In this document: positions 1-64,000 of the stretch, in pieces
Layout of the letters: each line of letters opens with the position of its first letter
Numbering within the stretch: the stretch's first letter is position 1
From: Zanthoxylum bungeanum
Lineage: Eukaryota > Streptophyta > Magnoliopsida > Sapindales > Rutaceae
NCBI GenBank assembly: GCA_019454045.1
Contig: SKCR01038152.1
Span: 186,001-250,000, forward strand
DNA: 64,000 nucleotides
Direction: 5' to 3'
Program-made: the position numbers and the translations under genes
The notes under the pieces: generated by a model
The model's input: the letters and a program-made list of their open reading frames with translations, nothing else
Databases searched by the model: none
What the model was told of the DNA's origin: nothing

Positions 1-1350
1 CGTAAATATATTACGATCGTCGTTTACGAATTAATTCTAAATTAACTCGTTCGTTCGTATTAAAGTCCGACTTTAATTTCGAGACGAAATCAAATTCGTA
101 TTAATATATCCGATATATTAATTTTAGCCCATTCAAATAAATTAAATAGAAATATCAAATTTAACTATTAAATTTATTTTACCGATTAATTCCAAATTAA
201 TCGCGTTCTCTCTCTACTGAACACATTTAATCCCGGATTAAATAAAGCCCCAATTAATCCCAGATTAATTTTCTCTCTCTCTAAATTAATCCCAGATTAA
301 TTATATTTTAAGTCAACTGTCATCGGTGAATCTTTGGGAAGCGACCCAAGAGATCTCTGGATATGTTGGCAGTAAATCCGGTTATCGGACTATCCGATAA
401 AGTGAGTACCTCGTACTAAGTGCTTACCGATTTACAAGACATGGTTGGCTTCTAGCAAAGCACCGTGCCTACCCAATTCTCCAGAAATATTCTTACTGGA
501 ATATATAATCTATGTCAGGCGTAGTATACGTCGTATTGCGTATTGCGATCCAGTATCTGATGATCACATGCTAGGCCTGGGGCTGGAGAAGTGTCTGCCC
601 CGTACGAAGCATATATCGGATATCAAGCAACTAGTCTCTTTGAATCGGATAATCATGACCTTGTCATATTATCACGATGGTTGCAACACTATAGAGAACT
701 AGTTCCAAATCCCTGCGTGATCATCATCTCCATATGTCTGAAGTGATACTCCCATCTTGACATCACATCCAATACACTACGATTCTCAATAAACCTAGAA
801 GAGGCGCACACAGAACCTGTTAAAGCCCTGGACGACCAAAATGAAAGTTTACTGATTGTCGCAAGTACTAGCGATGTAAGTCTCAGGTTAAGACCAAATA
901 CACCTACCCTGAAGCGGACTCCCATAGACACATATACATACTACCAATGGGATTCCGCGGGGTCTATCCAGAGCAAAGCTGTTTTCCGTACCATCGGTAA
1001 AACACAACCTCCTATCGCACTTGCATAAGTATCCAATACTTAAACATATGAGAACTGTGCCGTTATGCCCTCACAACGCGCACAAGTGCAATACTAGTCT
1101 ATTCCGTATTATCGATGTCCAGTCTCGATAATACTACGACTAGGGATATTTAATGATTAAACCTTTATGGATTGATACTGTCTCATATCATCTCAATCCG
1201 GAACTAATCATATGGACTTTTACCATTTATATATCAAAGTAATTACATTACAAAACGGTAAAAGGCAATTTCATTACTACATAGTTAATTTCGTACAAAA
1301 ACACAATGTCTTTTACAAACAGTGACGCTATGGGTCATAACTGTCCAACA
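1..1350 (-). repeat. 3' LTR of C1 (partial)
   Basis: Matches 7232-8581 almost base for base and ends (plus strand) in TCCAACA next to the polypurine tract. About 670 bp of the LTR lies beyond the window. Bases 31-302 contain eight consecutive AT-rich palindromes with three-base centres. The short open frame at 445-702 recurs at the same place in the other LTR and is not a gene. Confidence 0.92.
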
Positions 1351-1365
1351 ATCTCCCACTTGGCC
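1351..1365 (-). other. Polypurine tract of C1
   Basis: Minus-strand GGCCAAGTGGGAGAT directly abuts the LTR start. This is where plus-strand DNA synthesis is primed. The same tract is found at 8582, 9744 (inverted), 24540, 49684 and 63366. Confidence 0.85.
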
Positions 1366-1370
1366 TATAG

Positions 1371-1928
1371 CTAGTCACTCAAGCATCTAATACCTGAACT
1401 ATGTATATGTCGCTCAAACTTTTGCTGGGGAATAGCTTTCGTCAGCGGGTCTGCTATGTTGTCATCTGATGCGACCTTCTCGACCTTTACATCGCCACGA
1501 TGTATGATCTCACGTATCAGATGGAAATGTCGAAGAACATGCTTGGATCGTTGATGAGACCGCAGTTCCTTAGCCTGCGCTATAGCCCCGTTATTGTCAC
1601 AATACAATGGAACGGGGTCAGCTGCTAACGGAACTACTCCTAATCCAATTATGAATTTTCGGATCCAAAATGCTTCTTTTGCTGCTTCAGCTGCATCAAT
1701 ATACTCCGCTTCAGTTGTTGAATCGGCAACAGTCTCTTGCTTAGAAGATTTCCAGCTTACTGCTCCGTTGTTCAAACAAAATATGTACCCGGATTGCGAC
1801 TTAGAGTCGTCTTTATCGGTTTGGAAACTTGCATCGGTATACCCAGTCACCTCAAGTTCTCCATCTCCATAAATTAAGAAGGCATCCTTAGTTCGTCTAA
1901 GATACTTAAGGATGTTCTTAACCGCCAT
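1371..1928 (-). pseudogene. copia RNase H domain (C1)
   Basis: About 185 residues that match the end of copia Pol: a Y-x-D-A-S-F segment, the S-K-S-Q-S-G-Y stretch, T-E-A-E-Y, and the C-terminal DPLTKAIPQQKFERHI and SSGIRCLSD. In the parallel copy at 8596-9627 this domain continues from RT without a break. Here a TGG Trp codon has become TGA at about 1929, separating it from RT, so the apparent Met start is not a real start. In the intact element it degrades the RNA template during reverse transcription. Confidence 0.88.
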
Positions 1929-2519
1929 TCAGTCACCTTCACCTGGATCGGCCTGATATCGACTACACATGCTCAAAGCATAGGAGACATCAGGTCGCGT
2001 ACATATCATGGCATACATGATCGATCCGACTGCCGAGGCGAACGGTATCTGACTCATGTTGTCTTTCTCATCTTGAGTTTTAGGACACATGTCCTTAGAT
2101 AGATAGACACCATGTGACACAGGCAATAGTCCCCTCTTGGACTGATCCATGTTGAATCTCTTCAACACTTTGTCAATGTACGTGCTCTGGGAGAGTCCAA
2201 GCAGCTTTCTAGATCTATCCCGGTAGATCTTTATTCCTAGAATATAGGCTGCTTCTCCCAGATCTTTCATGGAGAATTTTAATGAAAGCCAAGCCTTCAC
2301 CGATGTTAACATGGGAATGTCATTGCCCATAAGCAATACATCGTCAACATAAAGGACAATAAAAGTAAGTGCTCTCCCACTAACCTTCTCATATGGTGTC
2401 TGTTGTACAGACTTTGACGGAACCTTATTCAAAATAAGAATTGCACTGTTTAATGCATATCCCCAGAAGGAAATAGGTAGGTCAGTGCGACTCATCATAG
2501 ACCTTACCATGTCCAACAA
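1929..2519 (-). pseudogene. integrase-RT in-frame fusion left by a deletion
   Basis: The first about 40 residues are the end of the integrase core (LLDMVRSMMSRTDLPISFWGY, then KVPSKSVQQTPYE). The frame then passes straight into RT (KVSGRALTFIVLYVDDVLL). Comparison with C3 shows that the equivalent of about 25574-26573 is missing: the integrase C-terminus and the RT fingers. The YVDD catalytic motif is kept (codons at 2340-2351). The deletion keeps frame, but the RT lacks its N-terminal third and should be inactive. A stop (SER-STOP-RRNRT) lies just upstream. Confidence 0.87.
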
Positions 2520-2704
2520 AGTACGGTTTCTCCGTTAAGACACACCGTTTAATTGCGGTGTTCCAGGAGGAGTCCACTGTGAAAGAATACCATATTCTTT
2601 CAAGTAATCTAGAAACTCATTGCTCAAGTATTCGCCACCACGGTCCGACAGTAATGTCTTAATACTCTTTCCGGTCTGTTTTTCAACTTCGTGTCGAAAC
2701 TCTT

Positions 2705-4099
2705 TCATTTCTCAAAAGTTTCCGACTTGTGTCTCATAAGATACACATAACCATAACGCGATGCATCATCCGTAAAGGTTACGAAGTATTCATATCCACC
2801 TCTAGTCTGGCTAGACATGGGCCCACAAACGTCACTAACTAACAGTTCGGTGGCGCGTACACCTTTACCGCTAAAAGGTGATTTAGGCATTTTGCCTAAT
2901 AAGCAAGATTCGCAGACGTCATATGAATTTGGATCAAATCCGTCCAAGTACCCACTCTTCGAAAGTGTGGATATACGAGTCTTGTTTATGTGTCCCAGAC
3001 GACAGTGCCACATATAAGTTTCATCTTTATTACTTAGTTTGAGCCATTTGTTTGTTACATTATATGTTTGAGATTGATTTATATTCAAAATATAAAGACC
3101 ATTATTAGCATCAGCATAACATATCTCAAAGTCATCTTTATAAACAAAACACACAGTGTTTCGGAATACAATAGTGTACCCGCATTGGGTCAAACAAGAT
3201 ACAGAGATAATATTCCTAGTCAAACTAGGTACATAATAACAATCATTAAGTTCAAGTACATGCCCCGAGGGCAGCTCTAAAACAAAAGTGCCAACGGCCA
3301 AAATGGCGACTGGTGCCCCATTTCCAACGCGTAGATCAATCTCCCCTGAGGTCAGTCTCCTGCTAATTTGCAGATCCTGCACATCAGTACATATATGAGT
3401 ACCACAACCTGAATCAAAAATCCAATTTTTAAAACTAGAAGTAGTCATGTTTATTTCTATAAAAAACATACCTGAAGCCGGTGCCTTGCCCGCTTTAATC
3501 TCCTTCTGGAGCGCCTTGTACTCGCGGCAGTCACGCTTCCAGTGACCCCGCTTGCCACACTGTAGGCCTACATCCTGAGACTTGTCCTTTGGCTTCCCAG
3601 AAGCCTTTGACGCCTTGCCCTTGCCCTTTCCCTTATACTTCTTCTTCTTAACACCACCAGTTGCCTTAGGCCAAGCCTTGGCAGATTGTGATGTTTGAGC
3701 AAAATGCGCCTCGCGCTTGTTGCCCTTGAGAAGCTCCTTCTCAGCCTCATTGAGAATTGATAATAACTCTCCAAGAGTATCATCAGTGTTCATCAAGTTA
3801 TAGTTTATGATGAACTGTCTCCAGGTATCGGGGAGCGATTGTAGGACCATGTCCACAGTAATCTCAGCCTCCAAGACTATCCCCAGTTTGGCTAACTCAT
3901 CAATGTCAGCAATAATCTGAACCACATGGGATTCAACAGACATGCCTTCTGACATGCGTGAGCGGAAGAGCTTCTTCACCAACTCATATCTCTCCATCCT
4001 CTTGTTAGAGCGGTGGAGATCGTGCAATCTTGCCATCATGTTATAAGGATCCAAGTCCCTATTTTGACGACGAAAATGCTGAGTCATAGAAGCAAGCAT
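2705..4099 (-). pseudogene. copia gag-protease-integrase region (C1)
   Basis: A 464-residue open stretch. Domains in order: gag helical domain (about 1-120), lysine-rich linker, zinc knuckle GLQCGKRGHWKRDC (about 180-193), aspartic protease WIFDSGCG (about 225), a GAG-pre-integrase HHCC region beginning MWHCRLGHINK (about 362) and the start of the integrase core (SDVCGP, FTDDASRYGY). Against C3 the knuckle has lost its first Cys (Gly instead), and a 12-base deletion removes four residues before SDVCGP. A small indel near 2705 breaks the frame; the integrase core continues over 2520-2704 (EYLSNEF, WTPPGTPQLNG) to a stop. Confidence 0.88.
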
Positions 4100-4314
4100 A
4101 ATGACTGAGCCGTGTCACAGTCATTGTTGTGAGTCTTCCAAAGCTCCAGCTCAAGTGGCTCAGTGGGCTTAGGCCCGAGAGGTGTCTGTATCGTATACAG
4201 TATCCTCTCTGCCCCAAGGACTATCCTTAGGTTCATTTCCCAATCCGAAAAGTTCGTGCCCTTAAAGACATTTTCTCCCATGATGATGTCACGGACATTC
4301 CCTTTTCCTGTCAT
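4084..4314 (-). pseudogene. copia gag N-terminus (C1)
   Basis: Begins MTGKGNVRDIIMGENVFKG and continues with FSDWEMNLRIVLGAER, the same protein as the C3 gag start at 28521. A one-base shift near 4100 breaks it from the rest of gag (DTAQSLCLLL here, DTAQAIMLASM in C3). This Met is the real gag start: it is conserved in both copies and is preceded by the non-coding leader. Confidence 0.85.
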
Positions 4315-6547
4315 CTTAACTACAATAGTCCAACTATTTAGTTAACGATAGATGGGTACAGTCAAACTGTTACAAGAAAAATAACATTATATTAGTCCAA
4401 CTAATCATTTTAATTTTTGACGAAATAAATTTGAAAGCGCGTAAAGCTAAGTATCTGAATGAAATTGCAAATTCAATACTAGCCTCCCACTATTTTTCGT
4501 CGAGCCTCTAACCCTCTGTCGAGTACTCGGGAAACATAGTTTCCTAGTGGGCTAGGATCCCGTTAAATAACATACAACCTTGACTTTGGCCAACAAGCTG
4601 TATGAAACTTAACTAGGTAGATCTCGAAGATCAATTGGATCTCATCCAATTCCTAGATCCGGTAGGTGGATATCCAAATCCGAAACATATATATGTATAT
4701 ATGCCAATATATCCAATATATTTTCCTAACCTTTTCCTTTGAATCAACTAAGCCTTGGCTTTGGCACAACAAGCTTAATGATTCCAGTTAAGCGGGACCC
4801 ATTGACATGGAAAGCTTCATAATCAATGTCGATGGACAAGAAGTGATCTTGACTTTGGCCAACAAATCACAACTTGGACAAGACACCGATATGGAACAAA
4901 ACTCTCATGATTCAAACACATCCTCAATTGACAAAGGTTTTGACTTTGGCCAACAAACCAATGCCAACTTTGGATCTTGAGTAAGAATCACTCAATGGAA
5001 GGAAAAACGCTTAATATGTTTTGAGGGTTTTTCGCGTAATTGGCAACCAATTAATTATCTTTGATTAGGTCTCATCATACACCCTTAAGCATGTTTCTAA
5101 AACATCATAAAGCGCGTAAAGTAAATTAATAGCGATATGCGGATGGATATATAACAAATTGTTCCTAGAACAAATCACTCCCTTTCCTCTCCCCGGCTAG
5201 AACTATTCTATTCCTACCCAATTACAAAATACAATAAAGAAACCTCATTTACATTGAGGGGAATAGGTGAGAAGAGAATTACAAGGAGTAAAGAGATAAA
5301 AGGCTGGACACGCAGGCCCAATTTAATAAATTCTAAATTTATTACAATTTCCAAAATTGCACTCACCCTTCTAATATCCATCCGATATACACTATTCATT
5401 CATCACATTCATGTAATCATACAAAGCATGTATTACAACCAATCTAATCCAATTAATTAGTCTTTAATTATGTGACCATACAATGTTCAAACAATGATTT
5501 GATTTGCAAGAGTCAAACTCATTTAAGAATAAATACTTTTAGGTAAGTATTCTTGAATTATATTGAACTACAACTTTAAATCCAATTTATTTGTATTCAA
5601 TACTAATTCCAATTTAATTCCAAATTAAATACATACACTTATTTATTTGCCTTAAAGACTTGGATTCCAAATCCAATCTTAATAGGTCTCAAAGGCCCAA
5701 CAACATCCAATGTCATTTTAATTAAAGTCCAATGGGCTTTTAATTGATTCTTAAGGCATGGGCTTTGGCCATAATGGATCAAACCCAAAATGCCAAGGCC
5801 CAATAGGAATCACCCTATTGCCAACAAATCAATTTAGGCCCATTAGGCCCAATTAAAATCTTTAAAGGGTCAAGTGATGTATTTGGACTTAATGGAATTG
5901 GTTTTGGGCCCAAATGGATCAAATCCAAAAGTCCAAAACCAAACTTGGTCAAACCAAGCCCATTAGGCCCAAATACACACTTTTAGCCCATCTCATTTTA
6001 AAGGCATATATTAACATAATTATAAAATTCCAAATATCACAATTATTTTAATTAAAGTGTATTAGCCATAATTAATTAATTAAACTCAATATTTCCAAAA
6101 TATCAATTAACTTAATTAATCATGCTTAGTCCAATAATTCATGCTTAACACAAAATCAAGCCAAAACACATCATTGCATGCTTGACACAAATAGAAGCCT
6201 AAAATCATCATTTCATGCTCAACATGCACTTTGATTTTAACATGAACATTATTAACATTGATTCTAATCAAATTAAACCAACTATCAACATTTAAACATG
6301 CATCTAAACATATTATTTCATGTTACAAAAAATAAAAACTGCACAGTGCACAAACCAGTAACTTTCGGCCACACTAACAAATTTTTAATTTTTGTTTCTT
6401 TTGATTTATTTCAAATCTAATCATGCATAACTCTAAGTTATCATGTTTTAAACATACTCAAAGCATCAATTTTAAAGAATCATGCTCAAATCATCAAAGC
6501 CCCAAATTTTAGGTCCAAGAACCCTAGAATTTTTCATGCTTAAATTA
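4315..6547 (-). other. Untranslated leader of C1
   Basis: About 2.2 kb between primer-binding site and gag, with no credible gene. It holds four spaced copies of a motif close to TTGACTTTGGCCAACAA (4580-4596, 4755-4772, 4849-4865, 4940-4956) and, at about 5650-5990, a dense cluster of GGCCCA-type words. The short frames at 5214-5460 are not conserved as proteins. Confidence 0.75.
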
Positions 6548-6560
6548 GGCTCTGATACCA
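6548..6560 (-). other. Primer-binding site of C1 (tRNA-iMet type)
   Basis: Minus-strand TGGTATCAGAGCC, complementary to the 3' end of plant initiator tRNA-Met, one base from the LTR end. It is the classic plant copia primer-binding site and fixes the element's orientation. Confidence 0.92.
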
Positions 6561-6561
6561 T

Positions 6562-8581
6562 TGTTAGTGTTCCTTGAACATTCATAGGATCTAATAAGCA
6601 TGAAAAACATTTCATATGATCATTATAAGGTGCGGAATAAACTTACAATGAGTGGATAGAGTTTTAAAACTTTTTGAGAGGATGAACTCCAAGTTCCAAC
6701 CTTTTGATGATTCCAAGCCTTTGATGAATCCAAGCTTTTGAGTAGTTTACCTTTTGATGATTCCAAGCTATTGAGTAGTTTCCCTATCACCTTTGTCAAC
6801 TTCCAAAGTGCTAGCTTTTAGTTGATTTGAAACAAATCCAAGAGAAGAGAAGAGTAGAGAAATTCGGCCAAGCTTGAAGAAGTTCTCTAGGGTTTTCAAT
6901 TTTCATCTAATGAATAGTTGTTGGTAACAAGTGTAGAGATTTCCTTTTTGTTATTTACCGTTTGGTAAAACCCTTTTCACATTTTACCCTAAACTAGGTA
7001 GGTTTGGTAAATGGTTTACAAAAAGTAAAAACAAGGTGGTTGAGTGGTTGGTGGCTTGGCATAAATGCCAACTACCACCACCTACCACACATGTGAAGTG
7101 GGCCCCACATATTTGAATTCAAAATTCAAATATCTCTACGAACATTTGCCGCGGCTCGGTTCCTTTTAATCCGATTAAACGAACTTCCGTCGTTAAATAA
7201 TTAAATCTAATTTAATTAAATATCGATGCCTCGTAAATATATTACGATCGTCGTTTACGAATTAATTCTAAATTAACTCGTTCGTTCGTATTAAAGTCCG
7301 TCTTTAATTTCGAGACGAAATCCAATTCGTATTAATATATCCGATATATTAATTTTAGCCCATTCAAATAAATTAAATAGAAATATCAAATTTAACTATT
7401 AAATTTATTTTACCGATTAATTCCAAATTAATCGCGTTCTCTCTCTACTGAACACATTTAATCCCGGATTAAATAAAGCCCCAATTAATCCCAGATTAAT
7501 TTTCTCTCTCTCTAAATTAATCCCAGATTAATTATATTTTAAGTCAACTGTCATCGGTGAATCTTTGGGAAGCGACCCAAGAGATCTCTGGATATGTTGG
7601 CAGTAAATCCGGTTATCGGACTATCCGATAAAGTGAGTACCTCGTACTAAGTGCTTACCGATTTACAAGACATGGTTGGCTTCTAGCAAAGCACCGTGCC
7701 TACCCAATTCTCCAGAAATATTCTTACTGGAATATATAATCTATGTCAGGCGTAGTATACGTCGTATTGCGTATTGCGATCCAGTATCTGATGATCACAT
7801 GCTAGGCCTGGGGCTGGAGAAGTGTCTGCCCCGTACGAAGCATATATCGGATATCAAGCAACTAGTCTCTTTGAATCGGATAATCATGACCTTGTCATAT
7901 TATCACGATGGTTGCAACACTATAGAGAACTAGTTCCGAATCCCTGCGTGATCATCATCTCCATATGTCTGAAGTGATACTCCCATCTTGATATCACATC
8001 CAATACACTACGATTCTCAATAAACCTAGAAGAGGCGCACACAGAACCTGTTAAAGCCCTGGACGACCAAAACGAAAGTTTACTGATTGTCGCAAGTACT
8101 AGCGATGTAAGTCTCAGGTTAAGACCAAATACACCTACCCTGAAGCGGACTCCCATAGACACATATACATACTACCAATGGGATTCCGCGGGGTCTATCC
8201 AGAGCGAAGCTATTTTCCGTACCATCGGTAAAACACAACCTCCTATCGCACTTGCATAAGTATCCAGTACTTAAACATATGAGAACTGTGCCGTTATGCC
8301 CTCACAACGCGCACAAGTGCAATACTAGTCTATTCCGTATTATCGATGTCCAGTCTCGATAATACTACGACTAGGGATATTTAATGATTAAACCTTTATG
8401 GATTGATACTGTCTCATATCATCTCAATCCGGAACTAATCATATGGACTTTTACCATTTATATATCAAAGTAATTACATTACAAAACGGTAAAAGGTAAT
8501 TTCATTACTACATAGTTAATTTCGTACAAAAATACAATGTCTTTTACAAACAGTGACGCTATGGGTCATAACTGTCCAACA
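6562..8581 (-). repeat. 5' LTR of C1 (also borders the 8582-9627 piece)
   Basis: 2020 bp, TGTTAG...CCAACA on the plus strand. In the element's sense U3 is at the right end and R-U5 at the left. Bases 7262-7533 carry the palindrome run also present at 31-302. It is flanked on the right by a polypurine tract and another RNase H end, so this LTR is shared between C1 and a second partial internal region. Confidence 0.92.
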
Positions 8582-9627
8582 ATCTCCCACTTGGCCTATA
8601 GCCAGTCACTCAAGCATCTAATACCTGAACTCTGTATATGTCGCTCAAACTTTTGCTGGGGAATAGCTTTCGTCAGCGGGTCTGCTATGTTGTCATCTGA
8701 TGCGACCTTCTCGACCTTTACATCGCCACGATGTATGATCTCACGTATCAGATGGAAACGTCGAAGAACATGCTTGGATCGTTGATGAGACCGCAGTTCC
8801 TTAGCCTGCGCTATAGCCCCGTTATTGTCACAATACAATGGAACGGGGTCAGCTGCTAACGGAACTACTCTTAATCCAATTAGGAATTTTCGGATCCAAA
8901 CTGCTTCTTTTGCTGCTTCAGCTGCATCAATATACTCCGCTTCAGTTGTTGAATCGGCAACAGTCTCTTGCTTAGAAGATTTCCAGCTTACTGCTCCGTT
9001 GTTCAAACAAAATATGTACCCGGATTGCGACTTAGAGTCGTCTTTATCGGTTTGGAAACTTGCATCGGTATACCCAGTCACCTCAAGTTCTCCATCTCCA
9101 TAAATTAAGAAGGCATCCTTAGTTCGTCTAAGATACTTAAGGATGTTCTTAACCGCCATCCAGTCACCTTCATCTGGATCGGCCTGATATCGACTACACA
9201 TGCTCAAAGCATAGGAGACATCAGGTCGCGTACATATCATGGCATACATGATCGATCCGACTACCGAGGCGAACGGTATCCGACTCATATTGTCTTTCTC
9301 ATCTTGAGTTTTAGGACACATGTCCTTAGATAGATAGACACCATGTGACACAGGCAATAGTCCCCTCTTGGACTGATCCATGTTGAATCTCTTCAACACT
9401 TTGTCAATGTACGTGCTCTGGGAGAGTCCAAGCAGCTTTCTAGATCTATCCCGGTAGATCTTTATTCCTAGAATATAGGCTGCTTCTCCCAGATCTTTCA
9501 TGGAGAATTTTAATGAAAGCCAAGCCTTCACCGATGTTAACATGGGAATGTCATTGCCCATAAGCAATACATCGTCAACATAAAGGACAATAAAAGTAAG
9601 TGCTCTCCCACTAACCTTCTTGTACAC
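8582..9627 (-). pseudogene. copia RT-RNase H piece, second copy
   Basis: An uninterrupted 343-residue frame (8596-9627) plus the polypurine tract at 8582-8596. It covers the RT palm (LYVDDVLLMGND), RT thumb and connection, and all of RNase H to SSGIRCLSDWL. It is nearly identical to 1371-2400 but has Trp where C1 has a stop and extends slightly past C1's deletion point, so it comes from a sister copy. It ends at an inversion junction at about 9628. With no gag, protease or integrase it is a fragment, though its coding is intact. Confidence 0.88.
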
Positions 9628-9758
9628 AGAAGGATCGCTTCAGATGACAACATTGTAGATCCGCTGAGGAAAGTTATTCCTCAGTAAAAGTTTGAGCGAC
9701 ATGTACATAGTTCAGGTATTAGATGCTTGAGTGACTAGCTATAGGCCAAGTGGGAGAT
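9628..9758 (+). pseudogene. Inverted RNase H tail and polypurine tract
   Basis: Now on the plus strand: the last codons of the same RNase H (SDDNI, DPL, KFERHVHSSGIRCLSD), with several stops, then AGGCCAAGTGGGAGAT (about 9743-9758) and an LTR. Head-to-head with the minus-strand copy, it forms an inverted pair. The bases AGAAGG at the junction fit both sides, suggesting microhomology joining. Confidence 0.82.
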
Positions 9759-11670
9759 TGTTGGACAGTTATGACCAATAACGTCACAGTTTGTAAAAGA
9801 CATTGTGTTTTTGTACAAAATTAACTATGTAGCAATGAAATTGCCTTTTACCGTTTTGTAATTTATTTACTTTGATATATAAATGGTAAAAGTCCTTATG
9901 ATTAGTTCCGGATTGAGATGATATGGGATAGTATCAATCCATAAAGGTTTAATCATTAAATATCCCTAGTTGCAGTATTATCGAGATTGGTCATCGATAA
10001 TGCGGAATAGACTAGTATTGTACTTGTGCGTGTTGTGAGGGCATAACGACATAGTTTTCATATATTTAAGTATTGGATACTTACGCAGGTACAATAGGAG
10101 GTTGTGTTTTACCGATGGTACGGAAAACAGCTTCGCTCTGGATAGACCCTGCAGAATCCCATTGGTAGTATGTATATGTGTCTATGGGAGTCCGCTTCAG
10201 GGTAGGTGTATTTGGTCTTAACCTGAGACTTGCATCGCTAGTACTTGCGACAATCGGTAAACTTTGGTTTTGGTCGTCCAAGACTTTAACAGGTTCTGTG
10301 TACGCCTCTTCTGGGTTTATTGAGAATCGTAGTGTATTGGATGTGATGTCAAGACGGAAGTATCACTTCAGACATATGGAGATGATGATCACACAGAGAT
10401 TCAGAACTGGTTCTCTATTGTATTGCAACCATCGGGATAATATGACAAGGTCATGATTATCCAATTCAAATAGACTAGTTGCTTGATATCCGATATGTGT
10501 TTCGTACGGGCAGACACTATTCCAGCCCCAGGCCATGCACGTGACATCCGATACTGGATCGTAAAACGCAATACTACGGTATAATACCCATGATATAGAT
10601 CATATATTCCTTAAGAATATTTCTGGAGAATTGGGTAGGCATGACGATTTGCTAGAAGCCAACCTTGTCTCGTAAATTGGTAAAAATGTAGTACAAGGTA
10701 CGTACGTGTTCGGATAGTCCGATGACCAGATTTACTGCCATTATATCGAGGGATCTCTTGGGTCGCTTCCCGAAGATTCACCGATGACGTGTGATTCGAG
10801 CATAATTAAATCTGGGATTAATCTCGGAGAGACTTTATCTTGGATAAAGTACTATTTGAAGAGAGAGAAAAATTAATTTGGAATTAATCGACAAAATAAT
10901 ATATTCGATATATTAAACGAAATTGGATTTCGACGCGGAATTAAAATTAGATTTTAATTCGGTCAAATGAGTTATTTTAGAATTAATTCGTTAGCGACGT
11001 GAATAGTAATTTCGCTAGGCATAATTATTTAATTACGTCACGACGGAAGTTTGTTAATTCAGAATTAGCAAAACCGAGGCCGGAAGTGTTTGTGGGCTTA
11101 CTCGTATTTTGAATCAAGTGGGGCTCACAAGTCACATCGCGAGTCACATCACTTGTCACTTTAGTGGTAGATGTCTTGTCACCTTTTTGGTGAGCGACAT
11201 GCAATCACTATTCTTGATGGATGTGGTTGTGAGCATTTAATGAAAATTTGGAGCCAAAATTTTGGATTTGATTTGGGAAGCATATACCGAATTTTTAGTA
11301 ATAGATTTTCATTATCTTTGTTTTTAGAAAACAAAAAGAAAACTCTCTCTCCATTTTCTTTGAAAAACCGTGAACATCAAAGAGGGAAAATTTGATTTTC
11401 TTTCTCCATTTTGCTAGCAAAATCAAAGGATCAAACAAAGGTGATAGGGAAGCTAATCTTAGAGCTTGGATTTCCTTTGAAGCTTCGAGCTTGTAGATAA
11501 TCTTCAACAAATCATCCTTGGCCGAATTCAAAGCTTGAAGGGAAGGAAAAATTTGTTGAGCATCACATCCAAACCGATCTTTGTAAGTATGTTTCCGCCA
11601 TGCTTCTTAGTAGTATTCATTCTCATTTCTATGCATATTATGATCTTGGGACTAACCTAGAAACCCAGCA
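9759..11670 (+). repeat. copia LTR, plus orientation
   Basis: Starts TGTTGGACAGTTATGACC and ends CCCAGCA, about 1.9 kb. It is the reverse complement of the C1-type LTR through U3 (palindromes at about 10800-11080) with a different R-U5 (about 11100-11670). It follows the inverted polypurine tract as the 3' LTR of the inverted piece. More diverged than the two C1 LTRs are from each other. The short frames inside it are not genes. Confidence 0.85.
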
Positions 11671-12390
11671 CCACGATAGTCCACGGTAGTCCACGATTGT
11701 CCACGATAGTCCATAACACTTCACGATAGTCAACGGTAGTCCACATAGTCCACGGCAGTCCACGATAGTCCATGGTAGTCCATGGTAGTCAACGATAGTC
11801 TACAACACTCCACGATAGTCCATGGTAGTGCACATAGTCCACATAGTCCATGGTAGTCCACAACTCTCCACGATAGTCCACGGTAGTCCACAACACTCCA
11901 CGATAGTCCACAGTAGTCCACATAGTCCATGGTAGTCCATAACTCTCCACGATAGTTCACATAGTCCACGGTAGTCCACAACACTCCACTATAGTCCACG
12001 GTAGTCAACAACACTTCACGATAGTCCACGATAGTCAACATAGTCCACATAGTCCATGGTAGTCCACAGTAGTCCACAACTATCCACGATAGTCAACGGT
12101 TGTCTACGATAGTCCATGGTAGTCCACAACATTCCATGATAGTCTACGGTAGTTCACAACAATCCATGATAGTCCACGGTAGTCCACGGCAGTCCACAAC
12201 ACTCCACGATAGTCTATGGTAGTCCACAACACTTCACGATAGTCCACGGTAGTCTATATAGTCCACATTAGTCCATGATAGTCCACGGTAGTCCACAATA
12301 GTCCACAACTCTCCATGATAGTCCACGGTAGTCCACAACTCTCCACGATAGTCCACGGTAGTCCACATAGTCCAATGTAGTCCACATGCC
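11671..12390. repeat. 10-bp minisatellite (CCACGRTAGT)n
   Basis: About 70 decamer units, main forms CCACGATAGT and CCACGGTAGT, variants CCATGGTAGT and CCACAACTCT, with occasional 4-base offsets (CCAC-ATAGT). It begins immediately after the LTR end at 11670. Because 10 is not a multiple of 3, all frames read the same 10-residue repeat, which explains the long minus-strand open frames here. It may belong to the repeat-rich 3' untranslated region of the Tat element. Confidence 0.9.
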
Positions 12391-12625
12391 GTACCTGGCA
12401 AGACAGATACGAGTGTCTCCATATTCGTAGAGTCATACCCTGTAAAAAATGATGATGTATATGACGTGGGCCTTGCCCTAGAGTGCCATACCTAGCCAGA
12501 CTGATATTGATAAAGATGTGGGGCTCGCCCCCAGAGTGCCATACCCGGCAAGATTGATATCGATGCTAATATGGGCCTCGCCCCCAGAGTGCCATACCCA
12601 GCAAGACTGCTACTGATACTAACAC
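12391..12625. repeat. 53-bp tandem repeat, about 3-4 units
   Basis: Units begin near 12480, 12533 and 12586 with AGAGTGCCATACC and contain AAGAYTGATATYGAT and a GGGCCTCGCCCCC block; a more degenerate unit precedes at about 12391-12479. It resembles the 43-45-bp repeat at 13462 (shared ACTGATA, ATGGGCCTC and CCC blocks). Confidence 0.78.
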
Positions 12626-13461
12626 CATGATGGTTTATACCGTACTTCCTATCATGAGATAGTCCTGATAGCTAAGCATATTTTCATCCTCAACGAATGC
12701 TTTGTGTCAAAACCTGAGAACCTTTAAAGTACTCGATACACCCAACTCCGATTATCTGAATAGGTGATCTGAACTAGACTCCTAGTGTGTTTGCGCCAAG
12801 GCTCTTTCCAAGCTTATTCTTTAAGTAAGCCAACTTGATGATTTCATCTCGGAGAGTCGGCTCGGCGGGTCTAACCAACGTGGATGTCTTAATCACACTC
12901 TGTAATCACTTCATCATACCCAAGATGATATGGTATTCCTCTTTTTTCTTTTGTCTCTTCTTTATATTCTTTTCATTCTTTTTTTCTTTTCTTTTTTTTA
13001 CACACCTACCCTTTAAGATAGCATTTCTCCTTATGGTGGTCCTAATACTCGCCCATGGGTAGCTTAACACTTATCGGTTATAGGCGGTCTATTTTTCTTT
13101 TCTTTTCATTGCACAGACGTTTTCTTTATTTCCAACCATATCATGTATCGTAGCATAGGTAAACCAGGGTGGACATCCAGGAAAATGGTCATTCACCGAT
13201 CCATCATCTCTTTGACTAGCCATCTTGCCAACCACTCAGGCTTCTACTGTTGAGATCCTGTAATCAAGTGCTTGTCGAGTCTATTCGAGATCAATCCATT
13301 CAGAATACCGGATAAGAGCACATCTCACACTCATCATTTCTAAGGCTTCTCCCAACAGCAAACAATGTCATCACCAGACATATGCTTAACCATCAAAGAT
13401 TTCACTTTTTTTTTTCACTCACTCACTCCATATAAATCTTCTTTTCGACTGTCGATAACAT
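12626..13461. other. Non-coding spacer with long pyrimidine tract
   Basis: No gene seen. A long pyrimidine-rich stretch at about 12938-13000 (polypurine on the minus strand) and another at 13406-13420 lie in the expected region between integrase and the lost 3' LTR of the Tat element. The hydrophobic plus-strand frame at 12835-13062 is a translation of the pyrimidine tract. Confidence 0.5.
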
Positions 13462-13630
13462 GGGCTTCACCCCCTGAGATTCCATCCCCGAAACTCATAC
13501 TGATATGGGCCACAACCTTGGGATTCCTTCCCAAAACTAACACCAATATAGGCCTCAACCCTGGGACTCATCCTCGAAACTAACACCAATATGGGCCTCA
13601 ACCCTGGGATTACTACCCGAATCTGTCACT
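13462..13630. repeat. 43-45-bp tandem repeat, 4 units
   Basis: Units start near 13462, 13507, 13550 and 13593 with GGGCCTCAACCCTGGGA-type sequence followed by CGAAACTAACACCAATAT. Lies just beyond the integrase end, in the Tat 3' untranslated region. Confidence 0.8.
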
Positions 13631-13810
13631 GTGCTTTTGCTGTTTCTGATTGGCTTGTCTATGCCATTTTTCATTTTCTTCTTTGAAAACATGTGAATAC
13701 AAAAAAGGAGTGAAAAATATGTTACGTGTATTCATGCATGAATGTGTTTTGTATCCCGTCGGGTTAGGTCTTCTGCCAATTCTCTTGGTGAGTGCTCAGT
13801 CTTCTCTCCC

Positions 13811-15148
13811 TCAGGCAAAGTACAATTTCAATATGTCAACATTAATCGGCTCGGTGAACTCATTCCCTTCCAAGTCTGACAGTCTCACTGCTTTGTTTCC
13901 CATTACCTTCTACACTATATAAAATCCTTCCCAGTTGGGCCTGAAGTTTCCTCTCGGGTCTGTCATCAATGGCTTCGACTGCTTAAGCACCAAATCACCC
14001 TTTCTGACCTTGGTAGGACACACCTTCTTATTGAACGCTCAAGCTAACCTCTTCTAGTATATCTACATGTGATGCAAGGACTTCATCCTTTTCTCATCCA
14101 TCAACGCTAACTGTTCAAACCGCTGTGAGGCCCATTCTCGTTCAGATAATTCTACTTCTGCTAATACCCGCATGGATCGTATCTCAACTTCCACCGGCAT
14201 TACAGCTTCCATTCCATAGACCAAGGAGTAAGGAGTGGCTCATGTTGCCGTTCTCACCGAAGTTTTGTACCCCCACATGGCATAAGGTAGCTTATCAGCC
14301 CAATCTTTGTAGTTCTCAGTCATCTTGGCTAAAATAGTCTTTATCGCCTTGTTGGGTGCCTCGACTGCCCCATTAGCCTACGGCCTGTAAGGTGAGGACT
14401 TGTGATGGCCTATTCCATACTTCTGTAGCATTGCCTTTGTCTCTCCCTGAAATTGGACTCCGTTTTTCGTGACCATGTGGTGCGGCATACCATACCGAAA
14501 AATGAGATTCCGAGCTATGAATTTCGCCATCTGCTTGGCTGTAACATTACAGAATGACTATACTTCCACCCATTTCGAGAATTAGTCTACTGCCACTACT
14601 ATAAAACGATGCCCATTCGATGCATTTGGTCAAATCTCTCCGATCATATCTATTCCCCATGCTGAGAAAGGCCACGACTCTGACAGCCCATGTAACTCTG
14701 TGTGCGGCAAGTGGTTTAAATTACCGTGTGCTTGAGAATCATGACAGTGCTTTACTAGCTTCGTGCAATCAGCTTCCATAGTCGACCAGTAAAAGCCTTG
14801 TCTCACTATCTTGCGGGACAAATTCAACCCATTCATGTGCGGTCCACATACACCCGCATGTACTTCTTCCATTATCTTTTGAGCCTCTTATTTTCTCAAA
14901 CACTTTAGCTGAATACCATTTTCTTGACTCTTGTAGAGTTCTCCTTTCAAACTTACGTACGGAAAAGCCAACTTCTGAATGGTTTTTCTACCTTTTCTGC
15001 TCGCTTCCTCCGGGAGTTCCCAATGTTCTAAGTATCTCTGAATATCATGGTACCAAGGTTTTCCATCGTTGATCTCTATTTCTAGGACCCTTTCTACCTC
15101 GTAAACAGGTTTACTCGCTGTTGACAACACCAATGGTCTCATTATCAA
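13811..15148 (-). pseudogene. Tat gypsy integrase
   Basis: N-terminal linker and H2C2 zinc region at about 14630-15148 (EEVHAGVCGPHMNG, GFYWSTMEADC). The core around 14340-14480 reads GMPHHMVTKNGVQFQ, YGIGHHKSSPYRP, a stop, then ANGAVEAPNK. The C-terminus KAVRLSDLEGNEFTEPIN ends in a stop at about 13811. Multiple stops and frame changes make it inactive. In the living element it inserts the cDNA into the chromosome. Confidence 0.8.
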
Positions 15149-15317
15149 GTTTTTCGGATTCTACCAAGTTGCGGCTAATGTTGCCAATGCGTCTGCCATT
15201 TGATTCTCTTCTCGTAACAAGTGCTGGAAAGCAGTCAGAGATAGCCTGTGCCAGATTTCTGAGGTAGAACAAGTATGGTTTCAACCATTCTTCTTTTAAC
15301 TCCCATTCTCATTGCAT

Positions 15318-15749
15318 CTATCGAATTACCAACATTGAGTCTTCGTAAACTTCAACATTCTTAGCTCTTAAGGCTATCAAGGCAGTCAACCCAAAGGCGC
15401 ATGCTTCATACTCGGCCATGTTTTTATTTACTCCAAACGTAAACCTCTTGGCCATAGGTAGGGTTTCTCCCTCAACGGTCACTATTACAATCCCAATTCC
15501 GGCTCCTTCGTAGTTCACTACTTCGTCGAAATACATTTTCCACCCTTGGATTGCTATAGCTTGGATTTCCTCATCGGGGAACTCAAACTTGTACTGATCC
15601 CTTTCAATAGGTTGCAATGCCAATAACTCTGCCACGACTCGTCCTTTGATCACTTTGAAGGTGAGGTACTCGATATCAAATTCTGTTAGCAACACTAGCC
15701 ATCTACCCAACTTCCCAACTAGTGAGGGCACCGAATGTAAGTACTTCAA
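15318..15749 (-). pseudogene. Tat gypsy RNase H region
   Basis: 143 residues. The first part is the RT-associated RNase H end (GKLGRWLVLLTEFDIEY). The second begins WKMYFDEVVNYEGAGIG and continues NKNMAEYEACAFGL, the second, archaeal-type RNase H known in Tat elements. The usual YFDG reads YFDE here. Sequence at 15150-15317 continues the domain with stops. Confidence 0.78.
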
Positions 15750-15926
15750 AGGATTATCTTTCGCTACAACTTAGATCTTGTATGATTGGAAGTAATGGCA
15801 CAATTTCCTGAATAACCATACTACTACTAGACCGATTTCTCCACTTCCTAATAGCTGGCTTCATATGGAAGAAAGCAGCTTCTTACTGACGTATCAGACT
15901 TCATGCTCTACTCCCGTCTCATCTGC

Positions 15927-17456
15927 TTATACCATCATTGCCCCCAGCGCTTCAGGTTTAATAGCCAAATAAAGTACCAAGGGTCTACCTTGTCTCGGAG
16001 GTTTCAGTACAGGAGGCTTCACCAAATATTCTCTGATCTTGTCAAATGCTTTCTGACACTGTTTATTCCACTTTACCGGCTGGTCTTTCCTCAACAGTTT
16101 GAAGATAGGCTTACACACTAATGTCAAATTGGCAATAAACTGACTGATATACTGGATTTTCCCAAGGAATGCTCTGACTTGTTTTTCTATTTTTGGTGCT
16201 GACATCTCAGTAATAGCCTTGATTTTCTCGGGATCCACTTCTATTCCACCCATTCCCACTATATGGCCAAGCAGCTTCCCTGACGTTACTCCGAACGCAC
16301 ACTTCTTAGGATTCAACTGCAGGTTGTACTTGTCGAATCATTCAAGGAACTTCTACAATGCTTCTATATGCCCGTCCCTCATCTCTGACTTGACCATCAA
16401 GTCATCCACGTACACATTTATCCCCTTATGCATTGGGTCATGAAATAAAGTTTGGCCATTCGTTGATAGGTGGCTCCGGCATTCTTAAGTACAAATGGCA
16501 TCACCTTGTAGCAATAGGTTCCCCATTCCGTAACAAAGGCAGTCTTGTGTTTATCTTCTTCAGCATGAGAACCTGATTGTATCCCGAGAATCCATCCGAG
16601 AATGAGTACATGGCAAACAAAGTCACGCTATCAACACTACATCTATATGCGGCAAAGGAAAATCATCCTTCGGTCATGCTTTATTAAGGTCCTGGTAATC
16701 CACACACATTCTGACCTTGCCATCTTTCTTCGGCACATGAACAATGTTCGCCAACCATTCTGGATATTTCACCACTTCCAGAAATCCCACATCTATTTGC
16801 TTCTTAACTTCTTCTCTGACTTTCTCGGCCCTCTCAGGTCTCATCCTTCGAAGCTTCTGTTTTACCGGCCTCATATTCGGATAAGTCAGTATCGCATGCT
16901 GGGCAATACTTCCGTCGACCCCAGGCATGTCCTTATAAGACCAAGCGAACACTTTGGCATATTTAACAAACATTTCTTTTAAATTCTTCCGCTCTTTGGC
17001 GGTAACTTCACTTTCAATTAAGACTTCCTTGGGGATTTCGGGTGTTCCAAGGTTTAATGAATTTGTTTTAGTCGAGTTGATATCAAATATGCTCAATTCG
17101 TGCAAGTTAAAGGGAAGAGACTCAAGCAAGTAAGCAAAATGATTGTCTTTATTGCTAGCAAATGCGGGAGTACACTCAAATAAATCAGGAAGGTAAATAT
17201 CTTTATCATCTACAGACATTTCTTCCTCCACAGCCGGGTTTTTCTCAGGCTCCTTATCCTCCTCAAGAGTCAGACTCTCCAGCTTCATCAGCTCTTCTTC
17301 CCATTTCTCTTCTTCTTTCTTCACAACTTCTTCCGTCAGCGGTTTCTCACCCAGCACATCTTGGAATATCTCAAATCCGGGCACCACAATCCTGTTGACT
17401 TCTACTGGTTCGGGCTCTCCTTGATACCCTGAAGCTTTTATGAACCACTCCATCAA
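15927..17456 (-). pseudogene. Tat gypsy reverse transcriptase
   Basis: Two open pieces with a broken middle. 16674-17456 holds the N-terminal acidic linker and RT fingers (PVKQKLRRMRPE, GFLEVVKYPEWLANIVHV, VRMCVDYQDLNKA). 15927-16316 holds the thumb and connection (MNPKKCAFGV, GKLLGHIVG, AFLGKIQYISQFI). Between them, YVDD is readable at 16401-16412, but the frame changes more than once, so the enzyme is dead. Confidence 0.82.
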
Positions 17457-17498
17457 CTTCAGCCCTTTCTTCTTGGCTTTTGGCTTATCTTCATTAGA

Positions 17499-17819
17499 TC
17501 AGTATCCCAAACCCTTCCGAGTAGTCTGCCCTTTGAAATTTGGCAATGTTGAACCTTGGCCTGGCTCGAACTTCATTTTCTTCATGATCCTGGTCACCCT
17601 AGGATCCACCCACTCCTCGAAAGTTACCAACACTTGGAACCTCGTGAATGGTTGTATTTCCAAAGCAGCCACAACATTGTCTACCTCAGCTCTGATGGTG
17701 ACAATCTCTCCTACATACGGGAACTTAATCATCTGATGCAGAGTGGAGGGCACGCCCCCAAGCTTGTGAAACCAAGGCCTTCCCAACAACAAGGCAAATG
17801 TGGCTGGGATGTCCAGCAC
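17499..17819 (-). pseudogene. Tat polyprotein segment after protease
   Basis: 106 residues including TFALLLGRPWFHKLGGVPSTLHQMIKF, the conserved ALLLGRPW(F/I)H segment that follows the protease in Tat polyproteins, then a divergent acidic linker before RT. Separated from protease by a frame change at about 17820-17857. Confidence 0.7.
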
Positions 17820-17857
17820 TGCAAACTCAACTTCATCCTCAATTGTTCCAACCTTGA

Positions 17858-18223
17858 CTACCGTGGAAAAAGTACCCTCAACTCCTCGCTTGCTATCATC
17901 ATAACCTTAATAGTCATATTAGAGGGACTCAGATCTATCGTCTTTATACCCAGCCTTGCTAAAATCATCAATGGGCATACATTGATGGATGAGCCGTCGT
18001 CCACCATCACACAAGATGTCTTCTTGCCTCTTACTTTAGCTCGGATGAATAAAGGCCTTTTGTGGTTTCTTCCCTCAGTTTGGAGTTCTTCATCAGAAAA
18101 GGTTATTTGGAGAGCTTCCTTCTGCACTGATCCTACAAACATTGCGGGATTAGCATCCTCGGGCACTACTATCTTGCTCAAGGCCTCCACCATAGCTTGC
18201 ATGTGCTCCCCGGACGCACACAA
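17858..18223 (-). pseudogene. Tat gypsy aspartic protease
   Basis: 121 residues. VMVDDGSSINVCPL is the retroviral-type aspartic protease active-site region (D-D-G-S in place of D-S/T-G), followed by the ARLGIKTIDLSPSNMTIK strand typical of this lineage. It would cut Gag-Pol. Broken from gag by stops at 18224-18388. Confidence 0.75.
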
Positions 18224-18388
18224 TAACTCCTAGATACTCAAATGTGCTCGGGTCTTCTTCAGTTTCCGTAGCACTACATCTCCCTCAGTATTTTCAACAT
18301 TCTCGGCCATTCCTCGACCATCTGTCAACACTTCTTTCCCATTTTTCTACATTGTCATTGTAAAAGCGCCCACTTCGGGTCATCCCCT

Positions 18389-19850
18389 TTAACACTTCCT
18401 CGTCACTACTTGAGAAATCTTCCCAGAAATTCTTCTTCTGTTCCATCTCATCCTCAATATTGCTATCCTAGATGCCCAGAAAAAAGGCTTAGTGTTCGAA
18501 GGTTTGGAGGACAAGGTCTTCTGGTAGGCCAGAGTTAATCGTATAAGTAGGCGGTGTGACAGAGTGATAGTTGGGCAAATGGTTGCGGTGTGTGTTTGGC
18601 TGTTCTTTTTCAGGGTCAGGTATTTTATGGGAGTCGATAAGGTCTTGGATCTCATATCTCAGGCGAATACAACTGTTGGTGTCATGGCCGGGGTTTTGGT
18701 GGAAGTGACAATAATGATTCATGTTATGATTCGGTGGTGGAGGATTGGGTAGTGGTCTAGGATCCAAGGGTTTCAGGAGTCCCTGCTTGGTCAACTTCTC
18801 AAATACTTTAGACAAGGGTCTGCCCAAGTTAGAAAAATGCCTATTCTTAATAGTAGCAATCTCCGCAGAAGCAGGCTTGATACCCGAAGGTCCTCCGATG
18901 GTTCTCCTATTCAGATCGTAAAACTTCCGATTCTCGGCTTCCTCTTCTTCAATATCCATGACAGTTTCCCTCAGCTGTCGGAAGTCCGCAATCATAGAGG
19001 TCATCCTTCACAAATTACCACAGATTGAGAGCTTAATGCCCTTGATAATCACCTTTATTTGGTCCTTCTCCGAGGGCGTAGTCTGCATCTTTAAAAGCTG
19101 ACCTCTTCAGTGGTCTACATGGTCTTTAAAGCTCTCCTCTGGCTTTTTCTTAGTATTCTCTAGGTCGCGCAGTGACAAGTCGATCTCTAAGTCTGTAACA
19201 TATTGCTTCAGAAAAGCATTAGCTAGTTCCCTCCAATGTTCCTTAACATTCTTCTCAAGGTTGTGATACCAAAATACAAGTGCCCCCTCGAGCGACATAC
19301 CAAACATCTTCTAGACTTGGCGCTGTGACAGGCCCACTGAACTCATTATCAAGACGTATTGCTGGAGATGGACCCTCGGGTCCTCATTCCCATTAAACTT
19401 GGCTATGTCAGGCATTTTAAACTGAGATGGCAGCTGCTCCTCGAAGGTCATCGCCTCATAACCCAATAAATCCTCGTGCTTCCCCTTCAGTTTGCGAGTA
19501 ACTGACTCCATCTGATCACGGAGCTTCTGTAACTCAGTCTGAGACCCAGCTATTCTCCCAGCGGCGTATTCAGCCATATCATCATGAAACACCGGAGCAT
19601 CATCATTCAATCCACTTGGAGGGCCTCCATGCCTCTCGTTTTCAGATCCTCCTGCAGCGCGGGGTACAGCTATATTAGACATGGCAGCAGTCAGAGCTTG
19701 CAATTGTTCATTCATTTTGGTGAGATTGGCTTCAATCAGATCCATGTGGGACCCCTCGTTGACTGATTCACTCATGTTTACTGATGGTCTTTTGATTAGT
19801 CTCCCTTCTTCCCTAACCCAACGGGAATCTATGGCGTCTTTTAAGATCAT
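18389..19850 (-). pseudogene. Tat gypsy gag
   Basis: Pieces in three frames. 19311-19850 is the N-terminal part (LQALTAAMSNIAVP, EEQLPSQFKMPDIAKFNG, DPRVHLQQYV). 19107-19307 reads GALVFWYHNLE and LANAFLKQYV, the canonical gypsy gag core. 18489-19004 contains CHFHQNPGHDTNSCIRLR, the Tat-type zinc-binding motif. Stops at about 19312 and 19010-19100 break it. The product would form the virus-like particle. Confidence 0.8.
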
Positions 19851-20709
19851 GTGTCAGTGCATATGTATGCAATACATGTAACATATAAGCTCATAAAAAT
19901 TTTATACTAATTGGCCCATTATCATTTTAAAGCATTTAATCACACCATTGAATGGTGCAAACTAGTCCCAATTGAAAAGGCCCAACAGGTTTACACTTTT
20001 GCGAGGACATGGAGAAATAACTTCAAATGATAAGAGGCTCAAATGCAAAATGGCCCGTTGACATTTTATATTCTTTTGGCCCAATTGTCAAAGGACATGA
20101 ACTCGTCCCAGTTTAAATGGCCCAACCAGTTCATATCTTTTGACAAAAGGTCCAACTGGATCTAAATGACGACTGTCCCAAATTATAAACATATAAAATA
20201 ATTTCTACTAGTTCTACGACGAAGGTTCACACGTGGGTTTACGGGAGTTTGGACAAAGGCTCTCGCTGACGAAGGATTGCCCACAACTAGGACTCCCTAC
20301 TCAAGGGTTCAAGCGACCAAGTGAGCGCACCTTTTTTATACACTAAGGTACGTGCCAACGGGTTATGGTGTGTGACTGACTGTCAAATGGATTTCCCATT
20401 GTAGATTCCCCAGATGGAGGGTGGAGCAAGGCTTTCTTAAGTACCCAAGCCCCTTAGGCTCTTATCGCTTGGTGTTAGGAATAAACAACGAGTCCTCAAA
20501 ATTAGTCCATCACAGAAGCTACAAGTAAATGATTATCTAGGTGCCTTCACAGATTTTCCTTATAGAAAGGTAGTGAATGAAGGAAGACACCAAACCATTA
20601 CCTAGCTCAAGAAGTGCCTTTGATTAAATCCCTTTCAACCCACTATAGACACGGTCAACTAAAGCACAAATCATAAATATCACAAGACATGATTTCGGGG
20701 CCGATTCTC
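19851..20709 (-). other. Tat 5' untranslated leader
   Basis: No gene seen. Contains several imperfect copies of a GGCCCAA...TTTTGACAAAGG segment (about 19910-20170), a short-range degenerate repeat. Confidence 0.5.
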
Positions 20710-20729
20710 TATCCCCACTGGAGTCGCCA
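20710..20729 (-). other. Primer-binding site of Tat element (tRNA-Arg type)
   Basis: Minus-strand TGGCGACTCCAGTGGGGATA, three bases from the LTR end. It is close to the TGGCGACTC-type tRNA-Arg primer site of Tat/Ogre elements. Confidence 0.75.
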
Positions 20730-20732
20730 GAC

Positions 20733-22586
20733 TGTAGGACACAGAACTTGACGACGCTGTTCCGGGCTCGCGGCCCAGTCGGGAGTACGGAATAGCCCAC
20801 GGGGGAACTAAACCGGAGAAATAACATGGATTCGCCACCCGGTGTAAACCGGGAAAATGTGATTTAAGGTCGTACTCACCCCTTACAAGGGAAGACCTCA
20901 AACCGTTAGGTTCAGAATGGTCCCTTACTTATGTCACTTGTAATGATATGATTTATGAAATAAAGTAACTGAATCTACGCAACATACTCAAGAACAACCT
21001 ATATCTAGTTAATGTTCATAAATATAAGTCATATGTCTAAGTTCGCATGCTTCAAAGTAAGTTGTCATAACGGCTAACAAGCAATAACATACAATCATCA
21101 CAGAAGCATGCTCAATTATCTAATGCGGAAAATAAATAAGAATCTAATCATAAATATAAATTAAATCCCTAATATGATATAAAACAACCTAATCATGCAT
21201 AAAGAAAGAAAATTCAATCGACTAAATCATGCTTAAGATAAATAACATGCTAACAACCTTATCATACTCGAATAAAATGTTAGGTGAATGAAATATGTGT
21301 ATCTCTCAAGCGTTATGTGGCATTGTATCCCGAGTGCAGATCATAATACCGTCCATTCGGATTCGACTACAGAATTTACGTCTGGGTTTCCATCCGATAT
21401 ACCACAAGAAAGAACACATATCCATTCACCCAATGGCCACAACACAAATCAACTAACGACTCTCATGCGAGGCAAATTTAATAAATAACTAAAAGATGAA
21501 TAAATAAAAGAGGTTCCCTCAGGTCTAACCTTTTATGTCGCTTCTTGGAAGTGCGTTACACAGCCGTTGGAAGGGTTGATGATCCGCAACTCCTCCGGTT
21601 CACTAACTCAAGGTTTTCCTTCGTTGTTTCACTATTTAGGCTGATGTTTTCACTCTATTTTGCTGCTGTTTGTGTTGTATTTTCTGGTCACTGTTGTAAG
21701 GTAATAAAGGACTATTTTTGGTGATTTTTTGAGGGGTATTGAGCTGCTATTTTATACAGATTAGGGGGAAGTTTTTTGTCTCTATTTTGGGCAGTTTTAG
21801 GGAAGTTTGTGGGGCGTTTTTTAAGGCTTAAGGTATGAAAAACTGGGCAGTGTAATGAAGCTTGTATGTGGCAGTTTTTGTGTGTGCAGTGAACGCAAAA
21901 ACCGTGCAGTATAGTGAGGGATTGTGCGGCAGTTTATGCAGTATATAGGAAGACTTATGTGTACGGTTTTGGGCTGGTCAGTGAGGGTGTTTTACGGCAT
22001 TGTTTGGGCTATGATGTACATCAATTTTGGGGTAGTAGGGAAGGATTTAGGCAAGCAGTGAAGGCTGTGTTTCAAGGGTGGTTATGCGGCATTTTAGGAG
22101 GTGTTTAGATACGGTAATGCAAGGGGTTTTGTTTATGCTTTTGGCGTGGATTGGCTCTGATGTTTCTTGTGTCAATATGCGTGAATGAGCCAGGGTAATT
22201 GAGAGTGGTGAATGCCTATTTTTATAGGCAAAGGGATGGAAGCAATTCTAGTCCGAATAGGAAAAGATATTCCAAAGATAGTGAAATCTCCTAATTAATA
22301 TCTCATAAGGAATCAAACACTCTAATTAATATCTCATAAGGAATCAAACTCTCTAATTTAGGATCGTGATTGCTTTTGATTTGGAAAGGGATCCATGATA
22401 TTTCTTCCATTAAGGAAAGGATTTGGCTTGATTTATGCATGTGTTAAATGTGCATTTTACTAATTAGGAAGGCCATAGGCGTGTGGGTCATGCTATAAGC
22501 GTGGGCTTTGGTTTTTGGTAGGCTTGGGTATTTTGGTTTGGTATGTGGTTTGATGATTGGATTTTGGGGTTTTGGGCCGAGGATAA
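20733..22586 (-). repeat. Tat LTR, main part
   Basis: Begins TGTAGGACACAGAAC on the plus strand, next to the primer site. It runs to the C3 insertion and probably resumes at 32692-32750, ending AATTCCAACA, for a total of about 1.9 kb. No protein gene; small frames are not conserved. Confidence 0.65.
22217..22226 (-). promoter_or_regulatory. TATA box in Tat LTR
   Basis: Minus-strand TATAAAAATA in the context GCCTATAAAAATAGGC, itself a short palindrome. Placed in the LTR upstream of R in the element's sense. Confidence 0.5.
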
Positions 22587-24539
22587 TGTTGGAAATTCTA
22601 ATCCATGTCCCAAGATCAAAAGAGCAAACAAAACATATAAATGAATGAACAATATTGAAGTATGGCGGAATCATACTCACAAAGATCGGAATGCGGATGC
22701 GTTGATGAAACAAAAATTTCTCCTTTGTGCAGTGAGGGTTTCGGCCAACAGAAAAGAGAAGCTCCAAGCAATTTTTGATCCTTCCAAGCTCTAAGATGAG
22801 TTTCCCATAACACCTTTGTATGATCCATTGATGGTGCTAGCCAAAGATGTGTATTTTATGTTCCAAACATGCACAAATCTTCAAGTTTTTGCAATAAAAA
22901 CAGAAAAGTGGAGAGCCAAAACTGCAGTGAAGTTTCGGTCATGAGAGGAGAGGAGAGATCTGATTTTTTGTTACAAAATCAAATTTATATTTATGCCATA
23001 ATATTTATTAATTAATAATAAACTTATGACACAAATCATGCAATGGCTTAGAGTGTCAAACACTCAATTTCCATGCAAAACCTTGAGTACATTGTACACT
23101 ATCTCCATGCAATGCATCAACAATTAAATAATGCATATAATGACATGTGTCATGTGGGCCCCATGTTTCCAAATGAAAGTGGGCCCACGTGCACTCACGC
23201 GTTCGGGTTCGATATTTCCGAAATACCGAACTTACGTCGCGACGTTAATTAAATCGAATTTAAATAAATAATTGCGCCTAGCGAAATTATTATTTACGTC
23301 GCTAACGAATTAATTCTAAATTAACTCGTTTGCCCGAATTAAAATCTAATTTTAATTTCGCGTCGAAATCGAATTTCGATTATTATATCGAATATAATAA
23401 TTTTACGATTAATTCCAAATTAATTGTTCTCTCTCTTTATATAGTACTTTATCCAAGATAAAGTCTCTCCGTAATTAATCCAAGATTAATCGAGTTTGAA
23501 TCATACGTCATTGGTGAATCTTCGGGAAGCGACCCAAGAGATCTCTAGATATGTTGGCAGTAAATCCGGTTGTCGAACTATCCGAACACGTACGTACCAA
23601 GTACTACGTTTTTACCGATTTACAAGACAAGGTTAGCCTCTAGCAAAACGCCATGTCTACCCAATTCTCTAGAAATATTCTTATTGGAATATAAGATCTA
23701 TAACAGGCGTAGTATACCGTAGTATAGTGTATTCTGATCTAGTATCGGATGATCACATGTAAGGCCTGGGGCTGGAGATGTGTCTGCCCCGTACGATACA
23801 TATATCGGACATCAAGCAACTAGTCTCTTGAATCGGATAATCCTGACCTTGTCATATTATCCCGATGGTTGCAACCATTATAGAGTACTAGTTCTGTATC
23901 CTGCGCGATCATCATCTCCATATGTCTGAAGTGATACTTCCGTCTTGACATCACACCCAATACACTACGATTCCCGATAAACCTAGAAGAGGTGTACACA
24001 GAACCTGTTAAAGCCCTGGACGACCAAAACTAAAGTCTACCGATTGTCGCAAGTACTAGCGATGCAAGTCTCAGGTTAAGACCATATGCACCTACCCTGA
24101 AGCGGACTCCCATAGACACGCAGACATACTACCAATGGGATTCCGCGGGGTCTATCCAGAGCGAAGCTGTTTTCCGTACCATCGGTAAAACACAACCTCC
24201 TACCGCACTTGCATAAGTATCCAATACTCAAATATATGAGAACTATGCTGTTGTGCCCTCACAACACGCACAAGTGCAGTACTAGTCTATTCCGCATTAT
24301 CGATGTCCAATCTCGATAATACTACGACTAGGGATATTTAATGATTAAACCTTTATGGATTGATACTGTCTCATATCATCTCAATCCGGAATTAATCATA
24401 GGGACTTTTACCATTTATATATCAAAGTAAATAAATTACAAAACGGTAAAAGGCAATTTCATTACTACATAGTTAATTTTGTACAATAATACAATATCAT
24501 TTACAAAATAGTGACGCTATGGGTCATTACTGTCTAACA
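22587..24539 (-). repeat. 3' LTR of C3
   Basis: Plus strand TGTTGGAAATTC...CTAACA. U3 (right) is shared with C1 and C5; R-U5 (left, 22587 to about 23000) is of a different type. Palindrome run at about 23225-23495, e.g. ACTTTATCCAAGATAAAGT. Confidence 0.93.
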
Positions 24540-24554
24540 ATCTCCCACTTGGCC
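24540..24554 (-). other. Polypurine tract of C3
   Basis: GGCCAAGTGGGAGAT on the minus strand, adjoining the LTR start. Confidence 0.85.
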
Positions 24555-24705
24555 TATAGCCAGTCACTCAAGCATCTAATACCTGAACTATGTACATGTC
24601 GCTCAAACTTTTCCCGAGGAATAGCCTTCGTCAGCGGATCTGCAATATTATCCTCTGATGCGATCTTTTCGATCTTCACATCGCCACGATGTATGATCTC
24701 TCGAA

Positions 24706-25479
24706 TCAGATGGAATCGTCGAAGAACATGTTTGGATGTTGATGAGACCTTGGTTCCTTAGCCTGTGCTATAGCCCCGCTATTGTCACAATACAATGGAA
24801 CGGGCTCAGCTGCTAACGGAACTACTCCTAATCCAATTAGGAATTTACGGATCCAAACTGCCTCTTTTGCTGCTTCAGCTGCTGCAATGTACTCCGCTTC
24901 AGTTGTTGAATCGGCAACAGTATCTTGCTTGGAAGATTTCCAGCTCACTGCTCCGTTATTCAAACAAAATATGTACCCAGATTGCGACTTAAAGTCGTCT
25001 CTGTCGGTTTGGAAACTTGCATCGGTATACCCAGATACCTCAAGTTCTCCATCTCCATAGATTAAGAAAGCATCCTTAGTTCTGTTAAGATACTTAAGGA
25101 TACTCTTAACCGCCATCCAGTGATCTTTACCTGGATCGGCCTGATATCGACTGCACATGCTCAAAGCATGGGACACATCAGGTCGTGTACATATCATGGC
25201 ATACATGATCGATCCGACTGCCGAGGCGAACGGAGTCCGACTCATGTTGTCTCTCTCATCTTGTGTTTTAGGACACATGTCCCTAGATAGATAGACGCCA
25301 TGTGATATTGGCAACAGTCCCCTCTTGGACTGATCCATGTTGAATCTCTTCAACACTTTATCAATATATGTACTCTGGGAGAGTCCAAGTAGCTTTCTAG
25401 ATCTATCCTGGTAGATCTTTATTCCTAGAATAAAAGCTGCTTCTCCCAGATCTTTCATGGAGAATTCAATGAAAGCCAA
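24706..25479 (-). pseudogene. copia RT C-terminal part and RNase H (C3)
   Basis: 257 residues from the RT thumb (MKDLGEAAFILGIKIYQ) through RNase H (SGYTDASFQTD, STTEAEYIAAAEA, LYCDNSGAIAQAKE). One base fewer than in C1 at about 24737 throws the C-terminus out of frame (HQHPNMFF in place of HQRSKHVL). The true end, matching SSGIRCLSD, is at about 24557. Confidence 0.88.
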
Positions 25480-25745
25480 GCTTTCACCGACGTTAACATG
25501 GGAATGTCATTGCCGATAAGCAATACATCGTCGACATAAAGGACAATAAAAGTCAGTGCACTCCCACTAACCTTCTTATATACACAAGGGTCATCTTCGT
25601 TTTGAATGAAATCATATTCTTTTATGATCTCATCAAAACGTTGGTTCCATGACCGCGATGCTTGCTTCAGTCCATAAATGGACCGATTTAACTTACAAAC
25701 CTTGTTTGCAAGTCTAGGTACGATAAAACCGTCAGGCTGTTGCAT
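25455..25745 (-). pseudogene. copia RT palm (C3)
   Basis: 96 residues with LNRSIYGLKQASRSWNQRFD and the catalytic LYVDDVLLIGND. Separated from the downstream piece by a small deletion at about 25470 and from the upstream piece by a one-base insertion at about 25771. This region is absent from C1. Confidence 0.88.
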
Positions 25746-25770
25746 ATAAACATCCTCCGAAAGGTTTCCG

Positions 25771-26727
25771 TTAAGGAAAGCGGTTTTTAACGTCCATCTG
25801 CCATATTTCGTAATCGTAATATGCAGCTATTGCAAGCATTATCCGAATGGATTTAATCATGGCAACGGGTGAGAAGGTTTCGTCATAATCAACTCCAAGT
25901 CGTTGACGATATCCCTTCGCTACAAGCCTAGCTTTGTACGTTTGTACGTTGCCATCCATGTCAGTCTTCTTCTTGAAGACCCATTTGCATCCGATAGGCT
26001 TTACGCCTTCTGGTGCATCAACCAGTGTCCAAACTTGGTTGGTATACATGGAATCCATTTCGGCCTTCATGGCTTCTTGCCATAAAGTGGATTCGATACC
26101 TTGTATCGCTTCCTCATACGTAGCCGGTTCAGTATCCTCAATAAGATTAATATCTACGTGAGGTGAGATCAGGAATCCATACCTCTCAGGTATTACCCTG
26201 ACTCTCTCCGACCTACGCGGTCCTTGTGTATTTGAAGATTGTGGTTCAGTCTCATCCCAGATGGACTGTTTATGTTCCGTTGATAATTCATTGCCAAGAA
26301 CAGTATCACTACGACTTTCATCGAGTTCTACTTTCTTCCCACTAAACACTGCATTTAGGAATTCCTTCTCAAGGAAAACCGCATGTAGAGCAACAAATAC
26401 TTTGTTCTCTTGTGGGTGATAGAAGTAATATCCTTTGGTTTCCCTAGGATATCCAACGAATAGGCATTTATCTGATTTGGGTTCAAGTTTGGTACCTTCC
26501 AAACGTTTAACGTATGCCCAGCAACCCCAAATCTTCAGGAATGAGAAACCCGGTTTCTTACCTGTCCATATCTCATATGGTGTCTGTTCAACAGACTTTG
26601 ACGGAACCTTATTCAAAATAAGAACTGCACTGTTTAATGCATATCCCCAGAAGGAAATTGGCAGCTCAGTGCGACTCATCATCGACCTTACCATGTCCAA
26701 CAAGGTACGGTTTCTCCGTTCGGACAC
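25771..26727 (-). pseudogene. copia integrase C-terminus and RT N-terminus (C3)
   Basis: 318 residues: end of the integrase core (RRNRTLLDMVRSMM), the copia GKKP-type region (WTGKKPGFSFLKIWGC), the variable linker, then the RT start (TLVDAPEGVKPIGCKWVFKK, YKARLVAKGYRQ, WQMDVK). A one-base insertion after WQMDVK converts the expected TAFLNG to NRFP-stop. C1 has lost nearly all of this stretch. Confidence 0.88.
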
Positions 26728-26865
26728 ACCATTTAATTGTGGTGTTCCAGGAGGAGTCCACTGTGAAAGAATACCATATTCTTTCAGGTAATCTTGAAAC
26801 TCATTACTTAAGTATTCGCCACCATGATCCGACCGTAATGTCTTAATACTCTTGCCTGTTTGTTT

Positions 26866-27207
26866 TCAACTTCGTGTCGAAACTCTTTGATATTTCTCAA
26901 AAGTTTCCGACTTGTGCGTCATTAGATACACATAACCGTAACGTGATGCATCATCAGTAAAGGTTACGAAGTATCGATATCCACCTCTAGCCTGGCTAGA
27001 CATGGGCCCACAAACGTCACTATGAACGAGGGCTAACAGTTCAGTGGCACGTTCACCTTTACCGCTAAAAGGTGATTTAGGCATTTTGCCTAATAAGCAA
27101 GATTCGCAGACGTCATATGAATTTGGATCAAATCCGTCCAAGTACCCACTCTTCGAAAGTGTGGATATGCGAGTCTTGTTAATGTGTCCCAGACGACAAT
27201 GCCACAT
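26866..27207 (-). pseudogene. copia GAG-pre-integrase and integrase start (C3)
   Basis: 113 residues starting MWHCRLGHINKTRISTLSKS (the HHCC zinc region), then ELLALVHSDVCGP and FTDDASRYGYVYLM with the first catalytic Asp of the core. Frame lost at about 26866 before the E-containing segment (GGEYLSNEF at about 26800). Confidence 0.85.
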
Positions 27208-27718
27208 ATAAGTTTCATCATTTTGATCACTCTTTTTAAGCTTTTGTTTGTTAATTTATATGTAGGAGATTCATTTATATTCAAAATATAAAGACCATTA
27301 TTTGCAACTGCAGTGCATATTTCTGCATCATTTTTATATAAATAACACCCAGTGTTTCTAAATACAAAAGTGTACCCATTTCGGGTTAACAAAGATACAG
27401 ATATAATATTCCTAGTCAAACTAGGTACATAATAACAGTCATTAGTTTAAGTACATGCCCCGAGGGCAGTTCTAATACAAAAGTGCCCACGGCCAAAACA
27501 GCAACAGGAGTTCCGTTTCCAACTCGTAGATCAATCTCCCCTGAAGCCAGAGTCCTGCTGTTCTGCAGATCCTGCACATCAGTACATATATGAGAACCAC
27601 AACCAGAATCAAAAATCCAATTTTTAAAACTAGAAGTAGCCATGTTTATTTCAATAACAAACATACCAGAGGTCGGTGCCTTGCCCGCCTTGATCTCCCT
27701 TCTGATCGCCTTGTTCAT
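27090..27718 (-). pseudogene. copia protease region (C3)
   Basis: Two overlapping pieces. 27416-27718 holds IEINMATSSFKNWIFDSGCG (Asp-Ser-Gly protease active site) to ELPSGHVLK. 27090-27419 holds TRNIISVSLLTRNGYTFVF and onward to the pre-integrase zinc region in a shifted frame. A base loss at about 27450 and another at about 27235 separate them. Confidence 0.82.
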
Positions 27719-28178
27719 GTGCGGCAGTCACGCTTCCAGTGACCTCTTTTGCCGCAGTTAAGGCATATGTCTTGTGACTTGTTCCTCGGCTTCCCAGAAG
27801 CTATCGGTATCTTGCCCTTACCCTTGTTCTTATGTTTCTTCTTCCTCACCCCTCCAGTTGCCTTAAGCCCAGCCTTTGGCCCCTGAGAGGTCGATGCATA
27901 GTGCGCCTCGCGCTTGCCCCCTTTTAGGAGTTATTTTCAGACTCCTTCAAGACGGATAACAGCTCTCCAAGAGTGTCATCTGTATCCATCAACTTGTAGT
28001 TGATTATGATTTGTTTCCAATTATCAGGAAGTGACTGCAAGATCATATCTATAGTCAGCTCAGCCTCCAAGACTATTCCCATATTGGCCAACTCATCAAT
28101 ATCGGCGATCATTTGAGCCCCGTGGGCCTCAACTGATGCGCCTTCAGTCATTCGGGCGCGGAAGAGTTTCTTCACCAA
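27719..28178 (-). pseudogene. copia gag C-terminal half with zinc knuckle (C3)
   Basis: 27924-28178 is gag (VKKLFRARMTEGASVEAHG, LQSLPDNWKQIIINYKL). A lysine-rich linker follows, and CLNCGKRGHWKRDC is readable at about 27723-27766, so the CCHC knuckle is complete here, unlike in C1. Small indels interrupt the frame at about 27925 and 27716. Confidence 0.82.
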
Positions 28179-28230
28179 CTCATACCTTCCATCCGCTTGT
28201 TGGAGCGGTGGAGATCTCGAAGTCTAGCCA

Positions 28231-28521
28231 TCATATTATAAGGATCCAAGTCCCTATCGAGAAGCGACAGGCGACGCGAAAGTGTTGAGTCATAGAAGCT
28301 AACATAATAGCCTGAGCTGTGTCACAATCACTGCTGTGAGTTTTCCATAACTCAAGCTCAAGTGGATCAGTGGGCTTAGGCGGGAGAGGTGTTTGTATAG
28401 TATACAGCATCCTCTCAGCCCCAAGGACTATCCTTAGGTTCATTTCCCAATCAGTGAAGTTTGTCCCCTTAAAGACATTGTCACCCATGATGATGTCTCG
28501 GACATTTACCTTGCTAGCCAT
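28231..28521 (-). pseudogene. copia gag N-terminus (C3)
   Basis: Starts MASKVNVRDIIMGDNVFKG, the authentic gag start by comparison with C1, and runs to MLASMTQHF. There a small insertion (GAAGCGACAGGCGACGCG in place of a shorter run in C1) shifts the frame; a base loss near 28190 shifts it again. Confidence 0.86.
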
Positions 28522-30710
28522 CTCAACTACGATAGTCCAACTATCTAGTTAACGATATATGGGTACAGTCAAACTGTTACAAGAAAAATAATTTTTATTA
28601 GTCCAACTAATGTTAAAATATTGACGAAATAAATTTTGTAAGCGCGTAAAGCTAAGTATCTGAATGAAATTCCAAATTCAATACTAGCCTCCCACTATTT
28701 TCTACAAGTCTCTAACCCTCTGTCGAGTACTCGGGAAATCCAATTTCCTAGTGGGCTAGGATCCCGTTAAATAACACCAACCTTGACTTTGGCCAACAAG
28801 TTGTATGATATTTAACTAGGTAGATCTCGAAGGTCAATTGGATCTCATCCAATTCCTAGATCCGGTAGGTGGACATCCAAGTTCGAAACATATATATCTA
28901 ATACATATGTCAATGTATCCAATACATTTTCCTAACCATTTCCTCTGAATCCACTAAGTCTTGGCTTTGGCACAACAAACTTAATGATTCCAGTTAAGCG
29001 GGACCCATTGACATGGAAAGTTTCGTAATCAATGTCGATGGACAAGAAGTGATCTTGACTTTGGCCAACAAATCACAACTTGGACAAGACACTGATATGG
29101 AACAAAACTCTCATGATTCAAACACATCCTCAATTGACAAAGGTCTTGACTTTGGCCAACAAACCAATGCCAATTTCGGATCTTGAGAAAGAATCACTCA
29201 ACGGAGGAAAATTAATATTGCTTAATATTGTTTGAGGGATTTTCGTGTAATTGGCAACCAATTAATTTATCTTTGTTAGGTCTCATCATCATACACCCTT
29301 AAGCATGTTCTAAAACATCATAAAGCGCGTAAAGTAAAATAATAGTGATATGCGGATGGATATATAACAATTGTTCCTAGAACAAATCACTCCATTTCCT
29401 CTCCCCGGCTAGCACTATTCTACTTCTACCCAATTACATAATACAATAAGAGAAACCTCATTTACATTGAGGGGAATTAGGTGAGAAGAGAATACAAAGA
29501 GATAATAAGAGAAAGGCTGGACACGCAGGTCCAATTAATAAATTCTGAATTTACAATAATTTCTAAAATTACCCTTCCCTTCTAATATCCATCCGATATA
29601 CACTATTCATACATTACATCCACATTCATTCATTCAAGGCATGTTATACAACCAATCAAATCCAATTAATTAGTCTTTAATTAGGTGACAATACAATGTT
29701 CAAACAATTGTTTGCATTTGCGCGAGTCCAACTCAATTTGAGAATAAATACTTATAGTATGAATTCACGAATTATATCGAACTACTCGTCAAATCCAATT
29801 TAAGTCGTATTCAATACTAATCCTTATATTTAATTCCAAATTAAATATTTACAATTTATTGTGCTTTTATGACTTAGATTCCAAATCTAATTCTATCGGG
29901 TCTCAAAGCCCAATCAACATCCAATGTCCGTTTAATTAAAGTCCGATGGGCTTTCAATTGATTTCATTAGGCTTGGGCCTTGGTCAATGTGGGTCAAACC
30001 CAATTTCCAAGCCCAATAAGGAATCACCCTCATTTGCCATAAAAATCAATATCAAGCCCATAAGGCCCAATTAAACATAAAAGCCCATTTATTACATTTG
30101 GACTTAATGGAGTGATTTAGGCCCATTTTTGGATCCAATCCAATTTGCCCAAACCTACTTGGTCCAACCAAGCCCATTATGTCCAAATATAATAGTTTTA
30201 GGCACAATTCAAAATTAAGCCCAATTAATCAAATTTTAAATTCTAAATTTTATAACTTAATTAATTAAAGTGTAATGTCATGATTAATCCTTTAAATCAA
30301 TATTTCCAAAATATCAAATTAATCCATTAATCATATTTTTATCTTAAATACATGTCCAACATTATTTAATCAAAAATCAAGTCCCTAATCTTCTTCCATG
30401 CATTCGGCCAAGGTGATGAAAAATTACCGATTTCGTTTTCAATCCAATCGAATCACAAATCGTCATTTTATGTTCATTTAAAGTCATCCAATGATCTTAT
30501 AAACAACAAATCATCATCTCCATGGTCTAGGTAGTATTCGGCCAAGCCTCTCCAAGAGGGGAAAAATTAATCCAATTATTTTTCATGAAATTGATAATGT
30601 ATAACATAATGTAACATACATTTAAGCATACTTAATCAATCAAAATCATCAAATCATGCTTCAATCAATTTTGCCCAAATATTACCCTAATATATTTTCA
30701 TGCTCTTTAA
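28522..30710 (-). other. Untranslated leader of C3
   Basis: Homologous to 4315-6547. Contains the TTGACTTTGGCCAACAA-type motif four times (about 28790, 28968, 29056, 29148) and a GGCCCA-rich zone (about 29890-30190). No gene seen. Confidence 0.75.
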
Positions 30711-30722
30711 GCTCTGATACCA
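30711..30722 (-). other. Primer-binding site of C3
   Basis: Minus-strand TGGTATCAGAGC (initiator-Met type), one base from the LTR. Confidence 0.9.
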
Positions 30723-30723
30723 T

Positions 30724-32686
30724 TGTTGGAAATTCTAATCCATGTCCCAAGATCAAAAGAGCAAACAAAACATATAAATGAATGAACAATATTGAAGTAT
30801 GGCGGAATCATACTCACAAAGATCGGAATGCGGATGCGTTGATGAAACAAAAATTTCTCCTTTGTGCAGTGAGGGTTTCGGCCAAACAGAAAAGAAAAGC
30901 TCCAAGCATTTTTGATCCTTCCAAGCTCTAAGATGAGTTTCCCATAACACCTTTGTATGATCCCTTGATGGTGCTAGCCAAATATGTGTATTTTATGTTC
31001 CAAACATGCACAAATTCTTCAAGTTTTTGCAACAAAAACAGAAAAGTGGAGAGCCAAAACTGCAGTGAAGTTTCGGTCATGAGAGGGAGAGGAGAGATCT
31101 GATTTTTTTGTTACAAAAATCAATTTATATTTATGCCATAATATTTATTAATTAATAATAAACTTATGACACAAATCATGCAATGGCTTAGAGTGTCAAA
31201 CACTCAATTTCCATGCAAAACCCTTGAGTGCATTGTACACTATCTCCATGCAATGCATCAACAATTAAATAATGCATATAATGACATGTGTCATGTGGGC
31301 CCCACACGTTTCCAAATGAAAGTGGGCCCACGTGCACTCACGCGTTCGGGTTCGATATTTCCGAAATACCGAACTTACGTCGCGACGTTAATTAAATCGA
31401 ATTTAAATAAATAATTGCGCCTAGCGAAATTATTATTTACGTCGCTAACGAATTAATTCTAAATTAACTCGTTTGCCCAAATTAAAATCTAATTTTAATT
31501 TCGCGTCGAAATCGAATTTCGATTATTATATCGAATATAATAATTTTACGATTAATTCCAAATTAATCGTTCTCTCTCTTTATATAGTACTTTATCCAAG
31601 ATAAAGTCTCTCCGTAATTAATCCAAGATTAATCGAGTTTGAATCATACGTCATTGGTGAATCTTCGGGAAGCGACCCAAGAGATCTCTAGATATGTTGG
31701 CAGTAAATCCGGTTGTCGAACTATCCGAACACGTACGTACCAAGTACTACGTTTTTACCGATTTACAAGACAAGGTTAGCCTCTAGCAAAACGCCATGTC
31801 TACCCATTCTCTAGAAATATTCTTATTGAAATATAAGATCTATAACAGGCGTAGTATTACCGTAGTATAGTGTATTCTGATCCAGTATCGGATGATCACA
31901 TGTAAGGCCTGGGGCTGGAGATGTGTCTGCCCCGTACGATACATATATCGGACATCAAGCAACTAGTCTCTTTGAATCGGATAATCCTGACCTTGTCATA
32001 TTATCCCGATGGTTGCAACCATTATAGAGTACTAGTTCTGTATCCTGCGCGATCATCATCTCCATATGTCTGAAGTGATACTTCCGTCTTGACATCACAC
32101 CCAATACACTACGATTCCCAATAAACCTAGAAGAGGTGTACACAGAACCTGTTAAAGCCCTGGACGACCAAAACTAAAGTCTACCGATTGTCGCAAGTAC
32201 TAGCGATGCAAGTCTCAGGTTAAGACCATATGCACCTACCCTGAAGCGGACTCCCATAGACACGCAGACATACTACCAATGGGATTCCGCTGGGGTCTAT
32301 CTAGAGCGAAGCTGTTTTCCGTACCATTGGTAAAACACAACTCCTACCGCACTTGCATAAGTATCCAATACTCAAATATATGAGAACTATGCTGTTGTGC
32401 CCTCACAACACGCACAAGTGCAGTAGTACTAGTCTATTCCGCATTATCGATGTCCAATCTCGATAATACTACGACTAGGGATATTTAATGATAAAACCTT
32501 TATGGATTGATACTGTCTCATATCATCTCAATCCGGAATTAATCATAGGGACTTTTACCATTTATATATCAAAGTAAATAAATTACAAAACGGTAAAAGG
32601 CAATTTCATTACTACATAGTTAATTTTGTACAATAATACAATATCATTTACAAAATAGTGACGCTATGGGTCATTACTGTCTAACA
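30724..32686 (-). repeat. 5' LTR of C3
   Basis: 1963 bp, TGTTGGAAATTC...CTAACA; differs from 22587-24539 mainly by scattered single-base changes and indels. Palindrome run at about 31370-31640. Confidence 0.93.
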
Positions 32687-32691
32687 GATAA

Positions 32692-32750
32692 ACTTTGAAA
32701 CATAGATCCAAAGAGCAAACTGAAGCTAGACAACCGAATTAATTCCAACA
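32692..32750 (-). repeat. Tat LTR tail beyond the C3 insertion
   Basis: Follows the right GATAA duplication and ends AATTCCAACA, giving a TGTTGG start in the Tat element's sense. Assigned by position only. Confidence 0.45.
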
Positions 32751-32854
32751 AAAATGCCAATTTCCAACTTTTACCCTTCCAATGTCCGTTTCTCGCGACT
32801 TCCATAATTTAAAAGGTAGTGTCTCCATATGAGACTCATCATAGGGACTTACAT
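32751..32854. other. Unassigned spacer
   Basis: I recognise nothing here. It separates the presumed Tat LTR end from the first sequence that clearly matches copia internal DNA. Confidence 0.4.
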
Positions 32855-33720
32855 GCAAAATACAGTGCCTACAATACCCAAAGGGTATTTCCTAAACTTT
32901 GGTTTCTACGGTTAAAACACTGACTTTTGTTCCCGCTTCTGACTCGTAGGTCAATCTCATATGAAGTCAGTATCATGCCTATTAGCAGATTCTGCACATC
33001 AGTACATATTCATGTACCACATCTAGTATCAAAATCCAATTTTGAAACTAGTAGTGAACATATTTATGAAAAATATACTTGAAGCTGGAGCCTTGTCCCG
33101 TCTTCGCTTCCTTCATGTCTGCTTGTCCATACGACAGTCACGCTTCCAGTGACCCCGTTTGCCATAGTTCAGGTAGACATCTTGGGATATGTCCTTGTCT
33201 TCCTAGAAAACTGTGATGATTTATCCTTTGCCCTTTTCCACACCTCAGAAGCCTTCGGGCAAGCCTTGGCCTTCTGGGATGTCGAAGTAAGAAGCGCCTT
33301 GCGCTTCTTGCCCTTTTTCAAACTTTGTCTTTGGCCATTAACTCTCTAAGAGTTTTCAATTGCAATTAATGCTTCTAAGATCTAAGTATAGATCTATGAA
33401 GATCCTTCAATTTCAACATCATGGTTTAATGATCTAATTCTTGGTTCTGATGAAGAAATTAAGGAGTCAATGCGGCAAGCATAATGGATTTAAGCACTAA
33501 AGTTATCATCACATGAATCTTCCAAAGATCATGCTCTACTGTTTACTCAACTCCGGGCTTAGGCTCGAGATGTCATTTTATCAAATAAAGTAACTTCTTG
33601 GTTCTCAGGACTATCCTGAGGTACTATTCCCATTCTGAAAATTGGAGCCGTTTAAAGACATTTTCATCCAAGATTATGTTTTGAATGCTCAATCTTTCAG
33701 TTTATCTTGATTCCAATAGT
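32855..33720 (-). pseudogene. Old copia gag-protease remnant (C4)
   Basis: Aligns by eye with C1 at about 3260-4314 and C5 at about 52290-52980. The zinc-knuckle region reads YLNYGKRGHWKRDC, so the second Cys has become Tyr. No frame of useful length survives. RT and RNase H of this element are not in the window. Confidence 0.72.
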
Positions 33721-34893
33721 CCAACTATCCAATCAACGATTTCAGGTAATTTTGTATATAATGATTACTATAGTCAAACTATATAATCAACTATAATTTT
33801 CAATAAGGTTAAATTCAAATATATTTATTACTATAATCCAATTATATAATCAACTGTAAATTAAGTAGTTTGAATACACTTTAACTGTTTAATTTAAAAC
33901 AACATTGAACATTAGTCCAACTAATATATTAATAATAAAATAATGACGAAAAATGAAATGAGCGCGTATTGGCAAGTATCTAAACAAAATGCAAATTTAA
34001 TACTTGCCTCTCACTATTTTTTTGCGAGCCTCTAACCCTCTGTTGACTACTCGGGAAACCTAGTTTCCCAGTGGGCTAGGATCCCGTTAAATAACACACA
34101 ACCTTGACTTTGGCAACAAATTGTATGATACTTAACTATGTAGATCTCTAAGATCAATTGGATCCCATCCAATTCCTAGATCCAGTAGGTGGACATCCAA
34201 GTCCGAAACATATATAAATATATACGCCAATATATCCTATATATTTTCCTAACCTTTTTACTCTAAATCAACTAAGCCTTGGCTTTGGCACAACAAGCTT
34301 AATGATTCTAGTTAAGCGTGACCCATTGACTTTGGAAAGCTTCGTAATCGATGTCGATGGACAAGAAGTGATCTTGACTTTGGCCAACAAATCACAACTT
34401 GGACAAGACATACGATATGGAACAAAGCCTTCGTGATTCAAACACATCCGCGATGGACAAAGGTCTTGACTTTGGCCAACAAACCAGTGCCAATCTTGGA
34501 TCTTGAGAGAGAATCACTCAATGGAATGATAGCGCTTAATATTTGTTGAGGGTTTTTCGCGTAATTGGCAACTAATTAATTATCTTTGATTAGGTCTCAT
34601 CATACACCCTTAAGCATGCATTCTAAAAGCATAATAAGGCACAATAAATTAAATTAATAATGATATGCGGATGGATATTTCACAAATTATTCCTAGAACA
34701 AATCTCTCCCTTTCTTCTCTCTACTAGCACAAATCTTACTTCTACCCCATTACACAACACTTCTAAAGAAACCTCATTTACATTGAGGGGAATGGGTGAG
34801 AAGAGAAATATAAAGAATCAAGAGGTAAAGGCCGGACACGCAGGTCCATTTAATAAATTTTAAATTTATTACAACAATTTCCAAAATAGCCTT
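33721..34893 (-). other. C4 leader, left part
   Basis: Homologous to the C1 leader: repeated TTTGGC-CAACAA motifs at about 34106, 34272, 34377 and 34465. Interrupted at 34894 by the gypsy-type element and resuming at 45175 with the sequence that follows in C1 (TCTAATATCCATCCGATATAC). Confidence 0.72.
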
Positions 34894-36693
34894 TGACCGG
34901 CGTAATCACAAGCATATAACGCAAGCGCACATATCGTTCAAGTAGTATAAAAATTCGATCCCACAGGGACTTAATTCCTACTATTGTTATTAATTATTGA
35001 ATCTATTTATTTACATGTATCTAATTATAGGGAAGGGAATTGATTGCTTTTGGTTGGTTGAATGTGGATTTTCTAATTAAAATAAATAAAATAAACAAAA
35101 GACTCAAAAGAAAATACCAAGGAAAATAAAGAAAAGACTCAAAGATCTAGGGTCGTGACTCCACACAATATTGTTAAAAAGATGAATTGATTCCATTACT
35201 TATGTGTAATAATTCAGTTTACTAACCTGGAACACGATGATATGCAAAAGCCTCTTCCGATGGTCAGACGCAAATACCCAGTATAACCAAATTGAACCAT
35301 ATTCCTATGTCAACCACATTACCTGGATTCATTAAGATCAAGTTCCAATTATGGCTACCCATGCCCGACAGGTATATTCCTATCCTGTAAAGAAATCTAT
35401 TAAAGGGTTATCTATTCTCAAGGAAGATCATGAGCTATTAAGTCTAGGGCTGAAACCTAAAATCCCTATGTCTAGTTCATTTTAAGTTTACCAAATCAAT
35501 CTTATTAATGGCCAATTAACAAGAAGCATTAAGCTTAAGACTCAATAAACAAACTAAAGAATTACCAATAAAAAGAAAATCAATTATTAAGTGTGGATAT
35601 TGTGTTTCATCACTTCCATAGAATAAAAATAAAATGCTGGAGGTTGTGGGATCCACCTTTACTATTCCTAATTTAGAAATCTCTCTTACTATAATATAGA
35701 ATTTATCAATGATATTACCAACCAGCCATATAGGCATTATCCTCATTAAGTCAGATTTTAATTAAGTCCAACCGGACATAGAGGCGGGTTATTATTAGTC
35801 CATAAACTAGCCATATAGGTGGTAATTATCTGTCACCTAAAGACCATCCATATAGGCGGTGTTACTTTATGTCAAATAAATAAAACCAACCATTAAGACA
35901 ATAATTCTTTTAATTTGAATTATACTTTCTATATTATAATTAAGGGAGATTAATCTTAACTAAAATAATAAAAGCTTCACCCTTCCCCCAGCGGAAATCT
36001 AACTACTAAACATAAAAGAAAAGAGAAGAAGAAGAACTACTACTATTACTGAAAATAAAATTGCATAAATTAAACACACAAGATGCAATCCTTAAATTCC
36101 TTACAAAAACCTAAGGAAAGCATGAGAATTACAAATGAAATTGCTTGGTATTTATAGGAAAATCTAAAGGCCTCCACCAATTTCTCCACCAATTACTCCA
36201 CCAAACATGGCACCAAACATGCAAACATGTTTGGTGGAAGTTTGACAATTTTTAATTTTTAATTTTATTTTATATTTTGAAAATGACTATAGTAATTATA
36301 CAAAAATATTGGATTTCATCAATTTCGGTCATGGAAACTTAGAATTCGAAATTATTTTGACTTTCAAAGTTGTAGATCTTCAAGTCTTCTTTAATTTGGA
36401 ACTTGAATCAGCTCAATCGGATATCGGATGAAAATGTTATGGCCAAAATACGAAACTTGCGCAAAACTAGAATTTAGGACTGCACTTCGTGACGTGTACA
36501 ATAAATTTTAAGTTTTGACATTTTTTTTCCTCCGAATTTATTGTTTTAGCCCCGAATTGATTCCATTAAGTCCCAATATTATTTTTATCTGCAAAATAAA
36601 CAAAAATACATCAAAACGTTCATAAAACTCGAGAAACTATACAAAATAGTAGGTAAAATGAGTGGGAAATAGTGATATAAATACCACTCATCA
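34894..36693 (-). repeat. 3' LTR of gypsy-type element
   Basis: TGACCGGCG...CTCATCA, 1800 bp. Within it, 35720-35900 has spaced copies of a GCCATATAGGCGGT-type repeat, and 36170-36236 has 12-bp CCACCAA-type repeats ending in a foldback, upstream of the TATA box in the element's sense. Confidence 0.85.
36149..36156 (-). promoter_or_regulatory. TATA box in gypsy-type LTR
   Basis: Minus-strand TATAAATA in CCTATAAATACCAAGC. The same context recurs at about 44730 and 59212 in the other two LTR copies. Confidence 0.6.
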
Positions 36694-37907
36694 CACCCCC
36701 AAACCTAACATTTTGCTAGTCCTCGACCAAAACACAAAATAAAATAACATGAAATTAAAATTAAACTAAGCCACTTTCGTAGGGATCACGGTTGCATTTA
36801 GCGTATGCAACAAGCCTTTAAACCCCTAGGTGTCCCTACTGGACAAGTTGTAGTCTCGTGAGGGTTTACAATAACGATACCCACAAACATTTTACAAAAG
36901 TAAAAAGGTAGTGAAACCAATGCACACAAAAACAAAAAGACAAGAGAAAAGAGAATAAAGAAGCTTGTGATTAATCAAGTGAAACTTCTACTCCAAGTTA
37001 GTAGTTGTTTTCTTTCTTTTTAAACTACCGAATAAGTAAATTCTCCGATTATATTTACCATTCTCCATATACATAGCCAACAAAATATTAATCAACTCAT
37101 TTTTGCCCACAACAATCACAAGTGTAATTGATAAGAGAGTAATATTTTTGTCTTAAAATTCTATCAGATTTCACACCTTTTTGTATCAATGGACTAATTT
37201 TTTGGATTTTTCTGATTTTTTTCTTTCTTTTTCTCTATTATATTTTTTATTTTTATACAATATCTTCCGTCTATGTAACGAGCTTTGGGTCGGTGGCTCC
37301 CAAACCAGTTAGCTTTAGGGCACCAAGTGTTAAGACACCCATACGGACTTAATTACTCAAACTTCAAATATAAATATATTTTGCAACATCTTCTATCCAT
37401 GTAACGACCTTTGGGCCAGTGACTTCCAAACCATTCGGCTTTAGGGCACTAGGTGTTAAGACACCCTTACAGACTTAATAACTCGGATCTCGGATGTTTT
37501 TTTTTTCATTTTTTTTTTCTCCATTGCCATTTATAGATATTTCCTCCAATTAAACTAGAGCACTGAATATTACAAACTTTTCAATTACGACTCATGTCCG
37601 TATATTACTATGCATATTGATAATACTTGCCAACTGAGCATATGAAGATCCATTTTAGTCAGTTTTATGGAGAATTTACAAATTAAAATATTTAAAAGGA
37701 AATAAACAAAAATTAACTTGCTTCGAAAATGGGTTGAAATACGTATCAGGAGTGGGAACTCCTTACACAGCTATCTCTCACCAATTTCACCTTTTTAATA
37801 AAAATAAAAACACAAAAACGCAAAATATTTTGTAATTTTTGAAAATTTTCAATTTTTTTTTTTGTATTTTTTGAAAAATTTTAGACTAAAAATAACACAT
37901 AAGAACT
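36694..37907 (-). other. Polypurine tract and 3' untranslated region of outer copy
   Basis: 36694-36708 is a polypurine tract on the minus strand (AGGTTTGGGGGTG) adjoining the LTR. The rest is AT-rich, with two copies of a TGTAACGACCTTTGGG-type segment (about 37275-37340 and 37395-37470, roughly 125 bp apart). No gene seen. Confidence 0.6.
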
Positions 37908-38565
37908 TGACCGCGTAAACACACAGTATAACGCAAGCGTACGTATCGTTCAAGTAATATAAAAATATCGATCCCACGATGACTTAATTCCTACTATTGT
38001 TATTAATTATTGAATCTATTTATTTACGAATATCTAATCAGAGGGAGAAGATAATGATTGTTTGATTGGTTGGTTGAATGTGATTTTCCTTAATTAAAAT
38101 AAATAAAATAAACAAAAGAAAATACTAAGGAAAATAAAAAAAGCCTCAAAGATCTAGGGTTGTGACTTCACACAATATTATTAAAAATATGAATTGATTC
38201 TCTTATATATGTGTAATAAATTAGTTTGCTAACATGGAACACGAAAATATGCAAAAGCCTCTGTCGATGGTCAGACGCAAATACCCAGTATAACGCAATT
38301 GAACCATATTCCTATGTCAACCACATTACCTGGATTCATTAAGATCAAGTTCCAATTATGGATACCCATGCCTGACAGGTATATTCCTATCCTGTAAGGA
38401 AATCTATTAAAGGGTTATCTATCCTCAAGGAAGATCGTGAGTTATTAAGTCTTGGGATGAAACCTAAAATCCCTATGTCTAGTTCATTTTAAGTTTACCA
38501 AATCAATCTTATTAATGGCCAATTAACAAGAAGCATTAAGCTTAAGACTCAATAAATAAACTAAA
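37908..38565 (-). repeat. Partial internal LTR of gypsy type
   Basis: Matches the first about 660 bp (plus strand) of the full LTRs, from TGACCGCG to AATAAACTAAA, and then stops. The U3 part, about 1.1 kb, is missing, so it has neither TATA box nor U3 end. Confidence 0.82.
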
Positions 38566-38600
38566 AATAACATATAAAAATAAGATACTATTAACTAATC

Positions 38601-38640
38601 CCCACCCCCAAACCTAAATGAGACATTGTCCCCAATGCCT
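38601..38640 (-). other. Second polypurine tract, just after LOG
   Basis: Minus strand GGGGACAATG, then AGGTTTGGGGGTGGGG, the typical gypsy pre-3'-LTR sequence. It lies about 60 bp after the LOG stop codon, placing LOG in the interval between gag-like frame and polypurine tract. Confidence 0.7.
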
Positions 38641-38697
38641 TAAAAAGTAGAAGATGAGTTTAGAAGGTAGTACCTAATTAGCTGAAATGTAGAAAAA

Positions 38698-39351
38698 TTA
38701 CCGATTAAGATCTATGTCCAATTTACGCTTCTTTCCACGATCGCTATCTGACCAGTTCAACTTAGAAAGAATGAGGTCGATTTTTGGTTCAAAGGCTAAG
38801 ATTTGGTTAATCAATTCTTCGGCCTTTGTAGCAGTCAGGAAAATATCTTGAACAGATTTTGTGATGAACTCATGTCTTTTGGCTTCCGCAAGAAATAAAA
38901 ACAGAAAATTGAATAAATGTTCAATGTTAAGTAACCCAATGGGCTTCCGATGAATGTTTAAGTGTGCCCATGATGCTACGGTGAACATTTCTTCAAATGT
39001 TCCAAGCCCTCGTGGTAACGTAATCAACGCATCTGCAGTATTGATCATTTCATGGATTTCTTCAGACATACCTGATACAATGCGTTCATTTCCATTTGTT
39101 GGTCCAATTAATTGTTCGTCCGCCAAAGGTTTTGGAATGATTCCCAAAACATGACCGCCACCTTCCTGAACGGCTTTTGAAATGCTTCTCATCATTCCAA
39201 GATTGCCACCACCATATACTAGGTGCATATTTCGTTCTGCTATGACTCTCCCCAATTCCTTTGCAGCCTCAATGAATTCTGGTTTATTGCCAGTGTTGGA
39301 TCCACAGAAAACACAAATTCGCTTGAATCGCTGCTGTGAAGTTGCTTCCAT
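38698..39351 (-). CDS. LOG: LOG-family phosphoribohydrolase-like protein, intronless
   Basis: 217 residues, the usual LOG length, with no stop or frameshift. LOG enzymes are cytosolic and release active cytokinin base from its riboside monophosphate. Rossmann-like fold: KRICVFCGSNTGNK (9-23), VYGGGNLGMM (45-54), IIPKPL (71-76), LPRGLGTFEEMF (112-123), NIHRKPIGLLN (132-142). The family motif PGGxGTxxE reads PRGLGTFEE: the second residue is Arg, the Glu is kept. The Arg usual in the MHxRKxxM segment is Glu98 (MSEEIHEM), so activity is doubtful. The C-terminus has a basic KKRK and an LDIDLN tail. Plant LOG genes normally have several introns, so a processed copy is likely. The Met matches the family start. 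It lies between a gag-like pseudogene and a polypurine tract, in the element's orientation. Confidence 0.93.
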   Translation of the reverse strand: MEATSQQRFKRICVFCGSNTGNKPEFIEAAKELGRVIAERNMHLVYGGGNLGMMRSISKAVQEGGGHVLGIIPKPLADEQLIGPTNGNERIVSGMSEEIHEMINTADALITLPRGLGTFEEMFTVASWAHLNIHRKPIGLLNIEHLFNFLFLFLAEAKRHEFITKSVQDIFLTATKAEELINQILAFEPKIDLILSKLNWSDSDRGKKRKLDIDLNR

Positions 39352-39410
39352 TTTCTCTCTCTTATTTGAATGTATATCAGGATGTGTTGAAGAGAGAAAT
39401 GTTGAGCTGA

Positions 39411-39417
39411 ATTTATA
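39411..39417 (-). promoter_or_regulatory. TATA box of LOG-like gene
   Basis: Minus-strand TATAAAT in GGATCTATAAATTCAGC, about 60 bp before the ATG. A CT-rich stretch (TTTCTCTCTTC) follows where transcription should start, leaving a leader of roughly 30-40 nt ending AGAGAGAGAAA-ATG. Confidence 0.55.
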
Positions 39418-39886
39418 GATCCTGAAAATGGGTGAGTAATAATTGCACTAGTATCTACCAAATGACAATTATTAGATGAACGTTAAAATAAATCGTGAAA
39501 AGTCAAAAAGTTTAGATCTTGTCGACGAAAATAAAAGAAAATAACAAAAGAAAAGCAAATCAAAGCAATTATTAATACAACGGAATTTTGTACGTAATAC
39601 GCCACTCGGTTAGTATAAATTCATCAGGATGCATCTCAGGAATTCATTCCTTACTCAGCCATCACTCATGAATTAGCTATCATATTTATGATTGCCAAAC
39701 ACCATTCCTTTTGTCTTAAAATGCTCCATTTGTGCTTTTCCCTACAAAAATAACACACAAAATTAAAAATTTCTACAACAAGTGTACACAAATTATAAAA
39801 ATAGAAATTACAACAAATTGCATAGGTTGCCTCACTACTAGCGCTAAATTTATCGTCTTCAGCCAGACGTGACTGAAATCTTTATG
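39418..39886. other. Spacer between gag-like frame and LOG
   Basis: No gene seen. At about 39824-39836 the minus strand reads TGAGGCAACC, in the context seen shortly after the last frame of many plant gypsy elements. Confidence 0.5.
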
Positions 39887-41128
39887 TCAAGGAGGTTTTA
39901 GCGTCGTCGTGGATGTCCGATTAAAGACAATCCCATAAGCATTGCTTTTGAAGGGTCTCTTCCAACTGTTAAGTGGCAAAAAATTTTTCGTCTTATTCAA
40001 TACTCGTGCCACCTTTTTGATCTTTGTCGCTCCAGTGGTTCCTGAAAAGAAAGAAATAAAATCAGGAGGTCTCGTATGGTGCTTGACTTTGAATGGAAGT
40101 TCCATTTTGTCAAGCTTTTAGGCGATATCTTTGATTTGTACTCCCCAAAACAGTGATGTTTCGCCTAAATGCTCTGGATCTTTAATAGGGTCAGACATTT
40201 GCTCCTCTATTTGCTCTGCTTCTTGCTCCAGCTTTTCTTCACAGATGTATTTTAGGATTTTTGTATTTAGTTCTTCATCTGTCATCTGTGAAATGCATGC
40301 TCCATAAGTGTCAACTTGAGGATGTAAAAATGTTTATGACATTAGGACTTCATCCTCTGATACGGCTGGAATGGAGGGTTCATGTGGATCTTCTTCAAAC
40401 ATTTGTGCAATGCAATCTCCAAGATCTTCAGCCAGAGGATGTAAAGTTGTGTCTGTCTGTAAGCTTTTATCCTCTGTGGTTGGTAGTTCTTCTTCAAACA
40501 TCACTGCAATGTATGCTCCAAGATCTTCATTTTGAGGATACAGAATTCCATCCTCAATTTTCGGTGCAGTTGGTACAAAATGCTCAGCTTCTTCGTCAGA
40601 GTCAGAATCTGAATAATAAAAATCAAATCAAGACTTTGATGGTTTGGGCTCTTGAACTGATACCTCTGGTTCCTGAAGCTGCTCAACTTCCTCTTCATAT
40701 ATAGTGTCATCGTGATAAGCTTGGTACTCGAAGGCTTCATCAGTATCATCTGAAAATGGTCGTTGAGGTATGTAGCTCTGGTTTTCTGTTAATTTTCTGA
40801 TCTGCTCAGTCATTCTCTGAATGGATTCTGCTTGACTCTGAATTTGTGCATCAATTTGAGCTTTTCCTTCTTCGAACCAATCTTTGAGCATGTGCAGTAT
40901 CTGATCTTCCTCGGATGGTTCTGGTTCTTGATCAAAGGTGGATGGTGGATAAGATGGAAAATGTGATGGTTCTTTGTACCTTGAATGATTCCAATAATTC
41001 TGCCACTCTGAAAGGTATATACATTGAGCGCTCGGGTGGTTACCATCACATATGACCATATCCCCATTTCGTTCCGATGAGAAAATGTAGTATTGCTTGG
41101 TTTTGGCATCCAGTGATAATTGTTGGGC
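39887..41128 (-). pseudogene. gag-like protein of gypsy-type element, C-terminal part
   Basis: Several frames: 40810-41109, 40628-41059 and 39887-40105. Visible features are CDGNHPSAQC (a short zinc-knuckle-like motif similar to CxGxHxxxxC in Athila-type gag), a coiled-coil-like QIQSQAESIQRMTEQIRKL stretch, and a long acidic, Pro/Glu-rich tail ending in a basic segment (NRTSTTTLKPP). Frame changes make it a pseudogene. A solo copia LTR splits it at 41129. Confidence 0.6.
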
Positions 41129-41133
41129 TGGAT

Positions 41134-43237
41134 TGTTGGATAATATGACCTATAGCGTCACTATTTGTACAGATCACGGTGTTGTTGTACAAATTAACTA
41201 TGTGACAAGGAAATTGCACTCTCATCATTTATGATTAGATCACCATAGATATATAAGTGAAGAGAGGTCTCTATGATTAGTTCCTGGGTTGAGAATGATA
41301 TGAGACAGTATCAGTCCCCGAAGGATTAATCATTAAATATCCCTAGCCGGAGTATTATCGAGACTGGACATCGATAATGCGGAATATGCTAGTATTGCAC
41401 TTGTGTGCGTTGTGAGAGCACAACGGCATAGTTCTCATATATATAAGTATTGGATACTTATGCAAGTGCGATAGGAGGTCGTGTTTCACCGATGGTACGA
41501 GAAACAGCTTCGCACTGGATAGACCCCTCGGAATCCCATTGGTATTATGACTATGTGTCTATGGGAGGCCGAAATCAAGGTAGGTGTGTATGGTCTTAAC
41601 CTGAGACTTGCACCGCTAATACTTACGATAATCGGTAGACTTTGGTCTTGGTGGTACATGGCTTTAACCGGTTCTGCGTACACCACTTCTGGGTTTATCA
41701 GAGAGTCGTAGTGTATTGGGTGTGATGTCAAGACGGAAGTATCACTTCAGTCATAGTGGAGATGATGTCACGCAGGATACGGTACTAGTGCTCTTAAGTG
41801 TTGCGCAACCATCGGGATATTATGACTAGGTCATGCATATCCGATTATAGAGACTAGTTACCAGACATCCGATATGTGCTTCGGACGGGGTAGACACTTA
41901 TCCAGCCCCAGCCCTAGCACGTGACTATCCGATACTGGGCCGATATACATAATACTACGGTATACTACGCTTGATATAGATCTATATATTCCTGTAAGAA
42001 TATTTCTGGAGAATTGGGTAGGCATGGCGCTTTGGTAGAAGCCAACCTTGTCTTGTAAATCGGTATAAACGTAGTACGAGGTGCTTACGTGTTTGGATAA
42101 TCCGACGACCGTATTTACTGCCAACATCTCCGGAGATCTCATGGGTCGCTTCCTGAAGATTCACCGATGATGTATAACTCGCACTTTAATTAATCTAGGA
42201 TTAATTAAAAGAGAGAGAAAAATAATCTGGGATTAATTGCGGAGATATTTTATCTGGGATAAAATATTAATAAAAGAGAGAGAACGATTAATTTGGAATT
42301 AATCGATAAAATAATATATTCGATATATTATAAGAAATTGGATTTCGACGCGGAATTAAAATTAGATTTTAATTCGGGCGAACGAATTAATTTAGAATTA
42401 ATTCGTTAGCGACGTGAATAGTGATTTCGCTAGGCGTAATCATTTAATTATGACGCAACGGAAAATTCGTTAATTTCGAATTAACGAACCCGAACCCGGG
42501 ATTATTTGCAAGCGCATTCGCATTTCGAATTCGAGTGCGGCACGCAAGTCAAATCGTGCGTCATATCGCTAGTCGCATCAATCGTCAAATACTTGTCATT
42601 TTGAGTGATGTGACATGACATGTTGTCACTTTATTAAAGTGACTTGATGTGAATAGTAAATGGTTGTTGGAAAAGCATTAATAGGCTTTTTGCTTTTTGA
42701 CTTTTGTACTTGGTAAATGTAAATGCTTTTTGTATTTGATTTTATTTTTGGAAAATAAAATAAATATATAAGTAAAAACCATTTACCTTCTCTCTCTCTC
42801 CATTCACGTTTTTCCTCTCTTTTCTTCTCCCTCTCATTCACGGCTTAGAGCCATTTCATCTTCTTCTCCATTTTGGTCACTGCCGAATTGAAATAGAAGC
42901 AAGTGAGAGTGTTTTGTTGCAAAACAAGAGTGCTAGCACACACATGGGTTATATTATGGTGATAGGGAAACGAATTTGTGAGCTTGGAAAGCTTGAAGCT
43001 TGGAGCTTCAATGGAGGTCATCAATGGCCGAACATGGAGGAGACCACCACCACCAAAACCGAGCACTCCACAGCAAGGAGAAGCCTTGGGCGAGCTTATG
43101 GAGGGAGCTTGAAGGCTTGTATTCTTCATTTCATCAAAACCCATCAATGTGAGTATGAATTCCGCACCTCATTTGATGTGTATTCAACTCATTTTTATGC
43201 ATGATTTATGATCTTGGGACTTGATTGAAACTCAACA
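41134..43237 (+). mobile_element. Solo copia LTR
   Basis: TGTTGGATAATATGACC...CTCAACA, 2104 bp, flanked by the 5-bp duplication TGGAT (41129-41133 and 43238-43242). It is a complete LTR of the C5/C6 subfamily in the opposite orientation, with no internal region: the product of recombination between the two LTRs of one insertion. Palindrome run at about 42185-42500. Confidence 0.93.
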
Positions 43238-43242
43238 TGGAT

Positions 43243-43400
43243 AACATGCCTCAGAAAATCGGACTGTTGCTCCCAGATTTGGGGTGTATCTTCTTATAAG
43301 GCTCGTAATCTTTCAATCTCCCAGTAGTGTTCCATTGTTCAACCACCTGAAAATAAATGAAAGAAACAATATTACAGATAAAATTAAAGAAAATTAGATA
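43243..43400 (-). pseudogene. gag-like protein, N-terminal part
   Basis: Beyond the solo LTR, the minus strand reads QVVEQWNTTGRLKDYEPYKK and then a stop. It is preceded by TTTATTTTCAG, which looks like a splice acceptor. Function beyond belonging to the gag-like frame is unknown. Confidence 0.4.
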
Positions 43401-43446
43401 CAAGTAAATTAGATAGCTTTAAAATTAATAACTCAAGAAATATAAG

Positions 43447-43464
43447 TCCCCGGAAACGGTGCCA
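43447..43464 (-). other. Primer-binding site of gypsy-type element
   Basis: Minus-strand TGGCACCGTTTCCGGGGA, close to the TGGCGCCGTTGCCGGGGA site (tRNA-Asp) of Athila-like plant gypsy elements. Six bases lie between it and the LTR. Confidence 0.75.
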
Positions 43465-43470
43465 AAAACT

Positions 43471-45174
43471 TGACCGGCGTAATCACATGCGTATAACACA
43501 AGCGCACGTATCGTTCAAGTAGTATAAAAATATTGATCCCACCAGGACTTAATTCCTACTATTGTTATTAATTATTGAATCTATTTATTTACAGGTATCT
43601 AATTATAGGGAGAAGGGAATTGATTACTTTTGGTTGGTTGAATGTGGATTTGCTTAATTAAAATAAATAAAATAAACAAAAGACTCAAAAGAAAATACTA
43701 AGGAAAATAAAAGAAAAGACTCAAAGATCTAGGGTCTTGACTCCACACAATATTGTTAAAAAGATGAATTGATTCCCTTACTTATGTGTAATAATTCAGT
43801 TTACTAACCTGGAACACGATGATATGCAAAAGCCTATTCCGATGGTCAGATGAAAATACCCAGTATAACCCAATTGAACCATATTCCTATGTTAACCACA
43901 TTACCTGGATTCATTAAGATCAAGTTCCAATTATGGCTACCCATGTCTGACAGGTATATTCCTATCCTGTAAGGAAATCTATTAAAGGGTTATCTATCCT
44001 CAAGGAAGATCGTGAGCTATTAAGTCTAGGGCTGAAACCTAAAATCCTTATGTCTAGTTCATTTTAAGTTTACCAAATCAATCTTATTAATGGCCAATTA
44101 ACAGAAGCATTAAGCTTAAGACTCAATAAACAAACTAAAGAATTCCCCATAAAAAGAAAATCAATTATTAAGTGTGGATATTATGTTTCATCATTTCCCT
44201 AGAATAAAAATAAAATGCTGGAGGTTGGGGGATCCACCTTTACTATTCCTAATTTAGAAATCTCTCTTACTATAATATAGAATTTATCAATGATATTACC
44301 AACCAGTCATATAGGCGGTATCCTCATATTGTCAGATTTTAATTAAGTACAACCGGCCATAAAGGCGGTGTTATTATTTGTCCATAAACCAACCATATTG
44401 GCGGTAATTATCTATCACCTCAAGACCAGCCATAGAGGCGGTGTTACTTTATGTCAAATAAATAAAACCAGCCATTAAGGCGGTAATTCTTTTAATTTGA
44501 ATTATAATTTGTATATTATAATTAAGGGAGATTAATCTTAACTAAAATAATAAAAGCTTCACCCTTCCCCCAGCGAAAATCTAATTACTAAACATAAAAG
44601 AAAAAAGAAGAAGAAGAATTACTACTATTACTGAAAATAAAAAGGCATAAATTAAACACACAAGATGCAATCCTTAAATTCCTTTCAAAAACCTAAGGAA
44701 AGCATGAAAATTACAAATGAAATTTCTTGGTATTTATAGGAAAATCTAAAGGCTTCCACCAATTTCTCCACCGATTACTCTACCGATTGCTCCACCAAAC
44801 ATGTCACCAAACATGGCACCAAACATGCAAGCATGTTTGGTGGAAGTTTGACAATTTTTATTTTTTATTTTATTTTATATTTTGAAAATGACTATAGTAA
44901 TTATACAAAATATACTGGATTGTTCATCAAAACGAAACTTGCGCAAAACTGGAATTTAGGACTGCACTTCGTGACGCGTACAATAAATTTTCGTTTTTGA
45001 CATTTCTTTCCTCCGGATTTCATCGTTTTAGCCCCGGATTGATTCCATTAACTCCAAACATTATTTTTATCTACAAAATAAACAAAAAATATCAAAACGT
45101 TTATAAAACTCGAGAAACTATACAAAGTAGTAGGTAAAATTAATGAAAAACAGTGATATAAATACCATTCATCA
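43471..45174 (-). repeat. 5' LTR of gypsy-type element
   Basis: TGACCGGCG...TTCATCA, 1704 bp. Five spaced copies of an ACCRGCCATANAGGCGGT-like repeat at about 44303-44490. TATA context at about 44730 with CCACCAA-type repeats and a foldback at 44755-44842. Confidence 0.87.
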
Positions 45175-46324
45175 GTCCTCACCCATCTAATATCCATCCG
45201 ATATACATTATTCATACATCACATCCATGTATTCACACAAAGCATGTTACCAATCAATCTAATCCAATTAATTAATCTTTGATTAGTGATCATCCAATAT
45301 TCAAACAACGATTTGATTAGCGAGAGTCCAATTTATTTTAAGAATAAGTACTTAAAATACGAATTCATGAATTATATCAAATTACAATATTAAATCCAAT
45401 TTAATTCGTATTCAATACTAATTCATATTTAATTCCAAATTAAATTATTACACTTTAAATGTGCCTTTTACGACTTAGATTCTAAATCTAACCTTAGTGG
45501 GTCGCAAAGCCCATTTAACATCCAATGTCAATTTAATTAAAGTCCAATGGGCTTTCAATTAATTTCTTAAGGCATGGCTTTGGTTGATATGAGTCAAACC
45601 AAAATACCAAGGCCCAATTAAGGAATCACCCTATATGCCTAGAAATCAATTTTGGCTCATTAGGCCCAATTAAATTTTAAAAGGCCTATTAGTCATATTT
45701 GGACTTAATGGAATAATTTAGGCCGAATTTGGATCCAATCCAATTGACCTAAACCAACTTGGCCCAATCAAGCACATTAGGCCCAAATACAACTTTATAA
45801 GCCCAATTCCAAATTTAGCCCAACTAATTAAGTTATAAAATTCCAAAATTCACAATTTAATTAACTAAAGTGTATAAGCCATAATTAACTACTTAAATCA
45901 ACATTTCCAAAATACCAATATACATAATTAATCATGCTACAACTAATCAATTCATGTCCAACATAATTGAAGCAAAATCAATACCATTTCATGCTTTGAA
46001 GCTCATGGCAATAAGAGGGACTTTAAATCCGATTTTGATTTTAATCCAATTAAATCCTAAATCATTTTGTCCCAAGTCTTTTAAACTCATCCAATGATTC
46101 AAAAAATAAAATCACCATGACTTTAGGGAACCTATACCATTCGGCCATGTCCAATAATTTGGGGAAAAATAATCCAATTGATTTTTCACAAAATTGATCA
46201 TGAAAAACTCAATGTTAACATAATATAAGCATATTCAAACAAACAATTTCATCAAAACATGCTCAAATCCAATTTACCCAAAATTAAAGTTAAGAACCCT
46301 GATTCCAATTTCATGCTTAATCAT
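45175..46324 (-). other. C4 leader, right part
   Basis: Continues the C1-like leader from 34893, including the GGCCCA-rich zone (about 45490-45830). No gene seen. Confidence 0.72.
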
Positions 46325-46337
46325 GGCTCTGATACCA
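46325..46337 (-). other. Primer-binding site of C4
   Basis: Minus-strand TGGTATCAGAGCC (initiator-Met type), one base from the LTR. Confidence 0.88.
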
Positions 46338-46338
46338 T

Positions 46339-47566
46339 TGTTGGGTTTTCTAGGTCAAACCAAGATCTAATTAAACATATAAACGTGTGAATACATCAAA
46401 GTAAAGTTGCGGAAATACTCACTTTGATCAGCTTTTGGATACGACGAACACAAAACTTTTCCTCCTTGTGTGATTCGGCCAAGCTCCTCCATGGATGATC
46501 TTCAAGCTCCAAGCTTTGTTGATGGATTCCATGCTCATGAATGAGTTTCCCTATCACCTTTGTTAGACTCCTTGAATGTTGTTGCATCAATAGAAAAATT
46601 GCCACAATTTTCTTCCTTTTTCTTTTGCCACATTCGGCCAAGCCCAATGGGTGAGAAAAATGAGAGGGCCATTCGGCTAAGGAGAGGAATGAGAGAGAGA
46701 GAGAGAGTTATGTTTGGTTTCTAAAACCTAATACAAAAAATCCATCACACTTTTTGGTATTAACTTTTTCCAAAAAGCAAAAAAAAAAAAAAAAAGGGAG
46801 GGAAAATGGCATTCAATGCCTTCAACAACCACCATCAAACACATCCTGGGCACGGGTTCGTTAATTCTGAATTAACGAATTTTCCGTTGCGACGTAATTA
46901 AATCAAATTTAATTAAATAATTATGCCTAGCAAAATTACTATTCATGTCGCTAGCGAATTAATTCTAAATTGATTCGTTCCCCCGAATTAAAATCTAATT
47001 TTAATTCCGCGTCAAAATCTAATTTCGTTTAATATATCGAATATATTATTTTATCGATTAATTCCAAATTAATCGTTCTCTCTCTTTAAATAGTATTTTA
47101 TCCCAGATAAAATATCTGTGTAATTAATCCTAGATTAATTTTCTCTCACTTCTAATTAATCCCAGATTAATAATGTGCGAGTCATACGTCATCGGTGAAT
47201 CTTGGGGAAGCGACCCATGAGATCCTTGGATATGTTGGCTGTAAATTCGATCGTCGGACTATCCGATCACGTACGTACCTAATACTACATTTTTACCAAT
47301 TTACGAGACATGGTTGGCTTCTAGCAAAGCACCGTGACTACCCAATTCTCTAGAAATATTATTAAAGGAATATGTTATCTTCGTCCGACGTAGTATACGT
47401 AGTATTGTGTATTACGATCCAGTATCATATGTCACATGCTAGGCCTGGGGCTGGAATTGTGTCTGCCCCGTAAGAAGCACATTTCAGATCTCTTGTAACT
47501 AGTCTCTATAATCGAATAACTATGACCTTGTCATATTATCCCGATAGCTGCAGCATAAAAGAGTAC
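46339..47566 (-). repeat. 5' LTR of C4, part 1
   Basis: TGTTGGGTTTTC...AGTAC. Contains a GA microsatellite (about 46690-46708), a poly-A run (about 46780-46796) and the palindrome run (about 46860-47175). Interrupted at 47567 by C5; the rest is at 57763-58393. Confidence 0.85.
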
Positions 47567-49683
47567 TGTTGAGTTTCAATCAAGTCCCAAGATCATAAAT
47601 CATGCATAAAAACGAGTGAATACATGTCAAAGGAGGTGCGGAATAAACTCACATTGATCGGTTGGATGCAACGAAGATGGACCAAATTCGCACTTCATGT
47701 TTCTGCCTCCATCAAGCTCGGTTTTGGGCCTTCTTGAACTGCAGTGGACTGCCGGTGGGGGCTGTTTTGATGCTCCAAAATCGGCCATGCAAGACTCCAT
47801 TGAAGCTCCAAGCTTCAAGCTTTCCAAGCTCACAAATTCGTTTCCCTATCACCATAATATACCCAAGTGTGCTAGCACTTCTTCATCTTCCTTGCTTCTC
47901 CATTTGCTCTCAAACCAGAGGAAAATAGATGAAGAATCGGTCTTATGAGACCGTGAGAGAGAGATAAGGTTTTGGCTCCAAAAGCCTAAAACCGTATATG
48001 TTTCAAGAGAGAGAGAAAAGCTTTTCATTTTTGTTTTATATATTTACCAAGTAAATAATAATCAACATATATTACTTTTAATAAAAAGTCAAAAAGCAAG
48101 AAATAAATAATGTTATATTTCATTTCAAGCTTTTAAAAGCTTTTCACCAACTCAAATCAACTATTCACATCAAATCCATCTACTTTAATAAAGTGACAAC
48201 ATGTCATGTCCATCACTCAAAGTGACAAGTGATTGACGATTGATGCGACTAGCGATTTGACGCTTGATGTGACTTGCGTGCCGCACTCGAATTCGAAATG
48301 CGAATGCGCTCGCAATCACTTTCGGGCTCGGGTTCGTAATTCCAAATTAACGAATTTTCCGTTGCGTCGTAATTAAATGATTACGCCTAGCGAAATCACT
48401 ATTCACGTCGCTAACGAATTAATTCTAAATTAATTCGTTCGCCCGAATTAAAATCTAATTTTAATTCCGCGTCGAAATCCAATTTCTAATAATATATCAA
48501 ATATATTATTTTATCGATTAATTCCAAATTAATCGTTCTCTCTCTTTAATTAATATTTTATCCCAGATAAAATATCTCCGCAATTAATCCCAGATTAATT
48601 TTCTTCTCTCTTCTAATTAATCCCAGATTAATTAAAGTGCGAGTCATACATCATCGGTGAATCTTCAGGAAGCGACCATGAGATCTCCGGATATGTTGGC
48701 AGTAAATACGGTCGTCGGACTATCCGAACACGTAAGTACCTCGTACTACGTTTATACCGATTTACAAGACAAGGTTGGCTTCTAGCAAAGCGCCATGCCT
48801 ACCCAATTCTCCAGAAATATTCTTACAGGAATATATAGATCTGTATCAAGCGTAGTATACCGTAGTATTGTGTATATCGGCCAGTATCGGATAGTCACGT
48901 GCTAGGCCTGGGGCTGGATTTGTGTCTGCCCCGTACGAAGCACATGTCGGATGTCTGGTAACTAGTCTCTATAATCGGATATACATGACCTTGTCATAAT
49001 ATCCCGATGGCCGCGCAGCACTTAAGAGCACTAATACCGTATCCTGCGTGACATCATCTCCAATATGACTGAAGTGATACTTCCGTCTTGACATCACACC
49101 CAATACACTACGACTCTCTGATAAACCCAGAAGTGGTGTACGCAGAACCGGTTAAAGCCCTGTACCACCAAGACCAAAGTCTATCGATTATCGTAAGTAT
49201 TAGCGATTAAGTCTCAGGTTAAGACCATACACACCTACCCTGATTTCGGCCTCCCATAGACACATAGTCATAATACCAATGGGATTCCGAGGGGTCTATC
49301 CAGAGCGAAGCTGTTTCCCGTACCATCGGTGAAACACGACCTCCTATCGCACTTGCATAAGTATCCAATACTTAAATATATGAGAACTATGCGTTGTGCC
49401 CTCACAACGCGCACAAGTGCAATACTAGCCTATTCCGCATTATCGATGTCCTGTCTCGATAATACTCCGGCTAGGGATATTTAATGATTAATCCTTCGTG
49501 GACTGATACTGTCTCATATCATTCTCAATCCAGGAACTAATCATATGGACCTCTCTTCATTTATATATTTATGGTGATTTAATCACAAATGATGAGAGTG
49601 CAATTTCCTTGTCACATAGTTAATTTGTACAACAACACCGTGATCTGTACAAATAGTGACGCTATGGGTCATATTATCCAACA
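47567..49683 (-). repeat. 3' LTR of C5
   Basis: TGTTGAGTTTC...TATCCAACA. Palindrome run at about 48350-48625. The short plus-strand frames at 47662-47948 recur in the other LTR and are not genes. Confidence 0.92.
48034..48042 (-). promoter_or_regulatory. TATA box in C5 LTR
   Basis: Minus-strand TATATAAAA, followed in the element's sense by a CT-rich stretch. Repeated at 56107-56115 in the other LTR. It places the palindrome run roughly 0.3-0.6 kb upstream, in U3. Confidence 0.55.
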
Positions 49684-52600
49684 ATCTCCCACTTGGCACA
49701 TAGCCAGTCACTCGAGTGTCCCACACCCGAACTATGTACGGTTCGCTCAAATTGCTGAGAAGAGATTTTCGTCAGCGGATTTGCGTAATTATCTTCTGAC
49801 GTGATTTATACGATCATCACATCGCCACGATGTATGATCCGAACGAATCAGATGAATATAGAAGTATATATCTGGATCGTCGATGAGACCTTTAATTCCT
49901 TTAGCCTGTGCTGACGCCTAGCTCAGCTGCTAAAAGAACTATATCTAATCTAATTAGATTTATTTTCGATCCAAATGGCTTCTATTGCTGCCTCAGCTGC
50001 AGCAATAATCCGCATTTGTTGTTTATTCGGCAACAGTTATCTTGCTCGGAATATTTCCAGCTTACTGTCCCAGTGTTCAAACTTTATAGTACCGTATTAT
50101 TTACCGGTTTGGAAACTTGCAGCAGTGATCCCAGTCACTTCAAGTTCTCCATCTCCATAGTTTAAGACAACATCTTTAGTTCTCTCAGATACTAACAGAT
50201 GTTCTAATCTTCAATCCAGTGACTATCACTTGGATTGACCCGATTGTGACTCCATATGCTCAAAGCGTATGAGACACCAATACAAGTACATTTTAAATGT
50301 ACAATTTCCAGAGAGTGTTAACAACTCCAAATCTATCCTGTAGATCTTTATTCCTTGAATAAAGGTTGTTACTCCCCAGAATTCTACGGAGAATTTCTTA
50401 TGAAAGCCAAGCTTTCACCGATTGCTTTATGGGAATTTCATTGTCAGTGCCCTCTCCCACTAACCTCCTTATATACACAAGAATTATTTCGTTTTGAGTC
50501 AAATCATAAACCATTATGATTATTTCAAAACGTCAGTTCCAAGAACCTTATGCTTGCTTCAATCCAAACATGGATCGAATAACCCGCAAACCTTGTTTGT
50601 CGGTTATATAAAATCGTCAGGATGTTGTAAGCATCCTCCAAAAGGTTTCTTTTCAGGAAAGCGATTTTGATCTGCAACTGACACATTTCATAAATGAAAT
50701 ATGCAGTTATCAACAAGCATCTTCAAAATGGATTTACCATGGCAACAGGTAAAAGGTTGAACCGTTATTAACACAATGTTGATAACGATACCTTTCCTTC
50801 AAAAGCCCAGCTTTGTACGTTGGTATGTTGCCTTCCATGTATGTCTTCCTTGAAGACGTTTAATGTACCAATAGGCACAATGCCTTGTGGTACAACAACT
50901 AGTATCCAAAATAGTTGTTATACATGGAATCCATTTCGGATTCATGGCACTTTGCCATAATAGGGAGTCGATACCTTGTATCACTTCCTCAAAACGTAGT
51001 CGGTGGATACCTTCATAAGATTGACATCTTTATGAGGTTAGATCAGAAACCCATACCCTAGGTTGTTTTCTGACTCTATCCGATCTACGAGTGTCTTGTG
51101 TATTTGAAGATTAATGGTATAGATTCATCATAGATGAACTATTTGTGTTCCATTAAGGACTTCGTGCCTTGAACAGTATTACTCCGATTTTCATCGAGTA
51201 TCACTATCCTCCCACTGACCACTGCATATCGGTATTCCTCTCAGGAAAACCGCATGGTGAGCAACAATCACATTGTTCTCATGTGAGATTTATAAGTACT
51301 ATACTTATGGTTTCCCTTAGGATAACCTATATTGGCACTTATCCAATTTGGGTCCTTAGTTTGGTATCATCCAAACGTTATGCCTGGCATACCCAAATTG
51401 TCAGAAATGAGAAACTCGTTTCTTTCCCGTTCATATCTATATGTAATCTGTCAAACAGATTATTATGGAACCTTATTCTAAATAAGTTATTGCACTGTTA
51501 AAACTTATCCGTTGAAGGAAATGGTAGCTCAGAGCGACTCATGATTAGCCTTATCATGTCTAACATGATTCGGTTAATCCGTTCGGACACACCGTCATTT
51601 GACGTGTTCCGAGAGGAGTCCTCATTTGAAAGAATACTATACTCTTTCAAGTATATAAGAAACTTATTGCTTAAGTATTTTCCATTACGGTCTTACCGTG
51701 ACGGTATAATACTATAGCCGATCTGTTTGTCTATTTCGTGTCGAAACTCTAAAAGTTTCTGATTTGTGTTCTTCAAAGAAACACATAACCATAACGTGAT
51801 GCCACATCCGTTAAGGTCACGAAATATTCATGTTCACATCTAGCCTAGCTAGATATGGGCCCACTAACTTCACCATGAATAGGGCTAACAGATCGGTGGC
51901 ACTTACACTATTACCAAGTAAACAGTGTTTTAGGTACTTTACCTAATAAACTAGATTCGCAGACCTTATTTGAATAGTCAAATCAGTCCTAGTACCCACT
52001 CTTCAAAAGTGTGGATATACGAGTCTATTAAATTGTGTCCTAGACAACAATGCCACAAATAAGTCTCTATTGATCAAATCAATTTGAGCTATTTATTTGT
52101 CATTTTATATGTTTGAGATTTTATTTATATTCAAAATATAAATTCTGTTATTTACATCTAATGTATTTATCTCAGTATCATCTTTATATAATAAAACACT
52201 TAGTGTTCTATAATATAAAGGTTTTATCCGCAACGGATTAAACACTGATATAGAGATATGTCTCTAGTCAAACTAGTTACATTATAACAGTCCCTAATTT
52301 AAGTATATACCCAAAGGGTAGTTCCTAAACTTAGGTATCTACGGTCGAAACAGCGACTTTCGTCCCGTTTCCGATTCGCAGAGAATCTCGGCTTGAAGTC
52401 AGTATCCGCTCATAGCGGATTCTGAACATCAATACATATATTTTATGTACCACACTAAGTATTTAAAATCCAATTTCAATACTAGTAGTAACATAACTTT
52501 GACAAATATTTTTAAAGTTAGAGCCTCGCCCTTTCTTTAATTCCTTCGTGTCTTCCATATCCAAATGGTAGTCACTATGGGATATGTCAATTATCCTTTC

Positions 52601-52900
52601 AATATTTCACAAAGCTTTGCTTGGCCAAGCCTTGGGTTTCGGAATATCGAAACGATGTGCACCTCGTGCTACATGCCCAATTGCAAACTTTGACTTTATC
52701 TCCTCTAGAATAGTCAATTAATTCTCCAAGAATTATAAATTGCAATTTTAATACTTCTTAAATCTAAAATTAGATTTATGACAAGTATATTAAATTAAGC
52801 ACTAAGTCATCATCACATAAATCTTCCAAAGATTTTATGCTCTACTTATTTTGCTTATTTTGGGCTTAAGGTATAATAAGTTATTTTATCAAATAAAGTA
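49684..52900 (-). pseudogene. C5 gag-pol remnant
   Basis: Polypurine tract (49684-49698), then RNase H (to about 50220), RT (about 50230-50990), integrase (about 51080-52000), protease and gag (about 52270-52900), recognised by alignment to C1 and C3. Scraps survive, e.g. MIQGIDSLLWQSAM (50930-50984) and IKIAFLKRNLLEDAYN (about 50625-50680). At about 50440-50446 a deletion of some 40 bp removes the YVDD codons. The gag zinc-knuckle region is also largely gone (about 52550-52590). Confidence 0.85.
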
Positions 52901-55631
52901 CCTATTATTTATTCCCAATTTGAAAATTAAATTATTTAAAATTTTTTAATCCGATTATATTTTAAATCCAACTTTTCAATTTTATCTTGATTACAATAGT
53001 CCAACTATTTAATCAACGATTAGTGGTACTATATTATTATAAGATTATAATAGTCAAACTATATAATCAAATATAATCCAAATTAATTAACCTCAATTAC
53101 ATTGATTACTATAATCGAATTATAAAATCAACTGTAAACTGAAATTAATTAATTCAAATATATTGATAATATAATCCAATTATATATAATCAAGTATAAT
53201 ACAGTTCAACTGTTTATTAAAACAACAATTTAAATATTAGTCCAACTAACATATAATCTAATGACAAAATAATTTAAATGAGCGCGTATGGCGAGTAATT
53301 GAACGAGTATTGCAAATTCAATTCTTGCCTCCCACTATTTTTCGTCGAGCCTCTAACCCTCTGTCGAGTACTCGGGAAACCGTGTTTCCTATGGCTAGGA
53401 TCCCGTTAAATATCACACAATCTTGACTTTGGCCAACAAATTGTATGATAATTAACTAGGTAGATCTCTAAGATCAATTGGATCTCATCTAACTCCTAGA
53501 TCCAGTAGGTGGACATCCAAGTCCCAAACATATATCTTATATATGCCTATACATCGAATGTATACCCTAACCTTTTTCCTCTGAATCAACTAGGCCATGG
53601 CTTTGGCACAACAAACCTAGTGATCCCATTCACGCAGACCCATTGACATGGAAGCTTCGTAATCAATGTCAATGGACAAGAAGTGGTCTTGACTTTGGCC
53701 AACAAACCACAACTTGGACACGACACCGATATGGAACAAAGCCTCGTGATTAAAACACATCTTCCACGGACAAGGGCTTGACTTTGGCCAACAACCCCTG
53801 CCAATCTCGGATCTTGAGTAAGAATCACTCAATGGAAGGAAAATAAACGCTTGATATTTACCGAGGGTTTTTCGCGTGCAAATTGGCTACCAATTTATTA
53901 TCTTTGTTAAGGTGTCATCATCATACACCCTTAAACATGCATTCTAACACATAATAAAGCACATATGATAAAATAATAATGATATGCGGATGGATATTTT
54001 ACATTGATCCTAGATCAAATCTCATTTTCTCTCTCCAAAGCTAGCACATGTATTTTACTTTACCCGTTACACCTATCACCTAGAAACCTCATTTACATTG
54101 GAGGAGTGTAATGAGAGAGAGATACAAAGAAATAGGATAAGTAAGGCTGGACTCGCAGGTCCAAATAAATAAATCAATTATTCAATTTCCACAAAAAAAC
54201 ACCACCAGCTAATATCCACCGATATACATTATTCAAACATCACAACCATGTATTCACAAAGCATGTTATCAATCAATCAATCCAATTAATTAATCTTGAC
54301 AATTAGTGATCATCCAATGTTCAAACAAAGATTTGATTTTGTTCGAGTCAACTCGTATTGCGAACACGTACTCAAAGTACGATTTCTCAAATAAATTAAA
54401 TTACATGATTAAATCCAATTTAATACGTATTTAATTCTAATTCATTATTTAATTCCAAATTAAATATTACACTTTATAAAATAAACCTTTACGACTTAAA
54501 TTTCAAATTTAATCGTTACGGGTCTCAAAGCCCGATTAATATCCAATATTAATTTAATTAAAGTCCAATGGGCTTTTAATTAATTTCTTGAGGCGTGGAC
54601 TTTTGGTCAACTCGGGTCAAACCGAATACCAAAATCCAATCCGGGAGTTACCCCATAAGCCCATAAATTAATTTAGGCCCATTAGGCCCAATTAAACGTT
54701 AAAGGTTCATTAGTCACATTTGGGCCTTTTGGAAGCGGTTTGGGCCTAATTGGATCCAACCAATTTTGGCCTAAACCAACTTTGTACAACAAAGTCCAAT
54801 AAACCCAATAACAACTAAAGAGGCCCAAATCCAATTTTAAGCCCAAGAATTTAATTCCAAAAATTCCAAAAATTCCAAATTAAATTACCTAAAGTGTATA
54901 ACATTATTAATTACCAAATCAAAGTTTCCAAAACATCAATTTGTCCAATTAATCATGCTTAACATCAATGAATCATGTCCAACATGATTTGATCAAAATC
55001 AAACCCAATTACATGCTTCAAGTGTCTCGGCCAAAGAGGGAAATTATGCCCAAATCAAATTCAATCCAATTGAACCAAATTAAACATAAATTCAACATCC
55101 CCAAATGATTTGCAAGTCATCCAATGAACAAAAAATCAAAAATCCAAGACAATTAGGGATCATATTTTCGGCCATCACAAGCAAATTGGGGAAATTGTTC
55201 CAAACACTTTTTCATCAAATTGATCTAATCAATCATCAATTAAACAACATTCAAGCATTCTAAATCATCCATTTCATTAAACATGCTCAAAATCATTTAC
55301 CCAAATTGTCATACCCAAAATTGGGGAAAAATGGATCCAACCAAATTCATGAAATTGATTATGCACAACATCAATTCAACCTCATTCAGCATACTATACT
55401 AAACAATTTAATCATTTGATGCTCAAATTGAGTTTACCCAAATTAAAGTTTTGACCAACAATAAGCAAATTGGGGAAAATCAATCCATCAATTTTTTCTT
55501 CAAATTGATTACATATAACTCTAATTATTCATATACAAACATTCTTAAACAAACAATTTGTCAAAATCATGCTTAAATCAAAAAGCCCCAAATTTTGCTC
55601 AAGAACCCTAATTCGTTTTATGCAACCAATA
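52901..55631 (-). other. Untranslated leader of C5
   Basis: Longer than in C1 or C3. Retains four TTTGGC-CAACAA motifs (about 53422, 53597, 53691, 53768) and a GGCCCA zone (about 54500-54850). At about 55160-55500 a segment containing AATTGGGGAAA occurs three times, a local duplication. No gene seen. Confidence 0.7.
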
Positions 55632-55644
55632 GCTCAAGATACCA
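55632..55644 (-). other. Altered primer-binding site of C5
   Basis: Minus-strand TGGTATCTTGAGC where the other copies have TGGTATCAGAGC. Position relative to the LTR is unchanged (one base), but the distal half no longer pairs with initiator tRNA-Met. Confidence 0.7.
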
Positions 55645-55645
55645 T

Positions 55646-57757
55646 TGTTGAGTTTCAATCAAGTCCCAAGATCATAAATCATGCATAAAAACGAGTGAAT
55701 ACATGTCAAAGGAGGTGCGGAATAAACTCACATTGATCGGTTGGATGCAACGAAGATGGACCAAATTCGCATTCATGTTTCTGCCTCCATCGCTCGGTTT
55801 TGGCCTTCTTGACTGCTGGACTGCCGGTGGGGGCTGTTTTGATGCTTCCAAAATCGGCCATGCAGACTCCATTGAAGCTCCAAGCTTCAAGCTTTCCAAG
55901 CTCACAAATTCGTTTCCCTATCACCATAATATAACCCAAGGTGTGCTAGCACTTCTTCATATTCCTTGCTTCTCCATTTGCTCGGTCAAACCAGAGGAAA
56001 TGATGAGAAATCGGTCTTAGAGAGACCGTGGAGAGAGAGATGTTTTGGCTCCAAAAGCCTAAAACCGTATATGTTCCAAGAGAGAGAGAAAAGCTTTTCA
56101 TTTTTGTTTTATATATTTACCAAGTAAATAATAAATAAAACATATATTACTTTTAATACAAAAGTCAAAAAGTAAGAAAAAAATAATGTTATATTTCATT
56201 TCAAGTTTAAAAGCTTTTCACCAACTCAAATCAACTATTCACATCAAATCCATCTACTTTAATAAAGTGACAACATGTCATGTCATATCACTCAAAGTGA
56301 CAAGTGACTTGACGATTGATGCGACTAGCGATTTGACGCTTGATGTGACTTGCGTACCGCACTCGAATTCGAAATGCGAATGCGCTCGCAATCACTTCGG
56401 GCTCGGGTTCGTTAATTCCAAATTAACGAATTTTCCGTTGCGTCGTAATTAAATGATTACGCCTAGCGAAATCACTATTCACGTCGATAACGAATTATTC
56501 TAAATTAATTCGTTCGCCCGAATTAAAATCTAATTTTAATTCCGCGTCGAAATCCAATTTCTAATAATATATCAAATATATTATTTTATCGATTAATTCC
56601 AAATTATCGTCTCTCTCTTTAATTAATATTTTATCCCAGATAAAATATCTCCGCAATTAATCTCAGATTAATTTTCTCTCTCTTCTAATTAATCCCAGAT
56701 TAATTAAAGTGCGAGTCATACATCATCGGTGAATCTTCAGGAAGCGACCCATGAGATCTCCGGATATGTTGGCAGTAAATACGGTCGTCGGACTATCCGA
56801 ACACGTAAGTATCTCGTACTACGTTTATACCGATTTACAAGACAAGGCTGGCTTCTAGCAAAACGCCATGCCTACCCAATTCTCCAGAAATATTCTTACA
56901 GGAATATATAGATCTGTATCAAGCGTAGTATACCGTAGTATTGAGTATATCGACCCAGTATCGGATAGTCACGTGCTAGGCCTGGGGCTGGATTTGTGTC
57001 TACCCCGTACGAAGCACATGTCGGATGTCTGGTAACTAGTCTCTATAATCGGATATACACGACCTTGTCATAATATCCGATGGCCGCGCAGCACTTATAG
57101 CACTAATACCGTATCCTGCGTGACATCATCTCCAATATAACTGAAGTGATACTTCCGTTTTGACATCACACCCAATACACTACGACTCTTTGATAACCCC
57201 AGAAGTGGTGTACGCAGAACCGGTTAAAGCCATGTACGACCAAGACCAAAGTCTATCGATTATCGTAAGTATTAGCGATGTAAGTCTCAGGTTAAGACCA
57301 TACACACCTACCCTGATTTCGGCCTCCCATAGACACATAGTCATAATACCAATGGGATTCCGAGGGGTCTATCCAGAGCGAAGCTGTTTCCCGTACCATC
57401 GGTGAAACACGACCTCCTATCGCACTTGCATAAGTATCCGATACTTAAATATATGAGAACTATGCCGTTGTGCCCTCACAACGCGCACAAGTGCAATACT
57501 AGCCTATTCCGCATTATCGATGTCCAGTCTCGATAATACTCCGGCTAGGGATATTTAATGATTAATCCTTCGTGGACTGATACTGTCTTATATCATTCTC
57601 AATCCAAGAACTAATCATATGGACCTCTCTTCATTTATATATTTATGGTGATTTAATCACAAATGATGAGAGTGCAATTTCCTTGTCACATAGTTAATTT
57701 GTACAACAACACCGTGATCTGTACAAATAGTGATGCTATGGGTCATATTATCCAACA
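55646..57757 (-). repeat. 5' LTR of C5
   Basis: 2112 bp, same start and end as 47567-49683. Palindrome run at about 56409-56705; TATA at 56107-56115. Confidence 0.92.
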
Positions 57758-57762
57758 AGTAC

Positions 57763-58393
57763 TAGTTCCGTATCCTGCGTGATCATCATCTCTACAATGA
57801 CTGAAGTGATACTTCCATCTTGACATCACACCCAATACACAATGATTCTCAATATACCCAGAAGAGGCATAGACATAACCTGTTAAAGCCCTGGACGACC
57901 AAAAACCAAAGTATATTGATTGTCGCAAGTCTCAGGTTAAGACCAAATAGACCTACCCTGAATCGGACTTCCATAGACACATAGTCATATTACCAATTGA
58001 ATTCCGACGGGTCTATCCAGAGCGAAGCTGTTTCCGTACCTTCGGTAAACACAACCTCTTATCACACTTGCATAAGTATCCAACACTTAAATATATGAGA
58101 ACTATGCCGTTATGCTCCCATAACGCGCACAAGTGTAATACTAGTCTATTCCGCATTATCGATGTCCATCTCGATAATACTACGACTAGGATATTTTAAT
58201 GATTAACCTTAGTGGATTAATATTGTCTCATATCTTATTAATTCAGAACTAATCATATGGACATTTATCATTTATATATCCAGGTATCCAATTACAAATG
58301 ATAAAAGAGCAATTACCTATGTCACATAGTTAATTTGTACAACAACACCATGTTCTGTACAAATAGTGATGCTATGGTGATAATTGTCCAACA
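57763..58393 (-). repeat. 5' LTR of C4, part 2
   Basis: Continues from 47566 after the AGTAC duplication: TAGTTCCGTATCCTGCG to GTCCAACA. More diverged from C1 than the C5 LTR is, in keeping with greater age. Confidence 0.85.
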
Positions 58394-59819
58394 GCTACCC
58401 CTGCCGGACAGGTATATTCCTATATTGTATGGAAATTTATTAAAGGGTTATCTATCCTCAAGGAAGATAGTGGGCTATTGAATCTAAGGCTGAAACCTAA
58501 AATCCATTTTCCAAGTTCATTTTAAGTTTACTACATCAATATGATTGGTGATCAGTCAATAAGAAGCATTAAACTTAAGATTCAATAAACAAACTAAAGA
58601 ATTACCCACAATATAATTGAATCAATTATTAAACATGTTAATATTGTGTTTCATCACTTCCCTAGATTAAAAATAAAATGTTGAGGTTATGGGATCCACC
58701 TTTACTAATTATAATTTAGAAATCTCCCTTATTATAATATAAAAATTATGAGTGATATTACCAACCGACCATATAGGCGGTATCTTGATTAAGTTAGATT
58801 TTCAATTAAGTCAAACCGACCATAAAGGCGGTGTTATCATTTGTCCATAACCAGCCATATAGGTTGTAATTATCTGTCACCTAAAGACCGACCATATAGA
58901 CGGTGTCACATTATGTCAAATAAATAAAACCAGCCATTAAGGCGATAATCCTATAATTTAAATTATATTTCCATATTATAATTAAGAGAGATTGATCTAA
59001 ACTAAAATAATAAAAGTTTCACATTCACCCTTTCCCCAGCAGAAATCTAACTACAAAACATAAAAGAAAAGAGAAGAAAAGACACTACTACTATTACTGA
59101 AAATAAAAATACATAATTTAAATTAAAAAAAAATAAACAACAAGATGCACTCTTAAATTCCTTACAAAAACCTAAAGAAAGCATGAGAATTACAAATGAA
59201 ATGGCTTGGTATTTATAGGCAAATCTAAAGGTTTCCACCAATTGCTCCACCAATTGCTCCACCAAACACTCCATCAAACACTCCACTAAACACGACACCA
59301 AACATGGCACCAAACATGGAACCAAATCCTCATGTTTGGTGGTTTGGTGGAAGTTTGACAATTTTTATTTTTTTATTTTGAAAATGATTTTAATAATTAC
59401 ACATAACACACTTCCGGATATTTCATCAATTTCGGTCATGAAATCTTCAGAATTGAAATTATTTCGTTATTAAAAGTTGTAGATCTTTAAATCTTTTTTA
59501 ATCTCGAACTTGAATCACACAATCCGATATTGGAGTAAAAAGTTATGGACAAAATAGAACAATTGCGTAAAACTAGAATTTTCGAAACTGTACTTCGTTA
59601 GGACACCATTTCAAGTTTCCAATCTCCAAAATCAAAATGTCAAGTCCAGTTTTTGCCCTTATTTGACCCATATTTCATCCTAAATGATTCCATTAAGTCC
59701 CAATTTTATTTTATCTGTAAAATAAACTAAAACACATCAAAATGTTCACAAAATCCGAGAAACTTAACAAGATATTAGGTTAAATGAGTGGGAAATAGTG
59801 ATATAATTACCACTGATCA
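58394..59819 (-). repeat. Truncated gypsy-type LTR, third copy
   Basis: Matches the larger right portion of 34894-36693, starting at GCTACCC and ending CACTGATCA. Includes the GGCGGT repeats (about 58765-58950), CCACCAATTGCT-type repeats (59230-59345) and TATA context (about 59212). C4's LTR ends exactly where it starts, so C4 probably inserted into it; the other half lies outside the window or is lost. Confidence 0.82.
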
Positions 59820-59981
59820 TCTTTGCATTGGGTCCGACCTAAAGACAGAGTTGTTACAAATTATCGTATACATCTTAATATATTGCTTCTTAAACTACTT
59901 CATTCGGCTGAAGTAATGATTATATATTTTTAGGAACCTAATTTTTGCATTAAGACGAGAAAGTATCACTCTTTCTATAAT
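59820..59981. other. Unassigned sequence
   Basis: No feature recognised between the gypsy-type LTR end and the Myb/SANT-like remnant. Confidence 0.4.
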
Positions 59982-60137
59982 TTACTTGCTAAGTGACGCA
60001 TTAGCTTCACGCAATCCCCTATTGAAAGCATCCACCAATCGGTGCAACAACTTATTCGTATCATCCATAGTCCAAGATTCATAGTTCTATTTCTCTTTAC
60101 CATTTCCTTGGTTATTTTCGTGTTCTGAATCCTCCAT
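59982..60137 (-). pseudogene. Myb/SANT-like domain exon remnant
   Basis: From an ATG at 60137 the minus strand reads MEDSEHENNQGNGKEK, a TAG stop, then NYESWTMDDTNKLLHRLVDA and FNRGLREANASLSK. The second part resembles the start of the plant Myb/SANT-like DNA-binding domain found in many uncharacterised plant proteins, some linked to PIF/Harbinger transposons. The frame ends at CAAGTAAAT, a plausible splice donor, so this may be a first exon. The in-frame stop suggests decay. Assignment is from memory of the family. Confidence 0.4.
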
Positions 60138-60949
60138 TTAAATTACTACTTGTAGACATTACATTTTTACATGATCCCAATGATGAGCCTCATATGGAGG
60201 CACTACTTGAAAATGTACGAAAGTTGTAAAAAAATGAATGCCGGAAGGAAAGAAAACCAACAAAATTAACACCTTATTGGATTCAGACTCATTAGCTAGC
60301 CTCGGATTCGATCAGTCAGTTTTTGCTTCAAACCTTAGCCTCAGACACACCCTCGCACCCTTCAACTTCGGCCCATCCAGATGACCCAAAGCCCATGCAA
60401 CCCACCATGCACACAAGGCTCATGTAATCTATCCCTTGCACGCCCAAATCTTCCCAAATAGATAAAATCCCATGAAATTCACATGTGCAAATTCCATCAT
60501 CAACACTTTCCAATTTAATAAGATTTTGGGATCCCATCTGATTTTTCAAGATTTGGGATATTCTCATCACCAAGTTTAAGAGATTTTATTCCCAAAATAA
60601 TTTAAGAATATATTCCCAAATTAACATGATTTGTTTCTTGTTTAGAGAACCCTCCAAATCATTATAAAAGAGATACCAAATCATCAAAGTGGAGGAGGCT
60701 ACATTTAAGGCATGAACAACAAACAAAAACCTTTGAGGGACTTCTCTCATTCTTCTTCTAAGACTTTGGACGTGAACTCCCTCAAAAACCCTAGAGCCTC
60801 ATTTTCTTCTCCCATCACCAAAACAACAAATAAACCAACACCAAAAAAACAAGCCAACCACAGAAAAACCAACACCAAAAAAATAGCAAGCCGACCACCA
60901 AAAAATAGCACCCAAAATAGCAAGTCGGCCACCAGAAAATAGCACTAAC
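60138..60949. other. Unassigned region with a plus-strand TATA-like site
   Basis: No gene I can support. TATAAAAG at 60663-60670 precedes a Lys/Pro/Ser-rich plus-strand frame (60712-60942, 76 residues) of low complexity. TATA, a short leader and an ACCCTAGAGCC stretch could be the promoter part of another LTR. The minus-strand frame at 60328-60573 matches nothing I know. Confidence 0.3.
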
Positions 60950-61180
60950 AAACTATTATTGTCTCTAATACTTGCCCAAGAATCCTAAACATTGATTCAA
61001 GTGTGAATTTACCAAAGAAAGTTGCGCAATACTTACATTGGTTGGTTGAAGTTCAAAACCTTTTCCATGGATGTAGAAGCTCCAAGCTTGAATTTGTTGT
61101 TTCCAACTCAAGGGTGAGTTTCCCTATCACCTTGATCAACTCCGTTTAGTGCTAGCTAAATTGAAATTTTACAACAAAAC
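60950..61180 (-). repeat. copia LTR R-U5 fragment
   Basis: Resembles the left ends of the copia LTRs (AAAGTTGCGCAATACTTACATTGG, then GAGTTTCCCTATCACCTT and GTGCTAGC). Cut on the right by the C6 insertion at 61181; the left limit is uncertain. Confidence 0.55.
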
Positions 61181-63365
61181 TGTTGGTGTTAAATCAAAGT
61201 CCCAAGGATCACAAAACATGCATAAAAACCGCATATGAACACATCAAAGGAGTAAGGCGGAAACATAACTCACATTGAATGTTTTTGATGAAATGAAGAA
61301 CATGCGTTTTTGGCTTCATCAAGCTCGGTTTTGGGGGCTTCTGGAACTGCAGTGAACGCACAGTGGGGGGGCTGTGAAAATCTCCTCCATTTTCGGCCAT
61401 GCAAGATCCATTGAAGCTCCAAGCTTCAAGCTTCCATGCTCACAAACTCACTTCCCTATCACCTTTGTATCACTCCTAGAGTGTGCTAGCACTAAGTCTT
61501 TTCATTTGCTTCTCAAAAATTTTCGTGAAACCAGAAAAAAAAATGAAGAAGAAAACGGCAAGAACCGTGAATAGAAGAGGTAGAGAAAGATGAAGAGTTT
61601 TGGCTCCATTTTTTGTAAAAAACGTGAATACCCAAAACCAAGAGAGAGGGTCACGGAAATGACCAAAAATTTGACCAAAAACCGTGTACTACTAACATTG
61701 TCCAAGAGAGAGAATGATTTTTATATACATATATCTTTATTCCATTTACCAAGTAAATGAATAAAATATATATACAAAAAGTCCATCAACTTTCAAAACA
61801 ATCACTTTTCTATATCACATCATGTCACTTTAATAAAGTGACAACATGTCATACACATCACTCAAAGTGACAATAGATTTGACGATTGACGCGACTAGTG
61901 ATTTGACGCTTGATGTGACTCGCGTGCCGCGCTCGAATTCGAAATGCGAATGCGCTCGCAATCACTCTCGGGCTCGGGTTCGCTAATTCCAAATTAACGA
62001 ATTTTCCGTCGCGTCGTAATTAAGTGATTACGCCTAGCGAATTCACTATTCACGTCGCTAACGAATTAATTCTAAATTAATTCGTTCGCCCGAATTAAAA
62101 TCTAATTTTAATTCCGCGTCGAAATCCAATTTCGATTAATATATCGAATATATTAATTTATCGATTAATTCCAAATTAATCGTTCTCTCTCTTTAATAAT
62201 ATTTTATCCCAGAAAAATATCTCCGCAATTAATCCCAGATTAATTTTCTCTCTCATCGAATTAATCCCAGATTAATTCTATCTCTCTCTTCTAATTAATC
62301 CCAGATTAATCAAAGTGCGAGTAATACGTCATCGGTGAATCTTCAGGAACCGACCCATGAGATCTCCGGATATGTTGGCAGTAAATACGATCGTCGGACT
62401 GTCCGAACACGTAAGTACCTCGTACTACGTTTATATCGATTTACAAGACAAGGTTGGCTTCTAGCAAAGCGCCATGCCTACCCAATTCTCCAGAAATATT
62501 CTTACAGGAATATATAGATCTGTATCAAGCGTAGTATACCGTAGTATTGTGTATATCGGCCCAGTATCGGATAATCACGTGCTAGGGCTGGGGCTGGATA
62601 AGTGTCTGCCCCGTCCGAAACACATGTCGGATGTCTGGTAACATAGTCTCTATAATCGGATATACATGACCTGGTCACAATATCCCGATTGGTTGCGCAA
62701 CACTCAAGAGCACTAGTACCATATCCTGCGTGACATCACTCCAATATGACTGAAGTGACACTTCCGTCTCGACATCACACCCAATACACTACGACTCTCT
62801 GATAAACCCAGAAGAAGTGTGTACACAGAACCGGTTAAAGCCCTGTACCACCAAGACCAAAGTCTACCGATTATCGCAAGTATTAGCGATGCAAGTCTCA
62901 GGTTAAGACTATACACACCTACCTCGATTTCGGCCTCCCATAGACACATAGTCATAATACCAATGGGATTCCGAGGGGTCTATCCAGAGCGAAGCTGTTT
63001 CCCGTACCATCGGTGAAACACGACCTCCTATCGCACTTGCATAAGTATCCCATACTTATATATATGAGAACTATGCCGTTGTGCCCTCACAACGCGCACA
63101 AGTGCAATACTAGCCTATTCCGCATTATCGATGTCCAGTCTCGATAATACATCGGCTAGGGATTTAATGATTAATCCTTCGGGGATTGATACTGTCTCAT
63201 ATCATCTCAATCCAGGAACTAATCATATGGACCTCTCTTCATTTATACATCTATGGTGATCTAATCACAAATGATGAGAGTGCAATTTCCTTGTCACATA
63301 GTTAATTTGTACAGCAACACCGTGATCTGTACAAATAGTGACGCTATGGGTCATATTATCCAACA
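61181..63365 (-). repeat. LTR of C6
   Basis: TGTTGGTGTTAAATC...ATCCAACA, 2185 bp. TATATAAAAA on the minus strand at about 61717-61726. Palindrome run at about 61980-62312, with an extra TTAATCCCAGATTAA unit compared with C5. Confidence 0.9.
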
Positions 63366-64000
63366 ATCTCCCACTTGGCACATAGCCAGTCACTCGAGTG
63401 TCTAACACCCGAACTATGTACAATTCGCTCAAATTGCTGAGGAAAGGTTTTCGTCAGCGGATTTGCTTAATTATCGTCTGACGCGATTTACACGATCATC
63501 ACATCGCCACGATGTATGATCCGAACGAATCAGATGATATAGAAGTATATATCTGGATCGTCGATGATGAGACCTTTAATTCTTTAGCCTGTGCTGACGC
63601 CTAGCTCAGCTGCTAACAGAACTATATCTAATCTAATTAGATTTATTATCGATCCAAATGGCTTCTATTGCTGCCTCAGCTGCAGCAATAATCCGCAATT
63701 GTTGTTAATTCGGCAACAGTTATCTTGCTCGGAAGATTTCCAGCTCACTGTCCCAGTGTTCAAACTTTATAGTACGCAGTAGTTTACCGATTTGGAAACT
63801 TGCAGCAGTGATCCCAGTCACTTCAAGTTCTCCATCTCCATAGTTTAAGACAACATCTTTAGTTCTCTCAGATACTAACAGATGTTCTTAATCTTCAATC
63901 CAGTGACTATCACTTGGATTGACCGATTGTGACTCCATATGCTCAAAGCGTATGAGACACCAATACAAGTACATTTTAATGTACAATTTCTCAGAGAGTG
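63366..64000 (-). pseudogene. C6 RNase H remnant
   Basis: Polypurine tract at 63366-63380 (GCCAAGTGGGAGAT), then RNase H decayed just as at 49690-50320: the same loss around GCTGACGCCTAGCTCAGC, where C1 has a longer sequence encoding the LYCDNNGAIAQAKE stretch. No usable frame. Confidence 0.82.

What the first reader, a model, noticed from the sequence alone, without database searches (positions are those of the whole stretch)
34894..45174. An intact, intronless LOG-family gene inside a retroelement that has no pol
Seen: between the primer-binding site and polypurine tract of a gypsy-type element there is no RT, RNase H or integrase. Instead there is a broken gag-like frame and, about 60 bp before a polypurine tract, an unbroken 217-residue LOG-like frame in the element's own orientation. 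Known: plant LOG genes normally have several introns, and non-autonomous LTR elements can capture host transcripts. Inference: a processed LOG copy was carried off by this element. The gag-like frame around it is decayed while LOG is open, hinting at recent capture or selection. A cytokinin-pathway gene as retroelement cargo would be unusual.
Basis: partly seen in the sequence, partly recalled or inferred. Interest (0 to 1): 0.88.

Follow-up and report, generated by a model that had tools for sequence, protein, structure and literature searches.

The report
Retroelement carrying a remodelled LOG gene
A plant jumping element carries an intact, intronless relative of a hormone-activating gene (LOG); it is an old, high-copy gene of the element itself, with a changed active site and a new tail, rather than a recently captured working hormone gene.

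Summary
Confirmed: window 34894-45174 holds a pol-less Ty3/gypsy-type element on the minus strand with an open, intronless 217-aa LOG frame (38698-39351). Corrected: the LTR piece just past the first polypurine tract is an extra fragment, absent from 36 of 37 other LOG loci checked; the terminal PPT and 3' LTR lie 1.9 kb further on. The capture is not recent. LOG is high-copy in this 3.96-Gb genome (1,031 exact hits to one LOG 30-mer). In fuller relatives it stands behind RT-RNaseH-integrase and a second accessory frame resembling carlavirus nucleic-acid-binding proteins (NABP): 20 of 20 fetched NABP loci have a LOG match downstream, about half of them damaged. Relatives from Citrus, Populus, Reevesia, Xanthoceras, Paulownia and Orobanche form one clade (100/99) apart from three other plant LOGs. 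On that tree the proposed cytokinin-precursor pocket changed once; catalytic residues were lost in at least two sublineages; a disordered basic tail, often with an EAR-like LxLxL, was gained. Private changes are near neutral, shared ones constrained: selection acts on the element. LOG in Citrus and Populus LTR elements is in print; the NABP-LOG pair, pocket loss and tail were not found in the papers searched. Function is inferred.

The parts
43471..45174 (-). 5' LTR (1704 bp, TGATGA...CGGTCA)
43447..43464 (-). Primer-binding site TGGCACCGTTTCCGGGGA; tRNA-Asp-like as in Athila elements (that assignment is recalled)
41134..43237 (.). Nested solo LTR of another family, TSD TGGAT; not part of the element proper; related stretches within 46910-49686 and 31404-32526
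40628..41059 (-). Gag-like remnant (143-aa frame); a stretch at 40754-41044 is weakly similar to the gag-NC region of L039
38698..39351 (-). LOG-like frame, 217 aa, open; PRGLGTFEE at the catalytic loop, E at the catalytic-Arg position, tail KKRKLDIDLNR
38600..38615 (-). Internal polypurine tract AGGTTTGGGGGTGGGG, about 85 nt past the LOG stop; a similar tract stands there in the 11 other copies printed
37908..38565 (-). Extra fragment of the 3' part of the LTR (90% to both LTRs), absent from 36 of 37 other LOG loci
36694..36708 (-). Terminal polypurine tract TTAGGTTTGGGGGTG abutting the 3' LTR
34894..36693 (-). 3' LTR (about 1800 bp)

Best explanation
Shown: the window copy is a non-autonomous, internally deleted member of a high-copy Ty3/gypsy lineage (Athila-like by integrase and PBS; that name rests on recall) whose fuller members in the same genome read RT-RNaseH-integrase, NABP, LOG. 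LOG copies across eudicots form one clade, and changes passed on between copies are constrained. Inferred: one old capture; LOG is a gene of the element, kept by selection on copies that transpose. Inferred: the protein no longer makes cytokinin in most of the lineage. It keeps the LOG fold, lost residues proposed to hold the adenine and prenyl groups (one change on the tree), and gained a flexible basic tail, often ending in an EAR-like LxLxL. The most likely function is a nuclear protein that binds a nucleotide-like ligand or partner and recruits a TOPLESS-type corepressor, acting with the carlavirus-like NABP (a likely silencing suppressor or nucleic-acid binder) to make host cells permissive for the element. 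The window copy is probably a decaying passenger that moved with proteins supplied by others.
For: High copy: 150 scored of 68,300 candidates; 1,031 exact hits to a LOG 30-mer, 0 for the reversed pattern. Order: 20 of 20 fetched NABP loci (of 150 scored) have a LOG match downstream; RVT_1, RNaseH, H2C2 and rve upstream of NABP-LOG on contig C21301 (L068 + L050). NABP of L050 over Pfam cut-offs: PF05515 29.6 against 23, PF01623 28.2 against 20.9. NABP-type and LOG sequence also in single gene models of Citrus (P0070, P0087) and Orobanche gracilis (P0135). One clade 100/99 with pocket, catalytic and tail columns removed; pocket state and K100 change once each. H97/K100/E125/W129 all kept in 10 of 192 lineage rows against 34 of 35 others. 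Tail: 84 of 162 full tails have basic residues plus LxLxL; of 35 others 1 has LxLxL and 0 the basic motif; tail pLDDT mostly under 50, core blocks 85-98. Selection: clade A against B dN/dS 0.18 at dS 1.32; shared codon changes 11 N:25 S, private 80 N:37 S, Fisher p 8e-5, private close to the neutral 2.48. NABP against L092 dN/dS 0.23.
Against: The window's own tail is LDIDLNR, not strict LxLxL; 38 of 162 tails have the Orobanche form without LxLxL, and LxLxL changes seven times on the tree. 103 of 192 rows still have R, GG and E together, so some may be active enzymes. Of the 20 LOG matches behind NABP only 10 are a single near-full-length match, the rest split or truncated. Only 4 of 38 LOG-selected loci have NABP within 1.5 kb; L092 has NABP without LOG nearby. 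The 30 copies behind the selection test were picked by similarity. Only three other plant LOGs were in the tree, and one of them (Dioscorea P0049) itself reads PRG and has K at E122. No RT tree was built. Nuclear entry and TOPLESS binding are untested; no transcript data.
Confidence: 0.6

Rival explanations
1. One reading: a recent capture of a processed, working LOG transcript by this non-autonomous element, supplying active cytokinin-making enzyme.
For: Intronless open frame in element sense in a pol-less element; many copies with the same flanks.
Against: Deep clade across eudicots; LOG also behind pol in fuller elements; the four pocket residues are not all kept in 182 of 192 rows nor in the window copy.
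Confidence: 0.05
2. The element LOG is still an enzyme, with a shifted substrate: a phosphoribohydrolase for another nucleotide that alters nucleotide pools or a signal in favour of the element.
For: 103 of 192 rows keep the catalytic Arg and Glu and the glycines; the fold is intact, TM 0.94 to 2a33 by target length.
Against: Catalytic Glu replaced by Ala in 48 rows (Citrus P0029 and P0211 among them) and catalytic Arg by Gln in 20 rows (window clade among them), while LOG frames of clade A stay constrained.
Confidence: 0.25
3. LOG and NABP have no function for the element; open frames merely reflect youth and hitch-hiking.
For: Private changes are near neutral; deleted families still amplify; many LOG copies carry stops (46 of 150).
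Against: dN/dS 0.18 at dS 1.32 between clades; shared changes differ from neutral, p 5e-7; the C-terminal pattern persists in Citrus rows at 45-47% identity to P0013.
Confidence: 0.08

Closest known systems
LTR retrotransposons with a YgdH/LOG domain in Citrus sinensis, C. clementina and (with a looser filter) Populus trichocarpa (PMC9289625, section 12 and passages read; it cites Steinbauerova et al. 2011, not held)
   Same: LOG-type extra frame in plant LTR elements; Citrus and Populus proteins fall in the clade found here
   Different: The parts read report no second viral-type frame, pocket loss, tail or copy-level selection; other host species; non-autonomous amplified family
Plant LOG enzymes (AtLOG3 At2g37210, AtLOG8 At5g11950)
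   Same: Fold, and 42-44% identity in the structural alignment
   Different: Pocket residues H97, K100, E125 changed in most rows; catalytic residues lost in some sublineages; added basic/EAR-like tail; uninterrupted element gene
Carlavirus and allexivirus cysteine-rich/nucleic-acid-binding proteins (PMC12172455, passages read)
   Same: Basic stretch followed by a Cys-rich finger; Pfam cut-offs passed by several copies
   Different: 182 aa, encoded in a retroelement behind integrase; function untested; the likeness may be short-motif convergence
Athila extra 3' frames (PMC6317226 and PMC11728184, passages read)
   Same: Frames downstream of integrase
   Different: Domains differ (Athila ORF-1, transposase-like, transmembrane)

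Membership tests
Athila-like Ty3/gypsy lineage | RT-RNaseH-integrase order with Ty3-type domains in fuller copies | tested here: met
   L068 and L050: RVT_1, RT_RNaseH, H2C2, rve
Athila-like Ty3/gypsy lineage | Placement in the Athila branch of an RT/INT tree | not tested
   No reference tree built; the name rests on recalled motif and PBS resemblance
Non-autonomous LTR element (window copy) | LTRs, PBS and PPT present, pol absent | tested here: met
   RT tested at DNA level only
Non-autonomous LTR element (window copy) | Dispersed copies with the same LOG-flank structure | tested here: met
   36 of 37 other LOG loci share the 3' flank join; 1,031 pattern hits
Active LOG phosphoribohydrolase | LOG fold and family match | tested here: met
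   NCBI equivalog NF058542 not reached (93.9 against 300 bits)
Active LOG phosphoribohydrolase | PGGxGTxxE plus catalytic Arg (R99/E122 of CgLOG, PMC4979012) | tested here: not met
   Window: PRGLGTFEE and E in place of R; lineage: 103 of 192 rows keep R, GG and E
Active LOG phosphoribohydrolase | Adenine/prenyl pocket H97, K100, E125, W129 | tested here: not met
   Window SITW; 10 of 192 rows intact
Viral NABP/CRP-like protein | Pfam PF05515/PF01623 over gathering score | tested here: met
   L050: 29.6/23 and 28.2/20.9; L005 and P0135 pass both; L008 passes PF05515 only; P0070 is under the PF01623 cut-off
Viral NABP/CRP-like protein | Silencing suppression | not testable with these tools
   Needs an assay
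EAR-motif repressor | LxLxL or DLNxxP motif | tested here: inconclusive
   85 of 162 full tails have LxLxL; the window copy (LDIDL) does not; DLNxxP not counted
EAR-motif repressor | TOPLESS binding and nuclear repression | not testable with these tools
   Needs an assay

The most novel reading that the evidence does not exclude
An ancient eudicot retrotransposon lineage carries a two-gene host-manipulation module: a carlavirus-like silencing suppressor and a LOG enzyme turned, in ordered steps (basic tail, EAR motif, loss of the cytokinin pocket, loss of catalysis), into a nuclear corepressor-recruiting protein, maintained by selection at the level of the element.
Probability: 0.3. Interest if true: 0.88.

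Novelty: new variant of a known kind. Interest (0 to 1): 0.7.

Why it matters
What extra frames of plant LTR elements do is an open question; many lack recognisable domains (PMC11728184, passages). Here an extra frame has a well-studied enzyme fold with known catalytic and proposed pocket residues, an ordered series of losses and gains, a second virus-like neighbour, and a copy-level signature of selection. That makes the question testable with standard enzyme, localisation and corepressor-binding assays. It also warns that many LOG-like gene models in public plant genomes (clusters of up to 328 members in the listings) may be element genes and should not be counted as a cytokinin gene family without checking their flanks.

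Tried and rejected
Rejected: recent capture; LOG-PPT-LTR junction as a mobilisation signature (it is an LTR fragment absent from the other copies checked); the 41-43 kb stretch as element body (nested solo LTR). Led nowhere: NABP structure (pLDDT 54, not used); IMG/VR scans (LOG: 23 loci at 24-47% identity; NABP: none); PDB search with NABP (one hit, E 0.48). One GTDB contig (L092, plant sequence in a bacterial MAG) gave integrase-NABP without LOG. A first scan for polypurine tracts used a wrong pattern and was redone; there the strict tract was found 40-140 nt past LOG in only 6 of 38 loci, since the others end in GA instead of GT, and a tract 1.1-1.4 kb past LOG in 28 of 38. Never answered, so not done: host LOG exons in this genome, an unbiased sample of copies, a DNA search with the LOG-LTR junction.
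Full report
What is there. The window comes from an unnamed assembly of 3.96 Gb, evidently a plant. On the minus strand, 45174 to 34894, lies an LTR element: 5' LTR 43471-45174, PBS 43447-43464, a gag-like remnant, a LOG-like frame 38698-39351, an internal polypurine tract 38600-38615, a terminal PPT 36694-36708 and the 3' LTR 34894-36693. The LTRs differ by K2P 0.062 over 1672 sites; at a recalled plant rate of about 1.3e-8 per site per year that is roughly 2.4 million years. Two stretches are foreign to the basic plan: 41134-43237, a solo LTR of another family with TSD TGGAT, and 37908-38565, a second piece of the element's own LTR, 90% to both LTRs. In 36 of 37 other LOG loci the two sides of that piece lie together within about 30 nt; the 37th, L038, matches only in LOG; some of the 37 are near-duplicates.

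No pol. Integrase, NABP, gag-core and protease queries find nothing in the element; one gag-NC query matches 41044-40754 at E 1e-4. The RT-RNaseH region of a fuller relative shares no DNA match with the element; the only match of that 9-kb stretch is to the nested solo LTR. A protein-level RT search of the element was not run.

Copy number and context. A PF03641 search of the genome had 47,331 first-look candidates and the 150 scored are all over 126 bits. The window LOG as query gave 68,300 candidates; of the 150 scored, the window copy included, 104 have no internal stop and 46 have one or more, by my count of the listing. A 30-base LOG pattern has 1,031 exact matches (484 + 547) and the reversed control none. 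With AtLOG3 as query, 150 of 57,849 candidates were scored, all single matches over nearly the whole query at 49-52% identity, 5 of them with a stop, so intron-bearing host LOGs could not be seen among them; a short exon query did not complete.

Fuller relatives. L039 has LTR, gag (PF03732, 80 bits), a protease-like frame (PF13650 at 17.2 bits, under its cut-off of 24.3) and LOG. L004, L005, L006 and L008 have, between an integrase C-terminal stretch and LOG, an NABP match (broken in L004). Of the frames scanned, L005 passes PF05515 and PF01623, L008 passes PF05515 only, L050 passes both. With the L005 frame as query, 150 of 47,162 candidates were scored; the 20 loci fetched all have a LOG match downstream on the same strand, starting roughly 230-260 nt past the usual NABP stop. 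Ten of these LOG matches are single and near full length; ten are split or truncated. I printed the frames of 4 of the 20: three (L050, L057, L061) have integrase sequence directly upstream, split by a stop in L057; one (L054) has a protease-to-integrase-C-terminus deletion. On contig C21301, RVT_1 and RNaseH (L068), then H2C2, rve, NABP and LOG (L050) follow one another; sequence further upstream shows no gag frame I could name, and the LOG there has a stop within its first 25 codons. Against an obligatory pair: only 4 of 38 loci chosen by LOG similarity have NABP within 1.5 kb upstream, because the most similar copies belong to deleted families; and L092, plant sequence in a bacterial MAG, has integrase and NABP but no LOG in the 983 nt that follow.

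Elsewhere. LOG relatives were listed from Citrus, Orobanche, Xanthoceras, Populus, Paulownia, Reevesia and many unnamed contigs, some clusters holding 79 to 328 sequences (the best 120 of each search are shown). NABP relatives were listed from Xanthoceras, Populus, Acer, Orobanche, Rhamnella and others. NABP-type and LOG sequence are merged in one gene model in Citrus (P0070, whose PF01623 score of 20.5 is just under the cut-off, and P0087) and Orobanche gracilis (P0135). P0197 (LOG) and P0240 (NABP) are both listed with a JGI contig of 4,511 bases, which suggests one contig but was not checked. For these plants I saw proteins only, not flanks.

One lineage. In a tree of 50 rows with the pocket, catalytic and tail columns removed, the 42 lineage rows form one side of a branch at 100/99 against 3 other plant LOGs and 5 bacterial ones (a first tree with all columns, agrees at SH-aLRT 99). 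One of the three, Dioscorea P0049, itself reads PRG and has K at the catalytic Glu. The deepest rows (Xanthoceras P0207 and P0123, and P0158) keep the pocket, and two of the three have a basic tail without LxLxL; the next row (P0205) keeps the pocket and has the tail with LxLxL; the other 38 have changed the pocket. Pocket state and K100 each need one change, LxLxL seven changes within the lineage. Whether the deepest rows lie in elements is unknown.

Active site. PMC4979012 (section 6 and passages read) names R99 and E122 of CgLOG as the proposed catalytic residues, reports that alanine substitutions of AMP-binding and catalytic residues nearly abolish activity (S19A excepted), and proposes M96, H97, K100, E125 and W129 for the prenyl group. 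In 227 rows, 192 of the lineage and 35 others (33 from the listings, 2 Arabidopsis), H97/K100/E125/W129 are all present in 10 of 192 against 34 of 35. R99 is R in 163 and Q in 20; E122 is E in 137 and A in 48; R, GG and E together remain in 103. The window copy has E for R99, PRG for PGG, and pocket SITW. Rows are related and not independent; loss of catalytic residues in two sublineages was read from the rows, not counted on the tree.

Tail. Of 162 rows with a full tail, 85 have LxLxL in the last 16 residues, 145 a K/R-rich triplet and 84 basic residues plus LxLxL; 38 have the Orobanche form ending FLSL or similar; of the 35 others 1 has LxLxL and 0 the basic motif. AlphaFold of the window protein (without its first Met) has mean pLDDT 86.7, with 203-207 and 209-216 under 50, so the tail is predicted disordered; the core matches 2a33 at TM 0.94 by target length. 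LxLxL as an EAR motif follows the abstracts of PMC6283911 and PMC9956375 (search listing only). The window tail, LDIDLNR, is not a strict match.

Selection. Between the two LOG clades of this genome (30 and 6 distinct copies) mean dN is 0.238 and dS 1.32, ratio 0.18. Within clade A, codons private to one copy are 80 N:37 S plus 5 stops, near the neutral ratio 2.48 (p 0.48); codons shared by at least 4 of 30 copies are 11 N:25 S (p 5e-7 against neutral; Fisher p 8e-5 between the classes); codons in 2 or 3 copies were not counted. Copies thus seem to decay freely after insertion while changes passed on by transposition are filtered. The copies were chosen by similarity, which lowers N and should affect both classes; an unbiased sample is wanted. 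L004, L039, L041 and L043 were left out before these counts, and identical sequences (L005/L006) were counted once. NABP against L092: dN/dS 0.23 at dS 0.92; integrase was saturated. The DNA downstream of LOG is 86-88% like the window in 7 of 8 clade-B loci (75% in L001), while the blocks holding LOG are 72-79%; this suggests exchange of segments between families. The abstract of PMC2410132 speaks of recombination among distantly related Athila elements (search listing only).

How it most likely works. Shown: an element-borne, old, constrained LOG with an altered pocket and a new tail, next to a virus-like NABP in fuller elements. Inferred: loss of cytokinin activation; nuclear entry by the basic tail; corepressor recruitment by LxLxL; cooperation with NABP, whose viral namesakes carry an NLS and zinc finger and act as silencing suppressors (PMC12172455, passages read). 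Catalytic residues lost in two sublineages, with the frame constrained in clade A, argue that catalysis is not the selected property there; 103 of 192 rows with catalytic residues keep an enzymatic rival open.

Known and new. LOG (YgdH) in Citrus and, with a looser filter, Populus LTR elements is in print (PMC9289625, section 12 and passages read), citing Steinbauerova et al. 2011, which is not held; I recall its abstract mentioning two Athila-like elements similar to LOGL4. In the open-access library I found no report of the NABP-LOG pair, the pocket loss or the tail (searches; passages in PMC6317226, PMC7264820, PMC11593424, PMC11728184). Subscription papers and supplements were not searched, so this is a limited statement. 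I rate it a new variant of a known kind.

Noticed in passing
window 13814-15058 (-): A diverged Ty3-type integrase stretch (28% to the L050 integrase, E 2.5e-53), from another element
   Followed up: no
window 31404-32526, 41134-43237, 46910-49686: Several stretches of one foreign LTR family in both orientations, roughly 70-99% alike by block; one is a solo LTR with TSD TGGAT nested in the LOG element
   Followed up: partly
L041: Two LOG units in tandem joined through a truncated LTR, as from unequal recombination or template switching
   Followed up: partly
L002-L008 against window 36600-37900: Segment downstream of LOG is much more alike between LOG clades A and B than LOG itself (7 of 8 clade-B loci), suggesting segment exchange between element families
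   Followed up: partly
L092: Plant-type retroelement contig (integrase and NABP) filed in a Candidatus Nomurabacteria MAG: probably contamination
   Followed up: partly
P0128, P0137 (Orobanche), P0029 (Citrus), P0052: Protein clusters of 79-328 members, some annotated as LOG enzymes or hypothetical proteins; possibly element genes inflating LOG family counts
   Followed up: no
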